Notes under the pieces: generated by a model | Database searches by the model: none | What the model was told of the DNA's origin: nothing | Seen by the model: the letters and a program-made list of their open reading frames with translations, nothing else | From: Paenibacillus aurantius | GTDB taxonomy: Bacteria > Bacillota > Bacilli > Paenibacillales > NBRC-103111 | Direction of reading: 5' to 3' | DNA length: 64,000 bases | Assembly: GCF_032268605.1 (NCBI RefSeq) | Contig: NZ_CP130318.1 | Span: forward strand, 4,563,501 to 4,627,500 | Shown: positions 1 through 64,000 of the stretch, piece by piece | Layout of the letters: each line of letters opens with the position of its first letter | Position numbering within the stretch: position 1 is the first letter of the stretch | Translations under genes and position numbers: made by a program

Positions 1-1425
1 CGTCTGCTTCGAATCCGCAATCTTGATCTCGCGGTTCGTCACATCGGCGTAGATCTGCATAAGAAGCCGGTTCCTTTGCGGAAGCCCGCCGCATGCATAC
101 AGCTCTTGCACTTCCAGCCCGTTGTCGTGGAAGGCTTCCACGATTTTGCGGGTGCCGAACGCCGTCGCTTCGAGCAGCGTCCGGTAAACCTCCTCGGGCT
201 TGGTCAGAAGGGAGTAGCCGACAATCAGCCCGCTCAGCTCCGTATCGACAAGGACGGACCGGTTCCCGTTCCACCAATCGAGCGCGAGAAGTCCGGTTTC
301 CCCCGGCCGGTACGCGGAAGCACGTTTCTCCAGCCATTCATGGACGCTGATGTTCTCCTTGGCGGCCGCCTCCAGCACATAAGCCGGAACCCCCTGCTCC
401 ACAAACCAGGCAAAAATATCCCCCACCGCCGACTGGCCCGCCTCGTATCCGAAGTAGCCCGGAATGATGCCGTCCTCGACCACTCCGCACATGCCCTCGA
501 CACTCTTCTCCTGGGAGGCAAGCAGCATGTGGCAGATGGACGTGCCCATCGCCATGACGAGCTTGCCGGGGGTAACGACGCCTACGCCGGCCACGGCTGC
601 GTGCGCATCGACATTGCCGACCGCCACGGCCGTCCCCGCCTGCAGGCCAAGCGCCTCGGCCATTTCCTCCGTCAGCCCGCCTGCTCTGGAGCCGAGGGGG
701 ACAACCTCTCCGCGCAGCTTCGTCTCCGTCAGATCCTCCAGCCGCGGGTCGAGCGACCGGAAGAAGTCCCGGCTCGGGTAGCCTTCCTGCTTGTGCCAGA
801 TGGACTTGTACCCGGCCGTGCAGGAGTTGCGCCGGATGCTCCCCGTCAGCTGGGAAACGACCCAATCGGTCGCTTCCACAAACCGGTCCGTCCGCTCGTA
901 AATCTCGGGCGCCTCGTTAAGAACCTGCCAGACCTTCGCGATCATCCACTCCGAGGAAATTTTGCCTCCGTAGCGGGGAAGGAACGTTTCTCCTCTTTCC
1001 TCCGCGATTTCATTCAGCCGGTTCGCTTCTTCCTGGGCGGCGTGATGCTTCCACAGCTTCACCCAGCTGTGGGGGTTGTCCTTCAGCTCCGGGTGCCAGC
1101 AGAGCGGCTTGCCTTCGCCATCGATTGGCAGAATGGTACACGCCGTAAAATCGATCCCGATGCCGATAACGTCAGCCGGATTAACGCCGGACGCCCTCAT
1201 CACCTCCGGCACGGAACGCTTCAGCACTTCCAGGTAATCCGAGGGATGCTGGAGCGCCCATTCGTAGCCGAGGCGGATTCCCGACTCGGGCAGCTCCTCA
1301 TCGATGACGCTGTGGGGATACGGGGTGACATGCTCGGCCACCTCGGTACCGTCCGCGAGGTTCACGAGAACGGCGCGGCCGGACTCGGTCCCATAGTCTA
1401 AGCCGATGGCATATTTGTGATTCAC
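1..1425 (-). CDS. araB: L-ribulokinase AraB (C-terminus cut by window edge)
   Basis: This FGGY-family kinase phosphorylates L-ribulose to L-ribulose-5-phosphate in cytoplasmic arabinose catabolism. The first 475 residues are visible (family about 560), so the last part lies left of the window. The N-terminus carries the sugar-kinase phosphate-binding stretch [10 protein letters not shown], and [14 protein letters not shown] and the late GGLPQRN motif match the ATPase core. The start is GTG at 1425, eight bases after a perfect AAGGAGG, and the protein begins [12 protein letters not shown]. It follows araD by 85 bp on the same strand, as expected for an arabinose operon. The next gene to the left would often be araA, but that is only an expectation. 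Confidence 0.93.
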
Positions 1426-1457
1426 GTATAAGTCCTCCTTGTTGATCGGGTCTTTTA

Positions 1458-1515
1458 AAAGTAATGGTTTATTTCAAAGTAATGGTTTAAAGCCTTCGTT
1501 AAGAAAGCGGTTACT
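1458..1515. promoter_or_regulatory. araD-araB junction: direct repeat and cre-like site
   Basis: The 14-mer AAAGTAATGGTTTA occurs exactly twice, at 1458-1471 and 1476-1489 (18-bp period). Just beyond it, 1501-1515 reads AAGAAAGCGGTTACT, which differs at one position from the CcpA cre consensus WTGNAANCGNWNNCW and overlaps the araD stop codon. Carbon-catabolite control by road-block is a reasonable inference for an arabinose operon. The role of the direct repeat is unknown. Confidence 0.4.
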
Positions 1516-2206
1516 TGCTCTGCCCGTAATAAGCGTTCGCTCCGTGCTTACGGAGAAAATGCTTGTCGAGCAGCGTCTGGTCCATCGATTCCAGGTCCGG
1601 GTTCAAGCGGAAGGAACGGGCGGCGATTTTGGCCACTTCCTCCAGCACTACTGCATTGTGAACAGCATCATGGGGTGTCTTTCCCCAGTTGAAAGGAGCA
1701 TGGTTGTGAACGAGGACGCCCGGAATCTGCATCGGATCTAGGGTGGCGAACGTTTCGGCGATCACATTCCCCGTCTCTTTCTCGTAGGCTCCGCTGATTT
1801 CCTCCGCGGTCATGGGACGGGTGCAGGGAATGGTGCCGTAGAAATAGTCCGCATGCGTCGTTCCAAGAGCCGGAATGCCCCTGCCCGCCTGCGCCCAGCT
1901 CGTCGCCCAGGAAGAATGGGTATGGACGATTCCTCCAATATGCGGGAATGCCCGGTACAGCACCAGGTGGGTAGGCGTATCGGAGGAAGGCCGTAACGAG
2001 CCCTCCACTATGCGGCCCTCCAGATCAAGCACGACCAGATCTTCCTTCTTCAGCTTGTCATAGGCTACGCCGCTCGGCTTGATCACGACAAGGCCGCGCT
2101 CGCGGTCGATTCCGCTTACATTTCCCCATGTAAACGTAACCAGTCCATATTTCGGGAGGTCCAGGTTGGCCTCCAGCACTTCCTGCTTCAACTGTTCCAA
2201 AGACAT
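1511..2206 (-). CDS. araD: L-ribulose-5-phosphate 4-epimerase AraD
   Basis: Class II aldolase/adducin-fold, metal-dependent epimerase converting L-ribulose-5-phosphate to D-xylulose-5-phosphate. With the ATG at 2206 the product is 231 residues, the same length as the classical AraD enzyme. A longer reading frame begins upstream, but this ATG has a GAGAGGAG ribosome site and gives the family N-terminus [10 protein letters not shown]. Visible family motifs are TWGNVSG, KPSGV, SSDTPTH, the metal-binding HTHS and the later [10 protein letters not shown]. It lies between araR and araB on the same strand, and an AraR-type operator sits about 60 bp upstream of its start. Confidence 0.95.
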
Positions 2207-2265
2207 CGTACAAGCTCCTCTCCGGCATGGCTTCAGAATGCTAGGTTCGTCTACCGCCATTATAC

Positions 2266-2281
2266 ACTTGTACGTACAAGT
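2266..2281. promoter_or_regulatory. AraR-type operator in front of araD
   Basis: ACTTGTACGTACAAGT is a perfect 16-bp palindrome. Its TTGTACGTACAA core is the one known for Bacillus AraR operators. It lies between araR and araD, where it can control the araD-araB transcript. Confidence 0.85.
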
Positions 2282-2307
2282 CGGCCATTGTTTTTTTGGA
2301 CCCTTCC

Positions 2308-3420
2308 TCAGGGGATGCGGCGCGTCGACTCCCGGATGATGAGCTCCGGCGGGTAAAGCCGGATCCCGGCGTTTCCGGCGGTGTCTCCATCCGGGAGGCC
2401 GTTCTCGATCATGGCCATCAGCATGGCGGCCGCCTCCTCTCCCAGCCGGTATTTCGGATGAGCGAGAGTCGTCAGCTTCACCTCGGTCGCCGTGGCTAGA
2501 GGGGAATCGTCAAAGCCGACGATCGACAGATCCTCGGGAACGCGGAGACCGGTTTGCCGGACGGCCTCCAGGAGGTGAACGGCCAGCTCGTCGTTGTAGC
2601 AGACGAAGGCGGTCGGCCTTCTCTCTTCTTCCCGGCGCAGCAGGGCCAGGGCCAGCTCGAACGGCTTGCCGTTCTTCTCCTCGGTCGAGTAGGCGGCCAC
2701 CAGGTCGGGCTGCAGGGGAAGGCCGTTCTCCCGGTGCCCGCGGACGAAGCCCTTCAGCCGGTTCACCCCTTGCAGATCGTCCGTCTTGAAGAAGCCAGCG
2801 ATGCGCGTGTGGCCGAGCCCGATCAGATGCGACGCGGCGGCAAATCCTCCGCCCTCGTCGTCGGACTTCAGGCACGGACAGGTCATTTCCGGATACCGCT
2901 CATTGATCATGAGATAGGGAATGTTCCGGTAATCGAGCGACAGGTACCGGTCGAGGTTAGGGTTGCCCTCGGCGCTTTTCGTCGGCTCGATGATCAGCCC
3001 GCTGAGCGGTTCCCTCATCATCTCGTCGAGGCGTTCTCTTTCCCGTGCTTTGTCGTTGTCCGTGCTCGCGAGCAGGAGACGGTAGCCCCGCCCCCGGAGG
3101 GAAGCTTCCGCTCCCCGCACGATATGGGGGAAGATATAGTCCGAAATATAAGTGGTCAGAATCCCGACCGTAAAAGCTCCGCGTCCGCCGGCTGCCGCCG
3201 GCTCGGAGACGAACGTTCCTCTCCCCTGCTTGCGGTACAGCTTCCCCTCCTGCTCGAGCTCCCCGAGCGCCTGCCGGACGGTTTGCCGGCTCATGCCGAA
3301 CATGGCCGAAATCTCGTTCTCCGACGGCATCCGCTCGTGGGGCTTCATCCGGCCGGCGGCCAGCCAGGACAGAATTTCGCCCTTCAGCTGCAAATATTTA
3401 GGTAGCGGTTTGTCGTTCAT
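2308..3420 (-). CDS. araR: GntR/LacI hybrid repressor AraR
   Basis: Arabinose-responsive repressor of 370 residues, the usual AraR length. Residues 1-75 form a GntR winged helix ([43 protein letters not shown]). Residues 85-370 form a LacI/periplasmic-binding-type sugar domain ([47 protein letters not shown]). This N-GntR/C-LacI fusion is diagnostic of the AraR family. ATG at 3420 follows GGGAGG. The gene precedes araD and araB on the same strand, with operator-like palindromes both upstream and downstream, which suggests autoregulation and arabinose induction. Confidence 0.93.
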
Positions 3421-3480
3421 TCGGGCGCCTCCCGTCCGTTCCTGTCGATCCGATTGTAGAGGTAGTATACCATCCCGTCC

Positions 3481-3496
3481 GGTTGTCTGTACAACT
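3481..3496. promoter_or_regulatory. second AraR-like operator upstream of araR
   Basis: GGTTGTCTGTACAACT has the same TTGT-N4-ACAA frame as the araD operator and matches its core at 10 of 12 positions. It lies 60-76 bp upstream of the araR start, consistent with autorepression. It is less symmetric than the 2266 site. Confidence 0.6.
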
Positions 3497-3523
3497 TAAT
3501 CTATAGCGGATTCACAGCAAATA

Positions 3524-3552
3524 CCCCCGTCCCGCTACCGCGGGAACGGGGG
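3524..3552 (-). terminator. GC-rich hairpin after the PAS kinase
   Basis: CCCCCGT...ACGGGGG with an inner CCCG/CGGG pair forms a strong stem just past the stop of the minus-strand kinase. On that strand it is followed by TATTTGCTG, a weak T tract, so it is a likely but not ideal intrinsic terminator. Confidence 0.55.
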
Positions 3553-3594
3553 CTGCTCGGACAACCGGACGACGTCTGCTGGCGGGAGCCGGGA

Positions 3595-6500
3595 TCAGCC
3601 GGGCACATGCCGGCCCCAGCGGGTCAGGACCCGTTCCATTTCCCCCGGAACGATGGGCTTGCTGATGAAGTCCTTCATGCCCGCCGCCAGACACGCTTCT
3701 TTGTCTTCCTCACGGGCAAAGGCCGTCACCCCGACGATTACCGGGAAAGGTCCTCCGCCTCTTCTTACCTGCTCCCTTATGGCCTCCGCTGCCTGAAGCC
3801 CGGTCATCCGGGGCATTTGAACATCCATCAAGATCAGGTCGTAGCGCTTCCGCAGGACGGCCTCCAGCGCCTCCTGCCCGTCTCCGACCGCATCGGCGGG
3901 ATACCCCATCCTTTCGAGCATGCGGAGGAGCAGCTGCCGGTTGACCGGGTGGTCCTCGGCAATAAGAATGGCCAGCTCCTTACCGCTGGAGAAGGCCTCG
4001 TTCCCCATGCCCGTGACAGCCTCATTCGGGTTACCCGCAGGAGAATCATCCGGAGGAGAGCCGGCGGGTATCGAGAACCGGAAGGTCGAGCCCACGTGCT
4101 CGGTGCTTTCTACGGAGATCGTGCCTCCCATGAGCTCCACTAACCTTTTGCAGATGGCGAGGCCAAGCCCCGTTCCCCCGTATTTCCGGTTGATGGCCGG
4201 ATGAAGCTGGGAGAAGGTTTGGAAGAGATGGTCGAGCTTGTCCTCCGGAATGCCGATTCCGGTATCCTTAACGGTAAATTCCAGCAGGACGGAGCCCTTC
4301 TCCTCAGGCTCCCGGCACTCTACGGTAACCAGAATCTCTCCCTTTTCCGTGAATTTGAGCGAATTGCCGATCAGGTTGACCAGCACTTGACGCATGCGCA
4401 TTCCATCCGTGAGGATTTCCTCAGGTAGGGACGGATCCAGAACGTATGCCAAAGTCAGCCCTTTATCCTTGGCCTTCTGGGCGAAAAGCTCTACCACGCT
4501 TGTCAGCATCTGACCCACTTTGACAGGCTCCTGGGTGATGGACAACTTCCCCGCCTCGATTTTGCTCAAGTCGAGAATATCGTTGAGAATGGTCAGCAGA
4601 GCATTGCTGCTGTCCTGAATAATTTCCGCGAACTCTCTCTGCTGGTCATCCAGATCCGTATCCAAAAGAAGGCTGGTCATCCCCATAATCCCGTTCATCG
4701 GCGTTCGGAGCTCATGGCTCATGATGGCCAAAAATTCGGACTTGGCATGGTCGGCGCGCTCCGCCGATTCCTTCGCCTTGATGATCTCCCGCTCGGAGGT
4801 GATGTCGTTGAACACCACGACGGCGCCTTTGATTTCCCCTTTGTCGTATAAAGGAGTCACCCGGTATTCGACAAGGAAGCTGGATCCATCCTTGCGCCAG
4901 AAGATTTCCTCCTGGACCGAACGGGGAAATCCATCCTGCATGGTACGGAAGACGGGGGATTCCTCCGGAGGGTAGCTGGTTCCATCGGCCCTCGAATGCT
5001 GAATAGTCCCGCGGCTGCTCTGTCCGATGAATTCCCCCGGAGTATACCCGAGCATTTCCGCCCCGGCCGGGTTAATGAACATAGCGGTGCCGTTTCGGTC
5101 GATCCCGTAAATCCCCTCCGATACCGAATCCAGGATGAGGGAATGCTCATAGCTCAGCTTCTCGATCTGCTCCACATAGCGCCTGCGCTCGGTGATGTCC
5201 ACAGCTATCCCATATACCCCGACCACCTGCTCGCCGACGACGATCGGCACATTCGTTACACTGATGATACGGCTTTCGCCTGTCGGGCGGATCAGGCTGC
5301 ATTCATAATTTTGCGGCTCCCCTTGGGCCGCTTTCTCAAAGTAATACCTCACCTTCTCCAGATCCTTCTCCGCCACAAGCTTCTCATAAGACATCCCGAG
5401 AAGCTCTTCACGGGTGTACCCGCTCAGCTCTTCCAAATGAGAATTCACCGACAGGTACCGGCCGTCCAGGTCGAAGGAGTAGACGCTCGAAGGATTGTAT
5501 TCGAATAACGATTTGTATCGCTGTTCGCTCTCCTGCAGCAGCTGCTCGGCTTCCTTGCGGCTTGTAATGTCACGTGAAATGGCAATGATTTCCTTGATGC
5601 TGCCTGTCCTCTCGTCATAGCGGTAGCGTCCCGTGCTTTCGAACCAAATGTAGTGCCCGTCTTTCCGGCGGATCCGGTAGGTTACCGTATACCTTCCGCG
5701 GGCTTCGAGGCTCGCCTGCAGGTAATCGTTCACCTTGTCCACATCGTCCGGATGAAAATAGTCGTAAGCCCGGGTCCCGAGCAGCTCCTCCGGCTCGTAG
5801 CCGAGAAGAGATCGGCAAGCCGGGGAGGCATAGAGATAAGTTGCCAGCTCGTCGGCGGAATGGCGGGAGATGAAGTCCAAGGAATTCTCGGAGATGAGCC
5901 GGTACTGCTTCTCGCTTTCCCGCAGCCTCTCCTCCATCAGCTTGCGCTCCGTAATATCCTGCGCGGTCCCCACCATCTTCACCGCCCGGCCTGCTTCGTC
6001 GGTGCGAACCCGGGCCTGGGCGTGAATGATTCGCATGCCCCCGTCCTCCGGAAAAATGCGGTGCTCGGAATTATAGGGCTTGTTTCCCTGAATGGCCTCC
6101 TTCAGCTCCTGCTTCACTCTCTCTACATCCTCCGGATGGATGGCCTTCAGGAACATGTCCAGCCGGACATCCGGTCTTTCGGGCGGCATGCCGAAGATTC
6201 GGAAGAGCTCGTCCGTACACACCATACGGTCATCCTCCAGGCTCAAGGTCCAGGAACCGATCTGGGCCACCCGCTGGGCTTCCGCCAGGTTCTCCTCGTA
6301 TGACCCGGCTCCTCTTTCCACAGCCTGAAGAAGAATGCATGGGACTCCTTCCGGCCCTTCGATCAAAGTCAGATGCAAGGTAACCCTAACGGCTCTTCCT
6401 TCCCTGTGGACGAATAGTCTTTGGGTTTCCAGGCTTTCCCCGGGTTCAAGCGATTTATAAGCAGAGCCCTGATCCTCCCCCGCCGGCTGAACGGGAGCGC

Positions 6501-6678
6501 TCAAGCTCTGAAACGTGGTATTTATCAACTCTTGTTCGGTATAACCCAGCATGCGGCAAAAGGAGGGGCTAATCCTCAGCCATTTCCCGCTCTCTGCCGA
6601 GTAAACGGCGATTCCGATGGGCGAACGGGCAAATAGATGATCATAAATTACCAGGTCCCAATCCGACCGACCTTTCAC
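3595..6678 (-). CDS. soluble five-PAS hybrid sensor histidine kinase
   Basis: A 1,027-residue hybrid kinase with no membrane segment. About five PAS/PAC units occupy residues 1-120, 125-245, 255-375, 380-500 and 505-640, several ending in the PAC signature (DITERK, DITSRK, DITERR, DITSER). HisKA follows with the phospho-acceptor histidine in [11 protein letters not shown] near 660. The HATPase has [17 protein letters not shown] and [11 protein letters not shown]-terminal receiver (about 905-1020) has phospho-acceptor Asp in [13 protein letters not shown] and Lys in FISKP. The start is GTG at 6678, six bases after AAGGAGGAG. The ligand is unknown; PAS tandems often sense redox, light or small molecules. 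No separate output regulator lies next to it, so the phosphorelay partner must be elsewhere. Confidence 0.9.
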
Positions 6679-6821
6679 AAGCCACTCCTCCTTGCAGTTT
6701 TACGACTGTCTTACAATTATTAACCTAATCTGACGTTCTTGATCACCCGGCCAAGGAAATTGGGCAAAACCCTATTCATGAAGAGTCCCCTTAGACGGGC
6801 AGCCTGAAATTCGCCATAGCC

Positions 6822-6860
6822 AAAAAAGCCGCCTTCGTCCGAAAAGCGGACGAAAACGGC
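6822..6860 (-). terminator. intrinsic terminator of the winged-helix regulator
   Basis: The stem TTCGTCCG/CGGACGAA with outer GCCG/CGGC pairs is followed on the minus strand by a six-T run (the A run at 6822-6827). The rest of 6679-7005 shows no gene. Confidence 0.8.
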
Positions 6861-7005
6861 CTCACGAAGCGGGCAGCCGGTGCTCCATCCGCGACCGCAG
6901 GTGCGGGAGGGACGATTTACCTTGGCTTACCCTGTTATTCCCATTCACTCAACCCGCGTTCTTGCCCGCCTGCGAAGCTGCCGGATTGGGTGCGGCAGGC
7001 GGAAG

Positions 7006-7923
7006 CTACTTCACAAAGGTTAGCTTGATTCCCTGGGCGTGGTTGCCGAAGCCCTGTCCGAAAAGGTTGAGCCCTCTGCGGTTAGCCGCGTCGCTCTCCA
7101 CTTCAAACCGGATCAAGATCGGCTTATGATAATGAAGCCCAAGAGAGGACAGAACGGGCCCATCCGCCTCTTCCCCGTTAATCCGAACCGTATCCGGGCC
7201 GATGTCCCATTCATACAGATTTCCATACTGGGTGCCGTACAGCCACCAGGACGGGGTGAGCTTGCCCTTTTCTTCGCCGTAATCCCCCGAAGGCGTCACG
7301 GTGCCGATCCGGCAGCCATTCACAAAAAGGGTGATATCGGAGGGCCAATCCTCGTGAAAGCCCATCGCTTCCGAGCACAGCTCCGCGCTGACCCTCAGCC
7401 CTTTCAACTCTACTTCCGGAGGAACGGGATTAGGGAAACGGTATTCCACATAGCCCGACTCGCTGAACCAGAGCAGCTCCGCTTCGGAACGCTCCGGAAG
7501 GAAGAAGGAGCGGGGATCGTCGGGACAGCCGAGCAGGCCTTCTTTTCCCGCCAGACCGCACGGCGGAAGAACGGAGCAATCCGTATACAGCCCTACCGGC
7601 ATGGAGATCTCTTCCCGTTCATGCAGCGCTTCTCCCGGAGAACGAGGCAGCTCAAGCAGCAGGCTGTCGTAGGTGCGGGTGCACCGCTTCTCCCGGTTGG
7701 AGCCGGGAGTGGTTGTCACTAGCCCTGCCTGCTCCAGGATTTGAACATTGATGGAAACGGTAGGCTGGGCGGCCCCGAGCGCCGCCATCAGCTCGGTCAC
7801 GCTCATCGTCTGATCGCCAAGCGTCTCCAGAATGCGCAGCCGAAGATCACCTGACAGGGCTTTGGCCGTTTCCTGCAAACGGGCCGGCGGAATTCGTTTC
7901 ACTCGATCCGAGAGTTGACTCAT
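7006..7923 (-). CDS. ArsR-type winged-helix regulator with a long C-terminal domain
   Basis: A 305-residue transcription factor starting at ATG 7923 after AAGGAAGG. Residues 15-90 form an ArsR/SmtB-like winged helix (AKALSGDLRLRILETLGDQ, SVTELMAALGAAQPTVSINVQILEQAGLV). The remaining roughly 200 residues are aromatic and beta-rich (WFSESGYVEYRFPNPVPPEV, PSWWLYGTQYGNLYEWDIG) and much longer than classical metal-sensing ArsR proteins. It lacks an obvious metal-binding cysteine pair in the helix. It is divergent from a GH2 glycosidase, and tandem palindromes fill the shared intergenic region. The inferred job is sugar- or glycoside-responsive control of that gene and of itself; the ligand is unknown. 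Confidence 0.8.
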   Translation of the reverse strand: MSQLSDRVKRIPPARLQETAKALSGDLRLRILETLGDQTMSVTELMAALGAAQPTVSINVQILEQAGLVTTTPGSNREKRCTRTYDSLLLELPRSPGEALHEREEISMPVGLYTDCSVLPPCGLAGKEGLLGCPDDPRSFFLPERSEAELLWFSESGYVEYRFPNPVPPEVELKGLRVSAELCSEAMGFHEDWPSDITLFVNGCRIGTVTPSGDYGEEKGKLTPSWWLYGTQYGNLYEWDIGPDTVRINGEEADGPVLSSLGLHYHKPILIRFEVESDAANRRGLNLFGQGFGNHAQGIKLTFVK

Positions 7924-7978
7924 GGAGGCCTTCCTTTCTTCCATTTCAGATATTTTTAGTTTACAGGCCTTCTCACAC

Positions 7979-8014
7979 ATTGTAAAATTACAATATACAT
8001 TGCATAAACACAAT
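7979..8014. promoter_or_regulatory. tandem ATTG-N8-CAAT operators
   Basis: Two 16-bp sites with the form ATTG-N8-CAAT lie at 7979-7994 (arms ATTGTAA/TTACAAT) and 7999-8014, start-to-start distance 20 bp, about two helical turns. They occupy the divergent promoter region between the winged-helix regulator and the GH2 gene, so they are the natural candidate binding sites of that regulator. Confidence 0.65.
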
Positions 8015-8038
8015 TATAAAATGGGAGCGTGTTCCGAC

Positions 8039-9817
8039 ATGTCCAAGGCAAGTCTTCCCCGGCCCGAATATCCGCGGCCGCAGCTTCAACGTGAGAACGA
8101 CACCTGGCTTAATCTGAACGGAGAATGGGAATTCGAATTCGACGACGCCCGCCTCGGCGACCGGGAGCAGTGGTACCGGGAGCATGCTTTTTCCCGCCGC
8201 ATTCAAGTTCCGTACTGCTTTCAGAGCAAGCTGAGCGGAATAGAGGATACGGGCTTTCATGAGCAGGTCTGGTACCGCAGGCAGGTCACCCTGCCGGAAG
8301 GGATGGCCGGCAAGCGGCTCATTCTGCGTTTTGGCGCGGTGGATTACCAAGCCTGGGTATGGGTGAACGGCCAGATGGCCGCCTTTCATGAAGGAGGGCA
8401 TACGCCTTTTGCCGTAGAGATCACCGATCTGATCCGGGAAGGATCGAACGAGATCGTCGTGAAAGCCAGGGATTTCGACGAGGACGTTACCCTGCCGAGA
8501 GGTAAGCAGTACTGGAAGGAGAAATCCGAATCGATCTGGTATACGCGCACGACCGGCATCTGGCAGACCGTTTGGCTGGAAGCGGTTCCCGAGGTTTACC
8601 TGCAGAAGATTAAATACACTCCGGATATCGACACGAACGAAATCCGGATCCGGGCTATGGTCGACGGTGACTTGAACGGCCGCGAGGTTGTGCTTAAGAC
8701 GACCGTCACCTTCCAAGGGGAACCGGTGGCCGAGCACACCGCCCGCCTCCTGCGTCCCGAAACCTCCTTCCGGATCGGCCTGCATGATTTCAACGACCAC
8801 AGCATGGGCCGGTGGTGGTCGCCGCGCAATCCCCGCCTCTATGATGTCCGCTACCGGCTTCTCGTGGACGGAGTGGAAACAGACTTGGCGGAAAGCTATT
8901 TCGGCATGCGCAAAATCTCGATAGAGGACGGCAAAATCTGCCTGAACAATTATCCGTACAAGATGAAGCTCGTCCTGGATCAGGGTTATTTTCCGGAAGG
9001 CCTGCTTACGCCCCCTTCCGATGAAGCCATCCGGCAGGATGTCGAGCTCACCAAAGCGATGGGCTTCAACGGGGCCCGCAAGCACCAGAAGATCGAGGAC
9101 CCCCGCTACCTGTATTGGTGCGACAAGCTCGGCCTGCTCGTCTGGGGAGAAATGGCCAACTCGCAAGCCTATTCGGAGGAATATGTAAGCCGGATGACCC
9201 GGGAATGGCAGGAGGCCATCGAGCGGGATTACAATCATCCCTGCATCGTCGCCTGGGTTCCGCTGAACGAAAGCTGGGGTGTGAACCAGATTCTCGTCAA
9301 CCGGAAGCAGCAGCAGCATGCCTTAACCATGTACCATTTGACCAAGTCGCTCGACGATACGCGTCTTGTCATCTCGAACGACGGCTGGGAGCATGTGAAG
9401 TCGGACATCTGCACTATCCATGACTACGAAAGCCGCCGGGAGGTGCTCACCGAGCGTTACAGCACAGCCGAGAAGGCGGTCACCGGCAAGCCGGCAAGCC
9501 GATGGATTCATGTGCCCGGCTTCGCCTACGGAGGCGAGCCCATCCACATTTCCGAATATGGAGGCATCTCCTTCAAGAAAAGCGACTGGGAAGGCTGGGG
9601 CTATTCCGCCGCCAAGGACGATAAGGATTTCATCGAGCGGTACATGGCCGTCACCCAGCCCCTGCTGCAGTCCCCCATCGTGCAGGGCTTCTGCTACACC
9701 CAGCTGACGGACGTCGAGCAGGAAATCAACGGGCTGTTGACCTACGACCGCAAGCCGAAGGTGCCGCTTGAGATCATCCGGCAGATCAACGAGGGCAAGC
9801 AGCCGGAAGGGTATTAA
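8039..9817 (+). CDS. glycoside hydrolase family 2 enzyme
   Basis: A 592-residue GH2-type beta-glycosidase without a signal peptide, so probably cytoplasmic. The N-terminal jelly-roll sugar-binding domain (NLNGEWEFEFDD, VWYRRQVTLPEG, VWVNGQMAAFHEGGHTPF) is followed by an immunoglobulin-like domain and a TIM barrel. The likely acid/base is the Glu of VPLNESW and the likely nucleophile the Glu of HISEYGG. ATG at 8039 is chosen because the conserved sequence begins soon after it and GGGAG lies 11 bases upstream; ATG 8021 is an alternative. Substrate specificity (galactoside, glucuronide, mannoside) cannot be decided from sequence alone. It is divergent from, and probably controlled by, the winged-helix regulator. 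Confidence 0.9.
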   Translation: MSKASLPRPEYPRPQLQRENDTWLNLNGEWEFEFDDARLGDREQWYREHAFSRRIQVPYCFQSKLSGIEDTGFHEQVWYRRQVTLPEGMAGKRLILRFGAVDYQAWVWVNGQMAAFHEGGHTPFAVEITDLIREGSNEIVVKARDFDEDVTLPRGKQYWKEKSESIWYTRTTGIWQTVWLEAVPEVYLQKIKYTPDIDTNEIRIRAMVDGDLNGREVVLKTTVTFQGEPVAEHTARLLRPETSFRIGLHDFNDHSMGRWWSPRNPRLYDVRYRLLVDGVETDLAESYFGMRKISIEDGKICLNNYPYKMKLVLDQGYFPEGLLTPPSDEAIRQDVELTKAMGFNGARKHQKIEDPRYLYWCDKLGLLVWGEMANSQAYSEEYVSRMTREWQEAIERDYNHPCIVAWVPLNESWGVNQILVNRKQQQHALTMYHLTKSLDDTRLVISNDGWEHVKSDICTIHDYESRREVLTERYSTAEKAVTGKPASRWIHVPGFAYGGEPIHISEYGGISFKKSDWEGWGYSAAKDDKDFIERYMAVTQPLLQSPIVQGFCYTQLTDVEQEINGLLTYDRKPKVPLEIIRQINEGKQPEGY

Positions 9818-9843
9818 GCGGGGAAGGTATGGATCGGAACGGA

Positions 9844-9880
9844 AAGAAGGCCGGGGCGCCAAAGCCCCGGCCTTCTTCTT
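9844..9880. terminator. bidirectional intrinsic terminator
   Basis: AAGAAGGCCGGGGC and GCCCCGGCCTTCTTC form a 14-bp stem with a six-base loop. There is a T-rich tail on the plus side and a TTTCC tail on the minus side. It serves the GH2 gene and the convergent VOC gene. Confidence 0.9.
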
Positions 9881-9926
9881 GTTGGATCCCCGTAAGCCGA
9901 GAGGGCGGGAGGCCTTTCCCTTAGCC

Positions 9927-10340
9927 TTACGCTAAGGGATGATCCGGCTTAAATTCCAGCAGGTCCCAAAGGGTTCCGTACAAATCCTTGAAGACGGCAA
10001 CGGTCCCGTAGGGCTGCTCCTGGGGCTCGCGGACAAACTCGATTCCGTTGGCCAGCATGGCCCGGTAATCCCTCCAAAAATCGTCGGTCCGCAGGAACAG
10101 GAACACGCGGCCGCCCGCCTGGTTGCCGATGAACGGCTCCTGCTCCGGCTTGGAGGCTTTGGCGAGCAGGAGGTTTGTTCCGCCCGCCGGGCCGGGAGGA
10201 GCCACCACCACCCAGCGTTTGTCCTGCTCCGGCTGGTACAGGTCCTCGACCAAGCGGAAATTAAGCTTTTGCGTGTAAAAGGCGATGGCCTCGTCGTAAT
10301 CTTTGACGACCAAGGCGACGTGGACAATGGATTGGTTCAT
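9927..10340 (-). CDS. VOC (glyoxalase/bleomycin-resistance fold) protein
   Basis: A 137-residue vicinal-oxygen-chelate protein. It opens with the typical SIVHVALVVKDYDEAIAFYTQKL and ends with VAVFKDLYGTLWDLLEF, giving the paired beta-alpha-beta-beta-beta modules of the fold. Candidate metal ligands are the N-terminal His and the C-terminal Glu of LLEF. GGGAGAGG precedes the ATG. It lies 22 bp after the NUDIX gene on the same strand and is probably co-transcribed with it. The substrate is unknown; members include lyases, dioxygenases and resistance proteins. Confidence 0.85.
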   Translation of the reverse strand: MNQSIVHVALVVKDYDEAIAFYTQKLNFRLVEDLYQPEQDKRWVVVAPPGPAGGTNLLLAKASKPEQEPFIGNQAGGRVFLFLRTDDFWRDYRAMLANGIEFVREPQEQPYGTVAVFKDLYGTLWDLLEFKPDHPLA

Positions 10341-10362
10341 AGTTCCTCTCCCTGCTTTTCGT

Positions 10363-10842
10363 TTATTCCAAAACCACGCGGTCCTTCTCCCGGTTCCGGT
10401 ATGCGTTCAGAATGGGAAGGTGGGTCTCGGCCACCGGAAGCTCCCCGAGCCGGTCCTCGGGAACAAAGGCAAGCTCTCTCGATTCTTCGCTGATCACAAG
10501 CCGTTCAAACGGTTCGACCTCCACCTCGTAAGCGATGGTCAGAATCCGCTTCACCTTCCCGTCGGGAAAAGCGATGATTCTCGTGGGATCCGAGAAAGTG
10601 CCGAACAGCCGGATGCTCCGGACCGTCAAGCCCGTTTCTTCCTTTACCTCCCGGATCAGCGCATCGGTCAAGCTTTCGTCCCCATGGAGCGCTCCCCCGA
10701 TAAAGGCCCACCTTTCGCTGTCCGCCCGCTTCTCCAGCAGGAGGCTGCCGCTGCCGTCCCGGATGAGAGCCGTTACTCCTATGCTCGGAGGATTATTGGG
10801 CGCCGGGGCCGCCGGATTGCGGTAATAAAATTGAGCTTCCAC
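10363..10842 (-). CDS. NUDIX hydrolase
   Basis: A 159-residue NUDIX pyrophosphohydrolase. The Nudix box (G-x5-E-x7-REVKEETGL) is complete, beginning at GGALHGDE and ending in REVKEETGL, so Mg-dependent cleavage of a nucleoside-diphosphate-linked substrate is expected. GTG at 10842 follows GGGAGAG. The substrate cannot be read from the sequence. It is the first gene of a two-gene unit with the VOC protein. Confidence 0.9.
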   Translation of the reverse strand: MEAQFYYRNPAAPAPNNPPSIGVTALIRDGSGSLLLEKRADSERWAFIGGALHGDESLTDALIREVKEETGLTVRSIRLFGTFSDPTRIIAFPDGKVKRILTIAYEVEVEPFERLVISEESRELAFVPEDRLGELPVAETHLPILNAYRNREKDRVVLE

Positions 10843-10882
10843 TCTATCTCTCCCTTAATCATCGGTATGATTTATACTCCTC

Positions 10883-12274
10883 TTATTTTAGCGGAATCTC
10901 TAAAATACCTCTATCACTCTCGATCACATACTCGGAATCGGAGCCTCGAATATTCTTCTTGAGCCGTAAACCCCTTGCCGTCATTTCAAGAGCCAGCTCC
11001 AGCGGAAAACGATCCATCGCATCTTCTTTCTTTTCTTCTAAGCTCTTTAGTATGGCCTCCCTTCCCTGAGTGCATAGCTCCATATCCAGATCGCGGCCTC
11101 GAACGGAAAAATAGGATGCGTAGAACTCTAAAGGATAATACAACTTATAGAATGCACTTCGCACGGCCATGATGACATAGGAGACGGCAAAGGATTTGGG
11201 GAAAAGGTACTGGATTTTCTGGCAAGATTCCATGTACCAATCCGGAACCTTGGATTTCAACATGACTTCGCGGAACGAATCCGAAATCCCTTTCCCTTTA
11301 CGCACGTCGTTCGCAATCGCGTAAGCTTTGTCCTGCTCTATCCCGTACTCCATGAGGTCCAGCATCAGCTGATCTCTGCTTCCAATCGATTCCGTAAGCG
11401 AACTTCTTCCCGCCTGCATCCGTTCTTTGGCGTTACCTTCCCATGTTCCGTTTCCATGCGAAAGCCCGCTGATCTGAACCAATTCAGTAAAGGTCGAAGG
11501 CTGCATAATTCCAAGCATTTCCCGCACCCACTGAATACCCATTTCCGGTACACCATAGGTAGCAACACCGGACTTGATTTGACCCGAAGTTACGCCAAGC
11601 GCCCCGGTTGACCGAAATAAGCTCAATACTTCGGGATCGTTCATGGGGATATCCCGTGGATGAACGCCCGTAAGAGCATGCAGCCGTTTCATAATGGAAA
11701 GCTCTTCATGAGCAAAGAGATCGACCAAAGGCTGGCTGCTGTCCGATCCAAGATTATCAGTATAAAGCCTTAATTCTTTTTGTTCCTCTTCCTCAAATTC
11801 TTTGGGAACATAGATATCGATATTCGGTGGAGTGTTGCCATCGATTCCAAGAAACATTTCATACGGGATCCTGTGCCCGTCCCCCACCCATTCGCTCCCG
11901 CACTCCGCGCATTGCTTGTTCGGCAAATCGAAGCCGCTGCCTGTACCATTTGCAGCCCATTCGAAATGTCTGCATTTCCGGCAAAGATAATGAGGTGGCA
12001 GCGGATTGGAGTCGGTTATTCCGAGCAAATAGGCCACGAAGCTCGAGCCGACCGAACCTCGGGGGGCCGTCAAATATCCTGCAGACTTCGCCCGATCGGC
12101 AATCCTGGCGGCAGCCAAATAAGGCTCAGCGAACCCCTTTCTTAAGATGTGTCCGAGCTCCTCCTCTACTCGTGAAACGGCCAATTCCGGAGCGGTATCC
12201 CCGTAAAGAGTTCGAATGGCGGCGTTACAAAGCGAACGAATAGGGTGATTTTCGCTTTCCAATGGGTTTGTCAT
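10883..12274 (-). CDS. truncated PolC-like protein lacking most of the catalytic palm
   Basis: A 463-residue relative of the C-terminal half of PolC, the Gram-positive replicative DNA polymerase (about 1,440 residues). It keeps RGSVGSSFVAYLLGITDSN, NPLPPHY, the four-cysteine zinc site (CRKC...CAEC), LVQISGLSHGNGTWEGNA, VRKGKGIS and YPLEFYASYFSVR. OB, PHP and exonuclease regions are absent. The PolC motif PDIDLNF reads PNIDIYV, so one of two catalytic aspartates is Asn. Comparison with PolC as I recall it suggests about 100 palm residues are missing before VDLFAHEEL. The C-terminal clamp-binding tail is also missing. DNA synthesis is therefore unlikely. ATG 12274 is preferred over 12280 because GGAGG lies nine bases upstream. 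It has its own promoter-operator and lower GC than its neighbours. A decayed pseudogene is possible, but the frame is intact. Confidence 0.85.
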   Translation of the reverse strand: MTNPLESENHPIRSLCNAAIRTLYGDTAPELAVSRVEEELGHILRKGFAEPYLAAARIADRAKSAGYLTAPRGSVGSSFVAYLLGITDSNPLPPHYLCRKCRHFEWAANGTGSGFDLPNKQCAECGSEWVGDGHRIPYEMFLGIDGNTPPNIDIYVPKEFEEEEQKELRLYTDNLGSDSSQPLVDLFAHEELSIMKRLHALTGVHPRDIPMNDPEVLSLFRSTGALGVTSGQIKSGVATYGVPEMGIQWVREMLGIMQPSTFTELVQISGLSHGNGTWEGNAKERMQAGRSSLTESIGSRDQLMLDLMEYGIEQDKAYAIANDVRKGKGISDSFREVMLKSKVPDWYMESCQKIQYLFPKSFAVSYVIMAVRSAFYKLYYPLEFYASYFSVRGRDLDMELCTQGREAILKSLEEKKEDAMDRFPLELALEMTARGLRLKKNIRGSDSEYVIESDRGILEIPLK

Positions 12275-12317
12275 TTTCATCTACCTCCGGTTTTTTTATA
12301 TCCATAAACCAAATCGG

Positions 12318-12347
12318 CTTATAGTTGCGTTGACACTCAACTCAACA
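12318..12347 (-). promoter_or_regulatory. promoter-operator of the PolC-like gene
   Basis: On the minus strand a -35 TTGAGT (12340-12345), a 16-base spacer and a -10 TATAAG (12318-12323) precede the gene. The inverted repeat TCAACA...CGTTGA (12328-12347, eight-base centre) covers the -35 at exactly the same offset as the repeat in front of the XRE gene, with one mismatch. This implies control by the same repressor. Confidence 0.7.
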
Positions 12348-12363
12348 TGCAAGGTAAAAAAAA

Positions 12364-13011
12364 TTACAAGTCCAGCATCATCTGCTCGTACTTGGGCTTA
12401 TTTCCTGCCGAGCTGGGATCTCTTACTTCGCCATCTGGATCGATATGCAGAAGCTGAAGCTGGGTCAGGCGGACCGATAAAGCCGAGATGGATACCCGAA
12501 AACAATCCGCCAACTTATAAAGCTTGGAAAGATGAATGCGTCCCATTTTTTTGAGCTGACCGACAGCAAGATCCACCATCGGATGCGGGAGCAAAAGACA
12601 ACCCGCAAACAAATCCGCCTGCACCTCTTCCACCGGTTTCGTCCGACTTTTCTGTTCCAGATCCTGAAGGCGAAGGATGTAAGGAGATTCGCCGGTATGC
12701 AGCACCCAATGTCCGAGCTCATGAGCCAGTGTGAAATGGTACGTACCAAGCTTTCTGTCGAATAAATCGCGGTGGGTTTCATTCAACACGATTTGCCTTT
12801 CATTCGGGAAAAGCGCTGCCATAACGAGACCTTCCGCATCCAAGTGATCAATTCTCTCCCAGCAGATCTGCAACTCGAAATGAAATTCCACAAGCTCTTC
12901 TATGGGGACAGGCTGAATGATTTTCCCTCCGGGATTATAGCCATAATCGAGTAATATTTTTTCGGTGAGCTTGTCCATACGTTCACGCGTAATAAACCGG
13001 GTAGCTATCAT
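12364..13011 (-). CDS. ImmA/IrrE family metallopeptidase
   Basis: A 215-residue zinc peptidase of the ImmA/IrrE (COG2856) family. The HEXXH motif is HELGHWVLH near residue 100, and the third ligand is probably in the downstream EVQADLFAGCLLLP. ImmA of ICEBs1 and IrrE of Deinococcus cut partner XRE repressors (ImmR, DdrO) and so switch on their target genes. Here the start overlaps the stop of the XRE gene by four bases (ATGA), and the PolC-like gene follows after 89 bp. That arrangement strongly suggests the XRE protein is its substrate. The inducing signal is unknown; DNA damage is the precedent. Confidence 0.92.
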   Translation of the reverse strand: MIATRFITRERMDKLTEKILLDYGYNPGGKIIQPVPIEELVEFHFELQICWERIDHLDAEGLVMAALFPNERQIVLNETHRDLFDRKLGTYHFTLAHELGHWVLHTGESPYILRLQDLEQKSRTKPVEEVQADLFAGCLLLPHPMVDLAVGQLKKMGRIHLSKLYKLADCFRVSISALSVRLTQLQLLHIDPDGEVRDPSSAGNKPKYEQMMLDL

Positions 13012-13364
13012 AGCGGGTCGCCCTCGCCTTCTTCGCCAATAATTTCCTTAATCTTCTTCCACTGTGCAGGAGAAAGCTCGGATGCTTTTCTAAGAAAGAC
13101 CGGAATTTCTTTGTTTTCCGTAATCAATCTTTGAAAACTTTTGGGTACTTTATTCGCAGCCAAAATAAGCCCTTCCGGGTCCACTTGAAGTTCTTCCGCG
13201 ATTCTTATGATTTTATCTTCCGCAGGAGGATCCATCGTTCCACTTTCAATCTTGCTGATATAGGTAAAATCAATGCCCACCCGATCTGCCAGCTGGCGCT
13301 GCGTAACCTTACGCTGCTTTCGCAGATTGCGCAGAAGCTCGCCAAATTCGCTCAAAGATGCCAC
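13008..13364 (-). CDS. XRE-family repressor of the protease/PolC-like operon
   Basis: A 118-residue protein with an N-terminal Cro/CI helix-turn-helix (residues about 8-65: LRNLRKQRKVTQRQLA, GIDFTYISKIESGTMDPP) and a C-terminal tail that could hold a protease-sensitive site. The GTG at 13364 is close to GGAAGG. A TTG at 13355 gives the typical MSEFGELLRNLRKQ and better spacing, so the true start may be there. It is first in the operon, overlaps the ImmA/IrrE gene by four bases, and sits directly behind a consensus promoter overlaid by an inverted repeat, which suggests autorepression. Confidence 0.9.
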   Translation of the reverse strand: MASLSEFGELLRNLRKQRKVTQRQLADRVGIDFTYISKIESGTMDPPAEDKIIRIAEELQVDPEGLILAANKVPKSFQRLITENKEIPVFLRKASELSPAQWKKIKEIIGEEGEGDPL

Positions 13365-13382
13365 CGCCTTCCAGTAACTCTT

Positions 13383-13412
13383 ATTCTATATATGTTGAGT
13401 GATTTGTCAACA
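13383..13412 (-). promoter_or_regulatory. promoter-operator of the XRE-ImmA/IrrE operon
   Basis: On the minus strand, -35 TTGACA (13405-13410), 16 bases and -10 TAGAAT (13383-13388) make a good vegetative promoter. The perfect inverted repeat TGTTGA-N8-TCAACA (13393-13412) overlaps the -35. A near-identical repeat at the same offset precedes the PolC-like gene. Confidence 0.8.
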
Positions 13413-13524
13413 AAATTTATAAATAGTTCAGACCGTTATCTTGTATTTTCAAGAAGCCAAGATCACGGATTCAGGGGTATGATGAAGAGGAACTTAGAAG
13501 CCATTCGAAACGGAGGATTTGCCG

Positions 13525-14109
13525 ATGAACGACGATACAGCCGCCGTCCTTGCCTTCCTGCGGGAAGCGGGACGTCTGAAGGATACCGAACGCACCGCCT
13601 GGACCCCGGGCGGAAGAAGGGAAAGCACGGCCGAGCATTCCTGGAGGCTTGCTCTGCTCGCCATGGTGCTTCAAGAGCAGGCACCGGAGCTTGACGGTGC
13701 CAAGATCCTGAAAATGTGTCTCGTGCACGACTTGGGAGAAGCCTACGAAGGGGACATCTCCGCCAAAGCCAATCCGGACCCGGACGCCAAAGAAGAGGCG
13801 GAGGAGCGCGCCATGGCGCAGCTTCTCTCGCCTCTTCCGGATGGAGTCCGCCGGGAGCTGTACTCTCTGTGGCGGGAATATAACGAAGGGGTAACGGCCG
13901 AAGCCAGGTGGGTAAAGGCGCTGGACAAGATGGAAACCATCGTCACCCATAACCAGGGCCGCAATCCGGGGGATTTCGATTACCGCTTTAATCTCGCGTA
14001 CGGCCGGGAGTACGCATCCGCTCATCCCGTTCTGGCCCGGCTGCGCGAAGCGGTGGATGAGGAAACGCGGGAACGGCTGCAGCGGCAGGAGGATTCCCGC
14101 AGCCGTTAG
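13525..14109 (+). CDS. HD-domain hydrolase (YfbR/HDDC2-like)
   Basis: A 194-residue HD-superfamily metal-dependent phosphohydrolase. The His of AEHSWRLALLAMVLQ, the HD pair of MCLVHDLGEAYEGD and the Asp of VKALDKMETI make the expected H...HD...D set. The best-known relatives with this layout are 5'-deoxynucleotidases (YfbR, HDDC2), which release nucleosides from dNMPs, but the substrate here is unproven. ATG 13525 follows GGAGG by eight bases. Its stop overlaps the stop of the convergent trxB by four bases, leaving no room for a separate terminator. Confidence 0.82.
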   Translation: MNDDTAAVLAFLREAGRLKDTERTAWTPGGRRESTAEHSWRLALLAMVLQEQAPELDGAKILKMCLVHDLGEAYEGDISAKANPDPDAKEEAEERAMAQLLSPLPDGVRRELYSLWREYNEGVTAEARWVKALDKMETIVTHNQGRNPGDFDYRFNLAYGREYASAHPVLARLREAVDEETRERLQRQEDSRSR

Positions 14110-15056
14110 TTCACCGCGGCCTCCTCGGCTGGGAGTTGGTTCTTTTCGAGGAACCGTTCGGCGTCGATCGCGGCCATGCAGCCGGTTCCGGCGGCGCTGA
14201 TGGCCTGGCGGTAGCGGTTGTCCTGCACGTCTCCGCAGGCGAACACGCCCGGTATGGCCGTCTCCGTCGTTCCGGGAGTGACTAGCAGATAGCCGTGCTC
14301 ATCCGCCGCCAGCTGGCCTTCGAGGAACTTCGTGTTAGGGGTGTGGCCGATCGCTACGAACACACCGTCGGTCTCCATAACCTCCTCGGCGCCGGTTTCG
14401 TTGTTGCGGACCTTGAGTCCGGTCACGCCCCGTTCGCCGGCCAGCACCTCAAGCGGAGTCCGGTTCAGGCTCCACGAAATTTTCCCGTTGGCCCTGGCGC
14501 GGTCCTGCATGATCTTCGAGGCGCGAAGCTCGGTGCGCCGGTTCACGAGCACTACCTCGGAAGCGAAGCGCGTCAGGAAGTTCGCTTCCTCCATCGCCGA
14601 GTCTCCACCGCCGATGACGATGATTTTTTTGCCTCGGAAGAAGAAGCCGTCGCATGTGGCGCAAGTGCTTACTCCACGGCCCACGTTCTCCCGCTCGCCG
14701 GGGATGCCCAAATACTTAGCGGACGCCCCGGTGGAGATAATGAGCGTCTCCGCCTCCAGCTCGCCTATCCCTTCCACCGTTAGGCGGAACGGCCGCTTCG
14801 ACAGGTCTACGCGGTTTACCCAGCCCGTCTTGAATTCCGCACCGAACCGCTCGGCCTGCTTGCGCATGTTATCCATAAGCTCCGGTCCCAGGATGCCCTG
14901 CGGGAAGCCGGGGAAGTTCTCGACTTCTGTCGTCGTGGTCAGCTGTCCGCCCGGCTCCGGTCCCTCGATGACAAGTGGCGACAGGTTGGCCCGGGCCATG
15001 TAAATGGCGGCGGTAAGACCGGCAGGGCCGGTTCCGATAATAATGGATTTGTACAT
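14106..15056 (-). CDS. trxB: thioredoxin reductase
   Basis: A 316-residue FAD/NADPH flavoenzyme that reduces thioredoxin, of normal family length. The FAD motif is GTGPAGLTAAIYMARA at the N-terminus, the redox-active CATC lies in STCATCDGFF near residue 135, the NADPH motif is IGGGDSAMEEA, and the C-terminal FAD motif is GVFACGDVQD. ATG 15056 has AAGGAGGAA upstream. It stands alone on the minus strand, convergent with the HD hydrolase. Whether it or another copy is the housekeeping enzyme cannot be told from this window. Confidence 0.96.
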   Translation of the reverse strand: MYKSIIIGTGPAGLTAAIYMARANLSPLVIEGPEPGGQLTTTTEVENFPGFPQGILGPELMDNMRKQAERFGAEFKTGWVNRVDLSKRPFRLTVEGIGELEAETLIISTGASAKYLGIPGERENVGRGVSTCATCDGFFFRGKKIIVIGGGDSAMEEANFLTRFASEVVLVNRRTELRASKIMQDRARANGKISWSLNRTPLEVLAGERGVTGLKVRNNETGAEEVMETDGVFVAIGHTPNTKFLEGQLAADEHGYLLVTPGTTETAIPGVFACGDVQDNRYRQAISAAGTGCMAAIDAERFLEKNQLPAEEAAVN

Positions 15057-15155
15057 CCTTCATTCCTCCTTGAATGCTTACCGATTTCTCGTTGATAAGG
15101 AAAGTATACTCCCTCCCCCTACCGCTTTCATGAAGGTTTGATGAAGAACCCGTGC

Positions 15156-15803
15156 CTAGTCGTCAGCCTTCTCCGCTTCTTTCCCTTTCGATCCCTCTTT
15201 TGAAACCGGACCCGGAAGCGAATGAATGAACCGGACCGGCCCCTCGCGGAAAATATCCTCCGGCGAATGCCCGCTGTCCCGCAGATGCAAATACAGCTCC
15301 GGCGCCAGCACCCCGAGCACCATATGGGCCGCAAGCACAGGATCCAGCGGAGCAAGCTCGCCGCTTTCGATTCCTTTCACCAGCAAACCCCGGATCGTTT
15401 CGTGCAGAAACATATAGGCCGGCGACTGGTAGAACGATTTGCGGCCCGTCTCAACATGGGACTTCTTGATCTCTTCTATAAAAGGCCCCTGCTTCTCCAG
15501 AAAAGGAATGGCGCAGCGGATAACATTCTCCAGCCGGTCACGAATCGGCTTCTCCTGGGATTCCGCCAAATACGCCCTGATGTCGACAGTGAAGCAGGAG
15601 AAATTCTCTTTGATGAGCTCGAAGCACAGGTCGCCCTTGTTCGCGTATCTCCGGTAGAGAGAGGCTTGACCGATCCCGGCCGACTGGGCGATTTGATGCA
15701 TGCTGACCTGATCCACCCCATGCTCCCGAAAAAGACATTTGGCGTTCTCGATAATGTTTTCGGAGATTTCTCTCGTATTTTTGCGTTTGCCGTTGTCGTG
15801 CAT
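15156..15803 (-). CDS. TetR/AcrR-family regulator of the adjacent efflux pump
   Basis: A 215-residue TetR-family regulator. Residues 10-60 hold the helix-turn-helix (IIENAKCLFREHGVDQVSM, QIAQSAGIGQASLYRRYANKG), followed by an alpha-helical ligand domain and a charged Lys/Glu tail. It is divergent from a DHA2 drug exporter, and two palindromes with the same core lie between them. The inferred role is repression of the exporter and of itself until a toxic ligand binds. The ligand is unknown. Confidence 0.9.
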   Translation of the reverse strand: MHDNGKRKNTREISENIIENAKCLFREHGVDQVSMHQIAQSAGIGQASLYRRYANKGDLCFELIKENFSCFTVDIRAYLAESQEKPIRDRLENVIRCAIPFLEKQGPFIEEIKKSHVETGRKSFYQSPAYMFLHETIRGLLVKGIESGELAPLDPVLAAHMVLGVLAPELYLHLRDSGHSPEDIFREGPVRFIHSLPGPVSKEGSKGKEAEKADD

Positions 15804-15857
15804 GGCTGATTCCCCGCTTTGCGCAAAAGATTTTACGAAAATTTACAAGTTCGGTTA

Positions 15858-15909
15858 TTGACAAAGGGACAATTGTCCCTTACCTTAGAGCAAAAGGACA
15901 ATTGTCCTT
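15858..15909. promoter_or_regulatory. two TetR operators over the divergent promoter
   Basis: AAGGGACAATTGTCCCTT (15864-15881) and AAGGACAATTGTCCTT (15894-15909) are perfect palindromes sharing the core GGACAATTGTCC, 29 bp centre to centre. The first directly follows a consensus -35 TTGACA (15858-15863) and would fill the promoter spacer, a typical repression geometry. Confidence 0.85.
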
Positions 15910-16028
15910 AAGAGAGACGATTCGGCCTGCCGGCCGCAGGTTTGTCTTTATTCTATCCGCTAGCGTCCTTGCGCGTCAACGACAGCGGTCCCGGCAGAGC
16001 CGACGCCCTTAGGAGGAGGAAGAACCGT

Positions 16029-17501
16029 ATGTCAGCATCACCCCAAGGAGCCGTTCCGGAAGAGGCTTTTTCCGTCAAAACGATCATCGCTCCGCTCGTA
16101 TCTATTATCGTCGGCATGTTCATGGTTATCCTGGACGGAACCGCCATGAACGTCGCCCTGCCCGGCTTGGTCAAGGACTTGAACAGTCCGCTGTCCACCT
16201 TAAGCTGGAGTGTTACCGGGTATGCCCTTGCCCAAGCCGCCGTCATCCCGCTCGCCGGCTGGCTGTCCGAGCGTTTCGGCGCCAAACAGGTTTTCCTGTT
16301 CTCGATCATTATGTTCACCATCGGCTCGGGCCTCTGCGCTTTGGCCGGAACGGCCGAGCAGCTTATCGCCTTCCGCGTCCTTCAAGGACTCGGCGGCGGA
16401 ATGGTTGCTCCGATCGCCATGGCTTTCACCTATCGGCTTAGCCCTCCGGGCAAGGTAGGCACGATCATGGGCATGATCGGCATCCCCATGCTGCTCGCCC
16501 CGGCGCTCGGGCCTATCGTAGCCGGCTGGCTCGTCGATTATGCCAGCTGGAAGTGGATCTTCCTGATCAATCTGCCGATCGGCGTAATCGGCGTTCTTCT
16601 CGGCCTGCGCACCCTGCCGAAGCTGGACCGCTCGCGCGTACCCGGGCTGGATACCCTTGGCATGGTGCTCGCGCCGATCGCTTTTGCCTCACTCGCGTAC
16701 GGGGTAAGCGAAGGGGGCGTCAGCTGGACGTCCACGAAGACCTTGACCGGTCTTGCGGTAGGCGGAATCGCCCTGATCCTTTTCATAATCGTGGAGCTCC
16801 GCCGCGAACAGCCGCTGCTTGAGCTGCGCGTCTTCCGCTCCCCGGACTTCACCCGCGGCATCGTTGTGCAGTGGATTTCCCAGATTGCGCTCTTCGGCTC
16901 GTTCTTCCTAGTGCCGATGTTCCTCCAGCAGGCGAAGGGCTACTCCGCCTTTGACTCGGGACTGATCATGCTGCCGCAGGCGCTGGCTTCCGGGATCTTC
17001 ATGCCGCTTGGCGGACGCCTGTTCGATAAGGTCGGGGCGCGCCCGCTCGTCATGACCGGCATGGGACTCGTCACCGTCGCCGCCTTCCTGCTTTCCGGGA
17101 TCAACGCCGATTCCAGCACCGTCGCCATCATGATCCCGCTGGCGATGATCGGCGCGGGCATGGGCTTCTCGATGATGCCGCTCAATACCCACATCATCCA
17201 GTCGGCTCCTCTGCATCTCGTCAACCGGGTAACCTCACTGACCGGCGCTGCCCAGCAGGTGATGACCTCCTTCGCCGTCGCCGGTCTGTCGACCATCCTG
17301 ACGAGCCGGATGACCCACTACACGGAAGCGGGCAACGCGAATCCCCTCCAGGCCTTCAGCCAATCCTTCGGGGACACGTTCCTCTTCGTAGCGGGGATCG
17401 CCGTCATCGGCGCCGTCGTCGGATTGGTTCTGCGCCGGCCTAAGAAAGCCGAAGCCCCACCCGCCGAAATGCCGGATCCGGCCATGATGATGGGCCACTA
17501 A
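16029..17501 (+). CDS. MFS multidrug exporter, DHA2 (EmrB/QacA) family
   Basis: A 490-residue proton-coupled exporter with about 14 membrane helices. Family marks are VILDGTAMNVALPGLVKDL in helix 1, the motif-A loop GWLSERFGAKQVFL, RVLQGLGGGMVAP, and the motif-C-like PMLLAPALGPIVAGWLVD. ATG 16029 follows AGGAGGAGG, eight bases spaced; the reading frame extends upstream but without a better start. The pump is probably induced through the divergent TetR gene. The substrate range is unknown. Confidence 0.92.
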   Translation: MSASPQGAVPEEAFSVKTIIAPLVSIIVGMFMVILDGTAMNVALPGLVKDLNSPLSTLSWSVTGYALAQAAVIPLAGWLSERFGAKQVFLFSIIMFTIGSGLCALAGTAEQLIAFRVLQGLGGGMVAPIAMAFTYRLSPPGKVGTIMGMIGIPMLLAPALGPIVAGWLVDYASWKWIFLINLPIGVIGVLLGLRTLPKLDRSRVPGLDTLGMVLAPIAFASLAYGVSEGGVSWTSTKTLTGLAVGGIALILFIIVELRREQPLLELRVFRSPDFTRGIVVQWISQIALFGSFFLVPMFLQQAKGYSAFDSGLIMLPQALASGIFMPLGGRLFDKVGARPLVMTGMGLVTVAAFLLSGINADSSTVAIMIPLAMIGAGMGFSMMPLNTHIIQSAPLHLVNRVTSLTGAAQQVMTSFAVAGLSTILTSRMTHYTEAGNANPLQAFSQSFGDTFLFVAGIAVIGAVVGLVLRRPKKAEAPPAEMPDPAMMMGH

Positions 17502-17510
17502 AGAGAAACT

Positions 17511-17558
17511 AAAAACGACGCAGCCCCGGTTCTTTAACCGAAGGCTGCGTCGTTTTTT
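17511..17558. terminator. bidirectional intrinsic terminator
   Basis: ACGACGCAGCC pairs with GGCTGCGTCGT around a loop holding a second small hairpin (CGGTT/AACCG). There is a T run on the plus side and an A run on the other, serving both the MFS gene and the convergent DHH gene. Confidence 0.9.
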
Positions 17559-18777
17559 ATAGGACTCTCTCGACGGGGCTGGGGGCCGCCGCTTCCCGGC
17601 GGAACTCCATCAGATGCTTAACGAAAGCGTCATCCTTCGCCAGCCACGCTCCGTGATGGCGCTTCACGTACCGCTCCGCCTGGGCAAAGGTTCCAAAAGC
17701 CTCTTCCCTTACGGCGCCGTTGATCTCCACCCTCCATTCCTTCTCCAAGGGGAACAAATACAGCAGCTCGCCCTCCCTGCTCTCATACACGCATCCGGAC
17801 GGGGACTCCTTCAGGTTATAGATATTCCGGAACGCATCCGGCCGGATCGGCTCCAGCGGAAATGTGCCGGCAACGAACTGCCGGTACGCATCTTCCGTCA
17901 TGGAACAGCCGGCCGCTTTGGCATGACCTCCGCCCCCGTAACGTCCCGCCACCTCGGACACATCCACGTCGTCATGAATGGTGCGCAGGCTCATGCGGCG
18001 TCCGCCCATGTTGAGAATGGCGATATAGTCGAGATGAGGGTATTCTTTGCCAAGCTCATTGCCGAGCTCCGAATGATAATTCTCCGCGTGGACAACCCCG
18101 GCATACTCCCCATTCAGGAACAGCTGAACGGTTTCCCTCCTCTTCCGGCGTACATAGCGTTCAATCTTTTCATCTTCCATGTCCAGAATCTTTTCCTCAA
18201 ACTCGTCAAACGTAAACCCGCTGCCGGAACCGAGACGTTCCACCATTTTCTCTTCGAACTCGTCAATCGAGATCATGTAGAACAGGTCGTTCAGCCGCTT
18301 CGCCTCCAGCTTGCCCAGCCGGTCCCACTCCCAGGTGTCGTAAAGCCTTACCAGTTCGACGAATTCATCCAGCGCCTGGGTCGGAGCGAGGAGCCCGTTT
18401 CGCACCAGATAGTCGTAGAACAAAGAGGTGGCGGAGGCTAGCCTCCCGTCCTCTTCTTCCACCTTCACGGAGGCCCATTCGTAGCGGTTAAGGGAAAGCG
18501 CGGATTTGTGATGGTCGATCAGCCTCACGCGTCCTCCCCCTCTTACGAGCTCCTCAATCGCTTTCTCATTCTGCTCATGAACGGACAAGTCGGTAATAAA
18601 CAGAAACGCGTCCTTGAAGCCTTTATTTCCGGCCCGCTCCAGATAACGCTCCACCTGGGCGTTCAAGCCGGAAACGGACAAATAACGGATCTCCACCCCC
18701 GTTCCAAACGCGCATTTGGCGACGATTCCGCAGCCCACCCCATCCAAATCGTTATGGGAATACAAGTGATATTTCAA
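17557..18777 (-). CDS. nrnB: DHH/DHHA1 phosphoesterase, NrnB-like oligoribonuclease
   Basis: A 406-residue DHH-superfamily phosphoesterase. The N-terminal HNDLDGVGCG and LIDHHKSAL are the metal-binding DHH motifs, and GRYGGGGHAKAAGC near residue 285 is the DHHA1 substrate-binding signature. Length and motifs fit Bacillus NrnB (YngD), which degrades short oligoribonucleotides to finish mRNA decay. The exact subfamily is inferred from layout, not alignment. The start is TTG at 18777 behind a GGGGGCGG ribosome site. It stands alone between two terminators. Confidence 0.8.
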   Translation of the reverse strand: MKYHLYSHNDLDGVGCGIVAKCAFGTGVEIRYLSVSGLNAQVERYLERAGNKGFKDAFLFITDLSVHEQNEKAIEELVRGGGRVRLIDHHKSALSLNRYEWASVKVEEEDGRLASATSLFYDYLVRNGLLAPTQALDEFVELVRLYDTWEWDRLGKLEAKRLNDLFYMISIDEFEEKMVERLGSGSGFTFDEFEEKILDMEDEKIERYVRRKRRETVQLFLNGEYAGVVHAENYHSELGNELGKEYPHLDYIAILNMGGRRMSLRTIHDDVDVSEVAGRYGGGGHAKAAGCSMTEDAYRQFVAGTFPLEPIRPDAFRNIYNLKESPSGCVYESREGELLYLFPLEKEWRVEINGAVREEAFGTFAQAERYVKRHHGAWLAKDDAFVKHLMEFRREAAAPSPVERVL

Positions 18778-18829
18778 CCCATCCGCCCCCTTCGGTACAG
18801 TCGTTCAACTTTACTACTTTCCCATGGAT

Positions 18830-18846
18830 GATGGAAACTTATTCCC
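18830..18846. repeat. 17-bp repeat, copy 1 (nrnB upstream)
   Basis: GATGGAAACTTATTCCC is identical to 26862-26878, about 8 kb away, and similarity extends a further dozen bases (GG...AACATT). It lies about 55 bp upstream of the nrnB start. The inner GGAA-ACTTA-TTCC is partly palindromic. Function unknown. Confidence 0.7.
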
Positions 18847-18883
18847 GGTCTATAACATTAAACGCCTTTGCTCAACTAACTAG

Positions 18884-18935
18884 AAAAAGGAAGCGTTACC
18901 GCCGGCCGCACCGGCATGTAACGCTTCCTTTTCTT
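18884..18935. terminator. bidirectional terminator after the giant surface gene
   Basis: GGAAGCGTTAC/GTAACGCTTCC forms an 11-bp stem with an inner CCGG hairpin, an A run on one side and TTTTCTT on the other. It terminates the minus-strand giant gene at 18962. Confidence 0.88.
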
Positions 18936-18961
18936 ATGCTCTTACTTGCTTACCTTCCTTA

Positions 18962-21900
18962 TTACGGCTCATATACGTTGAATTCGTGGATACTCCACCA
19001 AGGCGAAGCCGTCGCCGTAAGCACCACCTTAATATACTGGGCGGTCTGGACCGGGAAGGTGATGGTCGTGATCGAGCTGGTGCCGGTGCCTGTCGCTACA
19101 GCCGTTCCCCACGTCGTGCCGTTCGAGGAAACGTACACTTCGTAGCCTCTCGGATAGTCGTTTGTGCTGTTGGCGTCCAGCGTAATCTTGTTGAATGTCT
19201 TTGCCGAGCCCATATTCAGTTGATAGTACAGTCCCGCTATTTGGGTACGGCTTGTTGTCCAGCGCGTCGACAGGACGCCGTCCAGTGCATTGGCGGTTCC
19301 GGTCGTATTCGACGCCGTCGCCGTCCAGCCGGTGCGGCTCAGGGCTGCGCCGCTGGTGGGCGTTGCGGACGCAGAGGCGGAGTCTGCACTTTCCTTGCTG
19401 CCCGCGAGCGCACTGACGACGTAATAGTACGGAGTTCCGTTCGCTAAGCCGGAGTCGGCGTAAGCCGCCGACGTGACGGTAGCGACCGTCGTATAAGGTC
19501 CTCCGTTAGTCGTACTGCGTTTCACGTTGTAGCTGGCCGCTCCGGTGACCCCCGTCCAGCTTAGGCTGACCGATGCATTGCCGGCGGCAGCCGCAAGGCC
19601 TGTCGGAGCCGGAAGCGGAGCCGTTACGGAAGCTTCAGCCGAATTCGGGCTGGAACCGTCATTGTTCGAAGCCGTGACGACATAATAGTAGGTCGTCCCG
19701 GCAGCAAGGGTATTATCCGTATACGTGGTGGTCGTCACGTTCGACGCCAAAACCGAGTACGGCCCGCCGCTTGTGGTCGCACGTTTCACTTGATAGCTCG
19801 TTGCGCCCGACGATGCGGTCCAGCTAAGCTGTGCCACTCCATTGCTCAGGCTGGCCGTTACGCCGGTCGGAGCTTGAGGCGCGCTGCTTAATTCGTCCGC
19901 TCCGATGTCGTAAGCTGTACCCGTAGGACGAAGCTGTCCATCCCTATCCGCCGGAACGTCGATCGGCAGCGCATAACCGGTATCGATCGCCGCTTGAGCG
20001 GTTGACGGATTAAGATGGTAGTCGCCTGCGGCAGCATTCACGAGCCAGCCTGTGGTGGCGTTCGTAATGTTGTTGCTGGAGGCGGCCGTTCCGCCGTCGC
20101 GAAGCTTAACCGCCTTATCCATCAGATTGTTGCGGATCTCGCCGCTGCTGCCCGCAAAACGGGATTCGATTCCGCCGACGCTGGCGCTTGGCGCAATGTC
20201 GAGCATCGTGTTGTTATAAACTTTGAATCCGTTCGCCTTGTTCATGTACACGGCCGTATCCTGCGTGCCCATGACCACGTTGTTGCGCATAATGCCGCCG
20301 CGGTGCTCATAGGCCGTATCTCCGTTGCGGAAATATTGAACCGCCGTGCCGCCGCCGCCGAACGACATGGCGATGGAGCTGTTCTTGAATACGTTGTTCT
20401 CGACCACCGTATCCATCGAGTTGCCTTTGGCGAAGAAGCCGTAGGCCGGGCTGCCATCCGCTTTTTTCGTATTCTCAATCGTGTTGCCGCGGATGATCCA
20501 GCCTTTGGAGGCGATCAGATCGATGCCTTCCACGCTTCCCCTCATACCTGCAGTGGTGTAACCGATCAACGAGTTCTCGATAATGCCGTAATCGGCATAA
20601 GGAAGCTCCACATCGCCGCCGGATGTCGACTTGAACCCGCCTTCGCCGTTATCCCAAGTTTTTACATGATCGGCATGGAAATAATCCGACCCGCTGTTGA
20701 CTTGAATCGAGTGGTAGTACGAATCGCGGATCGTCAGATTCCGGAAGGTAACGTAATCCGAGTCATTTACTTTGAAGTTGATATCGAGCGTTGTGCTGTT
20801 GATGCCCGGTCCGGCAATGACCGTATCGTTGTAATTCGAGGTCGCGCCCTGAATCGTGATGTTGTTTTTGCCGTTGATGGTAATCGTAGACGCCTGGCTG
20901 TAAGTGCCGGCCGCGAGCGTAATCGTCCGGCCGTTTGCCGGAGCCCCGTCGATGGCCTGCTGCAGCTGCGCCAGAGAGCTGACCGTGACACTGTCCGGAA
21001 CCGGCGTGAAAGTAGCGGCGTTCACCACGTTCGACAGGGCGGAATAGTTGCCCGCATCGTCATAGGTTTTGACGGCAAAATAGTAGATCTGCCCCGTCGC
21101 CAGCTGGTTCACCTGGAACTTCATCGCAAGTCCCGGATCGCGCTGGGCCAGTTCATCTTGCGCTTGTGCGGCGGAGGCCCAGTTCGCTTCCGTAATCGGA
21201 GAGGTCGAATAACGAACGTCGTAACCGGCCGCTTTGCCGGTAGTGCCGTCGTTGCCCGGCGCCGTCCAGGTCAGCTGCACACTGCGGAGGTTCGGGCTTA
21301 CGGCCTGCAGATTCGCAATGGCCGCCGGAGGCGTAGGATCCGAAGCCGGCGTCGTCACCGAGACTATGTTGGAAAGCGCGGATGCGTTAACCGCTTCGTC
21401 GAAAGAACGCAGGGCAAAATAATACGTTGTTCCCGGCGTCAATCCGCTTATGTCAACCGACTGTGTCGTATTGGCGGCTTGCGGCTGCGGTTCGTTCGTC
21501 AGCTGGACGGCGTCATTCCAATTATTTTCCGTAATCGGTGCCGTATGGTAACGAATATCGTAGGATTGTGCGGTCCCCGTTGTTCCGTCGTCACCCGGAG
21601 CGCTCCAGGACAAGCTGGTCGACTTCCAAGTCGTCAATCCGGCAGCCAGGTTGCTTACAGCCGCTGGAGCGGTGCTGTCCCCCGGATTCGCATATACCTC
21701 GATCTCGATCGGCGTATTCACGAGGTGAACGTCCTGGTTGACCCGGATATGGCCGTTAGCCCAGTAGCGAACATAACGGGCGCTGATCGGGGTCGAGAGC
21801 ACGATATCTTTACCGGATCCGTCCACGGGCTCCAGGTAAGGGGCATCCGTACCCGCACCTTGACCTGCCGTATTGTCGTCGTCGTTGTTAAACACCGTCG

Positions 21901-24900
21901 TTACGCCGCTGGAGAAAGTCGGGCTGTTCGACAGCTGCACGATGATGTCGCGGCCGGTCCGCGCGGTGCCCGAGCTTGCTCCCCAGTCGTTGCGGATGTT
22001 GATTTTGCTGATCGGATAAGCCTGCGTCAGATCGACTTGAACCCACTTCGGTCCGTCGGCGATGCTGATTAAGGCATAGGAGTCCGTCGCCCTATCGGTC
22101 AGGATGGAAAGCGGAACTCCGTTCGAAACCGTGCCGTTCGACGTCACCGCTTTGCCCGGAGCCACGTTGATGGACGTTTCCATCACGACCTGCAGCACGT
22201 TGGACAGCGCCGATTCGTTGTTGGCATTGTCACGGGTTTTCATGGCAAAATAGTACGTCGTCCCTGCCGTCAGGCCAAGCACCGTAAATTGCTGCTTGGT
22301 TCCGGCCGCTTGTGGTGCGGGTTCTCCTACGACAGGCGTGGCGGAGGCCCAGTTCGCATTGGTGATCGGCGACGTGGAATAACGAAGGTCGTACTCGCTT
22401 GCCGTCCGGTCGTTGCCGTCGTCGCCCGGTGCCGTCCAGTTCAGGTCAACCGTGCTGAGCGTCCGGGTTCCCGCCGTCAAATTCGTAATGGCGTCGGGAG
22501 CCAGCACGTCCGTTCCGTCCACGAGCAGAATAGGGCGGTTATACGCATTCTCGGAGGTATGGAACGTCACCGTTCCCCCAACGGCTTGCGGGTCGTGCAG
22601 CTTAAACGACACGGTTTTGTCACTCATCTGGCTGTTTACGAAATCCGTCACGTCAAAAGCATACCAGCCGGCCGCGCTGACCGGAATCGCACCTACCGTC
22701 ACGCTGCCCGTTTCGCTCGGGAAAGTGGTAGTGGTCATGGTGGATTCCGTCCAGGCATCATCCTGGAGACCGGTTACCGTTAGCGACCAGGATTTGTTCG
22801 GTTTGTTCGGCGCGTACAGCATGAGGACCGCACGCTCCGCCGACGAACCGGAGTAAGCCGAGAAGTTAGCCTTGATATAGCCGTAATAGATGCTGTTTCC
22901 GTTGTTTTGAACGGTCAGCCCTGTGGAAGAACCATAAAAAGAGCCGTTATTCACAACATTAACGTCATCCGCCGGTGTATACTCCCCGGCCGAAGAAGCC
23001 AGCATCGTAATCGAAGGAACGTTCGACAGCGCCGACACGTTGCCTTGATCGTCGATCGTCTTCATGGCCGCATACACCGTGGCACCGGCCGTCGGGCCGT
23101 ATACCTTAATCGATTGCTGCGTACCGGCCGCTTGCGGAAGGACCGACGTCTCGATCTTCTGCGCACTGGCCCAGTTCGCTTCGGTCATCGCAGCGTTGGA
23201 ATAACGAATGTCGTAAGCGTAAGCCGTCCCCGTGCTGCCGTCATCGCCCGGGGCATTCCAGGTAAGCTGTAAGGAGCGGGAGGTCACGCTGCTTGCCGCC
23301 AAATTGGATACGGCCGCAGGCGCAATCGTTTCGTTCGGGACAAACTCGTCGGCTCCGACATCCGGCGCACCGCCGTAAGTCCTCGCCTCGCCGTCCCGGT
23401 CGGTCGGCACTTCCGGAAGGGTAATGCCCGCGTCACGGGCTGCAGCGCCGTAGAACGGATGCAAGTGGTAATCGCCGTTTGCCGGATCCACCAGCCAAGT
23501 CGGGGCGGCATTCGTAATGTTGTTGCTTTGGGTAGCGGTTCCGCCATCACGCAGCTTCACACTCCCGCTTAGCAGGTTGTTGCGGACCTCTCCGCTTGTC
23601 TGCGAATAACGCGGTTCGATCGCGCCTACGCCGGAGCCGATATTCAGAATCGTGTTGTTGTAGATTTTGTAGCCGTTTGCTTTGTTCAAATAAATGCCGG
23701 CATCCTGCATGCCGTAGATGACATTGTTGCGCATGATGCCGCCGCGGTGTTCGTAGGTTTGGTCCTGGTTGCGGAAGAAGGCAGCGCCCGAACCGCCGCC
23801 GCCGAACGACAAGGCGATAAAGCTGTTTTTAATAACGTTGTTCTCCATAATCGTGTCGATCGAGTTTGCCTTGGCAAAAATCCCATAAGCGGTGCCGCCG
23901 TCGGCCCTCTTGGCGTTCTCCACGGTGTTGCCGCGGATGACCCAGCCACGGGAGGCAATGAGGTCGATCCCTTCCACGACGCCCCGTTTACCGCTTACGG
24001 TATAGCCGATCAGGGAATTCTCAATGAGTCCGAAGTCGTTGTAACCGTTGCCGGAGTTCAGGTTGAAAGTCGTCTTGAAGCCGCCTTCCCCGTTATCCCA
24101 CGTTTTCACATGGTCGGCGTGGAAATAGTTGGAGCCCTCATTGACCTGGATGGCGTGGTAGTACGAGTCCTGAATCGTCATATTCTTGATCGTGACGTAG
24201 TCGGAATTGTTAACCTTGAAGTTGATGTCCATCGAGCTGACGTCGATGCCCTGCCCTTTGACCACCGTGTCATTAAAGTTAGCCGTCGCGCCCTGAATCG
24301 TGATGTTGTTCTTGCCGGTGATGTTGATCGGGGTCGATTGGGTGTAAGTTCCGGCCGCCAAGGTGATGACACGTCCGTTGGCAGGTGCGCTGTCAATGGC
24401 CGTCTGGAGGGCGCCGATCGAATGGACCGTAACGGAGTCCGGCGTCGGCGCAGCGATGGTTGCGCTCACCACGTTGGACAAATCCGACAAGTTGCCTACT
24501 TCGTCTAAAGTGCGGACGGCAAAGTAGTAGGTCGTGCCCGGCGATAATTCTTTGACCTTGAAATTGGCTGTTGATCCGACCGGAGGCTGAGGAAGCTCGT
24601 CGACCGCCTGCGCAGCCAAAGCCCAGTTTGCCGCTGTAATTGGGGAGGTCGAGTAACGGACGTCATAAAATGCGGCATTGCCGGTATTGCCGTCGTTGCC
24701 CGGTGCCGTCCAGGTCAGCTTCGCCGACTTGAACATCGCCTGCGTAACCTGCAGATCGGCTATTGCCGCAGGCGCCTGGGTATCGGACATCGGCGTCGTG
24801 ACCGTCAGGACGTTCGACAGCGGCGATTCATTCACGATATCCTTCGTCTTCATCGCCATGTAATAAGTCGTATTCGGCGTAAGCCCTTCGAGCGTAAACG

Positions 24901-26566
24901 TCTGGGTTGTTCCCGCCAACTGAGGAGCCGGCTCGCCTACGGCGCTTGTCGCGTTCGCCCAGTTCGCAGAAGTGATCGGCGAGGTCGAGTAGCGGATATC
25001 ATAGGAAGTGGCTGTGCCGGTTGTCCCGTTGTCCCCAGGGGCCGTCCAGCTCAGCTGAACCGCTTTCCAACTCGTGTAGACGCTGGAAAGATTCGTGACC
25101 GCCGCCGGCGGCGAGTAGTCTTGCGGATCCGCATAGACCTCCACTTCGACGGGCGTGTTCACGGTATTGGTTTGACCGTTAACCCTAACATGACCGTTGG
25201 CCCAGTATCGGACATAACGGGCATTCACGGTGTCGGTCAGGTTGATATCCTTCCCGCTGCCGTCTGCCAGCTCCATATACTCCGCATCGGTTCCAGCCCC
25301 GAGTCCTGAGCTGTTGTCATTGTCGTTGTTGAACACGGTCGTTACGCCGCTTGTGAACGTGGAGTCGTTCGATACTTGCACGACGATATCCTTGGCATAC
25401 CGGTATGCGGAGCTATCCGAGCCCCAATCGTTGCGGAGATTGATCCGGGAGATGTCATAAGCCTGGCCCAGATCGATCTGGGCCCACTTCGGGCCGTCCG
25501 CTACGCTGTAGAGGGCATACCTATCGCGCGTTACGACGCCGTCCGTCAGCTCGGAGATCGGCCGGTTGGTAACACTGCCCGCATTCGTCGTGACCGATTT
25601 TCCGAGCGCCACATTCGCCACCGGAAAAATGGAAGCGGTTGCAACATTCGAGAGATTGGAGACATCCCCGTTCGATCCGACCGTTTTCATGGCAAAGTAT
25701 ACCGTTTTCCCGGACGGCAATCCCTTCACCGTAAACGATTGCGAACCCGAAGAAGCGGGGAGCGGCTCGCCTGTGATCCGTTTCACGACCGCTCCGTTAT
25801 CCCAGTTGGCACTGGTGATCGGCGTGGTCGAATACCGGATGTCGTAGCCGGCTATCGAGCTGCCCGGGCTGTTCCAGGTAAGGACAGCGCTGTTTACGGT
25901 AGGACTGCCGGCCGATAGGCTGACCGAGCTTGGCAGTGAGGCATTGACCGTCGGAATTTCGGAGTAGACTTCCAGCTCGACCGGGGTGTTCACCGTCTGA
26001 ATCGAGCCGTCGGAAGTACGGGTGTGGCCATTCGCCCAAGAGCGGACATAACGGGCGCCAACCGGTGTGCTAAGGGTGATCGTTCGGCCGCTGCCGTCGA
26101 CCGGTTCCAGGTAAGTCGGATCAGAACCCGCTCCCTGTCCCGCCGTATTGTCGGAATCATTGTTGAATACAGTCGTTACGCCAGTGGAGAAGGCAGGATC
26201 GTTGGAGAGCTGAACAATGATATCTCGACCGGTTCTCGTCGCCTGCGGGTTATAATCATTCAGCACATTAATGCGGGTAATGGCATGCGATTCCCCTAAG
26301 TCGTACTGTACCCACTTAGGTCCTGTGGAGGCATTGATCAGGGCGTAGCTGCTCGACTGGCGGTCGCCGTCGATCAACCGGTCAAGCGATACGGCGTTGT
26401 TCACGATGCCGTTGGTGGTTACCTTCGCGTGGCCCAAGGCTACGTTGGCCTCAGCGGCCGCGAAAGCCACTGGAGCAGCCGTAAACAGAAGCTGCGTGGA
26501 AAGTACGGTGGTCATGAGCATCGTTATTCCCGACTTTTTTACAAGAGGCAAAACCAATTTTGACAC
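18962..26566 (-). CDS. giant secreted modular protein: discoidin, FN3, beta-helix, DNRLRE
   Basis: A 2,534-residue exported protein with a signal peptide ending near AAPVAFAAA. Approximate order: discoidin-like (40-200), FN3, discoidin-like (325-482), two FN3, right-handed beta-helix (709-1075), FN3, DNRLRE-like (1200-1340), FN3, discoidin-like (1470-1625), two FN3, second beta-helix (1860-2225), two FN3, and a C-terminal F5/8 discoidin (2405-2534). The block discoidin-FN3-FN3-beta-helix is present twice with close sequence similarity (ADHVKTWDNGEGGFK and GIMRNNV recur), so it arose by internal duplication. There is no SLH or sortase motif, so it is probably released or held by carbohydrate binding. 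The beta-helices resemble polysaccharide lyases or epimerases, but I saw no assured catalytic site. The start is GTG after GGAGAGG. Confidence 0.88.
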   Translation of the reverse strand: MSKLVLPLVKKSGITMLMTTVLSTQLLFTAAPVAFAAAEANVALGHAKVTTNGIVNNAVSLDRLIDGDRQSSSYALINASTGPKWVQYDLGESHAITRINVLNDYNPQATRTGRDIIVQLSNDPAFSTGVTTVFNNDSDNTAGQGAGSDPTYLEPVDGSGRTITLSTPVGARYVRSWANGHTRTSDGSIQTVNTPVELEVYSEIPTVNASLPSSVSLSAGSPTVNSAVLTWNSPGSSIAGYDIRYSTTPITSANWDNGAVVKRITGEPLPASSGSQSFTVKGLPSGKTVYFAMKTVGSNGDVSNLSNVATASIFPVANVALGKSVTTNAGSVTNRPISELTDGVVTRDRYALYSVADGPKWAQIDLGQAYDISRINLRNDWGSDSSAYRYAKDIVVQVSNDSTFTSGVTTVFNNDNDNSSGLGAGTDAEYMELADGSGKDINLTDTVNARYVRYWANGHVRVNGQTNTVNTPVEVEVYADPQDYSPPAAVTNLSSVYTSWKAVQLSWTAPGDNGTTGTATSYDIRYSTSPITSANWANATSAVGEPAPQLAGTTQTFTLEGLTPNTTYYMAMKTKDIVNESPLSNVLTVTTPMSDTQAPAAIADLQVTQAMFKSAKLTWTAPGNDGNTGNAAFYDVRYSTSPITAANWALAAQAVDELPQPPVGSTANFKVKELSPGTTYYFAVRTLDEVGNLSDLSNVVSATIAAPTPDSVTVHSIGALQTAIDSAPANGRVITLAAGTYTQSTPINITGKNNITIQGATANFNDTVVKGQGIDVSSMDINFKVNNSDYVTIKNMTIQDSYYHAIQVNEGSNYFHADHVKTWDNGEGGFKTTFNLNSGNGYNDFGLIENSLIGYTVSGKRGVVEGIDLIASRGWVIRGNTVENAKRADGGTAYGIFAKANSIDTIMENNVIKNSFIALSFGGGGSGAAFFRNQDQTYEHRGGIMRNNVIYGMQDAGIYLNKANGYKIYNNTILNIGSGVGAIEPRYSQTSGEVRNNLLSGSVKLRDGGTATQSNNITNAAPTWLVDPANGDYHLHPFYGAAARDAGITLPEVPTDRDGEARTYGGAPDVGADEFVPNETIAPAAVSNLAASSVTSRSLQLTWNAPGDDGSTGTAYAYDIRYSNAAMTEANWASAQKIETSVLPQAAGTQQSIKVYGPTAGATVYAAMKTIDDQGNVSALSNVPSITMLASSAGEYTPADDVNVVNNGSFYGSSTGLTVQNNGNSIYYGYIKANFSAYSGSSAERAVLMLYAPNKPNKSWSLTVTGLQDDAWTESTMTTTTFPSETGSVTVGAIPVSAAGWYAFDVTDFVNSQMSDKTVSFKLHDPQAVGGTVTFHTSENAYNRPILLVDGTDVLAPDAITNLTAGTRTLSTVDLNWTAPGDDGNDRTASEYDLRYSTSPITNANWASATPVVGEPAPQAAGTKQQFTVLGLTAGTTYYFAMKTRDNANNESALSNVLQVVMETSINVAPGKAVTSNGTVSNGVPLSILTDRATDSYALISIADGPKWVQVDLTQAYPISKINIRNDWGASSGTARTGRDIIVQLSNSPTFSSGVTTVFNNDDDNTAGQGAGTDAPYLEPVDGSGKDIVLSTPISARYVRYWANGHIRVNQDVHLVNTPIEIEVYANPGDSTAPAAVSNLAAGLTTWKSTSLSWSAPGDDGTTGTAQSYDIRYHTAPITENNWNDAVQLTNEPQPQAANTTQSVDISGLTPGTTYYFALRSFDEAVNASALSNIVSVTTPASDPTPPAAIANLQAVSPNLRSVQLTWTAPGNDGTTGKAAGYDVRYSTSPITEANWASAAQAQDELAQRDPGLAMKFQVNQLATGQIYYFAVKTYDDAGNYSALSNVVNAATFTPVPDSVTVSSLAQLQQAIDGAPANGRTITLAAGTYSQASTITINGKNNITIQGATSNYNDTVIAGPGINSTTLDINFKVNDSDYVTFRNLTIRDSYYHSIQVNSGSDYFHADHVKTWDNGEGGFKSTSGGDVELPYADYGIIENSLIGYTTAGMRGSVEGIDLIASKGWIIRGNTIENTKKADGSPAYGFFAKGNSMDTVVENNVFKNSSIAMSFGGGGTAVQYFRNGDTAYEHRGGIMRNNVVMGTQDTAVYMNKANGFKVYNNTMLDIAPSASVGGIESRFAGSSGEIRNNLMDKAVKLRDGGTAASSNNITNATTGWLVNAAAGDYHLNPSTAQAAIDTGYALPIDVPADRDGQLRPTGTAYDIGADELSSAPQAPTGVTASLSNGVAQLSWTASSGATSYQVKRATTSGGPYSVLASNVTTTTYTDNTLAAGTTYYYVVTASNNDGSSPNSAEASVTAPLPAPTGLAAAAGNASVSLSWTGVTGAASYNVKRSTTNGGPYTTVATVTSAAYADSGLANGTPYYYVVSALAGSKESADSASASATPTSGAALSRTGWTATASNTTGTANALDGVLSTRWTTSRTQIAGLYYQLNMGSAKTFNKITLDANSTNDYPRGYEVYVSSNGTTWGTAVATGTGTSSITTITFPVQTAQYIKVVLTATASPWWSIHEFNVYEP

Positions 26567-26989
26567 TTCCTCTCCTAATTAGGTGCCGGCGTTGCATCTG
26601 CTTGCAACTTGTGTCATCCGCAGTTCCTGAACTCCTTCCTCCTTTCCACTGGCGTCTATCGAATATGAAGCGCTTTCACGTGCGCTGTCTGATCTGCTGG
26701 GCCCTTTCGCTTCCCTCTCAGATTGACATAGACCGCGCTCGTTCGCCATTAGATTGAATTATCTTCTTCTTAGTCATTTCTATCCTCAGTCGTTTTTAGA
26801 TGATTAAAAGATACGAGGCATCGAATGGACAAAGGACGGAAGTAGGGCTGGCGGCTCTCCCGATGGAAACTTATTCCCCGGCTTCCAACATTTTTGCCTA
26901 CCATAGAGAACGTTTTCTTGGTAACTTTACCTCAAAGCGGATGGCGCTTCCGTGCCGTCCTCTTATCTATACATAAGGAGTGAAGAACC
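26567..26989. other. intergenic regulatory region between divergent surface genes
   Basis: No gene is visible in these 423 bases. At 26666-26678, TGAAGCGCTTTCA is one base short of an ideal CcpA cre palindrome, and it lies 100 bp upstream of the giant gene, so catabolite control is possible. The second copy of the 17-bp repeat is at 26862. I found no assured riboswitch; the c-di-AMP (ydaO) element common before wall hydrolases was looked for and not recognised. Confidence 0.5.
26862..26878. repeat. 17-bp repeat, copy 2
   Basis: Exact second copy of GATGGAAACTTATTCCC (see 18830). The two copies, in the same orientation, bracket the 7.6-kb giant gene. This one lies about 110 bp before the NlpC/P60 start. 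Confidence 0.7.
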
Positions 26990-27664
26990 ATCAAGAAACG
27001 AATTGCCCTGCTGCTCGCTGTCGTCATGCTGTTTGCCTTTAGTCCGTCCGTCTTCGCCGCCACCCGATACGAAACCAAGATCGAACGCGGCGTTAACTTT
27101 CGTTCCCAGCCAAATTTGTCCTCCAAGGTATACCGCAGTCTAAAAGTAAATGAATATGTACACGTCATTCACCTGGAAAAGCCAGGCTGGATCAAAATTC
27201 AAACGAAAGAGGGACGCACCGGCTACATGTCGTCGCTCCCGAAATATTCCACCTACAGCCTGCCAAGCGTATCCACTCTGCGTTCTAATGTGGTAAGTTA
27301 CGCCAAATCCCTGCAAGGCCGCGTTAACTATAAGTATGCCGCGCGTGATGAGGCCCGTCTGCTGTTCGACTGCTCCTCCTTCACCCAATATGTTTACAAG
27401 AAGCAGGGCATCTACATTCCGTGGGGAGCCAACGCCCAGACGAAATACGGCACCACGATCAAGTACAAGTCCTCCCTGCAAATGGGCGACCTTGTCATGA
27501 TGAGCTTCAGCAAGAACAGCACCAGGATCGGTCATGTCGGCATTTACATTGGAGGCGGCAAGTTCATCCACAACGTGAATCCGACGGATGATGTCGTCAT
27601 CAGCGACTTGAACACCGGCTACTGGAAGGACCGTTTCGTCAAAGGAACCCGGGTCATCCGTTAA
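26990..27664 (+). CDS. secreted SH3-NlpC/P60 peptidoglycan hydrolase, apparent ATC start
   Basis: A cell-wall endopeptidase of 224 residues. The signal peptide reads KKRIALLLAVVMLFAFSPSVFA. An SH3 domain (about 30-85: RGVNFRSQPNLSSKVYR, GWIKIQTKEGRTGYM) precedes the NlpC/P60 domain with catalytic Cys in LLFDCSSFTQYVY and His in RIGHVGIYIGGGKFIH. The first ATG (27026) falls inside the signal peptide. The frame is closed by TGA at 26981, and the only codon with correct spacing to AAGGAG (26975-26980, nine bases) is ATC at 26990. It therefore uses a rare ATC start or carries a base change or sequencing error from ATG. The catalytic domain closely resembles the one at 60547. Probable role: wall turnover. 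Confidence 0.88.
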   Translation: MKKRIALLLAVVMLFAFSPSVFAATRYETKIERGVNFRSQPNLSSKVYRSLKVNEYVHVIHLEKPGWIKIQTKEGRTGYMSSLPKYSTYSLPSVSTLRSNVVSYAKSLQGRVNYKYAARDEARLLFDCSSFTQYVYKKQGIYIPWGANAQTKYGTTIKYKSSLQMGDLVMMSFSKNSTRIGHVGIYIGGGKFIHNVNPTDDVVISDLNTGYWKDRFVKGTRVIR

Positions 27665-27708
27665 AGCCCAACTAATCCTATCCCACTAAAAAAGGACAGG
27701 GAACGACC

Positions 27709-27746
27709 AAAAGGCCTGCTGCCGGATTCCGGTTAGCAGGCCTTTT
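27709..27746 (+). terminator. terminator after the SH3-NlpC/P60 gene
   Basis: AAAAGGCCTGCT...AGCAGGCCTTTT with an inner CCGG pair forms a long stem ending in a T run. Confidence 0.85.
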
Positions 27747-27800
27747 GACGGGAACCGCAAGATTCAAATCATCCAATGTGCCAAAGTCGGACCAACAAGA

Positions 27801-27832
27801 ACCGGCCCTCCAGGAGATGACTGGAGGGCCGG
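27801..27832 (-). terminator. hairpin after the SLH protein
   Basis: CCGGCCCTCCAG and CTGGAGGGCCGG form a perfect 12-bp stem, followed on the minus strand by TTCTTGTTGG. It lies just past the leftover SLH fragment, so it probably terminates the surface-protein transcript. Confidence 0.7.
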
Positions 27833-27842
27833 ACGTCTTGCA

Positions 27843-27983
27843 TCAATGGGGGTAAATGAGCCCCGCCTGTCGAAGCAGACGCTGCAGGATCACGGCGGTT
27901 TCCGCCCGGGTAATCGAGTCCTGCAGTCTTAGTTGGTTCTGGCTGCCTTCCATTATGCCGAGCCGGACGGCCGCTTCGGGTAA
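27843..27983 (-). pseudogene. leftover partial SLH domain in frame after the SLH protein stop
   Basis: Directly after the TAA of the 1,215-residue protein (27984-27986), the same frame stays open for 46 codons to a TGA. It encodes the second half of an S-layer-homology domain, with EAAVRLGIMEGS and ITRAETAVILQRL. It could be the remnant of a longer ancestral tail, a recombination scar between SLH genes, or a region reached by readthrough. It has no start codon or ribosome site of its own. Confidence 0.75.
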
Positions 27984-30900
27984 TTAGAATGGCAGTTTAT
28001 CTAACAAGTTGTAGATCATTGTCGCAGCTTCCGCCCGTGTTCCTTGGCGCTGCGGTTGCAAGGAATGGTCCCCATAGCCGCTAATCAGCCCGTTAGCCAA
28101 GGCCGTGGTAAATTCACCCTGGAACCAACTGCTCACAGTTGCGCCGTCAGCATAAGAATTCAAAGCGGCAGAACTTCCAGAAGCCGGGGTGCCATATTTG
28201 GTGAATACCCGGGTAAGAATAGCAACCATCTCTTCCCGGGTGATTTGCCGCTCCGGGTGGAAATTCCCTTGATCATCCCCCGTGACGAAACCAGCATCCC
28301 AGCCCGCCGCAACGGCTTGATAATGCCAGTTGTCGGTGGAAATATCCGCGAAAGGAAGCTGTTCATCGCGCTGACCGCGGGCAAATACCGCTGCAGTGAT
28401 CATTTTGGTGAACTCCGCGCGAGTTACCAACCCGGTAGGTTGGAAGCGGGAATCCGGATAGCCATCGAGAATCTCCTTGTCCGCTAAGAAATTGACGGCA
28501 TTTTCGGACCAGGAACCAGGCATGTCGCTGAAGCGCTGGGTCCGGAATCCGAGATAAACTTGTTGGCCTTCTTGCACCGTCAAGACCTTTTGCCCATCCA
28601 CGTTCCGGCTTGGCAGGATGTGGGGCTGACCGTCCATGCCGATGACATAAGCATTAGCCCGCCGCAGTTCGTCCGCGGTTTTTCCAGGCAGCTTAGCCAC
28701 GAGAGTAAGGTCGTTTTTCCCTGCAGCTTTAACCGTAAGCAGTGGAGTTAAGGGCTGCAGGTTACTTGGCGCGGCCGGCACATTCTGCGGAACGAGAACC
28801 AAGTCGCCCGTGATTTTCGCCAGTTCTCCATGCGGCACCGTAAACTCGCCCGAATTTGTAGCGAGACTCAAAGCCATTTGGCTAGCGCGCAGTTCCGCAA
28901 GCACAGCCGGTGAAACTTTGAATTCGTTGTTGATGCCGCCTTTTATAACTACCTTGTCGGCGTGCATTCCGTTCTTTTTAAGATCGCTTAAAAGTCCTGG
29001 AATGTCAGATGGCTGTTGCACCGTTGTGTATGTTGTTGTCCCATCCTTGCCAATTACAGGAGTAGGGGCCGGAGTAGGGGCCGGAGTAGGGGCCGGCGTC
29101 GCGCTCGGGGTCGGCGTTGGCGTCGGTGTTGCATCGATAATAGGTCCGGTCCAAACCGGCGGTGTTGGTTCCGGCGTTGGTGTTGCAGACGGTTCTGGCG
29201 TCGGCGTCGGCTCCGGAGTTGGCGTCGGAGTCGGTGTTGGAATCGGGTTCGGCAGGGTAGCAATGTTCGCATCCGATACGGCCACATCCGTCCATGCGGT
29301 GATCCGCCCTTCCGAATCGATCGCCGCTATATAGAGATGCTGGCCGCTCGACACGGGCACGTCCTGGTTCAGGACCAGCGGTTGGACATATCCCGACAGA
29401 GAAGCGGGTTCCCCTATATTAGGACGGGGAAAAGCATTCGCCCCGCCGACCGCATACCTAAGAACAGGCTCGCCGGACGCCCCGGTCAGCCGGGTCGTTC
29501 CCGGAAGCAGACCCGGTGACCAGCTCAACTCCGTAAGCTCAGGAGCAGGCTGCGGCTCGGGCTGCGGCCGTGGCCCCATGGTCAGCTCCAGGTCCGGAAC
29601 ATAACCGGGGATGCTGTATAGAAAATTTAAGAAGGAGACATCGGAAGAATGGGCCGCAGCCGGTCCTTTAAGAACCATGGTCAAGAAGGGCTCGCTGCGC
29701 TCCCAGCTGTCCCGGACCAAGGAAGTCACATCGAACGAATACCACTTAGGGGCTCCATCAATGGAATAGGTCCCGGTTGTTACACTTGTCGTAGAAGGAA
29801 CGGCTGCGATGGGTCCGTTCTCCAGGGAAGGTGGCTGCCAGGCCGCGCTTCCTTTATGAATGGTCATCGTGAGATCCGGCGCACCGCTCGTGACATGTTT
29901 CTGGGTGACGAACACCTTCAACTTGGCGGAAGCAACCGAGCCTGCATCCGGCGGAAGGAGAAAGGAAAGCACGGACGTCAGGTTGCGGCTCCCTCCTGTA
30001 GTCGGGTCACCTGCATTTACTCCGACATTCAGGGTATCGATCCCGCAAATCACCTGAGCCTCATCCGGATTATCCGTCCAGGAGTAGACACATCCTGCCA
30101 TTGGCGAAACAGCTGTCACTATCCCCGCCGCGGCCGAGACCTCCTGTGAATAGTCACTTTCCCCATCGGGCCCGATCGCTTTGACGGCAAAATAATACGT
30201 CGTCCCGTTTGTCAAATTCCCTACCTTATAGCTGAAGATGCTGCCATCGACAATACCCACGGGCTGCGCTCCGTACTCCCCGCTCACGGTTCCCATATAG
30301 ACGGCGTAAGACGTGACCGCGGAACCGCCCGGGTTCCAGTTTACCGTTACGGCCCCATCTTCAGGCGACGCCTGCAGACCGGCTGGAGCCGGAAGGGAGG
30401 GGCTGTAGATGGCTGCGTGGAGCTGGCCGCTATCGGACCAAAGAAGATAAAGCTTGTCCCCAGTAGCTTGGATTGTGTTCTCGTACGGCCCCATCGCAAC
30501 AGGAAACCCGTTATCGGCAGGAGACCAGTTGGTGCCGTCAAACTGCATAACACGACACTCCATACCAAAACCCGAAGAGCTGCTTTCTACCCATGAAAAA
30601 TACATTTTATCGTTAAGGACTGTGAAGTTAGGGTCCTGGGCGCTTCTGTTGGGAGTGGTGGGGATATTTCCATCTCCTACTAACGTCCACCCATTCCCAT
30701 CGTATTTTCGGATTTTGAAGCTATTCGTGCCCCAGTCACGCCAAACGCCATACAAGTGGCCGTTGTAGGCTTTAATCGTTGCGGCAGCCGAAGGAACGTT
30801 GCCACCGGTTATTCCGTTAATTCCGGAAATATTCGTCCAGGGTGAATTTCCGTTCTTTTCGAAAACGGGCATGTAGCTTCCACTGGTTGCTCCATTTTCA

Positions 30901-31631
30901 TCCCACGTCAAGTAAAGCTTGTCATTGAAGATTTCAAATTCCGGTCTAAAGGGACTTCCACCGGGTGTGAGGGTCAGTCCAGAGACTTCATCCGTCCAGG
31001 TCTGCCCGTTATATTTCTTAACGATCAGGGTTCGGGCTCCCCCGCCTTGGTTTAGCCATGCGGCGTACAACTCGTCATGGTAAGCCATAAGAACGGGCAT
31101 CATGCTGGTTTGACCGGTTATAGCGAAGGACGTACCCCCGTCTGCCCATGACCAGTTTTGGCCATCGTATTTCTTGACCCGAATGTAGTCCGTGTTAGAG
31201 CCGTTGAAATCAGGAACCGTTTCCGCCCAGATGGCATAGAGTTCACCATCATATACGGCTAAGTTAGGAGCCGAGGCCGAGGTATTCTCATCATTTAGTG
31301 CGGCCCCGCCGTCAGCGGATGTCCATACTTGTCCATTCCAAGCCTTGACCCTTATCTGCCCGTAGCTGCTGCCGAACGAATTGGGCGGTTGGACATCTTC
31401 CTTCCAGATCGCATAGAGCTGGCCGTTCCAGACTGTCGTTTCGGGGGTGTCCGCATTTTGACCGGTATCCCCATTTAAAGCACTCCCCCCACCCAACGGC
31501 TTCCACCCCGTATCCGGCTGATAGGGCTCGGCGAACGAGATAGACGGAACACTGCCGAGCAGCAGCAGGACCACCAATACGGCGGCCGTCAGCTTTCTTG
31601 CTTGAGCTGCCTGTTTTCTAAAAAATAACAT
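27984..31631 (-). CDS. S-layer-homology anchored surface protein with seven-repeat propeller-like domain
   Basis: A 1,215-residue exported protein with a signal peptide ending near GSVPSISFAEP. Residues about 40-410 carry seven spaced LYxxW-type repeats (LYAIWKED, LYAIWAET, LYAAWLNQ, LYLTWDEN, LYGVWRDW, MYFSWVES, LYLLWSDS), which suggests a seven-bladed beta-propeller. Next come an FN3 domain (415-505), a DNRLRE-like domain (510-690), a Thr/Pro/Glu-rich spacer of TPTPEP repeats (795-860), a beta-rich region, and three SLH domains (about 1035-1215) that would bind pyruvylated wall polymer. GAGGTG precedes the ATG. The ligand of the propeller is unknown. Upstream, on the same strand, is a two-component pair that may regulate it; that link is inferred from position only. 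Confidence 0.88.
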   Translation of the reverse strand: MLFFRKQAAQARKLTAAVLVVLLLLGSVPSISFAEPYQPDTGWKPLGGGSALNGDTGQNADTPETTVWNGQLYAIWKEDVQPPNSFGSSYGQIRVKAWNGQVWTSADGGAALNDENTSASAPNLAVYDGELYAIWAETVPDFNGSNTDYIRVKKYDGQNWSWADGGTSFAITGQTSMMPVLMAYHDELYAAWLNQGGGARTLIVKKYNGQTWTDEVSGLTLTPGGSPFRPEFEIFNDKLYLTWDENGATSGSYMPVFEKNGNSPWTNISGINGITGGNVPSAAATIKAYNGHLYGVWRDWGTNSFKIRKYDGNGWTLVGDGNIPTTPNRSAQDPNFTVLNDKMYFSWVESSSSGFGMECRVMQFDGTNWSPADNGFPVAMGPYENTIQATGDKLYLLWSDSGQLHAAIYSPSLPAPAGLQASPEDGAVTVNWNPGGSAVTSYAVYMGTVSGEYGAQPVGIVDGSIFSYKVGNLTNGTTYYFAVKAIGPDGESDYSQEVSAAAGIVTAVSPMAGCVYSWTDNPDEAQVICGIDTLNVGVNAGDPTTGGSRNLTSVLSFLLPPDAGSVASAKLKVFVTQKHVTSGAPDLTMTIHKGSAAWQPPSLENGPIAAVPSTTSVTTGTYSIDGAPKWYSFDVTSLVRDSWERSEPFLTMVLKGPAAAHSSDVSFLNFLYSIPGYVPDLELTMGPRPQPEPQPAPELTELSWSPGLLPGTTRLTGASGEPVLRYAVGGANAFPRPNIGEPASLSGYVQPLVLNQDVPVSSGQHLYIAAIDSEGRITAWTDVAVSDANIATLPNPIPTPTPTPTPEPTPTPEPSATPTPEPTPPVWTGPIIDATPTPTPTPSATPAPTPAPTPAPTPVIGKDGTTTYTTVQQPSDIPGLLSDLKKNGMHADKVVIKGGINNEFKVSPAVLAELRASQMALSLATNSGEFTVPHGELAKITGDLVLVPQNVPAAPSNLQPLTPLLTVKAAGKNDLTLVAKLPGKTADELRRANAYVIGMDGQPHILPSRNVDGQKVLTVQEGQQVYLGFRTQRFSDMPGSWSENAVNFLADKEILDGYPDSRFQPTGLVTRAEFTKMITAAVFARGQRDEQLPFADISTDNWHYQAVAAGWDAGFVTGDDQGNFHPERQITREEMVAILTRVFTKYGTPASGSSAALNSYADGATVSSWFQGEFTTALANGLISGYGDHSLQPQRQGTRAEAATMIYNLLDKLPF

Positions 31632-31822
31632 CGATGATTCACCTCTTATTAAAATTCTTCGTTTCCCATTCCGGCGTGCAGCGGTTGTTCAGAACGGCTT
31701 GTCTCTCTTGGTGTTTTCTTTTGTCTCGCCTTCCGGACCTCCCCCATCGGCAAATCACTTCCCTTGCCATGTTCCATATTGTACCAACTGACTCTAAACA
31801 TTTTCTGAACAAAATGTCGAAA

Positions 31823-31848
31823 AACCCAAAACCAGTAGGTCTTGGGTT
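31823..31848 (-). terminator. terminator of the two-component operon
   Basis: AACCCAAGACC pairs with GGTTTTGGGTT on the minus strand and is followed by TTTCG. Rather weak. The remaining bases between 31632 and 31876 hold the surface-gene promoter region and no gene. Confidence 0.55.
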
Positions 31849-31876
31849 CTAAAAAATATAGAATAATGTCGAATTC

Positions 31877-32977
31877 TTACAAGCCCAGCTTGCTTTTCAC
31901 CGCAAGGGTTTCCGGAGAGAGCTTCACGCCCAGCTCTTTCTTCAGCCGGTTCTCCAGCTCCCGGTACTGCTGCCGGGCTTCGGGCTTGTTCCCCCTCTCG
32001 ACCAGATAGGAAGCCAGCCGGCAGACCAGAGTCTCGGAGTAGGGCTCCAGCCCGATCATTTTACGCAGGACGGCTTCCCTCTCCTGCCCTTCAGTGTGAT
32101 CCAGCCGGCCCTCCAGCCACTGAAGGAATCGGGAACGAAGAGAAACCCGCTTCGGCTCCGCCCATTCATACGACTCGGCTTCGAAGTAATCCCCTCGATA
32201 GAGCGACAGCATCTCCGGAAGTACAGGCACATGCTCTTCTCTCCACCCTGCCTCCAGCGCCTCGATATCGCTCTTTACGATCCCCTCCGCCATCCGGTAG
32301 CGTTCCTCGCGGAAAGTGATTCCCTCGGGATGCCCCGCCGCCCGGAGCCCGCTCCTCAGGTGATACATCGTGGTGTGGAGCAGCGCCTGGGCCCGGTCGA
32401 CCGTGAGATCCGGCCACAGCTCGTCCAGGATCCGGTCCCGGGATACCGGCGTTCCCTCCGCATGCCACAGGTATGCGAACAGCTCCTTCGTCTTCTTGGT
32501 CCTCCACGCAACCGGACGGCCGTCCGCACACAGCTCCAAGGCACCCAGCGTCCGCAGGTACAGCCCTTCGTTTTGAGGATCGGCGGTGCGCTCCGTACCG
32601 GATGAGCCGGGCTGGAGAACCTGGCTCCGGTACCGGTCCAGCGCTTTCGCGAGCCGTTCTTTCGAAACGGGCTTCAGCAAATAATCGAGCGCCTCGACCT
32701 CGAAGGCCTTTACGGCGTATTCCTGATAGGCCGTGACAAATACGATTTTGGCCTCCGGATATAGGGCTTGGATCCGCTCGGCGGCTGTCAGGCCGTTCTC
32801 TCCCGGCATTTCAATATCAAGGAAGACCAGGTCGGCCTTGTGACGGGCCATAAAGTCCAGCCCCTCCTTGACATGCTGGAACCGGCCCAGCACCGATACC
32901 CCTCCCAGTTCTTTCAGCAGGATATCCATCAGCTGCAGGGCCATGGCTTCATCATCGATCAAAACGGTTCTAATCAT
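31877..32977 (-). CDS. SARP-type response regulator (REC-winged helix-BTAD)
   Basis: A 366-residue regulator. Residues 1-120 are a receiver (acidic pair DDE, phospho-acceptor Asp in [10 protein letters not shown] near 54, Thr of VTAYQE, Lys of LLKPVS). Residues 140-220 form an OmpR-type winged helix ([28 protein letters not shown]), and residues 230-366 a bacterial transcriptional activator domain of TPR-like helices ([35 protein letters not shown]). This fusion is a SARP-like activator common in Paenibacillus two-component systems. Its start overlaps the 3' end of the kinase gene by eight bases, so the two are co-translated partners. Targets are unknown; the SLH surface gene downstream is the nearest candidate. 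Confidence 0.9.
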
Positions 32978-35900
32978 AGGCCTCCTCCGGTATCGTAACC
33001 TGTATCCTCGTTCCCCGGTCCAAGCCGCTTGCGATCTCCAGGCGCGTTCCGTAAATCATCTCGAGCCGTCGGTTCACATTCGGCACCCCGACGCCCCGCG
33101 TCCGGTCCGACGCCAGAGCATCCAGCTGGTCGGCGGACATCCCGGTTCCGTTGTCCTCCACTTCCAGCACCGCTTCCTTCTCCCGGCGGAATGCCTTCAC
33201 GGTGACCGTTCCTCCCTGATCCCGGGGAGCGATGCCGTGACGCACCGCGTTCTCCACTAACGGCTGAAGGGTAAGCGGAGGGAGCAAGCAGGCGAAGCCC
33301 TCCTCCACCTCGTAATGTACCTGCAGCCGTTCGCCGAATCGAAGCTGCTCGATAGCGAGATACGCCCGCACCAGCTCCAGCTCCCATTCGAACGGAACGA
33401 GCTCGCCCTTAGAAGGAAACGTAAATTTCGCCCGCAAATAGGTCGTGAGGTCATAGATCGTTTCCCGGAGCTTTCCCGTATCCATGTAGCTCAGAGCCAC
33501 CATGGCATTGAGGCTGTTATAGAGAAAATGGGGCGTAATCTGCGCCTGCAGGGAGTCGATTTCCCGGCGGACCGCCTGCTCCGTTGATCTCTTCATCGCC
33601 AGCAGGGACTGCACGCGTGCCTTCAGCTCCACCAGCTCGAACGGCTTCTGGAGGATGTCGTTCGCTCCGGCCTCAAGCGACATCACGGAATCCGCCATTT
33701 GCCCCGACGCCGTAAGCATCAGCACGGGGAGTTCCGCCAGGCTGTAGACGGCGCGGATCCGCCGGCATACCTCGAGGCCGGAGACGCCCGGCATCATGAG
33801 ATCGAGGAGCACGAGGTCAGGCGGGGGCGACATATCGAGCTGACGGAGCGCCTCCTCTCCCCCGAGGAACGCTTGGTAACGGCAGCCGAGGGAGGACGCG
33901 GTATCCGTTAAAATTTTGATGTTCGACAGCTCGTCGTCAATCATCCATAGAACGGCGGAAGCCGTTCCTTCCCCCGCCCAGCTGAGGGAAACCGAAGGTT
34001 CCTCCGCAGCCGGTTCATCCGGAGCCGGCTTACGGGTCTGTCCTTCCGGTTCTTCCGCGATCGGCAGGGTGAACGTAAACCGGGAGCCCTTCCCGAGCTC
34101 GGATTCCACCTCCAGGGCGCCTCCCTGCAGCTCCACCAGCTGCCTGGTGATGCTTAGGCCGAGGCCGATGCCTCCCCTGACGGGGACATTCCCCGTCTCC
34201 GCCGCATACTGCTCGTAGGGCTCAAAGATCCGGGCCTTCACGGAATCCGGAATGCCGAAGCCGGTGTCGGCCACGGTAACCGCCAGCCGCCCGTTCTTCT
34301 CCTCCGCCAGAATGCGGACCGTCCCCTCGCTTGTGTATTTCAAGCCGTTTTCCAGCAGATTGAACAAAATTTGCCGGAGCCGGCTTTCATCGGCCCATAC
34401 CAGGGGAAGCTCCTCCGGCAGCTCCTTTTGGATCGAAACCCGTTCTTTCCTCGGGGTGATGGACAGCATGTCCAGCACGACATCGACGCTGACCGCCACA
34501 TCCACCGCGGTCTTGTCGATCCGCAGAACGCCCTGCTTCATTTTGGACAGGTCGAGAATATCGTGTACTAGGCTCGCAAGCCGACGCCCCACCTGATTGA
34601 GCAGGCGTACGTTTTCCCGGTGGCGGGGGTGTAGGGCCGCTTCCGGATCGTCCAGCAGCAGCTGCGACAAATTGATGATTCCGTGAAGGGGCGTGCGGAG
34701 CTCATGCGACGTTTTGGCAAGGAATTCGTCCTTGTTCCGGTCATATTCCAGCAGCTTCCGCGAAAGCTTCTCGTTCTGCTCGTAAGCCTGCTGCTGCCGG
34801 GAAGAAGCGAGAAAAGCCTGAGAAAACACAAGAAGAAGAGGCGTGACGATCATATAGTAAGGATTATCGAGCGCAAGCTCGTAACGGAAATGGGCGGTCA
34901 GCCAGGAAACGAGCAGAAAGAAGACCCCGAGCGCCAGATAGGCGGTCCCTGGAACGCCCTTTCGCCTGCTGCGGACAAGCACCTGTAGAATGGCCACGAA
35001 CATTAGGGACTGCAGCGCGATATTCGTAAGAAAGATTTGGGACAGAACGGCATTTGGAACGAGCAGCATAACGAGGATATACGTCCACGCCACCAGTTTC
35101 AGCCAGCGGAACAGCCGGGAATCCCGTTCACCGAGAAAACGGAAAATATAAAGCCCGAAAGTCAGAAAGGCGAGAAACGGCCAGAACAGCAGCATCTTCT
35201 GGAGCCACGGAAAAGGAAAGTCCGGAAAGAGCTCGGAGAAGAGAATCTCATTGTCGATGCTGAAGAAGAAGCCGAGCGACAAAGAAAAAAAGCTCAGGTA
35301 CATCGCATGCGGCTCCTTGCGCCACCGCCGGAACATTCCGATAAAATACAGTCCGAGAACGAGCATAACCGTAATGAGAATCATATCGGCCAGCCGGGAG
35401 TGATCCCTCCGTTCCAGCATCATCAGATGAGGGCCGAATTCGGGAGCCTGCACCAGACCGCTGCTCTTGAAATCAAAGCTCGCCACCTGGATGAGGATCT
35501 CGACCCGGCCGGTCCCCGCCTCGACCGTTCCGAAGTACGGCAGGTTGCTCGGGACGAAATCCAACCGGTCCGCAGAGGGACGCCCGTTGCCCCCGAGATC
35601 GGTTCCATTCAGGAAAAAATGGCTCGAGAGCCGTACTTTTTTGGCCCGAAGGCTGTACAGCTCCTTCTTCCCGGTCTCGATGACCAGGCGGTACGTGCCG
35701 GCCCCGTATCCTTTCTCTCCTCCGGACGACACCAGCCCGTCCCAGGCTCCCGGGACTTGAATCGTTCGGTGTCCAGCCGCCAGACTTGGCGTATCCCGGA
35801 AATCCTCCGGCCGCAGAAGCCGCCCCTCGTAGAACTCCCACTCTCCCCGAAGCGGGAGAACCCCTTGCTGGGCGAAGTCCCACGCGCGCGCATCGAGCCG

Positions 35901-36017
35901 CCCGTCGTGCGCTTCCGGATAATGCTGGACCGGGTCCAGCCAGCGCAGCATAATCCAACCCCAAAAAATAACAAAAATACTGACCACGCTTATCGTGATC
36001 GCCCGCTGTCTGTTCAT
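32970..36017 (-). CDS. 7TM hybrid histidine kinase with two transmitter modules
   Basis: A 1,015-residue membrane kinase. One N-terminal helix (8-27) leads to an extracytoplasmic beta-rich sensor (about 30-195) and seven membrane helices (about 205-395), a 7TMR-DISM-like input. A HisKA unit ([12 protein letters not shown], near 440) and HATPase ([22 protein letters not shown]) are followed by a receiver with phospho-acceptor Asp in [14 protein letters not shown] second, LytS-type transmitter then follows: [15 protein letters not shown] and another ATPase ([32 protein letters not shown]). Two different kinase modules flanking a receiver in one chain is unusual. Its 3' end overlaps the response-regulator gene. 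The input may be an envelope carbohydrate; that is inference only. Confidence 0.9.
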
Positions 36018-36069
36018 CGGTCCCTGCCTTTAAAGTGGAACCTTGGCTTGGTTCCTTGAAGTTTTTCCC

Positions 36070-36075
36070 ATTATA
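36070..36075 (-). promoter_or_regulatory. extended -10 promoter of the kinase-regulator operon
   Basis: On the minus strand TGCTATAAT gives a perfect -10 with an upstream TG, about 50 bp before the kinase start. The -35 region is poor, as is usual for extended -10 promoters. Confidence 0.55.
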
Positions 36076-36143
36076 GCACAAGGGCGGTTAGGCTCGGCCT
36101 CTTTTTGCGAAGGTTGTCGAAAAGACGGCAGGATTCGGTTCGG

Positions 36144-36235
36144 GTGCCTTATCCGGTAACTTTGTTGGCTTAGAAAACCCACTGGATGCGCACGAAGATC
36201 ATAAGGGAAGCCAACTTTATTGGCGGATAAGGCAC
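36144..36235. repeat. dispersed intergenic repeat, copy A (complete, with inverted ends)
   Basis: A 92-bp element bounded by perfect 12-bp inverted repeats GTGCCTTATCCG/CGGATAAGGCAC. Inside are CCGGTAACTTTGTTGGC, GCGCACGAA and an inner TTGGCTT/AAGCCAA pair. Two related copies lie at 50545-50615 and 63306-63402. It has no coding capacity and would fold into a long imperfect hairpin. Confidence 0.8.
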
Positions 36236-36245
36236 GGGAATCCAA

Positions 36246-36286
36246 TAAAAAGCTCCTTATCGGCTGCCGGGCAGCGGATAAGGAGC
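36246..36286 (-). terminator. terminator of glcDF
   Basis: GCTCCTTATC/GATAAGGAGC with inner GCTGCC/GGCAGC makes a near-perfect stem, followed on the minus strand by TTTTTATTGG. Its GCTCCTTATC arm resembles the ends of the neighbouring repeat. Confidence 0.88.
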
Positions 36287-36296
36287 GTCTGTTGAA

Positions 36297-37754
36297 TTAT
36301 TTTTCCGATCGGGGAGCCGTCTGTCCGGCGCTCGTCGATCCGGGCCCGGGCAGCGCTGCTTCTGTTTCTCCAACCGGCTGCGGCTTCATCCGCTCATAGA
36401 GGAAATCGACCAAATGGACGGCTTCCATCCGTCCCGCCAATCCCTCTCTCTCGATGCCGAGCTTCATCTGCAGCAGACAGCCCGGATTGCTCGTCAGCAA
36501 GTACTGTGCTTCCGTTTCTTTCACGTGCTCCATCTTATGATCGAGCACCTGCATGGACATCTCCGGCTGCACGAGGTTGTAGATGCCCGCCGATCCGCAG
36601 CAGCGGTCGGCCCCCTGGAGCTCGCGGAAACGGACGCCCGGGATGCGGCTCATCAGGTTGCGGGGCGCATTGCCCGCTTTCATGACATTGCGCAGGTGGC
36701 ACGAGTCCTGGTACGTGATGACCGTCTCTGTTTGGTCTCCGGAAGGCCTGCCTTCGCGCAGCCTCTCCGTCAAGGCGGGAACATGGCCGCGCTCGAGAAT
36801 GACCTGGGTTATGTCCTTCACCCGCTCGGCAAACCAACGGGCCTCCTCGGCCATTACGGGATCTTCATGCAGCAGATGATGATATTCCACGAGCAGGGCG
36901 CCGCAGCCTCCGGCATTCGAGATGATGTAATCCACACCGGCCTCGCGGAAAGCGCGTATGTTGCGGCGGGCGAGGTCTCTCGCCTGGTCGAGCTCCCCGC
37001 TGTGGGCATGAAGAGCGCCGCAGCAGTTCTGCGTGTCGGGAATGACCACATCAAAGCCCGCTTCCGCAAGCAGCTTGGCGGTGTTGACGTTCGTTTCCGT
37101 GAAGAGCACATCCATGATGCAGCCGCGGAACAGCCCTACCTTCGCCACGGCTGTGCCCTTGGCCGGGTAGAACGTCCCTAGCCGGTCCACCACTCCGTCG
37201 CCGGAGGCTTCGGGGAGGATCCGCTCCATCTGGCGCATCGTCTCCGGGAAGAGCTTCATCACGCCCGCCGAACGGACGAGCTTCGCCGCTCCCGACCTCT
37301 GGTACAGCCGGAGTCCGGAACCCAGGAGCCGCATCCGCTTCTGGTGCGGGAACATGTGCCGGAAGGTCAGGCTTCGCAGCCCCTTGACCCACCAGGAGTG
37401 CTCGGCGTGGTCCTCGATGGCGTCTCTTGTCTGCTCAAGCAGCTGGCCGTACTTCACATCGGCCGGACAGACCGGTTCGCATGCCCGGCAGCCGAGGCAG
37501 AGGTCCATTTGCCGGCTGAACGAGTCATCCGGCTCCATCACCCCGTCGACGACCGCTTTCATCAGCGCGATCCTCCCCCTCGGGGAAGCCGCCTCGAGCC
37601 CCGTTTCCTTGAAGGTCGGGCAGGACGGCTGGCAGAACCCGCACCTCATGCAGTTGGTCAGCTCGTCGTAATTCAGTGTCAGCTTCATGCGCTCGGCGAG
37701 CGGGCTTCCGCTCTCCTTCACGATCAGGGGCTTGATGGACGTATTTCCGCTCAT
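36297..37754 (-). CDS. glcF: glycolate oxidase iron-sulfur subunit GlcF
   Basis: A 485-residue Fe-S subunit. Two 4Fe-4S ferredoxin motifs, CMRCGFCQPSCPTF and CLGCRACEPVCPADV, lie at about 35-100, followed by two cysteine-rich CCG domains (CCGALHAHSG, CCGSAGIYNLVQP). Together with GlcD it oxidises glycolate (or a similar 2-hydroxy acid) to glyoxylate and passes electrons on. The start overlaps the glcD stop by four bases. No separate glcE subunit is present next to the pair. Confidence 0.92.
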   Translation of the reverse strand: MSGNTSIKPLIVKESGSPLAERMKLTLNYDELTNCMRCGFCQPSCPTFKETGLEAASPRGRIALMKAVVDGVMEPDDSFSRQMDLCLGCRACEPVCPADVKYGQLLEQTRDAIEDHAEHSWWVKGLRSLTFRHMFPHQKRMRLLGSGLRLYQRSGAAKLVRSAGVMKLFPETMRQMERILPEASGDGVVDRLGTFYPAKGTAVAKVGLFRGCIMDVLFTETNVNTAKLLAEAGFDVVIPDTQNCCGALHAHSGELDQARDLARRNIRAFREAGVDYIISNAGGCGALLVEYHHLLHEDPVMAEEARWFAERVKDITQVILERGHVPALTERLREGRPSGDQTETVITYQDSCHLRNVMKAGNAPRNLMSRIPGVRFRELQGADRCCGSAGIYNLVQPEMSMQVLDHKMEHVKETEAQYLLTSNPGCLLQMKLGIEREGLAGRMEAVHLVDFLYERMKPQPVGETEAALPGPGSTSAGQTAPRSEK

Positions 37755-39166
37755 CGCTGCAGCACCACCCTTTTGCGGGATTCCTTGGCAAAAATTTTGC
37801 CCGGGTTCATGATGTTGTTCGGGTCAAAAGCCTGCTTCACGGCTTTCATAATGGCGATTCCCTCCGCCCCGACCTTCCACTCGAGGAAGGGAGATTTCAC
37901 GGAGCCCACGCCGTGCTCGCCGGTAATGGTGCCCCCGAGCCGGATCGCCGCCTCAAAAATCTCCTCGAACGCCTGCTCCACCCGGTGAATCTCCTCCGGG
38001 TTGCGGGCGTCGGTCGTGCACGTCGGGTGCAGGTTGCCGTCTCCCGCATGGCCGAAGGTGCAGATGTGCACTCCGTACTTAAGCGCGATCCGGTTGATTT
38101 CCTGCACCATCTCGGCGATCTTCGACCTCGGCACGGTCGCATCCTCGAGGATGGTGGTCGGGCTGATCCGCGCGAGCGTCGACAGGGCGCTCCGCCTTGC
38201 CTTCATGAGCCCCTCCGCCTCCTCGGCGCTTCCGGCGAGCTTCACCTCGGCGGCGTTCTCCTCGAGGCAGATGCGGCGGATCGCTTCGATGTCCGCGTCG
38301 ATGGAAGCCTCGTCGAACCCGTCCTGCTCGATCAGAAGCACCGCCTCCATGTCGAGCGGCAGGCCGATCTTGTTGAATTCCTCCACGACCCGAAGCGTCG
38401 GGTTGTCGATGAACTCGAGCGTAGCCGGAATGATTCGCGAGCCAACGATGCTCGATACGGTGCGCGCGGCCGCTTCGATGTCCCGGTACATCGCGAGCAT
38501 CGTCTTCTTATGCGTCGGAGCGGGCAGCAGCTTGACGGTCGCCTCCGTGATAATGGCCAGCGTACCTTCCGAGCCGACGAGCAGCTTCGTCAGGTCGTAC
38601 CCTGCCACATCCTTGTACAGCTTCCCGCCCGTTCGGACGATATCGCCGTTCGGCAGCACGAACTCTAGGCCGATCACGTAGTCCTTGGTCGTTCCATACT
38701 TCAGGCCGCGAAGGCCTCCGGCGCATTCCATGATGTTGCCGCCGAGCGTGGAGATGACCATGCTGCTCGGATCCGGCGGATAGAACAGGCCTAGCCGCTC
38801 CACCGCGAGATGAAACTCCTTCGTGTTCAAGCCGGGCTGGAACGTGGCAGTCAGGTTGTCCGTGTCAATCTCCAGCAGCCGGTTCATGCGGTTCATGACC
38901 ATGACGAGGCCGCCTTCGAGCGGAACCGTTCCTCCGCATAGGTTGCTTCCGGCGCCTCGGCCCACAATGGGAATCCGGTTGGCGTTGGCCAGCTTCAGAA
39001 CAGCCGCCACTTCTTCCTTCGAGCCGGGATAAACCACGCCGTCCGGCAGTGTCTGCAGCATCGGCGTAGCGTCATAGGAATGGGTGACGCGCGCCTCCAT
39101 ATCGTCCTTGAAATGGGCCTCGCCCACAATGCCGCGCAGCTCGCGGCGTATGTTGTCGTCCAGCAT
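37751..39166 (-). CDS. glcD: glycolate oxidase FAD subunit GlcD
   Basis: A 471-residue FAD-linked oxidase of the VAO/PCMH fold. The FAD-binding part has VGRGAGSNLCGGTVPLEGG and DPSSMVISTLGGNIMECAGG, and the C-terminal half carries the family metal/substrate motif CTFGHAGDGNLHP and GEHGVGSVK. ATG 39166 with GGAGGG five bases upstream is chosen over the longer open frame because MLDDNIRRELRGIVG matches the family N-terminus. It is first in a two-gene unit with glcF and divergent from a FadR-type regulator. D-lactate or another 2-hydroxy acid is an alternative substrate. Confidence 0.92.
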   Translation of the reverse strand: MLDDNIRRELRGIVGEAHFKDDMEARVTHSYDATPMLQTLPDGVVYPGSKEEVAAVLKLANANRIPIVGRGAGSNLCGGTVPLEGGLVMVMNRMNRLLEIDTDNLTATFQPGLNTKEFHLAVERLGLFYPPDPSSMVISTLGGNIMECAGGLRGLKYGTTKDYVIGLEFVLPNGDIVRTGGKLYKDVAGYDLTKLLVGSEGTLAIITEATVKLLPAPTHKKTMLAMYRDIEAAARTVSSIVGSRIIPATLEFIDNPTLRVVEEFNKIGLPLDMEAVLLIEQDGFDEASIDADIEAIRRICLEENAAEVKLAGSAEEAEGLMKARRSALSTLARISPTTILEDATVPRSKIAEMVQEINRIALKYGVHICTFGHAGDGNLHPTCTTDARNPEEIHRVEQAFEEIFEAAIRLGGTITGEHGVGSVKSPFLEWKVGAEGIAIMKAVKQAFDPNNIMNPGKIFAKESRKRVVLQR

Positions 39167-39186
39167 GGGAACCCTCCGTTGTTTAA

Positions 39187-39221
39187 AGATCAGGTGATCT
39201 GATGACTTTTCTTTTAGTATA
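39187..39221. promoter_or_regulatory. operator and -10 region between glcD and its GntR regulator
   Basis: AGATCAGGTGATCT (39187-39200) is a 6+6 inverted repeat around GG, in the divergent spacer. On the minus strand a -10 TATACT (39216-39221) precedes it, so the site would sit at the start of the glcD transcript. It is the natural candidate for binding by the GntR protein. Confidence 0.6.
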
Positions 39222-39268
39222 GCGTATGCTTGAATGAGTGTATATTGATTTTTTCTCGGAGGAAGCTC

Positions 39269-39970
39269 ATGTCCCCTAATCAAGTAAAGCCCCAGAAAGG
39301 CTCGGACATCGTCCGCGAGCATCTCAAGCGGGAGATCTCCTCGGGCCACTATCCGCCGGGCTCGCGGCTGCCAACCGTCGTAAGCCTGGCGGACAGCTTC
39401 GAGGTCGGCCGTTCCACCATCCGGGAAGCGTTAAGCGGCTTGAAGGCGATGGGCTGGATCGAGATCCGGCACGGCGGCGGCACATTCGTCAGCAAGGAGC
39501 TTCCCGCGGAGGAACCGCCGGAACCGGAGCTTATCGATTCGGCGGAATCGCTGCAGGAGGTTCTGGAGGTCAGACGCTTCGTCGAAACGGGCAGCGTCAC
39601 CCTCGCCGCTTCGAGAAGAACGGAAGAGGATCTCGCCCGGCTGGAGGACATCCTCGCCCATATGGAGAGGGTGCTGGGCGATGAGGAGGAGAGTGAGCGG
39701 GCCGACGTCGGCTTTCACCGCCAGATCGCCGCAGCTAGCCATAACAAGCTCCTGATTCAGCTGATGGAGACGCTGACGGGAAGGCTTCATGAGAGCATGA
39801 AGGAATCCCGGCGGCTCTGGTTTTTCGCGGAGCGTTCATCGGCCGAGCGGCTTTTGGAGGAGCACCGGACGATCTATGAGGCGATTCGCGACGGGGACGG
39901 GGAAGCCGCGGCCGCCCGGATGGCCAGCCATCTCCGTAAGGCCGACTCCGTGCTTCGATGGAACCGGTGA
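39269..39970 (+). CDS. FadR-subfamily GntR regulator of glcDF
   Basis: A 233-residue regulator with an N-terminal GntR winged helix (VREHLKREISSGHYPPGSRL, VSLADSFEVGRSTIREALSGL, HGGGTFVSK) and an all-helical FCD effector domain (LEVRRFVETGSVTLAA, DVGFHRQIAAASHNKLL, EHRTIYEAIRDGDGEAAAARMASHL) with the usual metal-binding histidines. ATG 39269 follows GGAGG. It is divergent from glcD, the layout of GlcC/LldR regulators that sense glycolate or lactate, so control of glcDF is the likely role. Confidence 0.88.
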   Translation: MSPNQVKPQKGSDIVREHLKREISSGHYPPGSRLPTVVSLADSFEVGRSTIREALSGLKAMGWIEIRHGGGTFVSKELPAEEPPEPELIDSAESLQEVLEVRRFVETGSVTLAASRRTEEDLARLEDILAHMERVLGDEEESERADVGFHRQIAAASHNKLLIQLMETLTGRLHESMKESRRLWFFAERSSAERLLEEHRTIYEAIRDGDGEAAAARMASHLRKADSVLRWNR

Positions 39971-40211
39971 CGCGGGTTCTGAAACGAAACGGGTTCCCGG
40001 CGGAACTCCTCTCAGCCTGCTGCGGGAAGGGCTCCGACGGACCGCACACACTTGCCATTCGACAAATTTTCCGTTTACTCGACCAGACGGTTCGACACCT
40101 TTTTCAAAGCTTATCCCCTACTATAGTCTTGTCTCGTTCATGCGTTAATGCTTAAGGGAGTGTCCGCCGAAGGCGGCTCGTCCCTCAATTCCTCGGAAAG
40201 GATGAATACCC

Positions 40212-40505
40212 ATGCAAATCAAGAAGAAAGCCGACGCCGAATTCGTGATCGACCGATTCAACACCGTGGCCCATTGGGATTCCGATGGGGAAAAGCATTA
40301 TTTTGTTTTTGCCGACCGTAAGCGCGGGGGCCAGTGGACCTTGATGAAGGACGGCGAGGACCGCTTCAGCATACACGGCCTCGGGGAAGACTACCATGAC
40401 GAAGATGAGATGTTTTTTGAGGAGCGCAGCAGTGTCGTTTCCTTCATGTGGGAGAACCGCTCCGCGCTTAACGCGGCCCTTAAAAATCCTAGCGGACAAG
40501 CGTAA
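40212..40505 (+). CDS. small protein of unknown function
   Basis: A 97-residue soluble protein that I do not recognise. It begins MQIKKKADAEFVIDRFNTV, is rich in Asp/Glu (GLGEDYHDEDEMFFEE) and has aromatic strand-like segments (HYFVFADRKRGGQWTLM). A GGAAAGG ribosome site and a following terminator support expression as a single gene. The 241 bases between the GntR gene and this one show no other feature beyond a possible promoter. Confidence 0.65.
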   Translation: MQIKKKADAEFVIDRFNTVAHWDSDGEKHYFVFADRKRGGQWTLMKDGEDRFSIHGLGEDYHDEDEMFFEERSSVVSFMWENRSALNAALKNPSGQA

Positions 40506-40567
40506 TCTTGTCTGCTGAACGGTGCGGCGCCAGCCTGAAAGGGCCTGGCACCGGCCGGCCCATACGA

Positions 40568-40597
40568 ACGGACGGTTCGCGCGAGCCGCCCGTTTTT
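40568..40597 (+). terminator. intrinsic terminator after the 97-residue protein
   Basis: Three-by-three pairing CGG-CGG-TCG with CGA-CCG-CCG, interrupted by single mismatches, followed by TTTTT. The rest of 40506-40800 shows no gene. Confidence 0.65.
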
Positions 40598-40807
40598 GGC
40601 ATGTTCCGACCCGGGGGCCGACGTCTGGAGAGCCTGCGCGGCTCTTTCTTTTGGGGATTATGCACGGGGACCTTCCCCAAACGGAAGGATGCGGCGGCGC
40701 AAGTATAATCATGGCGGGCGTTGAAGATGAATTGTGCTTTGGCGAACTTCGAAACTTTTGGTAAACTGAAGCAAGCTAATGACAAATAGAGAAACCAGGT
40801 GATCCAG

Positions 40808-41581
40808 ATGAAAGGCAAGATGATTTTTTTCGACATTGACGGTACGCTGCTCGATCATGACAAACGGCTTCCGGATTCCACCCGGCAGGCGGTGCGCGAG
40901 CTTAAGGAGAAGGGACACTCCGTGGCCATCGCCACCGGGCGGGGGCCCTTTATGTACAAGGAGCTCCGGGAAGAGCTCGGGATCGACTCCTATGTAAGCT
41001 ATAACGGACAGTACGTGGTCTGGCAGGGAAAGCCCCTTTACACGAATCCCATCCGGCCCGAGCTTCTCGATTCGGTAACGGAGTATGCCGTCCGGCATAA
41101 TCATCCCATCGTATATATGGACCACGATACGATGCGGTCCAACACGGAATATCATGCCTATGTGGAGGAAAGCATCGGCACCTTGAAGGTGGCCCAGCCT
41201 TCCTTCGACCCGAAGTATCACCTCGGCCGGGAAATTTATCAGTGCCTGCTGTTCTGTACGATCGGGGAGGAGCAGGCTTACAAGGATACGTTCGGAGAGC
41301 TGGATTTCATCCGTTGGCATCAGTTCTCGATGGACATCCTCCCAGCCGGCGGCTCCAAGGCAAAGGGCATCGAGAAGATGATCGAGAAGCTTGGCATCGA
41401 CCGCAGCGACGTCTATGCCTTCGGAGACCATCTGAATGATTTGGAAATGCTGCAATTTGCGGGTACGGGAGTGGCCATGGGCAATGCCCTCGATTCCGTC
41501 AAAAAAATCGCCAAGGTGGTCACACGCGCCGTTGACGATGACGGGATATGGCACGGACTTAAGCAGGTAGGATTACTATAG
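40808..41581 (+). CDS. Cof-type HAD-IIB phosphatase
   Basis: A 257-residue HAD-superfamily phosphatase with a type IIB cap. Motif I is IFFDIDGTLLDHDKRLP with nucleophile and acid/base aspartates, motif II is the Thr of AIATGRG, Lys lies near 190, and motif III/IV is YAFGDHLNDLEML. GGSKAKGIEKMIEKLGI is also typical of Cof proteins. The substrates are usually sugar phosphates or cofactor phosphates; this one is undetermined. ATG 40808 is preferred to the GTG at 40799 because the latter overlaps the AGGTG ribosome site. Confidence 0.9.
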   Translation: MKGKMIFFDIDGTLLDHDKRLPDSTRQAVRELKEKGHSVAIATGRGPFMYKELREELGIDSYVSYNGQYVVWQGKPLYTNPIRPELLDSVTEYAVRHNHPIVYMDHDTMRSNTEYHAYVEESIGTLKVAQPSFDPKYHLGREIYQCLLFCTIGEEQAYKDTFGELDFIRWHQFSMDILPAGGSKAKGIEKMIEKLGIDRSDVYAFGDHLNDLEMLQFAGTGVAMGNALDSVKKIAKVVTRAVDDDGIWHGLKQVGLL

Positions 41582-41585
41582 CAGC

Positions 41586-41620
41586 AGAAGGCCGGCCGGA
41601 ATAGGCTGGCCTTCTTATTT
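41586..41620 (+). terminator. terminator after the HAD phosphatase
   Basis: AGAAGGCC-GGCC pairs with GGC-GGCCTTCT (six-base loop) and is followed by TATTT. Confidence 0.8.
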
Positions 41621-41720
41621 GTCTGCCTGAAGCCATACAGCCGCTTGGAGATGGAGGCATCCTCTCCTCATTCGGAATCTTGTCCTCCTTCTTCGGAAGG
41701 AGGTCTTTTTGTCGTTTTCT

Positions 41721-41814
41721 CTGTAATAATACAATAACAATGACTTTTGTCCTGTTGTATAAATAATAGCAATGTAATACAATGTAAGCATCAAGATTTC
41801 CTGTAATAATACAG
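41721..41814. promoter_or_regulatory. AT-rich upstream region with repeated CTGTAATAATACA
   Basis: CTGTAATAATACA occurs at 41721-41733 and again at 41801-41813; the second is extended to the inverted repeat CTGTA-ATAA-TACAG. They are 80 bp apart in an unusually AT-rich patch directly before the 58-residue cysteine protein. Candidate operator or promoter elements. Confidence 0.5.
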
Positions 41815-41849
41815 ATTGGGTGAAAGCGGCCCGGGGAGGAATGTTTAAG

Positions 41850-42026
41850 ATGGAGAATGAACTGCCCCTAACGGAAAACGCGGCCAAGGCCTGCTCCCAA
41901 TGCGGAGCCCCGATGGAAGACCTGTTCGACTGTCATCTCACCACCTGCCACACCTGCCGGGGACATACGTTCTATGACATTTCGCCGGCCGGATCGGCCG
42001 TGACGAAGCTTCCCACCGTGGAGTAA
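41850..42026 (+). CDS. small four-cysteine zinc-ribbon-like protein
   Basis: About 58 residues if started at ATG 41850 (GGAGG ten bases upstream); ATG 41841 is also possible. CSQCGAP and CHLTTCHTCRG supply two CxxC knuckles about 20 residues apart, a zinc-ribbon pattern. No known family was recognised. It is preceded by a repeated CTGTAATAATACA element and followed by a strong terminator, which argues that it is a real, regulated gene. Confidence 0.6.
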   Translation: MENELPLTENAAKACSQCGAPMEDLFDCHLTTCHTCRGHTFYDISPAGSAVTKLPTVE

Positions 42027-42071
42027 ACCGGGCTTCTTCCGCCGGCCTACTCCCGGCTGGAGCTTCCCATC

Positions 42072-42103
42072 AAAAAGGAGCAGCACCTATGCTGCTCCTT
42101 TTT
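42072..42103. terminator. bidirectional intrinsic terminator
   Basis: AAAAAGGAGCAGCA and TGCTGCTCCTTTTT form a perfect stem with a four-base loop. It is shared by the cysteine protein and the convergent ytoI-like gene. Confidence 0.93.
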
Positions 42104-42217
42104 GACGTTGAAATCGGCCGCCATAGCCCTTTCCCTCACCATCTTGGGGCCGGGAACTGGTTAAACGGCGGACGGTCCGGCCCTGCCATGGCGGCGGGTT
42201 ACTTTCCTTCCCGTGCC

Positions 42218-43540
42218 CTACAGCACCCGCGCCGTAAACATGGAGCGGGCCACCCGGTTTCCCCGGCAGAGCACCTCCATGTCGATTTTGCAAAACCTCC
42301 GGCTCAGCTCGACAATGACCGGCACGATCTCGATCGGATCGTCCACCTGCAGGGGGATCAGGTAATAGTGGGCGGAGCTGTCGATCATCAGATCCCCTTT
42401 CTTGCGGTCCTGAACCGTCCGGTAGGCGGCCCGGGTCATCAAGGTCGTCAGAATACCTTCCGAGACCATCCCTTCCAGGCTGGTCAGCTGAGGAGTAATG
42501 CGTCCTTGAAAAGAGAGGCTTCCATCATCGCCGCGCACCTCTTCCATGCCCGACCAGATCTGGGCCTCGAACGTCTCCGTATTCTGGGGCTGCTTCTGGA
42601 TCGACTGCATCGCCTTCATGACATCCTTGCGGGAGAGAACCCCGACCAGTACGCGCCGGTCATCCACGACCGGAAGCAGGTCGATGCCCTCCCATACCAT
42701 GGTATGGCCTGCGGAAGCGACGGAAGCCCGGCGGCCGATGACGAGAGGTTCGGGGGTCATCCGGCTGCCGACGGTTTCCTCCTGCTTCGCTCCGATCACA
42801 TCCTTGGTCGTGATGATGCCGCTTGGCCTCCCTTCCTCGTCTATGACCGGATAGCGGGTATGCGTGGTCCGCTCGACGAGCTCGAGCATATCTCTAACCT
42901 CCGCCTGCTCGGGTAGGGAATAGACCGGGGCGTCCGCCGGGAGCAGGTCCTCCACCAGGAGAATCTTCTTCCGGATGAGGCGGTCCTCGATGGCCCGGTT
43001 AATCATAATGGCGGCCGTGAACGTATCATAAGAGGTTCCGATGACTGGCAGGGACAACCGGCCGGCCAGCTCCTTCACCTCGGGTGCGGTGTCGAAGCCT
43101 CCCGTTATGAGAACGCCCGCTCCCAAGCCGAGGGCGCAGCGGTGGGCCTCCGCCCGGTTGCCGACAATCAGCAGATTCCCCGCCTCCACGTACTTCAGCA
43201 TGGCATCCAGCTCCATGGCTCCGATGACGAACTTGCTGAGCGACTTCTCCAAGCCCTCCGAACCCGCCAGAACGGTCCCTTCCACCATAGGGACAATTTC
43301 GGCGAAGGTCAGCTTCTCGAAGCTTCCCTCCTCTTTCTTCTCCACGCGGACCGTCCCTATGCGTCGTTTGGTGCTCACCAAGCCCAGATTCTCGGCCTCC
43401 TTGATGGCCCGGTAGGCCGTCCCTTCGCTCACATTCAGCTCCTGGGCAATCCCCCGCACCGAAAGGCGTGTCCCTACCTCCAGCGTTTCGATGTATTTGG
43501 TAATGTTCTCGTGCTTCGTGGTCAGTTCCTGGTTATGCAT
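42218..43540 (-). CDS. ytoI: YtoI-like HTH-DRTGG-CBS-hotdog protein
   Basis: A 440-residue protein with the YtoI layout and length. Order: winged helix (10-60, VRGIAQELNVSEGTAYRAIKEA), DRTGG domain (about 75-185, EGTVLAGSEGLEKSLSKFVIGA, VLITGGFD), a CBS pair (about 190-310, RYPVIDEEGRPSGIITTKDVIG, LLPVVDDRRVLVGVLSRKDVM) and a thioesterase-like hotdog domain (about 330-440). CBS domains usually bind adenine nucleotides. The function is not established; a nucleotide-sensing regulator is inferred. ATG 43540 has GGGGG upstream; the longer frame from 43579 lacks a ribosome site. Confidence 0.85.
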   Translation of the reverse strand: MHNQELTTKHENITKYIETLEVGTRLSVRGIAQELNVSEGTAYRAIKEAENLGLVSTKRRIGTVRVEKKEEGSFEKLTFAEIVPMVEGTVLAGSEGLEKSLSKFVIGAMELDAMLKYVEAGNLLIVGNRAEAHRCALGLGAGVLITGGFDTAPEVKELAGRLSLPVIGTSYDTFTAAIMINRAIEDRLIRKKILLVEDLLPADAPVYSLPEQAEVRDMLELVERTTHTRYPVIDEEGRPSGIITTKDVIGAKQEETVGSRMTPEPLVIGRRASVASAGHTMVWEGIDLLPVVDDRRVLVGVLSRKDVMKAMQSIQKQPQNTETFEAQIWSGMEEVRGDDGSLSFQGRITPQLTSLEGMVSEGILTTLMTRAAYRTVQDRKKGDLMIDSSAHYYLIPLQVDDPIEIVPVIVELSRRFCKIDMEVLCRGNRVARSMFTARVL

Positions 43541-43657
43541 CCCGGCCCCCTCTTCCGCTGCCTCTCTCGTTCCCTTCATTATAGGCTAACGGTAGGGAGA
43601 AATACAGACGGACCGGACAGGCCCTTCCAGGACCGGCTCCTCCAAAGGGCTGAGCGC

Positions 43658-43688
43658 AAAAAAAAAAGCGCTGATCCTCGATCAGCGC
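43658..43688 (-). terminator. terminator after the 159-residue protein
   Basis: GCGCTGAT/ATCAGCGC with a five-base loop, followed on the minus strand by a ten-T run. Confidence 0.92.
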
Positions 43689-43708
43689 CGCTGGTTTGAA
43701 TGGGTTCC

Positions 43709-44188
43709 TTATTGAGCGATGGGGACCAGAGCCAAGGCGTCCTCCCGGACGGGTGCTCCCCACTCCGCCGTTTGGGAATGGATTTGAAGGATCAAGGGCT
43801 GCTGGCCTGACGAAAGGGCCCATACGGTCTTGTCCGCATAAAGGGAACCGGGAATCCGGTAAGAGCATTTCTGGAACAGATGATCGCTTACCTCGTCCAG
43901 ATTCGAAGAGCAAAGCACCACGCTCATCTTGCCATAAACCCGGAACTGTCCGCTATGTTCCGCGAACTCCACTCGGGCAAAGGAAAGGTCCTCTACCCTT
44001 TCCGTATGAAAAAGCTTTTTGTCGCCGTTGTGATTGATTAAGGCAACCGTCGAAAAGTCAAGGCTGTTCGGATTAAACTTGTATGGGAAGGCCTCCGCGG
44101 CTTCTCTCTTGCTGCGTGCTTCGATCAGGAAAGAAAACGAAGTCGTTAAAGTCAGGTAACGGTACAGGTCTCTTTTTTTGAATACCAT
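43709..44188 (-). CDS. conserved-looking protein of unknown function
   Basis: A 159-residue soluble protein that I do not recognise. It starts MVFKKRDLYRYLTLTTSFSF after AAGGAG and contains mixed alpha/beta segments (FARVEFAEHSGQFRVYGKMSVVLCSSNLDEV, QPLILQIHSQ). A good ribosome site and a strong terminator support it as an independent transcription unit. There are no signal peptide, membrane segments or metal motifs. Confidence 0.7.
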   Translation of the reverse strand: MVFKKRDLYRYLTLTTSFSFLIEARSKREAAEAFPYKFNPNSLDFSTVALINHNGDKKLFHTERVEDLSFARVEFAEHSGQFRVYGKMSVVLCSSNLDEVSDHLFQKCSYRIPGSLYADKTVWALSSGQQPLILQIHSQTAEWGAPVREDALALVPIAQ

Positions 44189-44307
44189 CCGGGTCGGCTC
44201 CTTTATTTAGGTTTACCTGATTTATTTACCCTGTACCCGCCCGTTTGAAACACAGCCGCCTGGGAAAGTTTCAAAAAAAGGATTCCGGTATCTGTCTTTC
44301 GCCCTCC

Positions 44308-45579
44308 TTAGTTTCCGGCCGTCTCGATCATATCCTCCCGGCCAATAAATCTCCAGAAATTGTTACGCAGAAGATCCGCGACGTCCCGTTCGATCTCCGA
44401 GCGCTCGAGCGTCCATCCCGTGCGCAGGACATCGTGATATTTCTCGATAAGCACCTTCTCCAGAATCTCCTTCGAGTGCTTCCACTTGTAAATGAGCTGG
44501 TCAAGAACACGGGCATCGGAATGCTGGGGAATGACGCTGAGTCCCAGCAGCTCCACGCGCATGCGGGTCATCTCTTCAATCAGCACCGGATTGTTCAGGA
44601 ACCACCAGCAGCCGAATACCATGAGGTTACGGAATTTGCGGGCGAGCACCGCCAGCTCATGCTGGTTTTCCCGGGAAAGGAACGTCGTGATGAATTTGTT
44701 GTCGGGATGATGCTTGAGCATGTACTCAAGCGGCTCCAAGCTCGCTTTGTCCACGCTGTCGCTTGCCGATTGCAGCGCCGGGTTAACCCCCCGTTTGACA
44801 CCGATCATCATGGCGAACGGGACGCTCCTCTCCCTTGAGACCGGGAGGATACAGTCCCGGATAATCCGGCCGCGGTCGGAATCCTCCGGATAGGCGAAGC
44901 TTGGAGGCAGCGAGACGGCCATGTACAAGGGCTTCATCCGGCCGATCCAATCCGTAAGGAAGCGGCTGACCTCCTTCACCGACTGCTCCGTCCACTCCTC
45001 CTCCACCGCGTATCCCCACTCGCGGAGCCGTTCCCGGCTGCGGGCATAATCGTTCAGAAGCGGATCGATGCGCAGCGCGGCATGGAAGCGGCTGTCCGGC
45101 GCCGTTCCGTTTAGCCAGAACGGACGCTCCTCGTCATCGAACGGATCGTTCGTCATGACGACGTGGTCCACGTTCGCAAGCTCCAGGACACGGTCCACCT
45201 GGCGGTATTCGTCGTATCGGGCGTAGACCTCACGGAACTGGTGAAGATCCCTTGTCTTCACATCGACGCCGAAGCCTTCGAGCGAGGTCAGAACCCCGCG
45301 GCACGCTTCGCTCACCGGAGAGTGCTCCAGAAAGAGCGTCTTCCAAATATGCTCGGCCTGCTCCTGCTTCGACAAGGCCCAGAACTCCTCGTAGTCGATC
45401 GGGCTCCAGCGCATGACCTCGGCCACCAGATAATGATAGGTCAGCAGCTCATCCACGCCCCACAAGAGCAGGCCTCCGAAATTGGGCGAGTACAGATGGG
45501 TATGCATGTCGGTTACCTTTTGTTTAGCGACAACTTCTTTAACGGTTCGGGCGAGCTCCTCGTAATGGGTAATGGTCAT
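44308..45579 (-). CDS. UxaC-family uronate isomerase-like protein
   Basis: A 423-residue member of the glucuronate isomerase branch of the amidohydrolase superfamily (about 470 residues in classical UxaC). It has the metal-site TDMHTHLYSPNFG at the N-terminus, LLLWGVDELLTYHYLVAEVMRW, and the late GLSVIPQHSDARVLDQLIYKW with a second metal-site Asp. The usual reaction is glucuronate to fructuronate. It is shorter than UxaC and has no other uronate genes beside it, so a different sugar substrate is possible. ATG 45579 follows AAGGAGGA. The promoter carries a cre site and a palindrome. Confidence 0.8.
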   Translation of the reverse strand: MTITHYEELARTVKEVVAKQKVTDMHTHLYSPNFGGLLLWGVDELLTYHYLVAEVMRWSPIDYEEFWALSKQEQAEHIWKTLFLEHSPVSEACRGVLTSLEGFGVDVKTRDLHQFREVYARYDEYRQVDRVLELANVDHVVMTNDPFDDEERPFWLNGTAPDSRFHAALRIDPLLNDYARSRERLREWGYAVEEEWTEQSVKEVSRFLTDWIGRMKPLYMAVSLPPSFAYPEDSDRGRIIRDCILPVSRERSVPFAMMIGVKRGVNPALQSASDSVDKASLEPLEYMLKHHPDNKFITTFLSRENQHELAVLARKFRNLMVFGCWWFLNNPVLIEEMTRMRVELLGLSVIPQHSDARVLDQLIYKWKHSKEILEKVLIEKYHDVLRTGWTLERSEIERDVADLLRNNFWRFIGREDMIETAGN

Positions 45580-45598
45580 GTTCGGATTCCTCCTTTGG

Positions 45599-45673
45599 TT
45601 GTGCACACGTTAACAATTCCATTATAAAACACTTTCCGGGGAAGGTAAACGGCGTTTTCTTAACCGCTTTCAA
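45599..45673 (-). promoter_or_regulatory. promoter, cre and operator-like palindrome of the uxaC-like gene
   Basis: On the minus strand, -35 TTTACC (45644-45649), 17 bases and -10 TATAAT (45621-45626). TTGAAAGCGGTTAAG (45659-45673) closely matches the CcpA cre consensus and lies about 10 bp upstream of the -35, a position used for activation as well as repression. TTGTGCACACGTTAACAA (45599-45616) downstream of the -10 is an imperfect palindrome and a candidate local repressor site. Confidence 0.65.
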
Positions 45674-45850
45674 GAAAAAGACCCGCCCAAACCGGCGTTC
45701 CTTCCCGCGGCAGCCTTTACTTTCCCTTCGTCCGGTTGGTATACTAAACCTAACCTTTCAGATAATTCAATCACCTACGGTACACGGATTTTTCGGAAGG
45801 GGCGCAGCGCTGCTCAAGCAGCTTCACATCACACCACGGGGAGGGATGGC

Positions 45851-46204
45851 ATGCCGTTTAGAACCGACAAGACGCTCTGGAGACTGTTCATAGCCGGCTT
45901 CGTTGCCATTGTTATGCTGTTCGTAATCCCTACCCCTTCTCCATCCGAATCGTTGCGCCTATCCTCTTTTTCCGAAACAGACCGCGTCAAAACCGAAAGC
46001 GAAACCAAGCTCACGGTCCGCGCCTACAAGAACAAAGTTCATCCCCCTAACCTGTTAGCCTTATGGGCGGTCGCCCTATCCTTGACCGTTCCCGCACCCC
46101 ATTTATGCCCGTCCGCCCGGCTCCGTCTGTTCACTCCCTATCTGTCCCGCCGGCTTGTCCGACGGCTTCTGACTCCTGTCCGCCGTACCTCTAGAATGGC
46201 GTAA
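45851..46204 (+). CDS. small membrane protein of unknown function
   Basis: A 117-residue protein with one membrane segment near the start (LFIAGFVAIVMLFVIP), a second hydrophobic stretch (LLALWAVALSLTVPAP) and an Arg-rich tail (RRLVRRLLTPVRRTSR). GGGGAGGG lies upstream of the ATG. It is unrelated to any family I recognise. Its place before khtT recalls khtS of Bacillus, but I see no sequence basis for that name. A short AAAGCCG/CGGCTT hairpin follows. Confidence 0.5.
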   Translation: MPFRTDKTLWRLFIAGFVAIVMLFVIPTPSPSESLRLSSFSETDRVKTESETKLTVRAYKNKVHPPNLLALWAVALSLTVPAPHLCPSARLRLFTPYLSRRLVRRLLTPVRRTSRMA

Positions 46205-46227
46205 AAAGCCGCTGACGGCTTATTGGC

Positions 46228-46284
46228 CCTTGCCTATCCCCAAAAAAGCAAGGTTATTTTGCATGCCCGTGGAATGGCATTCCA
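46228..46284. promoter_or_regulatory. hairpin and 15-bp palindrome before khtT
   Basis: CCTTGC/GCAAGG (46228-46253) is followed by TTATTTT, terminator-like. TGGAATGGCATTCCA (46270-46284) is a perfect inverted repeat with a GGC centre, 70 bp before the khtT start. It could be an operator or part of an attenuator. Confidence 0.45.
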
Positions 46285-46352
46285 AGCCAATGGCCTTCTT
46301 TATCCGTGACGCTAACCAAGAGGACGACCATACGATACGGAGGGTGAAGCCT

Positions 46353-46847
46353 ATGAAAATTAGAGAAACCGATCTGCCTGGAATCGGAAAAAAGTTCGAG
46401 CTCGTGACCCGAAGCGGAGAGAAGCTGATCGTGATTATTCATGATGACGGCCGGCGGGAATGCTTCGGGTACGGGAACGGCAGCGAGGAAGAGATCGTGT
46501 CTCTTCTTACTCTTGAGGATGACGAAGCGCGCAAAACGGCCGCGATTATCGGCGGAATGAGCTATACCCCTAAAGCACTGGAAACCATTGAAGTCGCGCT
46601 GGACGATTTGATTATGGAATGGTACCGGGTCGAAGACGGGTGGAGCTGCATAGGCCTCACCATCGGCGAGCTGGGCATCCGCCAAACGACAGGGGCGAGC
46701 ATCATTGGAGTGGTTCAGCGGGACGGGCGGAAGTTTATCAATCCGGGACCCGAAGTCGTGCTGCAGCGGGATTCGCTTCTGATCGTAGCGGGGGAAAGAA
46801 GCCAGCAGAAGCAGTTCCGCCAAGTTCTCGCGAACGGGTGTGAATGA
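46353..46847 (+). CDS. khtT: KhtT-like regulatory subunit of K+/H+ antiporter
   Basis: A 164-residue cytoplasmic protein, the length of Bacillus KhtT. The N-terminal half is KhtT-specific (IRETDLPGIGKKFELVTRSGEKLIVIIHDDGRRE). Residues about 75-164 form an RCK_C/TrkA-C domain (TIGELGIRQTTGASIIGVVQRDG, INPGPEVVLQRDSLLIVAG), which in KhtT binds c-di-AMP and senses pH. ATG 46353 follows GGAGG. Its stop lies within two bases of the khtU start, so the two are translationally coupled. Confidence 0.88.
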   Translation: MKIRETDLPGIGKKFELVTRSGEKLIVIIHDDGRRECFGYGNGSEEEIVSLLTLEDDEARKTAAIIGGMSYTPKALETIEVALDDLIMEWYRVEDGWSCIGLTIGELGIRQTTGASIIGVVQRDGRKFINPGPEVVLQRDSLLIVAGERSQQKQFRQVLANGCE

Positions 46848-46848
46848 T

Positions 46849-48078
46849 ATGGATCATCTGGTATTCGAGATAGGGTTGGCTGTCGCACTCATCGCCCTGG
46901 CGGGCTTGCTCTCGGCCCGCCTGAGATTTTCCGTCATTCCCTTCTATATTCTCATCGGAATGGCGGTCGGCCCCCATTCGGTACATTGGGGAGCGTTCGA
47001 CCTTAGGTTCATTTCGAGTGCTCCACTTATTGAATTTATGGGCAGAATCGGCGTTCTGTTCCTTCTCTTCTACCTCGGCCTGGAATTTTCCGTCGGGCGC
47101 CTGATCAAATCAGGACGGTCCATCGCCGTCGGAGGAACCATCTACATCCTGATCAACTTTACGATGGGGCTTCTCTTCGGCTTCCTGGCCGGGCTCCCGT
47201 TTGCGGAGGTGCTCATTGTCGCCGGCATTACGACGATTTCCTCAAGCGCCATCGTCGCCAAGGTGCTGGTGGATTTGAAACGGACCGCCAACCCGGAAAC
47301 GGAGATGATTCTCGGCATCATCATGTTCGAGGATGTTTTTCTCGCGGTGTACATTTCCATTGTTTCGGGTCTCGTCTTAAGCGGGTCTTCCTCCCTCGGC
47401 GGAATTGCCTTGTCGGCCGTGATTGCTCTAGGCTTTATGCTGTTCGTGCTGATCGCCGGCCGGAAGCTGGTCCCCGTTCTGAACCGGCTGCTCGACATCC
47501 GCTCCAACGAGCTTTTTATGCTCGTTATCTTCGCGGTTCTGTTCCTGGTGGCCGGCTTTTCCGAGAAAATCCATGTAGCGGAGGCGATCGGCGCGCTCCT
47601 GGTCGGCCTCGTGCTGGCGGAAACCGCGCATATGAAACGGATCGAGAAGCTCGTGCTGCCGTTCCGCGATTTCTTCGGCGCCCTCTTCTTCTTCAGCTTC
47701 GGCTTGACCATTGATCCGCTGGCGCTCGGAGGGGCGGTGTGGCTTTCGCTAGGCGCCGTTGTGCTCACCCTCATCGGCAATTTTACCGCCGGCTTATGGG
47801 CCGGACGGTCGGCCGGCCTGCCGCCCAAAGCGTCCGTCTCCATCGGGCTTACGATTATGGCCCGCGGCGAGTTCTCTATTATTATGGCGAATCTGGCGAA
47901 GGCGGGAGGCCTGCTTCCCATCCTGCAGCCGTTTGCCGCGCTGTATGTCCTCATCCTGGCCGTTCTCGGGCCGCTCTTAAGCAAAGAAAGCAAGCTCGTT
48001 TACCAATGGCTGGATCCTTTATTTAAATGGACCGCCCGGACGGAAAGCAAGAAGAACTATGCCTCGCCAGAAGGTTGA
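46849..48078 (+). CDS. khtU: KhtU-like K+/H+ antiporter (CPA2)
   Basis: A 409-residue cation/proton antiporter with about 12-13 membrane helices (LVFEIGLAVALIALAGLLSARL, LLFLLFYLGLEFSVGRL, ISSSAIVAKVLVDL, FFSFGLTIDPLA, GLTIMARGEFSIIMANLA). It exports K+ in exchange for protons when released by KhtT. ATG 46849 lies one base after the khtT stop; GTG 46840, overlapping it, is an alternative. The cytoplasmic RCK part is the separate khtT gene, as in Bacillus. Confidence 0.88.
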   Translation: MDHLVFEIGLAVALIALAGLLSARLRFSVIPFYILIGMAVGPHSVHWGAFDLRFISSAPLIEFMGRIGVLFLLFYLGLEFSVGRLIKSGRSIAVGGTIYILINFTMGLLFGFLAGLPFAEVLIVAGITTISSSAIVAKVLVDLKRTANPETEMILGIIMFEDVFLAVYISIVSGLVLSGSSSLGGIALSAVIALGFMLFVLIAGRKLVPVLNRLLDIRSNELFMLVIFAVLFLVAGFSEKIHVAEAIGALLVGLVLAETAHMKRIEKLVLPFRDFFGALFFFSFGLTIDPLALGGAVWLSLGAVVLTLIGNFTAGLWAGRSAGLPPKASVSIGLTIMARGEFSIIMANLAKAGGLLPILQPFAALYVLILAVLGPLLSKESKLVYQWLDPLFKWTARTESKKNYASPEG

Positions 48079-48153
48079 CCGCCGGAATGGCTTCCACTGG
48101 CTTACCCGGCTTACCATCAAACGGCAGATTCGCTGCCCGGGGAGGAACGGAAA

Positions 48154-48429
48154 ATGATCCCTTTGTATGGAAGAAGGACGCAACGCTGCTATTTTCAACG
48201 GATGGTGCGCATTCATTCGGAGCGTCATGAACGGATTAAGGAGCGTCTTCAGGACCGCAAGGAACGAAGCATCCGGCCGCTGAACTCCCATCCGATGCAT
48301 CGGAGCGCCGAGGAGAAGGTCCTTTATATCGTCGTCTACCGGTTGGAGCTCGTGACCATTAGGGAGCTTGTCCGATCGGTCGATCCCGACGCGGGACTTA
48401 CCGTTTGGAGAATGGACCATTGGAGCTAA
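48154..48429 (+). CDS. small basic protein of unknown function
   Basis: A 91-residue basic, soluble protein (MIPLYGRRTQRCYFQRM, RHERIKERLQDRKERSI, EEKVLYIVVYRLELVTIREL). GGGGAGGAA precedes the ATG by six bases and a terminator follows, which supports it as a gene. No family recognised. Confidence 0.55.
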   Translation: MIPLYGRRTQRCYFQRMVRIHSERHERIKERLQDRKERSIRPLNSHPMHRSAEEKVLYIVVYRLELVTIRELVRSVDPDAGLTVWRMDHWS

Positions 48430-48473
48430 ACGCAACGGGAACGACGGAGAAAGGCATCTTTTATTCCATAAGG

Positions 48474-48517
48474 GGCGGGACGCTGCTGAACGCAAGCGGG
48501 CTCCCGCCTCTTTTTTC
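48474..48517 (+). terminator. terminator after the 91-residue protein
   Basis: GGCGGGA pairs with TCCCGCC across a 21-base loop, followed by TCTTTTTT. Confidence 0.7.
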
Positions 48518-48595
48518 GGTTGGCGGGAAGGGGCTAAGGGAGTATAGTAAGAATGGGCCAAGCCCATTCACTATGACAACAGGAGATTCTGCCCC

Positions 48596-49516
48596 ATGAC
48601 CGACACTCGACGTTTTCCCATTCCGCTGTGGCTGCTGCTGCTGATCGGCATCGTCGCCATTTCCTTCTCTTCCATCTTCATCCGCTGGTCGGACGCCCCT
48701 GTATCGGTTATCGCCATGTACCGGCTGCTGCTGACCAATCTGCTGATGCTTCCTTTCCTTGGTCGCAACTGGCCCGAGATCCGCTCGATTTCTGCGCGGG
48801 ACGGCCTGCGCCTTGCTCTTTCCGGCCTGATGCTCGGCCTTCATTTTCTATTCTGGATGGGTTCGCTGCGGGCAACGACGGTGGCCAGCTCCACCGCCAT
48901 CATGGCTTTGGAACCGATACTGGTGATGCTGGGCTCGTTCTGGCTGTACCGCCACCGGACCCATCCCCTCGCCGCGGCGGGCATGATGATCGCCATCGCC
49001 GGAGCCGCCCTGATCGGCTGGGGAGACTTCGGCTTGTCCGTACAGGCCCTGAAGGGCGACCTGCTTTCCTTCCTCGGAACGGTCGCCGTGGCCCTGCATA
49101 TGCTCATCGGCAAAAGCTTAAGAAGCCGCATCAACGCCTTTGTCTACAGCTTCACGGTGTTTGCCTCGGCCGCCGGCGTCCTCGCCGTCTATAACGCAAG
49201 CGCCGGCTATTCCTTTACGGCGTACGCGCCGAAGGAATGGGGAATCTTTCTTATGCTCGCCGTCGTTCCCACGCTCTTCGGCCACTACCTGTTCAACTGG
49301 CTGCTCCAATACATGAACGCCACCTCCGTCTCCATGACGGTCCTGGGCGAGCCCCTTGGGGCCGGCCTGCTCGCGTACCTGCTGCTTAACGAAGCCGTGA
49401 CGGGTCTTCAGGCGGCCGCCGCCGGCCTGCTGCTCTTCGGCGTCTGGCTGTTCATCCGCGCCGAGCGGAAGGAGCCGACGCCGCCTTTAGCCGAGGAGCC
49501 TGGACGGGCGGCCTGA
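48596..49516 (+). CDS. EamA-family (DMT) transporter
   Basis: A 306-residue drug/metabolite transporter with ten predicted helices and two EamA repeats. Repeat 1 ends in SSTAIMALEPILVMLGSFWLYRH; repeat 2 has the matching TSVSMTVLGEPLGAGLLAYLLLNEAVTG. The substrate is unknown; relatives export amino acids or other metabolites. ATG 48596 follows CAGGAGA. It is convergent with yunC, with a hairpin containing its own stop codon in between. Confidence 0.9.
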   Translation: MTDTRRFPIPLWLLLLIGIVAISFSSIFIRWSDAPVSVIAMYRLLLTNLLMLPFLGRNWPEIRSISARDGLRLALSGLMLGLHFLFWMGSLRATTVASSTAIMALEPILVMLGSFWLYRHRTHPLAAAGMMIAIAGAALIGWGDFGLSVQALKGDLLSFLGTVAVALHMLIGKSLRSRINAFVYSFTVFASAAGVLAVYNASAGYSFTAYAPKEWGIFLMLAVVPTLFGHYLFNWLLQYMNATSVSMTVLGEPLGAGLLAYLLLNEAVTGLQAAAAGLLLFGVWLFIRAERKEPTPPLAEEPGRAA

Positions 49517-49526
49517 CGCCCGTCCT
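49503..49526 (+). terminator. hairpin spanning the EamA stop codon
   Basis: GACGGGCG/CGCCCGTC with the TGA stop in the loop, then CCTCTTC. A compact terminator with a weak T tract. Confidence 0.6.
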
Positions 49527-49539
49527 CTTCGCGCTTCTC

Positions 49540-49842
49540 TCAAAGCATGCGGGCCAGCGCGTCCATGCCCTTCATCCCGGGAACGATCCCAAGCGCCTCC
49601 GCCGCCGTCGTGACCGATTCCAGGGGCGCGTCCAGCAGCTCTTCCAAGGTCCGGACTCCAACCGCTCTTCCGGCGATGATCCCTCTTTCCTTGAGCTTCT
49701 CGTTCAGAAGACCGACGTCCAGCGCCCCGCACATGATATAACCTTTCTCTGTGGAGACCGACAGCAGGGTCGTTTTGGGCAGCTTGACCTCCACACCGAT
49801 CGCCGTTCCGCCATCCACCTCAACCGGAATCATCCGAATCAT
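49540..49842 (-). CDS. yunC: YunC-like DUF1805 protein
   Basis: A 100-residue protein matching Bacillus YunC in length and in the strongly conserved run LPKTTLLSVSTEKGYIMCGALDV, the LLNEKLKERGI-AGRAVGV segment and APLESVT. The fold is known structurally, but no biochemical role is established. A GGGGGCGG ribosome site lies close to the ATG at 49842; ATG 49833 is a possible alternative. Convergent with the EamA gene. Confidence 0.85.
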   Translation of the reverse strand: MIRMIPVEVDGGTAIGVEVKLPKTTLLSVSTEKGYIMCGALDVGLLNEKLKERGIIAGRAVGVRTLEELLDAPLESVTTAAEALGIVPGMKGMDALARML

Positions 49843-49986
49843 GGCACCGCCCCCATCCGTTTTTTGCCATTGTATGTCTGTCCTCCGGCAAGCGTGCTCC
49901 CGGAAGCCGTCTTCCGCTTGGCAATGGTAAAATGGGCCTATTTTCGGGTAATAGATCGTGATATAGTGATAGGGAGAAGAGGGTGG

Positions 49987-50481
49987 ATGAAGATGAATAC
50001 CGAACCAAAGAGCGGGAAAAAAAATTATCTCTTCACCGTGGACATCCTAGTGGAAGGCTACAGCAACGGCATTGCTCTTGAAAGTTTGCTTCACCTGCTG
50101 AACCAGGACAAGATCAAGGATTACCAGATCCGTAAAGGAATAGAGCTCGGCAAGCAGATCGAGTTCCTCCTCGAGAAAGGAAAGAACTCATCTCCTCCCC
50201 TTATGGCAGACACGCAGCCGTCCTCTTCGGCGATGGCCAGGCCGCCTGCCGCTCCGCCCTCCAAGAACAAGAAGCAGGTTACGGACGAGGTGGAAAAAAT
50301 CAAGAGCAGCAATGCCTTGATTAGGCTCACCGTCCCGAGCGCCAAGGAAGGCAAACTAAGCATCCCCTGCCGGATTCTCAACTTCGATTATGATACGGAA
50401 ATGCTGACGGTGTACCACGTGGACGAGAAGAAGGTTTACCAATTTCATCTGAGCGAAGTGGAAGACCTCGCCGCTCACTAA
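49987..50481 (+). CDS. protein of unknown function
   Basis: About 164 residues (ATG 49987; ATG 49993 also possible), behind a GGGAGAAGAGGG purine stretch. The N-terminal part (KKNYLFTVDILVEGYSNGIALESLLHLLN, IKDYQIRKGIELGKQIE) is separated by a Ser/Pro/Ala-rich linker from a C-terminal beta-rich part (LSIPCRILNFDYDTEMLTVYHVDEKKVYQFHLSEVEDL). It is soluble, with no motif that identifies a function. A strong terminator follows. Confidence 0.7.
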   Translation: MKMNTEPKSGKKNYLFTVDILVEGYSNGIALESLLHLLNQDKIKDYQIRKGIELGKQIEFLLEKGKNSSPPLMADTQPSSSAMARPPAAPPSKNKKQVTDEVEKIKSSNALIRLTVPSAKEGKLSIPCRILNFDYDTEMLTVYHVDEKKVYQFHLSEVEDLAAH

Positions 50482-50519
50482 AAAGAAACGACCGGGATTC
50501 CGATCCCGGTCGTTTCTTT
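50482..50519. terminator. intrinsic terminator, palindromic
   Basis: AAAGAAACGACCGGGA and TCCCGGTCGTTTCTTT form a perfect 16-bp stem with a six-base loop. It can work on both strands, for the 164-residue protein and for the Lhr gene. Confidence 0.93.
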
Positions 50520-50544
50520 ATGCGGTCAGGCACCGGCCGGGCCA

Positions 50545-50615
50545 ATGCCTTAACCGGTAACTTTGTTGGCGGGTAATCCTCCGTATGCGCACGAAAATCA
50601 ATGAGAAAGCAGAAC
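50545..50615. repeat. dispersed intergenic repeat, copy B (one end lost)
   Basis: It holds CCGGTAACTTTGTTGGCGG (50554-50572), then TATGCGCACGAAAATCA and GCAGAAC, in the same order as copy C at 63306 and partly copy A at 36144. The right-hand inverted end is missing, where the element abuts the Lhr stop codon. Confidence 0.75.
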
Positions 50616-50634
50616 AACACTCTCGGCTACTGCA

Positions 50635-53600
50635 CTAGTCCCGCAGGCTGCTCGGCCACAGCACATAATGCTTGCGGTCCCGCTCGGCGCCGATTTCCTC
50701 GAGAAGCCCGGCCGCTTCGGATTCCACCGCCTCGCGGCCGTTCCACGATTCCACCACGATTTTGCGGATTCCGTTCTGGCGAAGCAGCGTACGGAACAGG
50801 CCGGAGAGCTCCCGGCCCCATTCCTCTTCGGCATCCCCCATGCTGACCAGCCGGCGCCCGTTGTTCTCGATCCACATCACCCAGCGGCCCTCACGGAAAA
50901 CAAGGAAATTCCCGGGCTTGCGGGCAAACGCTGCTCCCGGACGAGCCGGCCAAGAGGCCGCCGCTCCGTAAGGATTGGCGGGGTCCACCGCGGAGAGCAG
51001 GGTGAGGCCGGGTTCCCGGCCGGCCGGCTTTCGCAGCCCCTCGACGGTTTCCCGGGTCGAGTACTGAAGGGAAGCCACACCCTTGATGAAGAAGCCGCGG
51101 GTAACCATTCCCCATTCCTCGAGCTGCTTGAGAACCCCGTAATGCACGTCCCAGGCGTAGGGGGACGACTGGGACGCCAGCTCTCTCGTTACCAGTCCGA
51201 ACTGCTGCAGCAGGTGGCGGGTCCACCGCACGGCGGACTCCCCGGGGTCAACCGGTTCTCCGGCAAGCCCGGAGAGGGCGTACCAGCGGCCGAGGCCGGA
51301 CTGAAATTTCCCGGCCTTGGCCCGGTTACCACCCAGGTGAAGCCGCAGCGGAGCAAACTGGTCGTTCGCGGCATGGCCCTCCCAGACAAGGTCCATCAGC
51401 TGCTCGAGCACCTCCGAGGGCAGCTCGCCGGTTTCCCGGCTCAGCGCCGAGAGGAAGCTCGCCCCTTTTCTCCGCAGCCGCTCCAGGAGGGCGGGATGCT
51501 TGGTATCGCCGGTCCTGGCCGCAAGAGGACCGTACAGCTCGGCGGCCTCCATCAGGAAGAAGGCGACCCTCCCCTCCTTCTCCCCCTCTTCCTTGCGGCC
51601 CATCCAGAAGAGCTCGCCCGAGGCGCAGAGCAGATCGAGCTCGTCCGGCCGGTAGCCGGGAACCCTCGCCGGGAAAATAAACTTCTCCCAATGACTCAAG
51701 GGAAGAAAAAGCCCCTGAAGCCGGCCGATCACCTCGCGCAGTTCGGCGCCACCCGAAGCCGTCCCCAGCGTCACCCCTTGAAGCTCGGCCAAATAGGCGG
51801 CATACCGGTCGGCAGGAACCCCCTCGCTTGCCCTCCGGAAATCCCGGATGGAGAAGCGGATGATGCGCGAAGCCACCTTGGCGCTCGTCCACAGCTCTTC
51901 CCGGCCGGGCTCGGCAAAGGGAGCCGTCTCCACCGTTCCTTGTCCCCGGGCTTCCTGAACCAGCCGCTCCGCCTCCGGCCGGGGGATGGCATACCGCTCC
52001 GCCAGCTCCTCCGTGGTGAAGGCGAGCCGGTGCTCCATGAACCGTTTGCCAATGAAGGCAGCCGATCGGCTGCTCCCGGGGAAGGCCGCGTAGAGCTCCG
52101 CTTCGTCGGAGCAAATATAGCGCGGTTCCCCGCCAACGGCGGCGACGGCTACCTTGTCCTCCTCGATTAGAGAGTCTACCCATTCCGCGGAAGCCCGACC
52201 AGCCAGACGGATGAGCTCCTCCCGCGTCATATCCCCCCGCTCCTTCAGCAACCGGTACAGATCCTCCCGGCCCTGGATGTCGAGCCCTTCGCCCTCCTCC
52301 AGCCGCCGCTTTTCCTCCTCGACGATTTCCTGGGAAATGCTTTCCCGGAGGGCGTCCTGTCCGAACATTTCAGCCGCCAAGCCCTTGTTTACGCCGAGCA
52401 GACGAACCTGCAGATCCTTGCTCAAGGCATCCGATTCATAGAACGAAGCGTTAACGTAATCAAAAAGAAACTGGGCCGCCATAGGCGACGGGAAGCGGGA
52501 ATCCCGGTAAGCGAGCTCTATCTCTCCCCTCTCCATGGCCTGGAGCATCTCCTGAACCGGTCCGGTGTCCAGCGACTCCCGGAGCGACTCCTCGAAGGCT
52601 TCCCGTAGGAAAGGGAAATCCTCAGCGTAGGGCAGCGCCTCCTTAAGAAGCTCTTCGCTCCTCAGCCTCTTCTTCCAGGCCGGCATACGGGTGAAGCTGC
52701 GGGAAAGGAGAAGCGACACCTCGGCAATGCGCCGAAAGTTGATGCCGAGCAGGGGCGAGGAGGGGATCGCTTGAAGGAGGAGCGTTTCGAGCTCGCGGCT
52801 CCCCAGCTGCCGGATCAGCAGAGGCCACGCCGGGTCCCATTCGGTGAAGACGAATTCAATGCCGTTGTCCCGGGCATTGGCATACAACCGCCCGGTCCCC
52901 TTCTTCTCCAGCTTCGCCTGAAGGGCAAGCTGCCAGGTCCGGTTGAACCGGCGGCCGAACCAGCTGTGAAGAACAAGATGATGCTGCGCGGCATCGTCCG
53001 TAAAATGCTCCAGGACGAGCCGCCGGGAGGTAGGCAGCGGAGTGGAGGCCCGCTGGGAAGCGATAAGGGACAGCAGGCTGTCCGCCGCGCCCGCCTCCAT
53101 GCGGAATTCCTCCATGAGCCATTCCTCGGCGAGCAGCCGGGAATCCCGCTCCCTCCGGTCCAGCTCCTCCACGAACCGGCCGACCGCTTCTCCCATCTCC
53201 CGGCTTCTGCCCAACGCTTCCGCCCTCCAGAACGGGATCTCGCTGTAGGCATTGGCGCTCTCCGTTACATAGATCCGGTCGTGGCGGATCGCCTGTACCC
53301 TCCAGGAGCTCGTCCCGAGTTGGAAGGTGTCGCCCACGCGCGTTTCGTGGACGAATTCTTCGTCCAGCTCGCCCAGGTGCAGCTTCGATTCCGCATGATG
53401 CACGGGATACCCCGAGCTCTGCGGAATCGTGCCGGCGCCCATGACCGCCGCCATGGGCGTGTTTGCCCGGCGGCGGAGCACCCCGGCGCCGCGGTCCCAC
53501 TCGAGCAGCGGGCGTGCGAACGGGTACAGCCCGGCCAGCACCTGCAGCACCGCCTCGAGCCGCGCCCGCGGCAGGCCGCGGAAGCCGTCGCTGCGCGCGA

Positions 53601-55122
53601 GCGTGCGGGCGAGCCGCCCGAGCTCCCAGTCCTCCGTGGCCGTCATGGCCACGATCTGCTGGGAGAGGACATCGAGGGAATGCCGCGGAACGCGGATTTC
53701 CTCGATGTCCCGGGCGGCGATGGCGCGCGCGAGCACGGCGGCCTCGGGCAGCTCGCTGCGGGTGCGCACGAGGATCACGCCGCGGGAGATGCCTCCCACG
53801 GCGTGGCCCGCGCGGCCGAAGCGCTGGATGCCCGCGGCGGCCGTCTTGGGCGAGTCGACCTGGATCACGAGATCGACGTGGCCGACGTCGATGCCGAGCT
53901 CCAGGGAGGAGGTCGCCACCAGGCAGCGCAGCTCGCCGTCCTTCAGCATCCGCTCGACCTCGAGGCGCTTCTCGCGGGACACGCTGCCGTGATGCGACCG
54001 GGCCATCTCGTAGCCCGCATGATCGTTCAGCCGCAAGGTCAAGCGCTCGCACAGCCTCCGGCTGTTGACGAACACGAGCGTCGTCCGGCTGCCCGTCATG
54101 AGCCCCGTGATCCGGTCGAGGATCGGCTTCCACATGTCGCGCTCTTTCCCGCCGGAAGCCCGCTCGGGCATCGTCACCGTGACCTGGAGCTCCTTGTTCA
54201 TCCGGCTTTCGATGATGTGGACCGGCCGGGGAGTGTAGCCGCTGCCAAGCGCTTCTTCCGGCGCCCTCTCTTCCGCAGCCGGCGGAAGGCCATCCCTTTC
54301 CTCACGGCTCCCGGAAAGGGCGGCGCTCTCTTCCCCATGGGAAGCGCGTGCGTTCAACCCGCTCCCGGCGGCTTCGGCTTCGCTGCCCCGGCTGTCCTCT
54401 TCCGCCCCCGATTTCCCTGCGGGTTCGTACGGTGTTTCCGTCTCTCCGGCAGCCGGTTCTTCCCAGCCCCCGAGAAACCGCGCCACGCGCTCCATCGGCT
54501 TCTGGGTGGCGGACACGCCGATCCGCTGGGGAGAACGGCCGCACCAGTCGACCAGCCGCTCGAGCGTCACCGTGAGATGAAGCCCCCGCTTGTCCGCCGC
54601 GAGATCATGAATTTCGTCGACGATGACCTGCTCCACTGTCTTCAGCATCTCCCTTCCCTTCCGGGAGGTCAGCAGGATATACAACGATTCGGGGGTCGTG
54701 ACAAGCAGGTCGGGCGGGGTGCGCAGCATCGAGGTCCGCGTGCTTTGCGACGTGTCCCCGGTGCGGACGCCGACGCGTATTCCCGGCCAACCGGCTCCCG
54801 ACCTCTCTGCTTCCGCCTCCATCTCCTCGACAAAGCGTACGGCATGGTGATGAATGTCGTTATTGAGCGCCTTGAGCGGGGTTACATAGAGAATGCGGAC
54901 CCCGGCTCCGCTATAGCTTCCTGCCAGCTTGCCTTTGACGACCCGGTCCAGGCACGGGAGCAGCGCCGCCAGCGTTTTGCCGGAGCCGGTCGGAGCGGCT
55001 ATCAAAGTATGGCGGCCGGAGCTTATGGACGGCCACGCCTGCAGCTGAACATCGGTCGGGTTCCCCACCTCTTTGGCGAACCAGCTTCTCAGAACCGGAT
55101 GAAAGTCCTCCGTTCCCTTCAT
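50635..55122 (-). CDS. Lhr-like DEAD/DEAH helicase
   Basis: A 1,495-residue superfamily 2 helicase of the Lhr type (large helicase-related). Walker A is APTGSGKT near residue 45, the Q-like PTDVQLQAWP lies before it, the DExH box is VIVDEIHDL near 170, and motif VI is GIQRFGRAGHAVGG near 435. A Ser/Gly/Glu-rich insertion (about 230-305) sits between the two RecA domains. The Lhr winged-helix and beta-barrel core and a long C-terminal region follow, as in full-length Lhr. Relatives unwind DNA or RNA-DNA duplexes in repair. ATG 55122 is preferred (AAGGGG eight bases upstream); GTG 55131 is possible. It trails the permease and glycosyltransferase genes on the same strand. Confidence 0.9.
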   Translation of the reverse strand: MKGTEDFHPVLRSWFAKEVGNPTDVQLQAWPSISSGRHTLIAAPTGSGKTLAALLPCLDRVVKGKLAGSYSGAGVRILYVTPLKALNNDIHHHAVRFVEEMEAEAERSGAGWPGIRVGVRTGDTSQSTRTSMLRTPPDLLVTTPESLYILLTSRKGREMLKTVEQVIVDEIHDLAADKRGLHLTVTLERLVDWCGRSPQRIGVSATQKPMERVARFLGGWEEPAAGETETPYEPAGKSGAEEDSRGSEAEAAGSGLNARASHGEESAALSGSREERDGLPPAAEERAPEEALGSGYTPRPVHIIESRMNKELQVTVTMPERASGGKERDMWKPILDRITGLMTGSRTTLVFVNSRRLCERLTLRLNDHAGYEMARSHHGSVSREKRLEVERMLKDGELRCLVATSSLELGIDVGHVDLVIQVDSPKTAAAGIQRFGRAGHAVGGISRGVILVRTRSELPEAAVLARAIAARDIEEIRVPRHSLDVLSQQIVAMTATEDWELGRLARTLARSDGFRGLPRARLEAVLQVLAGLYPFARPLLEWDRGAGVLRRRANTPMAAVMGAGTIPQSSGYPVHHAESKLHLGELDEEFVHETRVGDTFQLGTSSWRVQAIRHDRIYVTESANAYSEIPFWRAEALGRSREMGEAVGRFVEELDRRERDSRLLAEEWLMEEFRMEAGAADSLLSLIASQRASTPLPTSRRLVLEHFTDDAAQHHLVLHSWFGRRFNRTWQLALQAKLEKKGTGRLYANARDNGIEFVFTEWDPAWPLLIRQLGSRELETLLLQAIPSSPLLGINFRRIAEVSLLLSRSFTRMPAWKKRLRSEELLKEALPYAEDFPFLREAFEESLRESLDTGPVQEMLQAMERGEIELAYRDSRFPSPMAAQFLFDYVNASFYESDALSKDLQVRLLGVNKGLAAEMFGQDALRESISQEIVEEEKRRLEEGEGLDIQGREDLYRLLKERGDMTREELIRLAGRASAEWVDSLIEEDKVAVAAVGGEPRYICSDEAELYAAFPGSSRSAAFIGKRFMEHRLAFTTEELAERYAIPRPEAERLVQEARGQGTVETAPFAEPGREELWTSAKVASRIIRFSIRDFRRASEGVPADRYAAYLAELQGVTLGTASGGAELREVIGRLQGLFLPLSHWEKFIFPARVPGYRPDELDLLCASGELFWMGRKEEGEKEGRVAFFLMEAAELYGPLAARTGDTKHPALLERLRRKGASFLSALSRETGELPSEVLEQLMDLVWEGHAANDQFAPLRLHLGGNRAKAGKFQSGLGRWYALSGLAGEPVDPGESAVRWTRHLLQQFGLVTRELASQSSPYAWDVHYGVLKQLEEWGMVTRGFFIKGVASLQYSTRETVEGLRKPAGREPGLTLLSAVDPANPYGAAASWPARPGAAFARKPGNFLVFREGRWVMWIENNGRRLVSMGDAEEEWGRELSGLFRTLLRQNGIRKIVVESWNGREAVESEAAGLLEEIGAERDRKHYVLWPSSLRD

Positions 55123-55172
55123 ACGCGTCACCCCTTTCGCAACCTTTTCTGGTTAAGCTGATACTCCTGTCC

Positions 55173-57563
55173 CTATTCATAATTCAGCACGTCCCGGATG
55201 TCCATCCGGGAAGCTTTGCGGGAGGGAAGATAGGTTGCCACGGCGGCCAAGACCAGAACACCCCCCAGCCACAGAGCAAGCCCCAAGAACGAATAACGGT
55301 AATCGAGCGGGGCCTGAAACAGGCTCAGGCCCACTTGGCTGCCGAGAATACGGCTGATCGGATACGCCAAGCCGGCGGACAGGCCCCAGCCGAGCAGGGC
55401 GGCACACATCCCCTCTACCGTCACCATGGCCCATACCGCCGAATCTGCGGCACCTATGCTCCGCAGGATTCCGATTTCCTTGGACCGCTCGAGGACATTA
55501 AGACTCATCATGCCCATGAGACCGAGAGAAGCTATTACGGTAAGCAGAACGGCCATCGCCGCAAGAAACCCGATGAGGATCCCGAGCCGCTTCTCCTGAA
55601 CCTCCCGTGCCTCCGCGGTAAAAGACGGAGCATTGAGCTTCCAGCCCTTCTCTTCCCCCAGCCGGCGAAGCTCGGCCGCGGTGCTCCTCTGCTCCTCCAA
55701 GTCCGCGCCGTCCATTCCAAGCTGAAGCAGGCTGGCGGTTCCATCCGCCCCAACGGAACGGGTAAGGGAGCCGTAGCCAACATACGCGTCCACTTCCTTC
55801 GGGGCCGGGACGATGCCCGCTACCCGCCAGGTCTGCTTCACCCCTTGAACCGTGAGGGTGACGGAATCGCCAATCCGAAGGTCCGGCTCTTCTCCTGCGA
55901 AGGAGGAGGTCAGTACGATGTCGGCTTGGTCCTTCCGGAGCCAGCGTCCTTCGCTCATAACAGGGGTAAGCAGACCGGAATCTTCCGGTGGAGCGGCTAT
56001 CGCCAGATCGCGGCTTTTGGTGCCGTCCCGGCGGAGGAGGGTGCCGGTGGCGGAGTACCAGCTTTCCGCCTTCTTCACGCCGGGGAGCCCGAAGGCGAGC
56101 TTCTCCAGGGCTTCTCCAGGCTGCGGAACCGGAAAGGTGAACCGTATATCATAGCCCATAAAGCCGAAGGAGCGGTCCAGTGTGCGGCCGATCGAGGCCT
56201 GCAGGCTGAATACGGAAAGCACCACCGCTCCTCCGATGCCGAGCACGGCTGTCGCCAAGGCCAGTCTGCCCTTGCGGCGGAAGGTATTGCGTATGGCCAG
56301 CAGCAGGGGCCGGGGCAGCCCTTTCAGCCCCATGATCGTCTCCCCCGCCTGGGCCTCTCTTCCCGGATCCGGTCCCCCAATCGCCTCTCTTTCGGGCATG
56401 CGGGTGCCGCGGTAAACCGGAAGGAACGCCGACAGGGCCGGAATCAGCAAGCCCACCGCCGCTTGAAGCCCCACCACGGAAGGAGACAGGCCGTAGCCGG
56501 ATACATCCAGATTGAGAAGATCGGTCGTCCGGCGGGTGATCAGGAAAGCGGCCCCCCAGCCGAGCGGGATGCCGACGGCGGCTCCTATCCCTCCCAGGAT
56601 CAGCACCATCCCCAAATAGAGACGGAACAGGCTGCCGTCCCCCGCCCCTATCACCTTCATGACTCCGATCTGTCTCAGCTGTCCGTGAATGAGGGCGGTC
56701 ATCGTGTTGACCACGAGACCGGAGCCGAGAAGAAGGGCCAGCCCACCAAAGGCGAGCAGGATGAAGGCCATCGACGTGATCAGGTCATAGGCCCAATGCT
56801 TGCCCGGCTCGGGGACCGATAAAGAGAAGACCGCTTTCCCTTCCGCATTAAGAGCGTCCCGTACCCGGACGGCCAGATCGTTAAGTAGCTTCTTATCGGC
56901 GGAGGAGGATTCCGCCTTGCCGGACAGCGTGTTATAGGTCTCCGGCAGCCCGAGAGCCGCGGCTCCCTCTCCCGTCAAATAACCGAAGCACAGGCCCGAC
57001 ACCTCGGCCGAATTGCGGAGAGGATCTTTGACGGTCCCGGCGACGGTAAACCTATGCTTCTCTCCGTCCGATAAATCCAGCCATACCTCATCCCCTATGG
57101 ACAGGCCCAGGTAAGCAAGCGCGGTCCGTTCGAGCAGCAGGCCTACTCCCGGAGGGGGCCACTCCCCTTCCTCCGGGTAAAAACGGTCCATGACGATGCC
57201 GCCGAAATCCTTCACCACCTGCAGGTTCACATTCTTCCAGCCGTCCGCTCCGGCAGCAGGCGCTTCGGTTGACGGGCTGATCCGCCCATAAACGGTTCTT
57301 CGCGCTTCCACCTGTCCCAAGCCGGGAACAGCAGCTAGAGCCGCCAGTTCCTTCTCGCTGAAAGGCTCGGCCAGCAGCGTAAAATGCGAAGGGGAAGAGG
57401 CGCGGTAGCTGTCCTCCATTCCCTGGACGAACACCATGCGGGACTGTCCGATCATTCCCACCCCGGTCACCCCAAGGGAAATGGACAGAACGACCAGCAG
57501 CGTCCGGACCTTCTGGACCACCAGGTCCCTCCCTATTTTTCTCCAGCGGGGGCTGATCCACAT
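55173..57563 (-). CDS. FtsX-type ABC transporter permease (duplicated)
   Basis: A 796-residue membrane protein with the layout of two fused FtsX/MacB permeases: an N-terminal helix (LLVVLSISLGVTGVGMIGQS), a large extracytoplasmic region, a helix cluster near 260-400, then a second unit with its own N-terminal helix (GIGGAVVLSVFSLQASIG) and terminal helices (LEIL-type FtsX motif SLNVLERSKEIGILRSIGA). Such proteins normally need a separate ATPase of the LolD/MacB type, but none is adjacent in this window. It follows the glycosyltransferase by 16 bp and is probably co-transcribed with it. The substrate is unknown; lipid or peptide export is typical. Confidence 0.86.
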   Translation of the reverse strand: MWISPRWRKIGRDLVVQKVRTLLVVLSISLGVTGVGMIGQSRMVFVQGMEDSYRASSPSHFTLLAEPFSEKELAALAAVPGLGQVEARRTVYGRISPSTEAPAAGADGWKNVNLQVVKDFGGIVMDRFYPEEGEWPPPGVGLLLERTALAYLGLSIGDEVWLDLSDGEKHRFTVAGTVKDPLRNSAEVSGLCFGYLTGEGAAALGLPETYNTLSGKAESSSADKKLLNDLAVRVRDALNAEGKAVFSLSVPEPGKHWAYDLITSMAFILLAFGGLALLLGSGLVVNTMTALIHGQLRQIGVMKVIGAGDGSLFRLYLGMVLILGGIGAAVGIPLGWGAAFLITRRTTDLLNLDVSGYGLSPSVVGLQAAVGLLIPALSAFLPVYRGTRMPEREAIGGPDPGREAQAGETIMGLKGLPRPLLLAIRNTFRRKGRLALATAVLGIGGAVVLSVFSLQASIGRTLDRSFGFMGYDIRFTFPVPQPGEALEKLAFGLPGVKKAESWYSATGTLLRRDGTKSRDLAIAAPPEDSGLLTPVMSEGRWLRKDQADIVLTSSFAGEEPDLRIGDSVTLTVQGVKQTWRVAGIVPAPKEVDAYVGYGSLTRSVGADGTASLLQLGMDGADLEEQRSTAAELRRLGEEKGWKLNAPSFTAEAREVQEKRLGILIGFLAAMAVLLTVIASLGLMGMMSLNVLERSKEIGILRSIGAADSAVWAMVTVEGMCAALLGWGLSAGLAYPISRILGSQVGLSLFQAPLDYRYSFLGLALWLGGVLVLAAVATYLPSRKASRMDIRDVLNYE

Positions 57564-57579
57564 ACTGCCTTTCGTCTCC

Positions 57580-58806
57580 TTACGAAATTTCTTCGATTTT
57601 GATCGCGCGGGTGTGCTTCGTATGGCTCCATTTCTGGTTGTTGCTTGTAAAAAAAGCCCAAACCGTCACCGGAATCCAGCTCAGCAGAAACAGATTATAG
57701 GGGATAAGACCGACAAACGCCTTCCAAGACCTACGCTCGAGCAACAGGACGGCCGCCGGCTGCAGGTAGAGGAGCAGGCTGCTGCCGTACCAGAACCAGG
57801 CCGGCAGAAGCGAGCGGAAGCCTTCTCCTCCCCCGCCGGTCAGCTGGACCCACAGCATCACGCTGTAGATGATATAGAGGAGGAACCGGAACGGCTGGAA
57901 CAGATACAGCGCCGCATCGAGCTGCGACAGGCTCCGGTTCGCGAGCGCCGCGTGCAGAATTCTCCAGAAATACCGCCTCGCACAGAAGAAGTGCCCCTGC
58001 ATCCACCTAAGCCGCTGGCGCATGGAGCTCCACAGCCCGATCGGCTTCTCGTCGTAAACAAGGGCGTCATGGGCCCACGTCGGAAAAATCCCTCTTTCCA
58101 CGCAGCGGGCCGTGAACTCCACATCCTCGGTCAGTGACCGCGCTCCCCAGCCGATTTCCTTCAGCAGACCGGATTCGATGCAGATCCCCGTCCCTCCCAG
58201 AACACTGCCCATCCCGAGATTGTGGCGGGCGAGCTGCCAGTTCCGGTTCATGAACCAGTACATGATGGCGTAGGAAACGCTTACCCAGGAGTCGAATGGA
58301 TTTTTCGTTTCCAGATAGGCTTGGATCACCCGGTCTCCCCGGCCCAGCTTGTTATTCATAACGGTCAGAAAATTCGGGCTGATCAAATTGTCCGCATCGA
58401 GAATAATCACGGCATCGAAGCTCCGGTCCTGCTCCCACAGCCGCTGAAGCATCCATTCCACGGCGTGGCCTTTGCCTCGCAGCGTCGGGTGCTCCCTCAC
58501 CATGGGCTTTCCCCCGCCGGCTTTCGCGATCCTGGCCGTCCGGTCCGTACAGTTGTCGCAAATGACGAAGACCTCGTAAAGCGCTTTCGGATAATCGAGC
58601 TTGTGGATATTGTCCAGCAAAGAGCCGAGCACCGCCTCTTCATTGTGGGCGGCCACCAGAATGGCGAAGGAGTGCTCCGGTTGCCGTTCATAGGTTTCTC
58701 TTTTGCGAATGTATCCGGCAAAGCCAAGCAGAATCTGATAAACACCGATGCCGCCAACCAACAGCTGCAGAGCGGCAAAGGCGTACCCAAGCCAGGAACC
58801 AATCAA
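57580..58806 (-). CDS. membrane GT2 glycosyltransferase
   Basis: A 408-residue processive-type family 2 glycosyltransferase. One N-terminal membrane helix precedes the GT-A domain (FAILVAAHNEEAVLGSLLDNI, VICDNCTDRTA, VIILDADNLISPNFL with the metal-binding DAD, SLTEDVEFTARC with the catalytic-base TED, and QRLRWMQGHF, the Q-x-x-R-W acceptor motif). Three to four C-terminal helices follow. The product could be a surface polysaccharide or glycolipid. The start is TTG 58806 behind GAGAGGG. First gene of the run with the FtsX permease and Lhr helicase. Confidence 0.9.
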   Translation of the reverse strand: MIGSWLGYAFAALQLLVGGIGVYQILLGFAGYIRKRETYERQPEHSFAILVAAHNEEAVLGSLLDNIHKLDYPKALYEVFVICDNCTDRTARIAKAGGGKPMVREHPTLRGKGHAVEWMLQRLWEQDRSFDAVIILDADNLISPNFLTVMNNKLGRGDRVIQAYLETKNPFDSWVSVSYAIMYWFMNRNWQLARHNLGMGSVLGGTGICIESGLLKEIGWGARSLTEDVEFTARCVERGIFPTWAHDALVYDEKPIGLWSSMRQRLRWMQGHFFCARRYFWRILHAALANRSLSQLDAALYLFQPFRFLLYIIYSVMLWVQLTGGGGEGFRSLLPAWFWYGSSLLLYLQPAAVLLLERRSWKAFVGLIPYNLFLLSWIPVTVWAFFTSNNQKWSHTKHTRAIKIEEIS

Positions 58807-59030
58807 AGCTTACCCTCTCTCTTTCCTTCATGGACGGCCTCTTTCTCCCAAGGAGAACGGGGAGCCGGAGGCCTCCTCCTAAATAAAAAGGTCATTAACT
58901 TCAAAAAAACAACCTGCTAAGGCAGATTGTTCCTTCGGTCTTCGCGGGCCCGGCGCCCTATCCGGTTAGGCCGGCTGAATCGCGCCGGAAGCCGGGAACT
59001 GATGACGTCGGCGCCTTATGACAGATAATC

Positions 59031-59408
59031 CTACAGCCGACGCTCTTTCCAGGCGGCCGCCGCCAGGCATGCCCAGCCGGCGATAAAGGCGACCCCGCCG
59101 ATCGGCGTAATGGCACCGAGCACTTTGATCCCGCTCAAAGCGAGAAGGTACAAGCTGCCAGAGAAGATTATGACCCCAATTACGAGCAGAAGGCCCGCCC
59201 GCGCGACCAGCTTCTTCGCCTCCAGCCGGTCATGCAAGAGGGCGATTCCGAGGAGGCCGAGCGCATGGTACATCTGATACTGCACCCCGGTGTGATAGAT
59301 GGCCAGCATATCCTCCGTCAGCCGGTCCTTCAGGGCGTGGGCGCCGAATGCCCCCAGTGCCACTCCAAGCAGGGCAAGCACGCTGCCCCACAGCAGGTAA
59401 GTTCTCAC
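59031..59408 (-). CDS. DUF423 membrane protein (YwdK-like)
   Basis: A 125-residue protein with four membrane helices and the DUF423 signature GAFGAHALKDRL, YHTGVQYQMYHALGLL, FSGSLYLLALSG and ITPIGGVAFIAGW. The function is unknown; Bacillus YwdK is a relative. The start is GTG 59408. It lies 16 bp behind a small gene on the same strand. The 224 bases separating it from the glycosyltransferase show only imperfect GC-rich inverted repeats. Confidence 0.88.
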   Translation of the reverse strand: MRTYLLWGSVLALLGVALGAFGAHALKDRLTEDMLAIYHTGVQYQMYHALGLLGIALLHDRLEAKKLVARAGLLLVIGVIIFSGSLYLLALSGIKVLGAITPIGGVAFIAGWACLAAAAWKERRL

Positions 59409-59424
59409 GTCTACTTCCGCTCCT

Positions 59425-59724
59425 TTACTGTTGTCCTACATCATGCTGTCCGACAATAAGGGTGACCGGCTCCAGAAAGACACGCACGGCCGTTCCGTCG
59501 CCAAGCAGGTCTATTTCCATGTCCATGATTTTGGAACGGCTGATCCGTCCTTCCCTTCTATCATAAACCACATCGAATTGTTTCAATCCGAGTGCGTGGT
59601 TGATCACCGTGGCTCCGATAGCGGGAAGCGGGGATTCCACCTCTCCATGATCGAAGAGCACCTCCGAGAGAATTTCGGCGTTCATGTCGACGGTCTTGAC
59701 GGTCTGAAAAAGCCGGTATTTCAT
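59425..59724 (-). CDS. small protein of unknown function
   Basis: A 99-residue soluble protein (MKYRLFQTVKTVDMNAEILSE, ESPLPAIGATVINHALG, SRSKIMDMEIDLLGDGTAVRVFLEP), probably beta-rich. GAGGGAG precedes the ATG. It has no recognised family. It is probably co-transcribed with the DUF423 gene, 16 bp downstream. Confidence 0.65.
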   Translation of the reverse strand: MKYRLFQTVKTVDMNAEILSEVLFDHGEVESPLPAIGATVINHALGLKQFDVVYDRREGRISRSKIMDMEIDLLGDGTAVRVFLEPVTLIVGQHDVGQQ

Positions 59725-59856
59725 GAGTCCACTCCCTCTGACAATGATAACCTTATCATACCAGAATGCCGCCCGGCGAGACAGCCGCTTTGCAAAAGCC
59801 TTCTTACCCCATTATGATAAGAAGAGCTTAAACCGAGTTCAAAACGAGGTGATACT

Positions 59857-60303
59857 ATGCACAACGAACCGAGCGGCCGGGACGATTCCAAGAGCCCGTG
59901 GGGCGGGAACGGAGGACACTCGGGACCGGCCGGGGACGAGGGACGGAAGCACTCGGGTCCCGGACTCGCTTCGCTGATTGTAGGCTCCGTGATGATGGCC
60001 GGGTTCTTTACCCTCCTGGTGTACATGGGTACGCTGATCAGCAGCGAGCTTCCCGCAGGGAGCCCCATCGACCCCCGCCAGCTGGTTATGAGCGATAGGC
60101 TCAAAGCAACGCTGGTCTTTGTCAGCATCGGCTTAATGGGGACGGTCGCCGGCTTTCTGGCCGGCTTCGTGCTTGGCCTCATCGGCCTGCTGCAGAGGGA
60201 CCGCCGGAAAGCCTTCGCGGTTGCCGGAACGGCGCTTAACGGGGTTATTCCGGTCTTTGTGCTTTTGTTCCTTCTGCTGGCGCAAATGGCGGCACCCGCT
60301 TAA
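59857..60303 (+). CDS. small membrane protein with Gly-rich N-terminus
   Basis: A 148-residue protein: a hydrophilic Gly/Ser/Asp-rich start (about 1-35) and three predicted membrane helices (LASLIVGSVMMAGFFTLLVYMG, LVFVSIGLMGTVAGFLAGFVLGLIGLL, GVIPVFVLLFLLLAQMA). It resembles small DUF4190-type membrane proteins in layout only. AACGAGGTG precedes the ATG. Confidence 0.65.
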   Translation: MHNEPSGRDDSKSPWGGNGGHSGPAGDEGRKHSGPGLASLIVGSVMMAGFFTLLVYMGTLISSELPAGSPIDPRQLVMSDRLKATLVFVSIGLMGTVAGFLAGFVLGLIGLLQRDRRKAFAVAGTALNGVIPVFVLLFLLLAQMAAPA

Positions 60304-60360
60304 GAGAGCGGAATCCGGGGAGGCGACGCCCTCCCGGACCGTACCTTCAACTATTACCAA

Positions 60361-60406
60361 AAAAGCAGGCGCAAAGCATCCTTCGGGGTGCCTGCGCCTG
60401 CTTTTT
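60361..60406 (+). terminator. intrinsic terminator
   Basis: AAAAGCAGGCGCA pairs with TGCGCCTGCTTTT (inner CATCC/GGGTG arm), then TTGT. Confidence 0.9.
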
Positions 60407-60546
60407 GTATTCCAGCCTCTGGAGGAGGTTGGTTGTTTTCCCATTAACCCACTAAAGAAGCAGGGCGGATGGGAATGTTACAATGGCCCTGTTCCGTTGA
60501 AGCCGCTTTACAGCCAAACTTTAGGAAAGGGGACTTGTCCTTCATT

Positions 60547-60999
60547 ATGAAAAAACTGATGACCGCGTCCATATTAGCCTTATCGCTGCTCTTCTCGGCA
60601 GCCGGAATGGCCAGCGCTTCTCCCACCGGGGATAAGATCGCTTCTACAGCCAAATCCTACGTCGGAAAAGTAAAATACCGCTGGGGAGTCCGCGATCCTC
60701 GACATCTTATCTTCGACTGCTCTTCTTTTACCCAATTCATCTACCAGCGAAACGGCGTCCACATCGGCTGGGGAGCCAACGCGCAAACAAAGTACGGAAA
60801 ATCCGTCTACAGCAAATCCAAGCTGCAGAAGGGCGACCTCGTGATGCTGAGCACGAGCCGTCCGGGTAAGATCGGCCATGTCGGCATCTACGTCGGAAAC
60901 GGCAAGTTCGTTCATGCCATCCAAAGCGGAAGCGTGGTATCGGATCTCTATTCCGGCTACTGGAAGAACCGCTTCGTCAAAGGCACCCACGTTAAGTAA
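60547..60999 (+). CDS. secreted single-domain NlpC/P60 peptidoglycan hydrolase
   Basis: A 150-residue wall endopeptidase: a signal peptide (KKLMTASILALSLLFSAAGMASA) and a bare NlpC/P60 domain. Catalytic Cys lies in LIFDCSSFTQFIYQ, His in KIGHVGIYVGNGKFVHA. The domain is strikingly close to that of the gene at 26990 (GWGANAQTKYGKS, SGYWKNRFVKGTHV against TGYWKDRFVKGTRV), so the two are paralogues; this one lacks the SH3 domain. It has a canonical ATG, with GGAAAGGGG about 15 bases upstream, a long spacing. Confidence 0.9.
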   Translation: MKKLMTASILALSLLFSAAGMASASPTGDKIASTAKSYVGKVKYRWGVRDPRHLIFDCSSFTQFIYQRNGVHIGWGANAQTKYGKSVYSKSKLQKGDLVMLSTSRPGKIGHVGIYVGNGKFVHAIQSGSVVSDLYSGYWKNRFVKGTHVK

Positions 61000-61032
61000 T
61001 AGTCACGGAAGGCCCGGGCCTTCCGCTTCGAG

Positions 61033-61059
61033 CCGTTCCCTTTTCGGGAACGGTTTTTT
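61033..61059 (+). terminator. terminator of the NlpC/P60 gene
   Basis: CCGTTCCC/GGGAACGG with a five-base loop followed by six T. Confidence 0.93.
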
Positions 61060-61213
61060 GGGCTTCTTTCCCTATTTCCCTTTTAAGCTGAATGGACCGG
61101 GTTCTCGCTTTTCTGCCTTCTCCTAATGCCCTTTTCCTCCTCCTCCGCTATACTGGCTATAAATAAGTAGAAAGATAGAAGAGAATCATCCGACTCGTAC
61201 AGGGGGTTGTCCT

Positions 61214-63241
61214 ATGAAGCTTCATTCCTCTCCAACCTTAATTGACTATACTTTGGCAGATGGGCGGAACGTTCCGGTTTCCCCGGTTAATAGGCCGGGC
61301 GGGACGGAAAAGATCGTGGAATATATGCCCGTGTGGGGCTACTATACGGGGACGAAGGTCACGGCCGCCGAGGTCGTGCTGGTGGAGACAGGGCGGCCGA
61401 CATGCTACCGGGTGGTGGAGGTCCATCCCCCGTCCGGTCCCCGCAGGGGAAGCTCCATCCCCGGTAACGGGCTTGTCCTCTCCGCTCTCCCGGGGGAAAC
61501 GGCGGACAGCGGCGGGCCGCTGCTGGCTCACTTCCGGGTCGGCGATTTGGTGACCCGGCACGAACGGACACCGGCGGAAGCGGACCAGCGGGGGAACGAC
61601 GGCGGAACAAGCCGGCCGGCCGCCGAGCAAGGGCTGAACCGGGCGGAGGATAGCATCCGGACCGCGGAAGCCAGCCTGGACCGGGCGCGGGAGGAGTACG
61701 CGAACGTCCCGTTCCGCGAAGCCGATTCCCGCCTTTCCTCAGCCCGGGAAAGGCTGGAGCTAGCCCGGCGCCTGGCCGCCGCCTCTCCCGCCGAAAGCGT
61801 CCACTGCTCCCGGCAGGCGGAGGCATGGGCCCTGGAGGGCTATTGCCTCTCGCTTCCGAGCCGGACGGCAGAGGCGCGGGGCGTCTGGTACCGGCCGGTG
61901 GAGCGGAACGCGGAAGAGGTCGGCGTGACGCTGGACCGGATGGCGGCTTCGGGCCTTAACGAGCTTTACCTGGAAACCTTCTTCCAAGGGTATACCATCT
62001 TCCCCAGCCGGACCGCCTGCGCCCATGGAATTGCCGGGCAGAACCCGGTTTTTGCCGGCTGGGACCCGCTCGACGTCTTTGTTAAGGAAGCCGCTAAGCG
62101 GGGCATTGCCGTGCATGCCTGGATCAACGGCTATATGGTCGGGATCGACCCGTCCGGAGGCCCCATCCTCCGCATTCATCCGGAATGGGCGGCGGTGCCC
62201 CGGGACAGCGTCGGCCGGGACCAGCCTGCTCCCGATCCCGGCACCGGGTACTTCTGGATGGACATCGTAAATCCGGAGCCGCGGGGTTACCTGATCGGCC
62301 TCATGAAGGAAATGGTCGGCCGCTACGGGGCAGCAGGCGTGAACCTGGATTACATGCGGTTTCCGTCCGACGGCTTCAGCTATTCCCGGTACGTCCGTTC
62401 CGCTTACGCCGAGGAAATCGGGACGGACCCCTATGACCTCGATGCGGACACCGATCCCGCCGGGTGGGAGCATTGGACGGCCTGGCTTCGCCAAGCCGAG
62501 AACGAAGGGATGAAGGCGGTCTACCGGGAGCTGAAAGCTCTAGCCCCGCAAACCGTCATCTCGGCCGCTCCGGAGCCGGGACCCGAGGCCGACCGGATCG
62601 GCGAATGGGCGGAGGTGGTGGATGTCGTCATCCCCCAAGCCTATTTCGCCGAATCGGATAGGGTCAGGGAATCCGTGAAGGAGCACAAAGGAAAGCTGGC
62701 AGAGGGCTGTCTCATTTACAGCGGCCTTTACCCGCTGTACATTCATCTGGATGCCTTCTCGACGGTCACCCAGCTGTTCGCTGCTCGGGACCTGGACCAG
62801 GGCGCGAGCCTCTTCTCCTTCGGGCAGGCCGGGCGTCCGCACGTGAAGGCCTTGCGCCAGGGACCTTGGCGGGAGGACGCCGTTTCCCCCGGCCTTCATC
62901 CGATCGAAGCCGTGAGCCGCCTCATCGCGGAGCTGGTCCGCGACCTCCGCGAGGTCTACCTTCCGCGCGGAGCCGCTTCGGACCGGACCGGCGGTGCCCT
63001 GCTCGCGGCGATCGAGGCCTTCACGGCGGAGTACGATAGCCTCCGGGAAGCGGCCTCCGGTCCGGTCATGGCCCCTGATGCTCACGACCGGCTTCTCGGC
63101 TGTCTCGGCGGGGTGCACCGCGCCGTCGCTTCCGGCAAGGCGGAAGGCGGCCTTCACCCGGCGGCGGAGCGGCGCCTGCAGGATCAGCTTCGCTATGCGG
63201 AGGACCTGATCTCCTATTCGCGGAAGAAGGGGATTTGGTAA
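61214..63241 (+). CDS. GHL10-type glycoside hydrolase-like protein
   Basis: A 675-residue protein without a signal peptide. Residues 1-115 form a beta-rich N-terminal domain of unknown type. Residues 125-210 are an Ala/Arg/Glu-rich helical, probably coiled-coil region. Residues about 215-560 form a TIM-barrel of the GHL10/DUF187 type (RGVWYRPVERNAEEVGVTLDRM, GIAVHAWINGYMVG, WMDIVNPEPRGYLIGLMKEMV, GVNLDYMRFPSDGF, VDVVIPQAYF). A second helical region follows. The barrel family acts on glycans, but its substrates are poorly defined and most members are exported, so the cytoplasmic form here is notable. GGGGG precedes the ATG. It stands alone. Confidence 0.85.
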   Translation: MKLHSSPTLIDYTLADGRNVPVSPVNRPGGTEKIVEYMPVWGYYTGTKVTAAEVVLVETGRPTCYRVVEVHPPSGPRRGSSIPGNGLVLSALPGETADSGGPLLAHFRVGDLVTRHERTPAEADQRGNDGGTSRPAAEQGLNRAEDSIRTAEASLDRAREEYANVPFREADSRLSSARERLELARRLAAASPAESVHCSRQAEAWALEGYCLSLPSRTAEARGVWYRPVERNAEEVGVTLDRMAASGLNELYLETFFQGYTIFPSRTACAHGIAGQNPVFAGWDPLDVFVKEAAKRGIAVHAWINGYMVGIDPSGGPILRIHPEWAAVPRDSVGRDQPAPDPGTGYFWMDIVNPEPRGYLIGLMKEMVGRYGAAGVNLDYMRFPSDGFSYSRYVRSAYAEEIGTDPYDLDADTDPAGWEHWTAWLRQAENEGMKAVYRELKALAPQTVISAAPEPGPEADRIGEWAEVVDVVIPQAYFAESDRVRESVKEHKGKLAEGCLIYSGLYPLYIHLDAFSTVTQLFAARDLDQGASLFSFGQAGRPHVKALRQGPWREDAVSPGLHPIEAVSRLIAELVRDLREVYLPRGAASDRTGGALLAAIEAFTAEYDSLREAASGPVMAPDAHDRLLGCLGGVHRAVASGKAEGGLHPAAERRLQDQLRYAEDLISYSRKKGIW

Positions 63242-63305
63242 CGATCCGGCGGGGTCCCTCCTGAAAAGAGACACTCCTGCAAGGACCGGAGGACTTTCAC
63301 CGGCG

Positions 63306-63402
63306 GGCGCCTTATCCGATTTCGTTCTGCTGCTCTTTTATTTTCGTGTGCTTACGGGCTTACGGGGACCACTCCGCCAACAAAGTTACCGGAAGAGCGC
63401 CC
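63306..63402. repeat. dispersed intergenic repeat, copy C (inverted orientation)
   Basis: It reads on the minus strand as CCGGTAACTTTGTTGGCGG (63374-63392), then GCACACGAAAAT and AGCAGCAGAAC, ending CGGATAAGGCGCC. Order and spacing match copy B (50545) and the ends match copy A (36144). The inverted ends are imperfect here. Confidence 0.78.
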
Positions 63403-63419
63403 GGACGGGCTGTGGGACG

Positions 63420-63658
63420 GATAGAGGAACGATGATCCTCTATCCCCGCTCCTGGAACCTCCTCCCGCTAAGGAGAGGAACTCTGCTCCTCTATTGAGGG
63501 GCATGCAGGCTTGAGAAGCGCGTTTGGCGGTGGAATAGGAAACCGTAGTTCCTCTATGCCCGGCGAAGCGCTCTTTTTCCTGGCTATAAGATACTGTAGT
63601 TCCTCTATGCCGAAGAAACGCTCCGTTGCCGGGCAATAGGATACCGGCGTTCCTTTAT
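63420..63658. repeat. array of five 25-bp palindromes at about 50-bp spacing
   Basis: Units start at 63420, 63471, 63534, 63584 and 63634, each an imperfect palindrome built on GAGGAAC...GTTCCTCTAT (the first has perfect nine-base arms GATAGAGGA/TCCTCTATC). The segments after units 3 and 4 are also alike (CCG-CGAA-CGCT...CCTGGC against CCGAAGAAACGCT...CCGGGC), so the true period is about 50 bp. No associated gene was seen. On the minus strand the array translates to repeats of HRGTTVSYS, but without a convincing start. Confidence 0.75.
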
Positions 63659-63702
63659 TCGCGGGGTTCCTTTTCCGCTCGGGGAGACGTTCCTTAACGC
63701 AT

Positions 63703-63990
63703 CTACCCTCGAATTCCGTTGATGGAAGTCAGCTTGTTATAAACCAGGGTGGGCAGCACATGCCTGCCCCAACATGCTCCCGGTAAAATGGAAGACGCAA
63801 CCTTCCGGGGCGCCCCTATACAAGAAGCCATGTGCCGGGGCACATGGCTTTTACTGTAATGATAGGTGGACGGACGGCACAGGCGGAACCTGACCCCTCC
63901 ATGCGATAAGTCTACTTGGAAGATTTCGAGCGATTCGAGAAAGACGGAATACCGTTTATTTCTCCTCGGGCCAATGAAGCTCCACTCCAT
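63703..63990 (-). CDS. doubtful open frame at the right edge
   Basis: The frame is open from the window edge to 63703. Its first 47 residues (MEWSFIGPRRNKRYSVFLES, FQVDLSHGGVRFRLC) look protein-like and recall a PilZ-type VDLSxGG pattern. It then runs through a hairpin at 63825-63850, which real genes rarely do. There is no ribosome site before the ATG at 63990, so it may be the end of a gene entering from the right, or chance. Confidence 0.25.
   Translation of the reverse strand: MEWSFIGPRRNKRYSVFLESLEIFQVDLSHGGVRFRLCRPSTYHYSKSHVPRHMASCIGAPRKVASSILPGACWGRHVLPTLVYNKLTSINGIRG
63825..63850. terminator. hairpin near the right edge
   Basis: AAGCCATGTGCC and GGCACATGGCTT form a perfect 12-bp stem with a two-base gap, followed by TTACTG on the plus side. 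A terminator-like structure with no strong T tract. Confidence 0.5.
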
Positions 63991-64000
63991 GCCGGACGAG

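Follow-up and report, generated by a model that had tools for sequence, protein, structure and literature searches.

An XRE-ImmA gene pair and a thumb-less PolC derivative linked by a predicted operator in Paenibacillus aurantius

The accessory cassette and its genes

The sequence analysed here (hereafter, the window) is a 64,000-nucleotide stretch of contig NZ_CP130318.1 of Paenibacillus aurantius. It contains a small cassette in which the genes for an XRE-family repressor, an ImmA/IrrE (M78) metalloprotease, and a PolC-derived protein (PolCL) are all encoded on the minus strand, together with two copies of a predicted operator. The features identified are as follows.

10864–13483, no strand: accessory cassette, absent from genome G001 of the same species, with GGTATGAT at both ends
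13393–13412, no strand: XRE-ImmA operator TGTTGA-N8-TCAACA (TGTTGAGTGATTTGTCAACA), a perfect match
13383–13410, minus strand: XRE promoter TTGACA-N16-TAGAAT, with the -35 element within the operator and 11 of 12 consensus bases
13008–13364, minus strand: XRE-family repressor, CapH-like, 118 aa from GTG, 57–80% identity to nine relatives
12364–13011, minus strand: ImmA/IrrE (M78) metalloprotease, CapP-like, 215 aa, with a HELGH active site and the tail EQMMLDL
12328–12347, no strand: PolCL operator (CGTTGACACTCAACTCAACA), one mismatch, with a T-tract in front that is also seen in cis and trans relatives
12318–12345, minus strand: likely PolCL promoter TTGAGT-N16-TATAAG, recognized by eye and not listed by the promoter scan
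10883–12280, minus strand: PolCL, 465 aa, PolC-derived, lacking the thumb, PHP, exonuclease, and HhH regions and having N153 in place of the first catalytic Asp

The XRE and protease genes (13364–13008 and 13011–12364, respectively) share a 4-base overlap. Translation of the XRE gene can start either from the GTG (118 aa) or from a TTG at 13355 (115 aa), and the latter may be the actual start because the relatives begin with MSEFG. PolCL comprises 463 aa when counted from the second Met, which is the length given, along with the overlap, in a preliminary description of this locus. The low GC content noted in that description is also evident (47.6% in the locus vs 58–59% in the flanks).

The cassette is ∼2.6 kb in size and can be regarded as accessory because it is missing in G001, the other genome of the same species compared. 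In the alignment with G001, homology ends near 10856 and restarts near 13476, with ∼88 bp of unrelated sequence in between; because this empty site is not clean, the GGTATGAT copies at 10864–10871 and 13476–13483 represent a candidate target duplication only. At the cassette site, G001 (locus L069) contains a shortened NUDIX gene. The neighbours of the cassette are NUDIX and HD genes, with no immune operon downstream of the repressor-protease pair. No integrase, phage, or conjugation genes were recognized among the ORFs around the cassette, and no defence genes were found beside the PolCL gene. An intact native PolC (1442 aa) is encoded elsewhere in the same genome.

Structure and relatives of PolCL

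PolCL descends from PolC-type DNA polymerase III, with which it shares the zinc knuckle, the GS motif, the fingers, and about 47% identity. All four zinc cysteines (C100, C103, C124, and C127) are retained, and PNIDIYV stands where PolC has PDIDLNF, both as previously described; N153 thus occupies the position of catalytic D972 and D155 that of D974 in Enterococcus faecium PolC. Because PolCL matches PolC in two blocks (residues 6–165 with 411–571 of 3f2b and residues 185–455 with 682–962), ∼110 residues are missing. Alignment with native PolC and relatives places the lost segment (IGTVAEKTAFGYVKKY...GCTGVKRSTG) between the two catalytic strands, and it is gone from every related short form. 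A loss of ∼100 palm residues had been proposed, but from the domain order we read the segment as consisting for the most part of the thumb subdomain, together with adjoining palm strands. In PolC, the thumb interrupts the palm (PMC12592400), so ‘thumb-excised’ fits better than ‘palm-deleted’. The exonuclease, PHP, N-terminal, and HhH/clamp-binding parts of PolC are also absent.

The D972A+D974A double mutant of E. faecium PolC is inactive (PMC12592400). With N153 at the position of D972 and no thumb segment, PolCL is likely to be catalytically dead, as had been suggested earlier. In three of the seven PolCL proteins identified (see below), PDID is kept, and the presumed loss of catalysis in these members rests on the thumb. 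The second and third aspartates, the four zinc cysteines, and the GS motif are invariant in all seven, as are Y358, F360, and Y368, which correspond to Y1274, F1276, and Y1284 of E. faecium PolC. Most PolCL proteins have no clamp motif of their own; the thumb-less PolC of G101 (L042, 5460–7871) ends with QLNMF, which matches the clamp motif, and the other six do not. Structure predictions for PolCL (from a two-row alignment) and for the protease alone gave pLDDT values of 37 and 36, respectively, and both were discarded.

Thumb-less PolCL genes were found in 7 of 104 family genomes (G000, G010, G011, G013, G096, G099, and G101), encoding proteins of 465 to 815 aa, the longer of which (791–815 aa) keep a PHP-like domain and no exonuclease. 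They form a single clade with long branches (support 100/100). Random frameshifts in related copies had been named as evidence against a functional system, and none was found, all seven reading frames being intact. Ka/Ks values were 0.24/0.99 for the G010–G011 pair and 0.32/1.28 for the G096–G099 pair, compared with 0.07/1.02 for native PolC of G010 and G011. PolCL therefore changes faster than PolC, yet is under purifying selection (Ka/Ks near 0.25) and, given the single clade and the intact frames, is not a random wreck. A separate clade (support 99/91), termed PolC2 and found in G012, G010, and G062, consists of complete second PolC copies with PDIDL and with exonuclease and PHP motifs.

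In a search of 395 order genomes, no PolCL beyond those of the seven family genomes was present among the matches listed. Close relatives of the protease were detected in 13 of these 395 genomes; a comparison with 399 genomes of the class yielded none from beyond the order. Matches in phage and plasmid collections, judged from the match tables plus two records that were read, mostly consisted of two pieces flanking the missing segment and resembled ordinary PolC. As no relative of PolCL was confirmed in viral contigs, a phage origin was discarded. With this result, no PADLOC match for PolCL, and no adjoining defence genes, the anti-phage device proposed as one option in the preliminary description finds no support here.

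The XRE-ImmA pair and its predicted operators

The best PADLOC match of the protease was capP (E = 5.4e-20), ahead of the RmrA models, and CapP was also the only PDB match of the protease profile; capH (E = 7.4e-13) was second for the repressor, with a score about equal to that of the first. Because RmrA and other M78/XRE models match as well, the CapHP assignment is one by best score only. The HELGH motif is invariant in all 13 ImmA relatives, and the locus shares with CapH-CapP the adjacency of an XRE gene and an M78 gene with an intact HExxH, as well as predicted sites in its own promoter and in an output promoter. CapP and PprI of Deinococcus have been described as proteases that are activated by single-stranded DNA (ssDNA) and then cleave repressors (PMC13373217, PMC10904395), which makes ssDNA the most likely signal here. 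Given this homology, the protease may plausibly cleave the XRE repressor when damage is signalled.

All 13 ImmA relatives end with Q-[LMI]-x-[LMF], followed in 11 of them by two further residues (QLTLDL type), and the linker before this tail varies in sequence and length. Clamp-binding peptides have the consensus QL[S/D]LF, and that of Pol IV is QLVLGL (PMC3716654). A pattern based on this literature matched PolC C-termini, eight ImmA proteins, and one PolCL, with a single further match among 666 ORFs; because the pattern was chosen after the tails had been seen, we treat the low background as no more than a lead. The tail thus resembles a sliding-clamp-binding peptide, and the protease may possibly be tethered to the clamp. 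M78 proteases encoded on viral contigs (L080–L089), which are distant ImmA relatives, mostly end with xLF or xLFD; such ends lack the Gln, yet they too recall clamp peptides.

Read along the genes, both operators in the window begin 2 bases before the -35 element, in agreement with the earlier observation of the same repeat at the same offset in two promoters. The PolCL promoter is weak. Within the 6.3-Mb genome, no perfect match occurs besides the site at 13393–13412. Among the 104 family genomes, the XRE-ImmA pair is present in 10, including six of the seven PolCL carriers, a co-occurrence with a Fisher value of 1.3e-7; this value, like all E-values and counts given here, was computed ignoring phylogeny.

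Absence of the gene set from all other genomes had likewise been named as grounds for refutation, but the set and the shared operator do recur elsewhere. A PolC-type gene directly follows XRE-ImmA in the window, G096, and G101 (PolCL) and in G012 (full PolC), with gene order and orientation conserved. In G010, G011, and G013, the PolC relative is located on another contig and the same operator is still found upstream. In total, the operator precedes all eight accessory PolC-type genes of XRE-ImmA genomes with zero to two mismatches, and such matches were reached in 0–5 of 500 shuffles. In contrast, none of 11 native polC genes has an upstream site with zero or one mismatch and 10 of them have none with up to two, the remaining one (G096) having a two-mismatch site without the GTTGAGTTGA core. 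The operator is also absent before PolCL of G099 and PolC2 of G062, both from genomes without XRE-ImmA. The 8.3-Mb genome of G010 contains only two perfect sites, located before PolC2 and PolCL, and the single perfect site of G013 lies before PolCL. Complete second PolC copies are under the operator in two genomes. A T-tract and a TGTTGAGTTGAnnnTCAACA-type site recur in most of the output promoters, and in most XRE promoters TTGACA lies inside the operator. Union of XRE-ImmA and PolCL in one regulatory system through the shared predicted operator, as the preliminary description had envisaged, is thus well supported at the level of sequence.

Polymerase outputs are not confined to PolC types. 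In G074, the operator lies between ImmA, on one side, and an M16 peptidase gene with a second DnaE, on the other (L059, 2372–7244). This second DnaE (1189 aa) is catalytically complete and shares 69% identity with the native DnaE encoded elsewhere. A DnaE of G062 (L149, 2586–6155) is 91% identical to it and has neither XRE-ImmA nor the operator. Judged from these gene arrangements, the output in the closest relatives is usually a DNA polymerase III alpha-type gene.

PolCL is the sole output found in the present genome. Other one-mismatch sites exist in it; of three inspected, two fall within genes, whereas the third is located in the intergenic region ahead of a HAD-like gene, and a small further target is possible. 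No polymerase genes adjoin the third perfect site of G012 or those seen in G099, G062, and G095. Control of PolCL by LexA was rejected, as no LexA box above chance was detected in the window and none near PolCL.

A possible reserve-replicase switch and its relation to known systems

We hold, with moderate confidence, that the XRE-ImmA pair is a CapH-CapP-like switch for the control of reserve replicases and that PolCL acts at the replisome without catalysis. The XRE protein would repress its own operon and, through the second operator, the PolCL gene, as the sites conserved in cis and in trans imply. The CapP-like protease would probably be activated by ssDNA and may be held at the sliding clamp by its QxxLxL-type C-terminal tail; homology and this motif suggest that damaged or stalled forks would then lead to cleavage of the repressor. 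Because the same operator controls PolC2 and the second DnaE in relatives, the pair appears to govern a reserve-replicase programme. PolCL itself would most likely work non-catalytically; since its dNTP-pocket residues and zinc knuckle are kept and its thumb and first catalytic Asp are lost, its possible roles during stress include modulation or braking of native PolC and service as a decoy for it. The persistence of PolCL in G099 with neither XRE-ImmA nor the operator counts against this explanation, as do the rapid evolution and length variation of PolCL, the PDID retained in three members, the lack of a clamp motif in most of them, and the match of other M78/XRE models to the pair. More tentatively, the system may represent a LexA-independent replication-stress regulon of one family, in which a clamp-tethered, ssDNA-sensing CapP-like protease frees spare PolC/DnaE and a dead thumb-less replisome remodeller, a C-family counterpart of ImuB.

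Damage-induced polymerases have usually been thought to be Y-family or DnaE2 enzymes under the control of LexA. In the present case, additional copies of essential replicases and a seemingly dead PolC derivative appear to be governed by a CapHP-like switch, pointing to an emergency programme of the replication machinery that has not been described before. No protein of this kind is mentioned in the main-text passages searched of a 2026 survey on bacterial DNA polymerases, from which strongly diverged or truncated sequences had been dropped before tree construction (PMC12926913). Should the clamp tail of the protease prove genuine, it would tie repressor cleavage physically and directly to the replication fork and help to show at which place ImmA-type proteases encounter their signal.

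Systems of three components, in which XRE and COG2856 are joined by an additional effector, were predicted by Makarova et al. (PMC2701414). RipAB (Spr1629/Spr1630) of Streptococcus pneumoniae likewise combines an XRE-ImmA regulator with an output acting on the replication machinery (PMC12795458), although its RipB is a single fusion protein and no description of RipA relates it to a polymerase. The present locus fits this frame, with a new kind of third part. Because XRE-ImmA proteins are known as toxin partners (PMC2701414), because the toxin of RipAB, whose antitoxin is of the XRE-ImmA type, acts on the sliding clamp (PMC12795458), and because a dead PolC that retains its nucleotide pocket could be a competitor of PolC, PolCL might instead be a toxin-type replication brake, i.e. 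a dominant-negative poison that is freed on repressor cleavage and causes growth arrest under damage or phage attack, much as RipA targets DnaN. This is unlikely, because the same operator also lies over complete PolC and DnaE copies, which are no obvious poisons, and PolCL genes occur away from XRE-ImmA, the one in G099 having no pair at all.

The DnaE2 and ImuA/ImuB system resembles the present one in linking an accessory C-family polymerase to damage and in using a dead polymerase relative as a partner. A role for PolCL as a C-family counterpart of ImuB, a translesion or mutasome accessory assisting in the loading or handover of an active polymerase at damaged forks, would agree with the damage-type controller, the operator common to active spare PolC and DnaE in relatives, and the clamp-motif match in G101. 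However, the LexA-run mutasome differs from a system with XRE-ImmA control in which the dead member belongs to the C family rather than the Y family; no ImuA, ImuB, or Y-family gene adjoins PolCL, the window shows no LexA box close to it, and most members lack a clamp motif, making such a role quite improbable. The rapid evolution and large length variation of PolCL (from 815 down to 465 aa), as in drifting relics, and its rare and patchy occurrence could alternatively mean that it is a decaying relic of a once-useful spare PolC carried beside an active regulator; seven intact ORFs, a Ka/Ks of about 0.25, an identical thumb excision across the clade, operators kept in trans, and invariant zinc, dNTP-pocket, and two catalytic residues make this very doubtful. 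Target duplication is a known resistance route and the three invariant aromatic residues match E. faecium residues that respond to or contact inhibitors, but these residues are also kept in native PolC as an ordinary nucleotide pocket and no inhibitor is known for the host, so that a reserve or decoy against natural polymerase inhibitors or PolC-targeting phage proteins is highly improbable.

With regard to the proposed switch itself, CapH-CapP is similar in combining an XRE repressor with an M78 protease and in having an operator over its own and the output promoter. It controls CBASS and other immune operons, whereas the output here is a polymerase relative or a spare replicase; the present switch also seems to act in trans on distant genes, and its protease carries a clamp-motif-like tail. 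PprI/IrrE-DdrO of Deinococcus and ImmR-ImmA of ICEBs1 offer a further analogy, in that an XRE repressor is inactivated by a metalloprotease once damage or a mobile element is signalled. A broad repair regulon is under the control of PprI-DdrO. The present regulon differs from those of both systems, and its locus is a 2.6-kb accessory segment only, with no ICE or prophage.

More distant XRE-ImmA pairs carry DUF3892 instead of a polymerase, and in G145 and G308 they adjoin serine recombinases; the layout of G173 is the same, with no annotated DUF3892 ORF listed. Considered together with the DnaE of G074 and the PolC types of the other genomes, these pairs indicate that the output of the switch is exchangeable. 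XRE-ImmA and the same operator were found beside two large serine recombinases in L090 (5632–10610), L091 (5955–10451), and L092 (5500–10320), with DUF3892 present in L090 and L092, an arrangement resembling a mobile element that uses the same switch. A DUF3892-like gene accompanies XRE-ImmA under the second operator in L061 (6858–10693) and L062 (7199–8621), and L061 adjoins restriction-like and ThiF-like genes, possibly a defence region. Operator-like remnants follow ImmA at L064 (7136–7155) and L063 (6965–6984) in G011 and G013, before unrelated genes (sigma factor and glycosyltransferase), and in these genomes the polymerase relative now resides elsewhere.

Follow-up and report, generated by a model that had tools for sequence, protein, structure and literature searches.

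Repressor–peptidase switches of the kind examined here are known from a number of bacterial systems. In CapH/CapP, a small XRE repressor and an M78/IrrE-type peptidase are encoded by a two-gene operon upstream of the target, and immune operons are controlled by regulators of this type (PMC13373217). DdrO/IrrE (PprI) of Deinococcus also combines an XRE repressor with an M78 protease, but here the targets are dispersed, share a common palindromic promoter motif and have a replication and repair theme. In both CapP and Deinococcus PprI, ssDNA switches on cleavage of the XRE partner (PMC13373217, PMC10904395). The ImmR/ImmA proteins of ICEBs1 and TnSmu1 form a third XRE–ImmA pair with predicted cleavage-based derepression, and for TnSmu1 a response to DNA damage by the same route has been proposed (PMC10233336). 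A different point of comparison is offered by DnaE2–ImuA′–ImuB, in which DnaE2, a damage-inducible accessory C-family polymerase (PMC3919608), has a catalytically dead polymerase homologue as a partner.

The locus described here, which lies in a 64,000-nucleotide stretch of the Paenibacillus aurantius chromosome (hereafter the window), has features of each of these systems. As in CapH/CapP, an adjacent gene pair matches the profiles of both regulators, and predicted operators lie at the promoters of both the regulator and its neighbouring target. The target, however, is not a known immune operon (CBASS, Bub or others) and PADLOC has no family for the PolC-like protein that it encodes. The locus also differs from CapH/CapP in that its targets encode either an accessory PolC or a DUF3892 protein, that targets are also found in trans and that a conserved, apparently double operator precedes the target. 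The resemblance to DdrO/IrrE lies in dispersed operator-bearing targets, in this case distant accessory polC genes in three genomes (G038, G048 and G028; G and L numbers are our handles for genomes and for contigs or loci), but the regulon is very small, comprising the switch's own operon and accessory polC, the repressor and protease genes are adjacent and the targets are PolC paralogues rather than a repair regulon. Unlike with the ICEBs1 and TnSmu1 pairs, the cargo does not appear to be a mobile element, and whereas DnaE2–ImuA′–ImuB is under LexA control, the present system places a PolC-derived paralogue, dead in the window, under XRE–ImmA.

The cassette and its two predicted operators

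The features of the cassette, in window coordinates, are as follows.

10857–13475: whole cassette, about 2.6 kb, with a GC content of 47.6% against 58.3% for the window
10883–12280, minus strand: PolC-like accessory gene, 465 aa, retaining only parts of the palm, zinc-module and finger regions, with PNID in place of the catalytic PDID
12318–12345, minus strand: predicted promoter P2, −35 TTGAGT (12340–12345), 16-base spacer, −10 TATAAG (12318–12323)
12325–12347, minus strand: operator 2, TGTTGAGTTGA-N3-TCAACGCAA, containing the originally described repeat TGTTGAGTTGAGTGTCAACG at 12328–12347
12356–12362, minus strand: T-tract just upstream of operator 2, a possible UP-like element, also seen before two distant accessory polC genes
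12364–13011, minus strand: immA, 215 aa, M78/ImmA/IrrE/CapP-like zinc metallopeptidase with a HELGH motif (Pfam PF06114; PADLOC capP, E=5.4e-20)
13008–13364, minus strand: xre, 118 aa from GTG, XRE/CapH-like repressor (Pfam HTH_19/HTH_3; PADLOC capH, E=7.4e-13)
13383–13410, minus strand: predicted promoter P1, −35 TTGACA (13405–13410), 16-base spacer, −10 TAGAAT (13383–13388), 11 of 12 matches
13393–13412, minus strand: operator 1, TGTTGACAAATCACTCAACA, that is TGTTGACA-N6-TCAACA, overlapping the xre promoter, with a homologous site in 12 of 13 XRE–ImmA loci

Homologues of the repressor begin MSEFG, so the true start of xre is probably the TTG at 13355. PDB matches were to 7t5u and to CapP (7t5t); the zinc-finger proteins at the top of the ImmA search were dismissed as chance matches of the HTGE type. 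The match of ImmA to CapP and IrrE is remote and the signal to which it responds could differ from ssDNA.

The original prediction was of two superimposable promoter-operators 1 kb apart, alike in arm length, eight-base centre and register to the −35, and most of this geometry was borne out. The repeat at 13393–13412 is TGTTGA-N8-TCAACA with perfect 6-bp arms and that at 12328–12347 is CGTTGA-N8-TCAACA with one mismatch. In both, reading the minus strand in the direction of the genes, the −35 hexamer occupies operator positions 3–8, and in both promoters 16 bases separate it from the −10 (TTGACA-16-TAGAAT, 13410..13383; TTGAGT-16-TATAAG, 12345..12318). The eight-base centres are alike in length and differ in sequence (CAAATCAC versus GTTGAGTG). 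That such a pair is unlikely by chance was confirmed by simulation: none of 1500 sequences of 64 kb with the dinucleotide statistics of the window contained a perfect site and a site with at most one mismatch within 1.1 kb. When the 6.3-Mb genome was searched for the repeat, the perfect site proved unique and 11 sites had at most one mismatch; no comparable in-register −35/−10 pair was found at the eight others of these that were examined.

Conservation of the operators across the order

Of 392 genomes of the order, 13 encode orthologues of the XRE–ImmA pair. The XRE segment GIDFTYISKIESG is identical, and the HELGH motif of ImmA conserved, in all 13. A site before xre and another directly after immA are found in 12 of the 13 genomes, G048 having lost both operators from its xre–immA locus. 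In four of the genomes (G028, G038, G066 and G171) the second site has two mismatches to the N8 rule with the core kept.

Comparison of 13 first-type and 17 second-type sites revealed that the two operator types differ. The first-type consensus is TGTTGAC-N7-TCAACA, with the −35 embedded, whilst the bases conserved in the second type reach past the repeat as first described, giving TGTTGAGTTGA-N3-TCAAC[A/G]CAA (12325–12347 in the window). Positions 7–11 of the second type are conserved in 17 of 17 sites and positions 21–23 in 17, 16 and 15 of 17, respectively; as these positions lie outside the initial search pattern, their conservation is independent evidence. The second operator is most readily interpreted as a pair of N8 sites that overlap and mirror each other around the N3 centre; the target would then have a double operator.

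The core motif TTGAGTTGANNNTCAAC is present in 11 of 13 XRE+ genomes versus 18 of 379 XRE− genomes (Fisher 3e-12), although p-values here overstate independence because the 13 genomes are related. In XRE+ genomes, all sites with this motif are located at xre–immA or at accessory polC, and thus, judged by site location rather than by RDRM sequence, there is no DNA-repair regulon of the DdrO/IrrE kind.

Accessory polC genes as probable targets in cis and in trans

Within the family, an accessory PolC is encoded by seven of 10 XRE+ genomes versus two of 94 XRE− genomes. The gene is found directly behind immA in the window, G037, G043 and G066, and on a different contig from xre–immA in G038 (L044), G028 (L047) and G048 (L045 and L046). 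In each of the distant cases the operator is located just upstream of the start. Altogether, the operator is present in the promoter of eight out of eight accessory polC genes of XRE+ genomes, four of which are away from xre–immA, whereas no good site precedes any of the 11 housekeeping polC genes examined or either accessory polC gene of the XRE− genomes G051 and G084 (Fisher p=5e-6, uncorrected for shared ancestry).

Independently of the p-values, evidence comes from the distant genes, from G048, where the operators are gone from xre–immA yet kept at both distant accessory polC genes, and from the paired absences of operator and repressor. In G051, for example, the accessory polC gene occupies the locus that it has in G037, yet xre–immA and the operator are both absent. 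The presence of the operator at spare PolC genes in other parts of the chromosome in related bacteria shows that the link between switch and PolC is real, whilst the persistence of an accessory PolC in G051 and G084 without the switch indicates that the effector is not strictly dependent on it.

The proposal that the XRE repressor has the PolC-like gene as a dedicated target, the gene being no mere passenger, is therefore strongly supported by comparative genomics, at the level of promoter sequence. We consider it highly probable that the operators of one XRE switch control this gene, a judgement that concerns regulation and excludes the effector's role. The word dedicated does not extend to the XRE–ImmA pair, since a DUF3892 gene takes the place of polC in other genomes (see below): PolC is one cargo class of the switch, dedicated within its range.

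Two accessory polC promoters contain a second, upstream operator (L046:5176-5195 and L047:6652-6671); that in G048 (L046) faces the opposite way and may belong to a divergent promoter. In addition, the GH2 gene near the cassette, which has an ArsR-like neighbour (window 7006–9817), has a 63% identical relative at L044:9106-10869, beside the accessory polC that lies apart from the switch in G038. This may be a sign of an old polC locus, with xre–immA as the part that moved.

A graded series of PolC paralogues

The housekeeping polC of the window genome is located elsewhere and is full length. The PolC-like protein of the window aligns only to residues 818–988 and 1094–1382 of the housekeeping enzyme and lacks the PHP, exonuclease, thumb-region and C-terminal parts. 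Without the full domain set, it scores 494.8 bits against the NCBIfam PolC equivalog, for which the cut-off is 873. Its PNID replaces the PDID motif that contains the catalytic aspartates D972 and D974 of E. faecium PolC, and replacement of these two residues together abolishes polymerase activity in that enzyme (PMC12592400). With the exonuclease, PHP and thumb regions and one catalytic aspartate missing, the window protein is almost certainly not a polymerase. An AlphaFold model, built from a two-sequence alignment, was uninformative (mean pLDDT 37).

Accessory PolC proteins in other genomes are less reduced to varying degrees. Those of G043, G048 and G084 are full length with PDID intact; those of G038, G048a and G028 are ~800 aa long, having kept PDID and lost the N-terminal and exonuclease domains; and the window, G037, G066 and G051 encode PN[I/M]D forms of 465–803 aa. 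All seven short forms keep 90 positions that are invariant in housekeeping PolC, among them both the four zinc-module cysteines and the second and third catalytic aspartates. Divergence between accessory polC genes is highest at third codon positions (for instance, 0.226/0.189/0.455 for G038 versus G048a), suggesting that the proteins are still constrained, if fast-evolving, and not pseudogene-like. Accessory and housekeeping PolC are split in a tree, with weak support (62% of bootstraps).

Other cargo and genomic neighbourhood

In five genomes (G027, G129, G150, G171 and G306) the gene behind the same second operator encodes a DUF3892 protein, as assigned by Pfam for the G150 and G129 copies and by evident sequence similarity for the other three. 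This implies that the switch is generic, a module with exchangeable cargo. The DUF3892 versions of the locus are L039, L041, L074, L076 and L077. Serine recombinases were seen only beside such versions, in genomes of family f10, whilst the G150 version adjoins a type III restriction system.

A second DnaE of about 1189 aa is encoded in G159 (L075:2372-5941), G084, G038 (L108), G028 and G043, the copies being 87–91% identical to that of G159 and about 69% identical to the main DnaE. The G159 protein is at most a candidate second regulated polymerase: it is encoded two genes behind operator 2, with an M16 peptidase gene in between, and the same DnaE in G038 lacks a good operator alongside.

The cassette is variably present within the species. 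Genome G147 lacks 10857–13475 and has about 87 unrelated bases in its place, with flanks that are 94–97% identical; the Nudix gene beside the missing cassette (window 10363–10842) is truncated in G147 by a ~284-bp deletion. No conjugation or integration genes were seen beside the cassette in the window, and no relatives were found in viral contigs. A phage or plasmid origin was rejected on the grounds of this absence and because the PolC hits in phage and plasmid collections are about 30–44% identical, several being annotated as ordinary PolC. Elsewhere in the window, a 2534-aa ORF (18962–26566) contains repeated stretches that resemble fibronectin and discoidin, and its product is probably a large secreted protein.

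How the switch might work and what its effector might do

As XRE and ImmA match CapH and CapP, ssDNA-triggered cleavage of the repressor is the likely mode of action; XRE repression, cleavage by ImmA and the damage signal are all extrapolated from these homologues. One XRE repressor would bind both sites, autoregulating xre–immA through operator 1 and repressing the accessory PolC-like gene through the double site of operator 2. ssDNA or another stress signal would activate ImmA, as with CapP and PprI/IrrE, and activated ImmA would cleave XRE, allowing both P1 and P2 to fire, so that the PolC-derived protein would appear only when replication is stressed or phages attack. In this reading, the effector itself originated as a spare full-length PolC that was reduced stepwise, with loss of the exonuclease, then of N-terminal, thumb and C-terminal parts, and then of a catalytic aspartate. 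Given how much of the catalytic apparatus has gone from the window copy, a role in binding is favoured over one in synthesis, and we speculate that this protein probably acts as a competitor or decoy at the fork, or as bait for a PolC-targeting factor; the longer accessory copies are possible error-prone polymerases.

What the effector does can be approached from several directions. A scheme in which the dead PolC serves an antiphage or stress module, as a decoy or dominant-negative inhibitor of replication placed under CapH/CapP-type control because its expression is harmful, is one role that fits within the explanation given above, and it strikes us as a real, if still doubtful, possibility. 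It accords with the control of immune operons by such regulators, with the rapid evolution of accessory PolCs, the low GC content and patchy occurrence of the cassette and the type III R-M system that adjoins the regulator in G150, and is weakened by the failure of the PolC-like protein to match anything in PADLOC and by the position of the window locus outside any recognised defence island. We think it unlikely, but deserving of attention, that the effector is instead a mutagenic or translesion polymerase induced by damage, as DnaE2 is, with the window copy as a late degenerate form. DnaE2 sets the precedent for a damage-inducible C-family paralogue, the catalytic aspartates are kept in full-length (G043, G048) and exonuclease-free (G038, G048a, G028) copies, and the latter would lack proofreading; yet the copies of the window, G037, G066 and G051 have lost one catalytic aspartate and parts of the palm and thumb whilst the short forms remain under constraint, and most short forms have no C-terminal clamp-binding tail.

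Two further explanations fare worse. An accessory PolC might act as a sponge or resistant spare against a PolC-binding inhibitor, with the switch sensing the fork stalling that results. The residues of the inhibitor pocket (F1276, Y1284 and H1185 of E. faecium; PMC12592400) are indeed kept in all seven short forms, but the pocket phenylalanine F1276 shows no resistance-type change, for which reason a resistant polymerase was rejected, H1280 has become F in the window copy and Q in G066, and such inhibitors pair with bases of the template, DNA that a protein without a thumb may be unable to grip. Nor was a biosynthetic cluster noticed in passing beside the locus; we regard this idea as improbable. 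Least credible of all is that operator 2 is a relic of a duplicated regulator promoter and polC a passenger behind it. The G038 locus, in which a mismatched operator 2 follows immA with no PolC behind, could be taken in this sense, but the operator is retained at the promoters of the four accessory polC genes that lie on contigs other than that of xre–immA, the extended motif of operator 2 is distinct and highly conserved, and operator and repressor are jointly absent in G051 and G084. Returning to the switch-controlled effector, we tentatively propose a new class of inducible effectors, PolC paralogues that are catalytically dead or free of proofreading. A DNA-damage switch of the CapH/CapP type would silence them both in cis and in trans, and once made they would disrupt the replisome or take its place when phages attack or forks collapse, a generalisation that may prove correct but that we hold to be somewhat short of probable.

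Implications

A literature search found no report of replicative polymerase paralogues under the control of a repressor–protease switch, and a text search of a PolC census uncovered a single extra PolC copy, from Thermotogae, and no system resembling the present one. If the switch acts as its relatives do, fork stress would lead cells to produce a PolC-derived protein, one that in several of the genomes is almost certainly non-polymerising. A dead-polymerase product points to interference with the replisome or to bait, a question that is directly testable, and the finding of DUF3892 in the place of PolC downstream of this operator makes DUF3892 a candidate effector.
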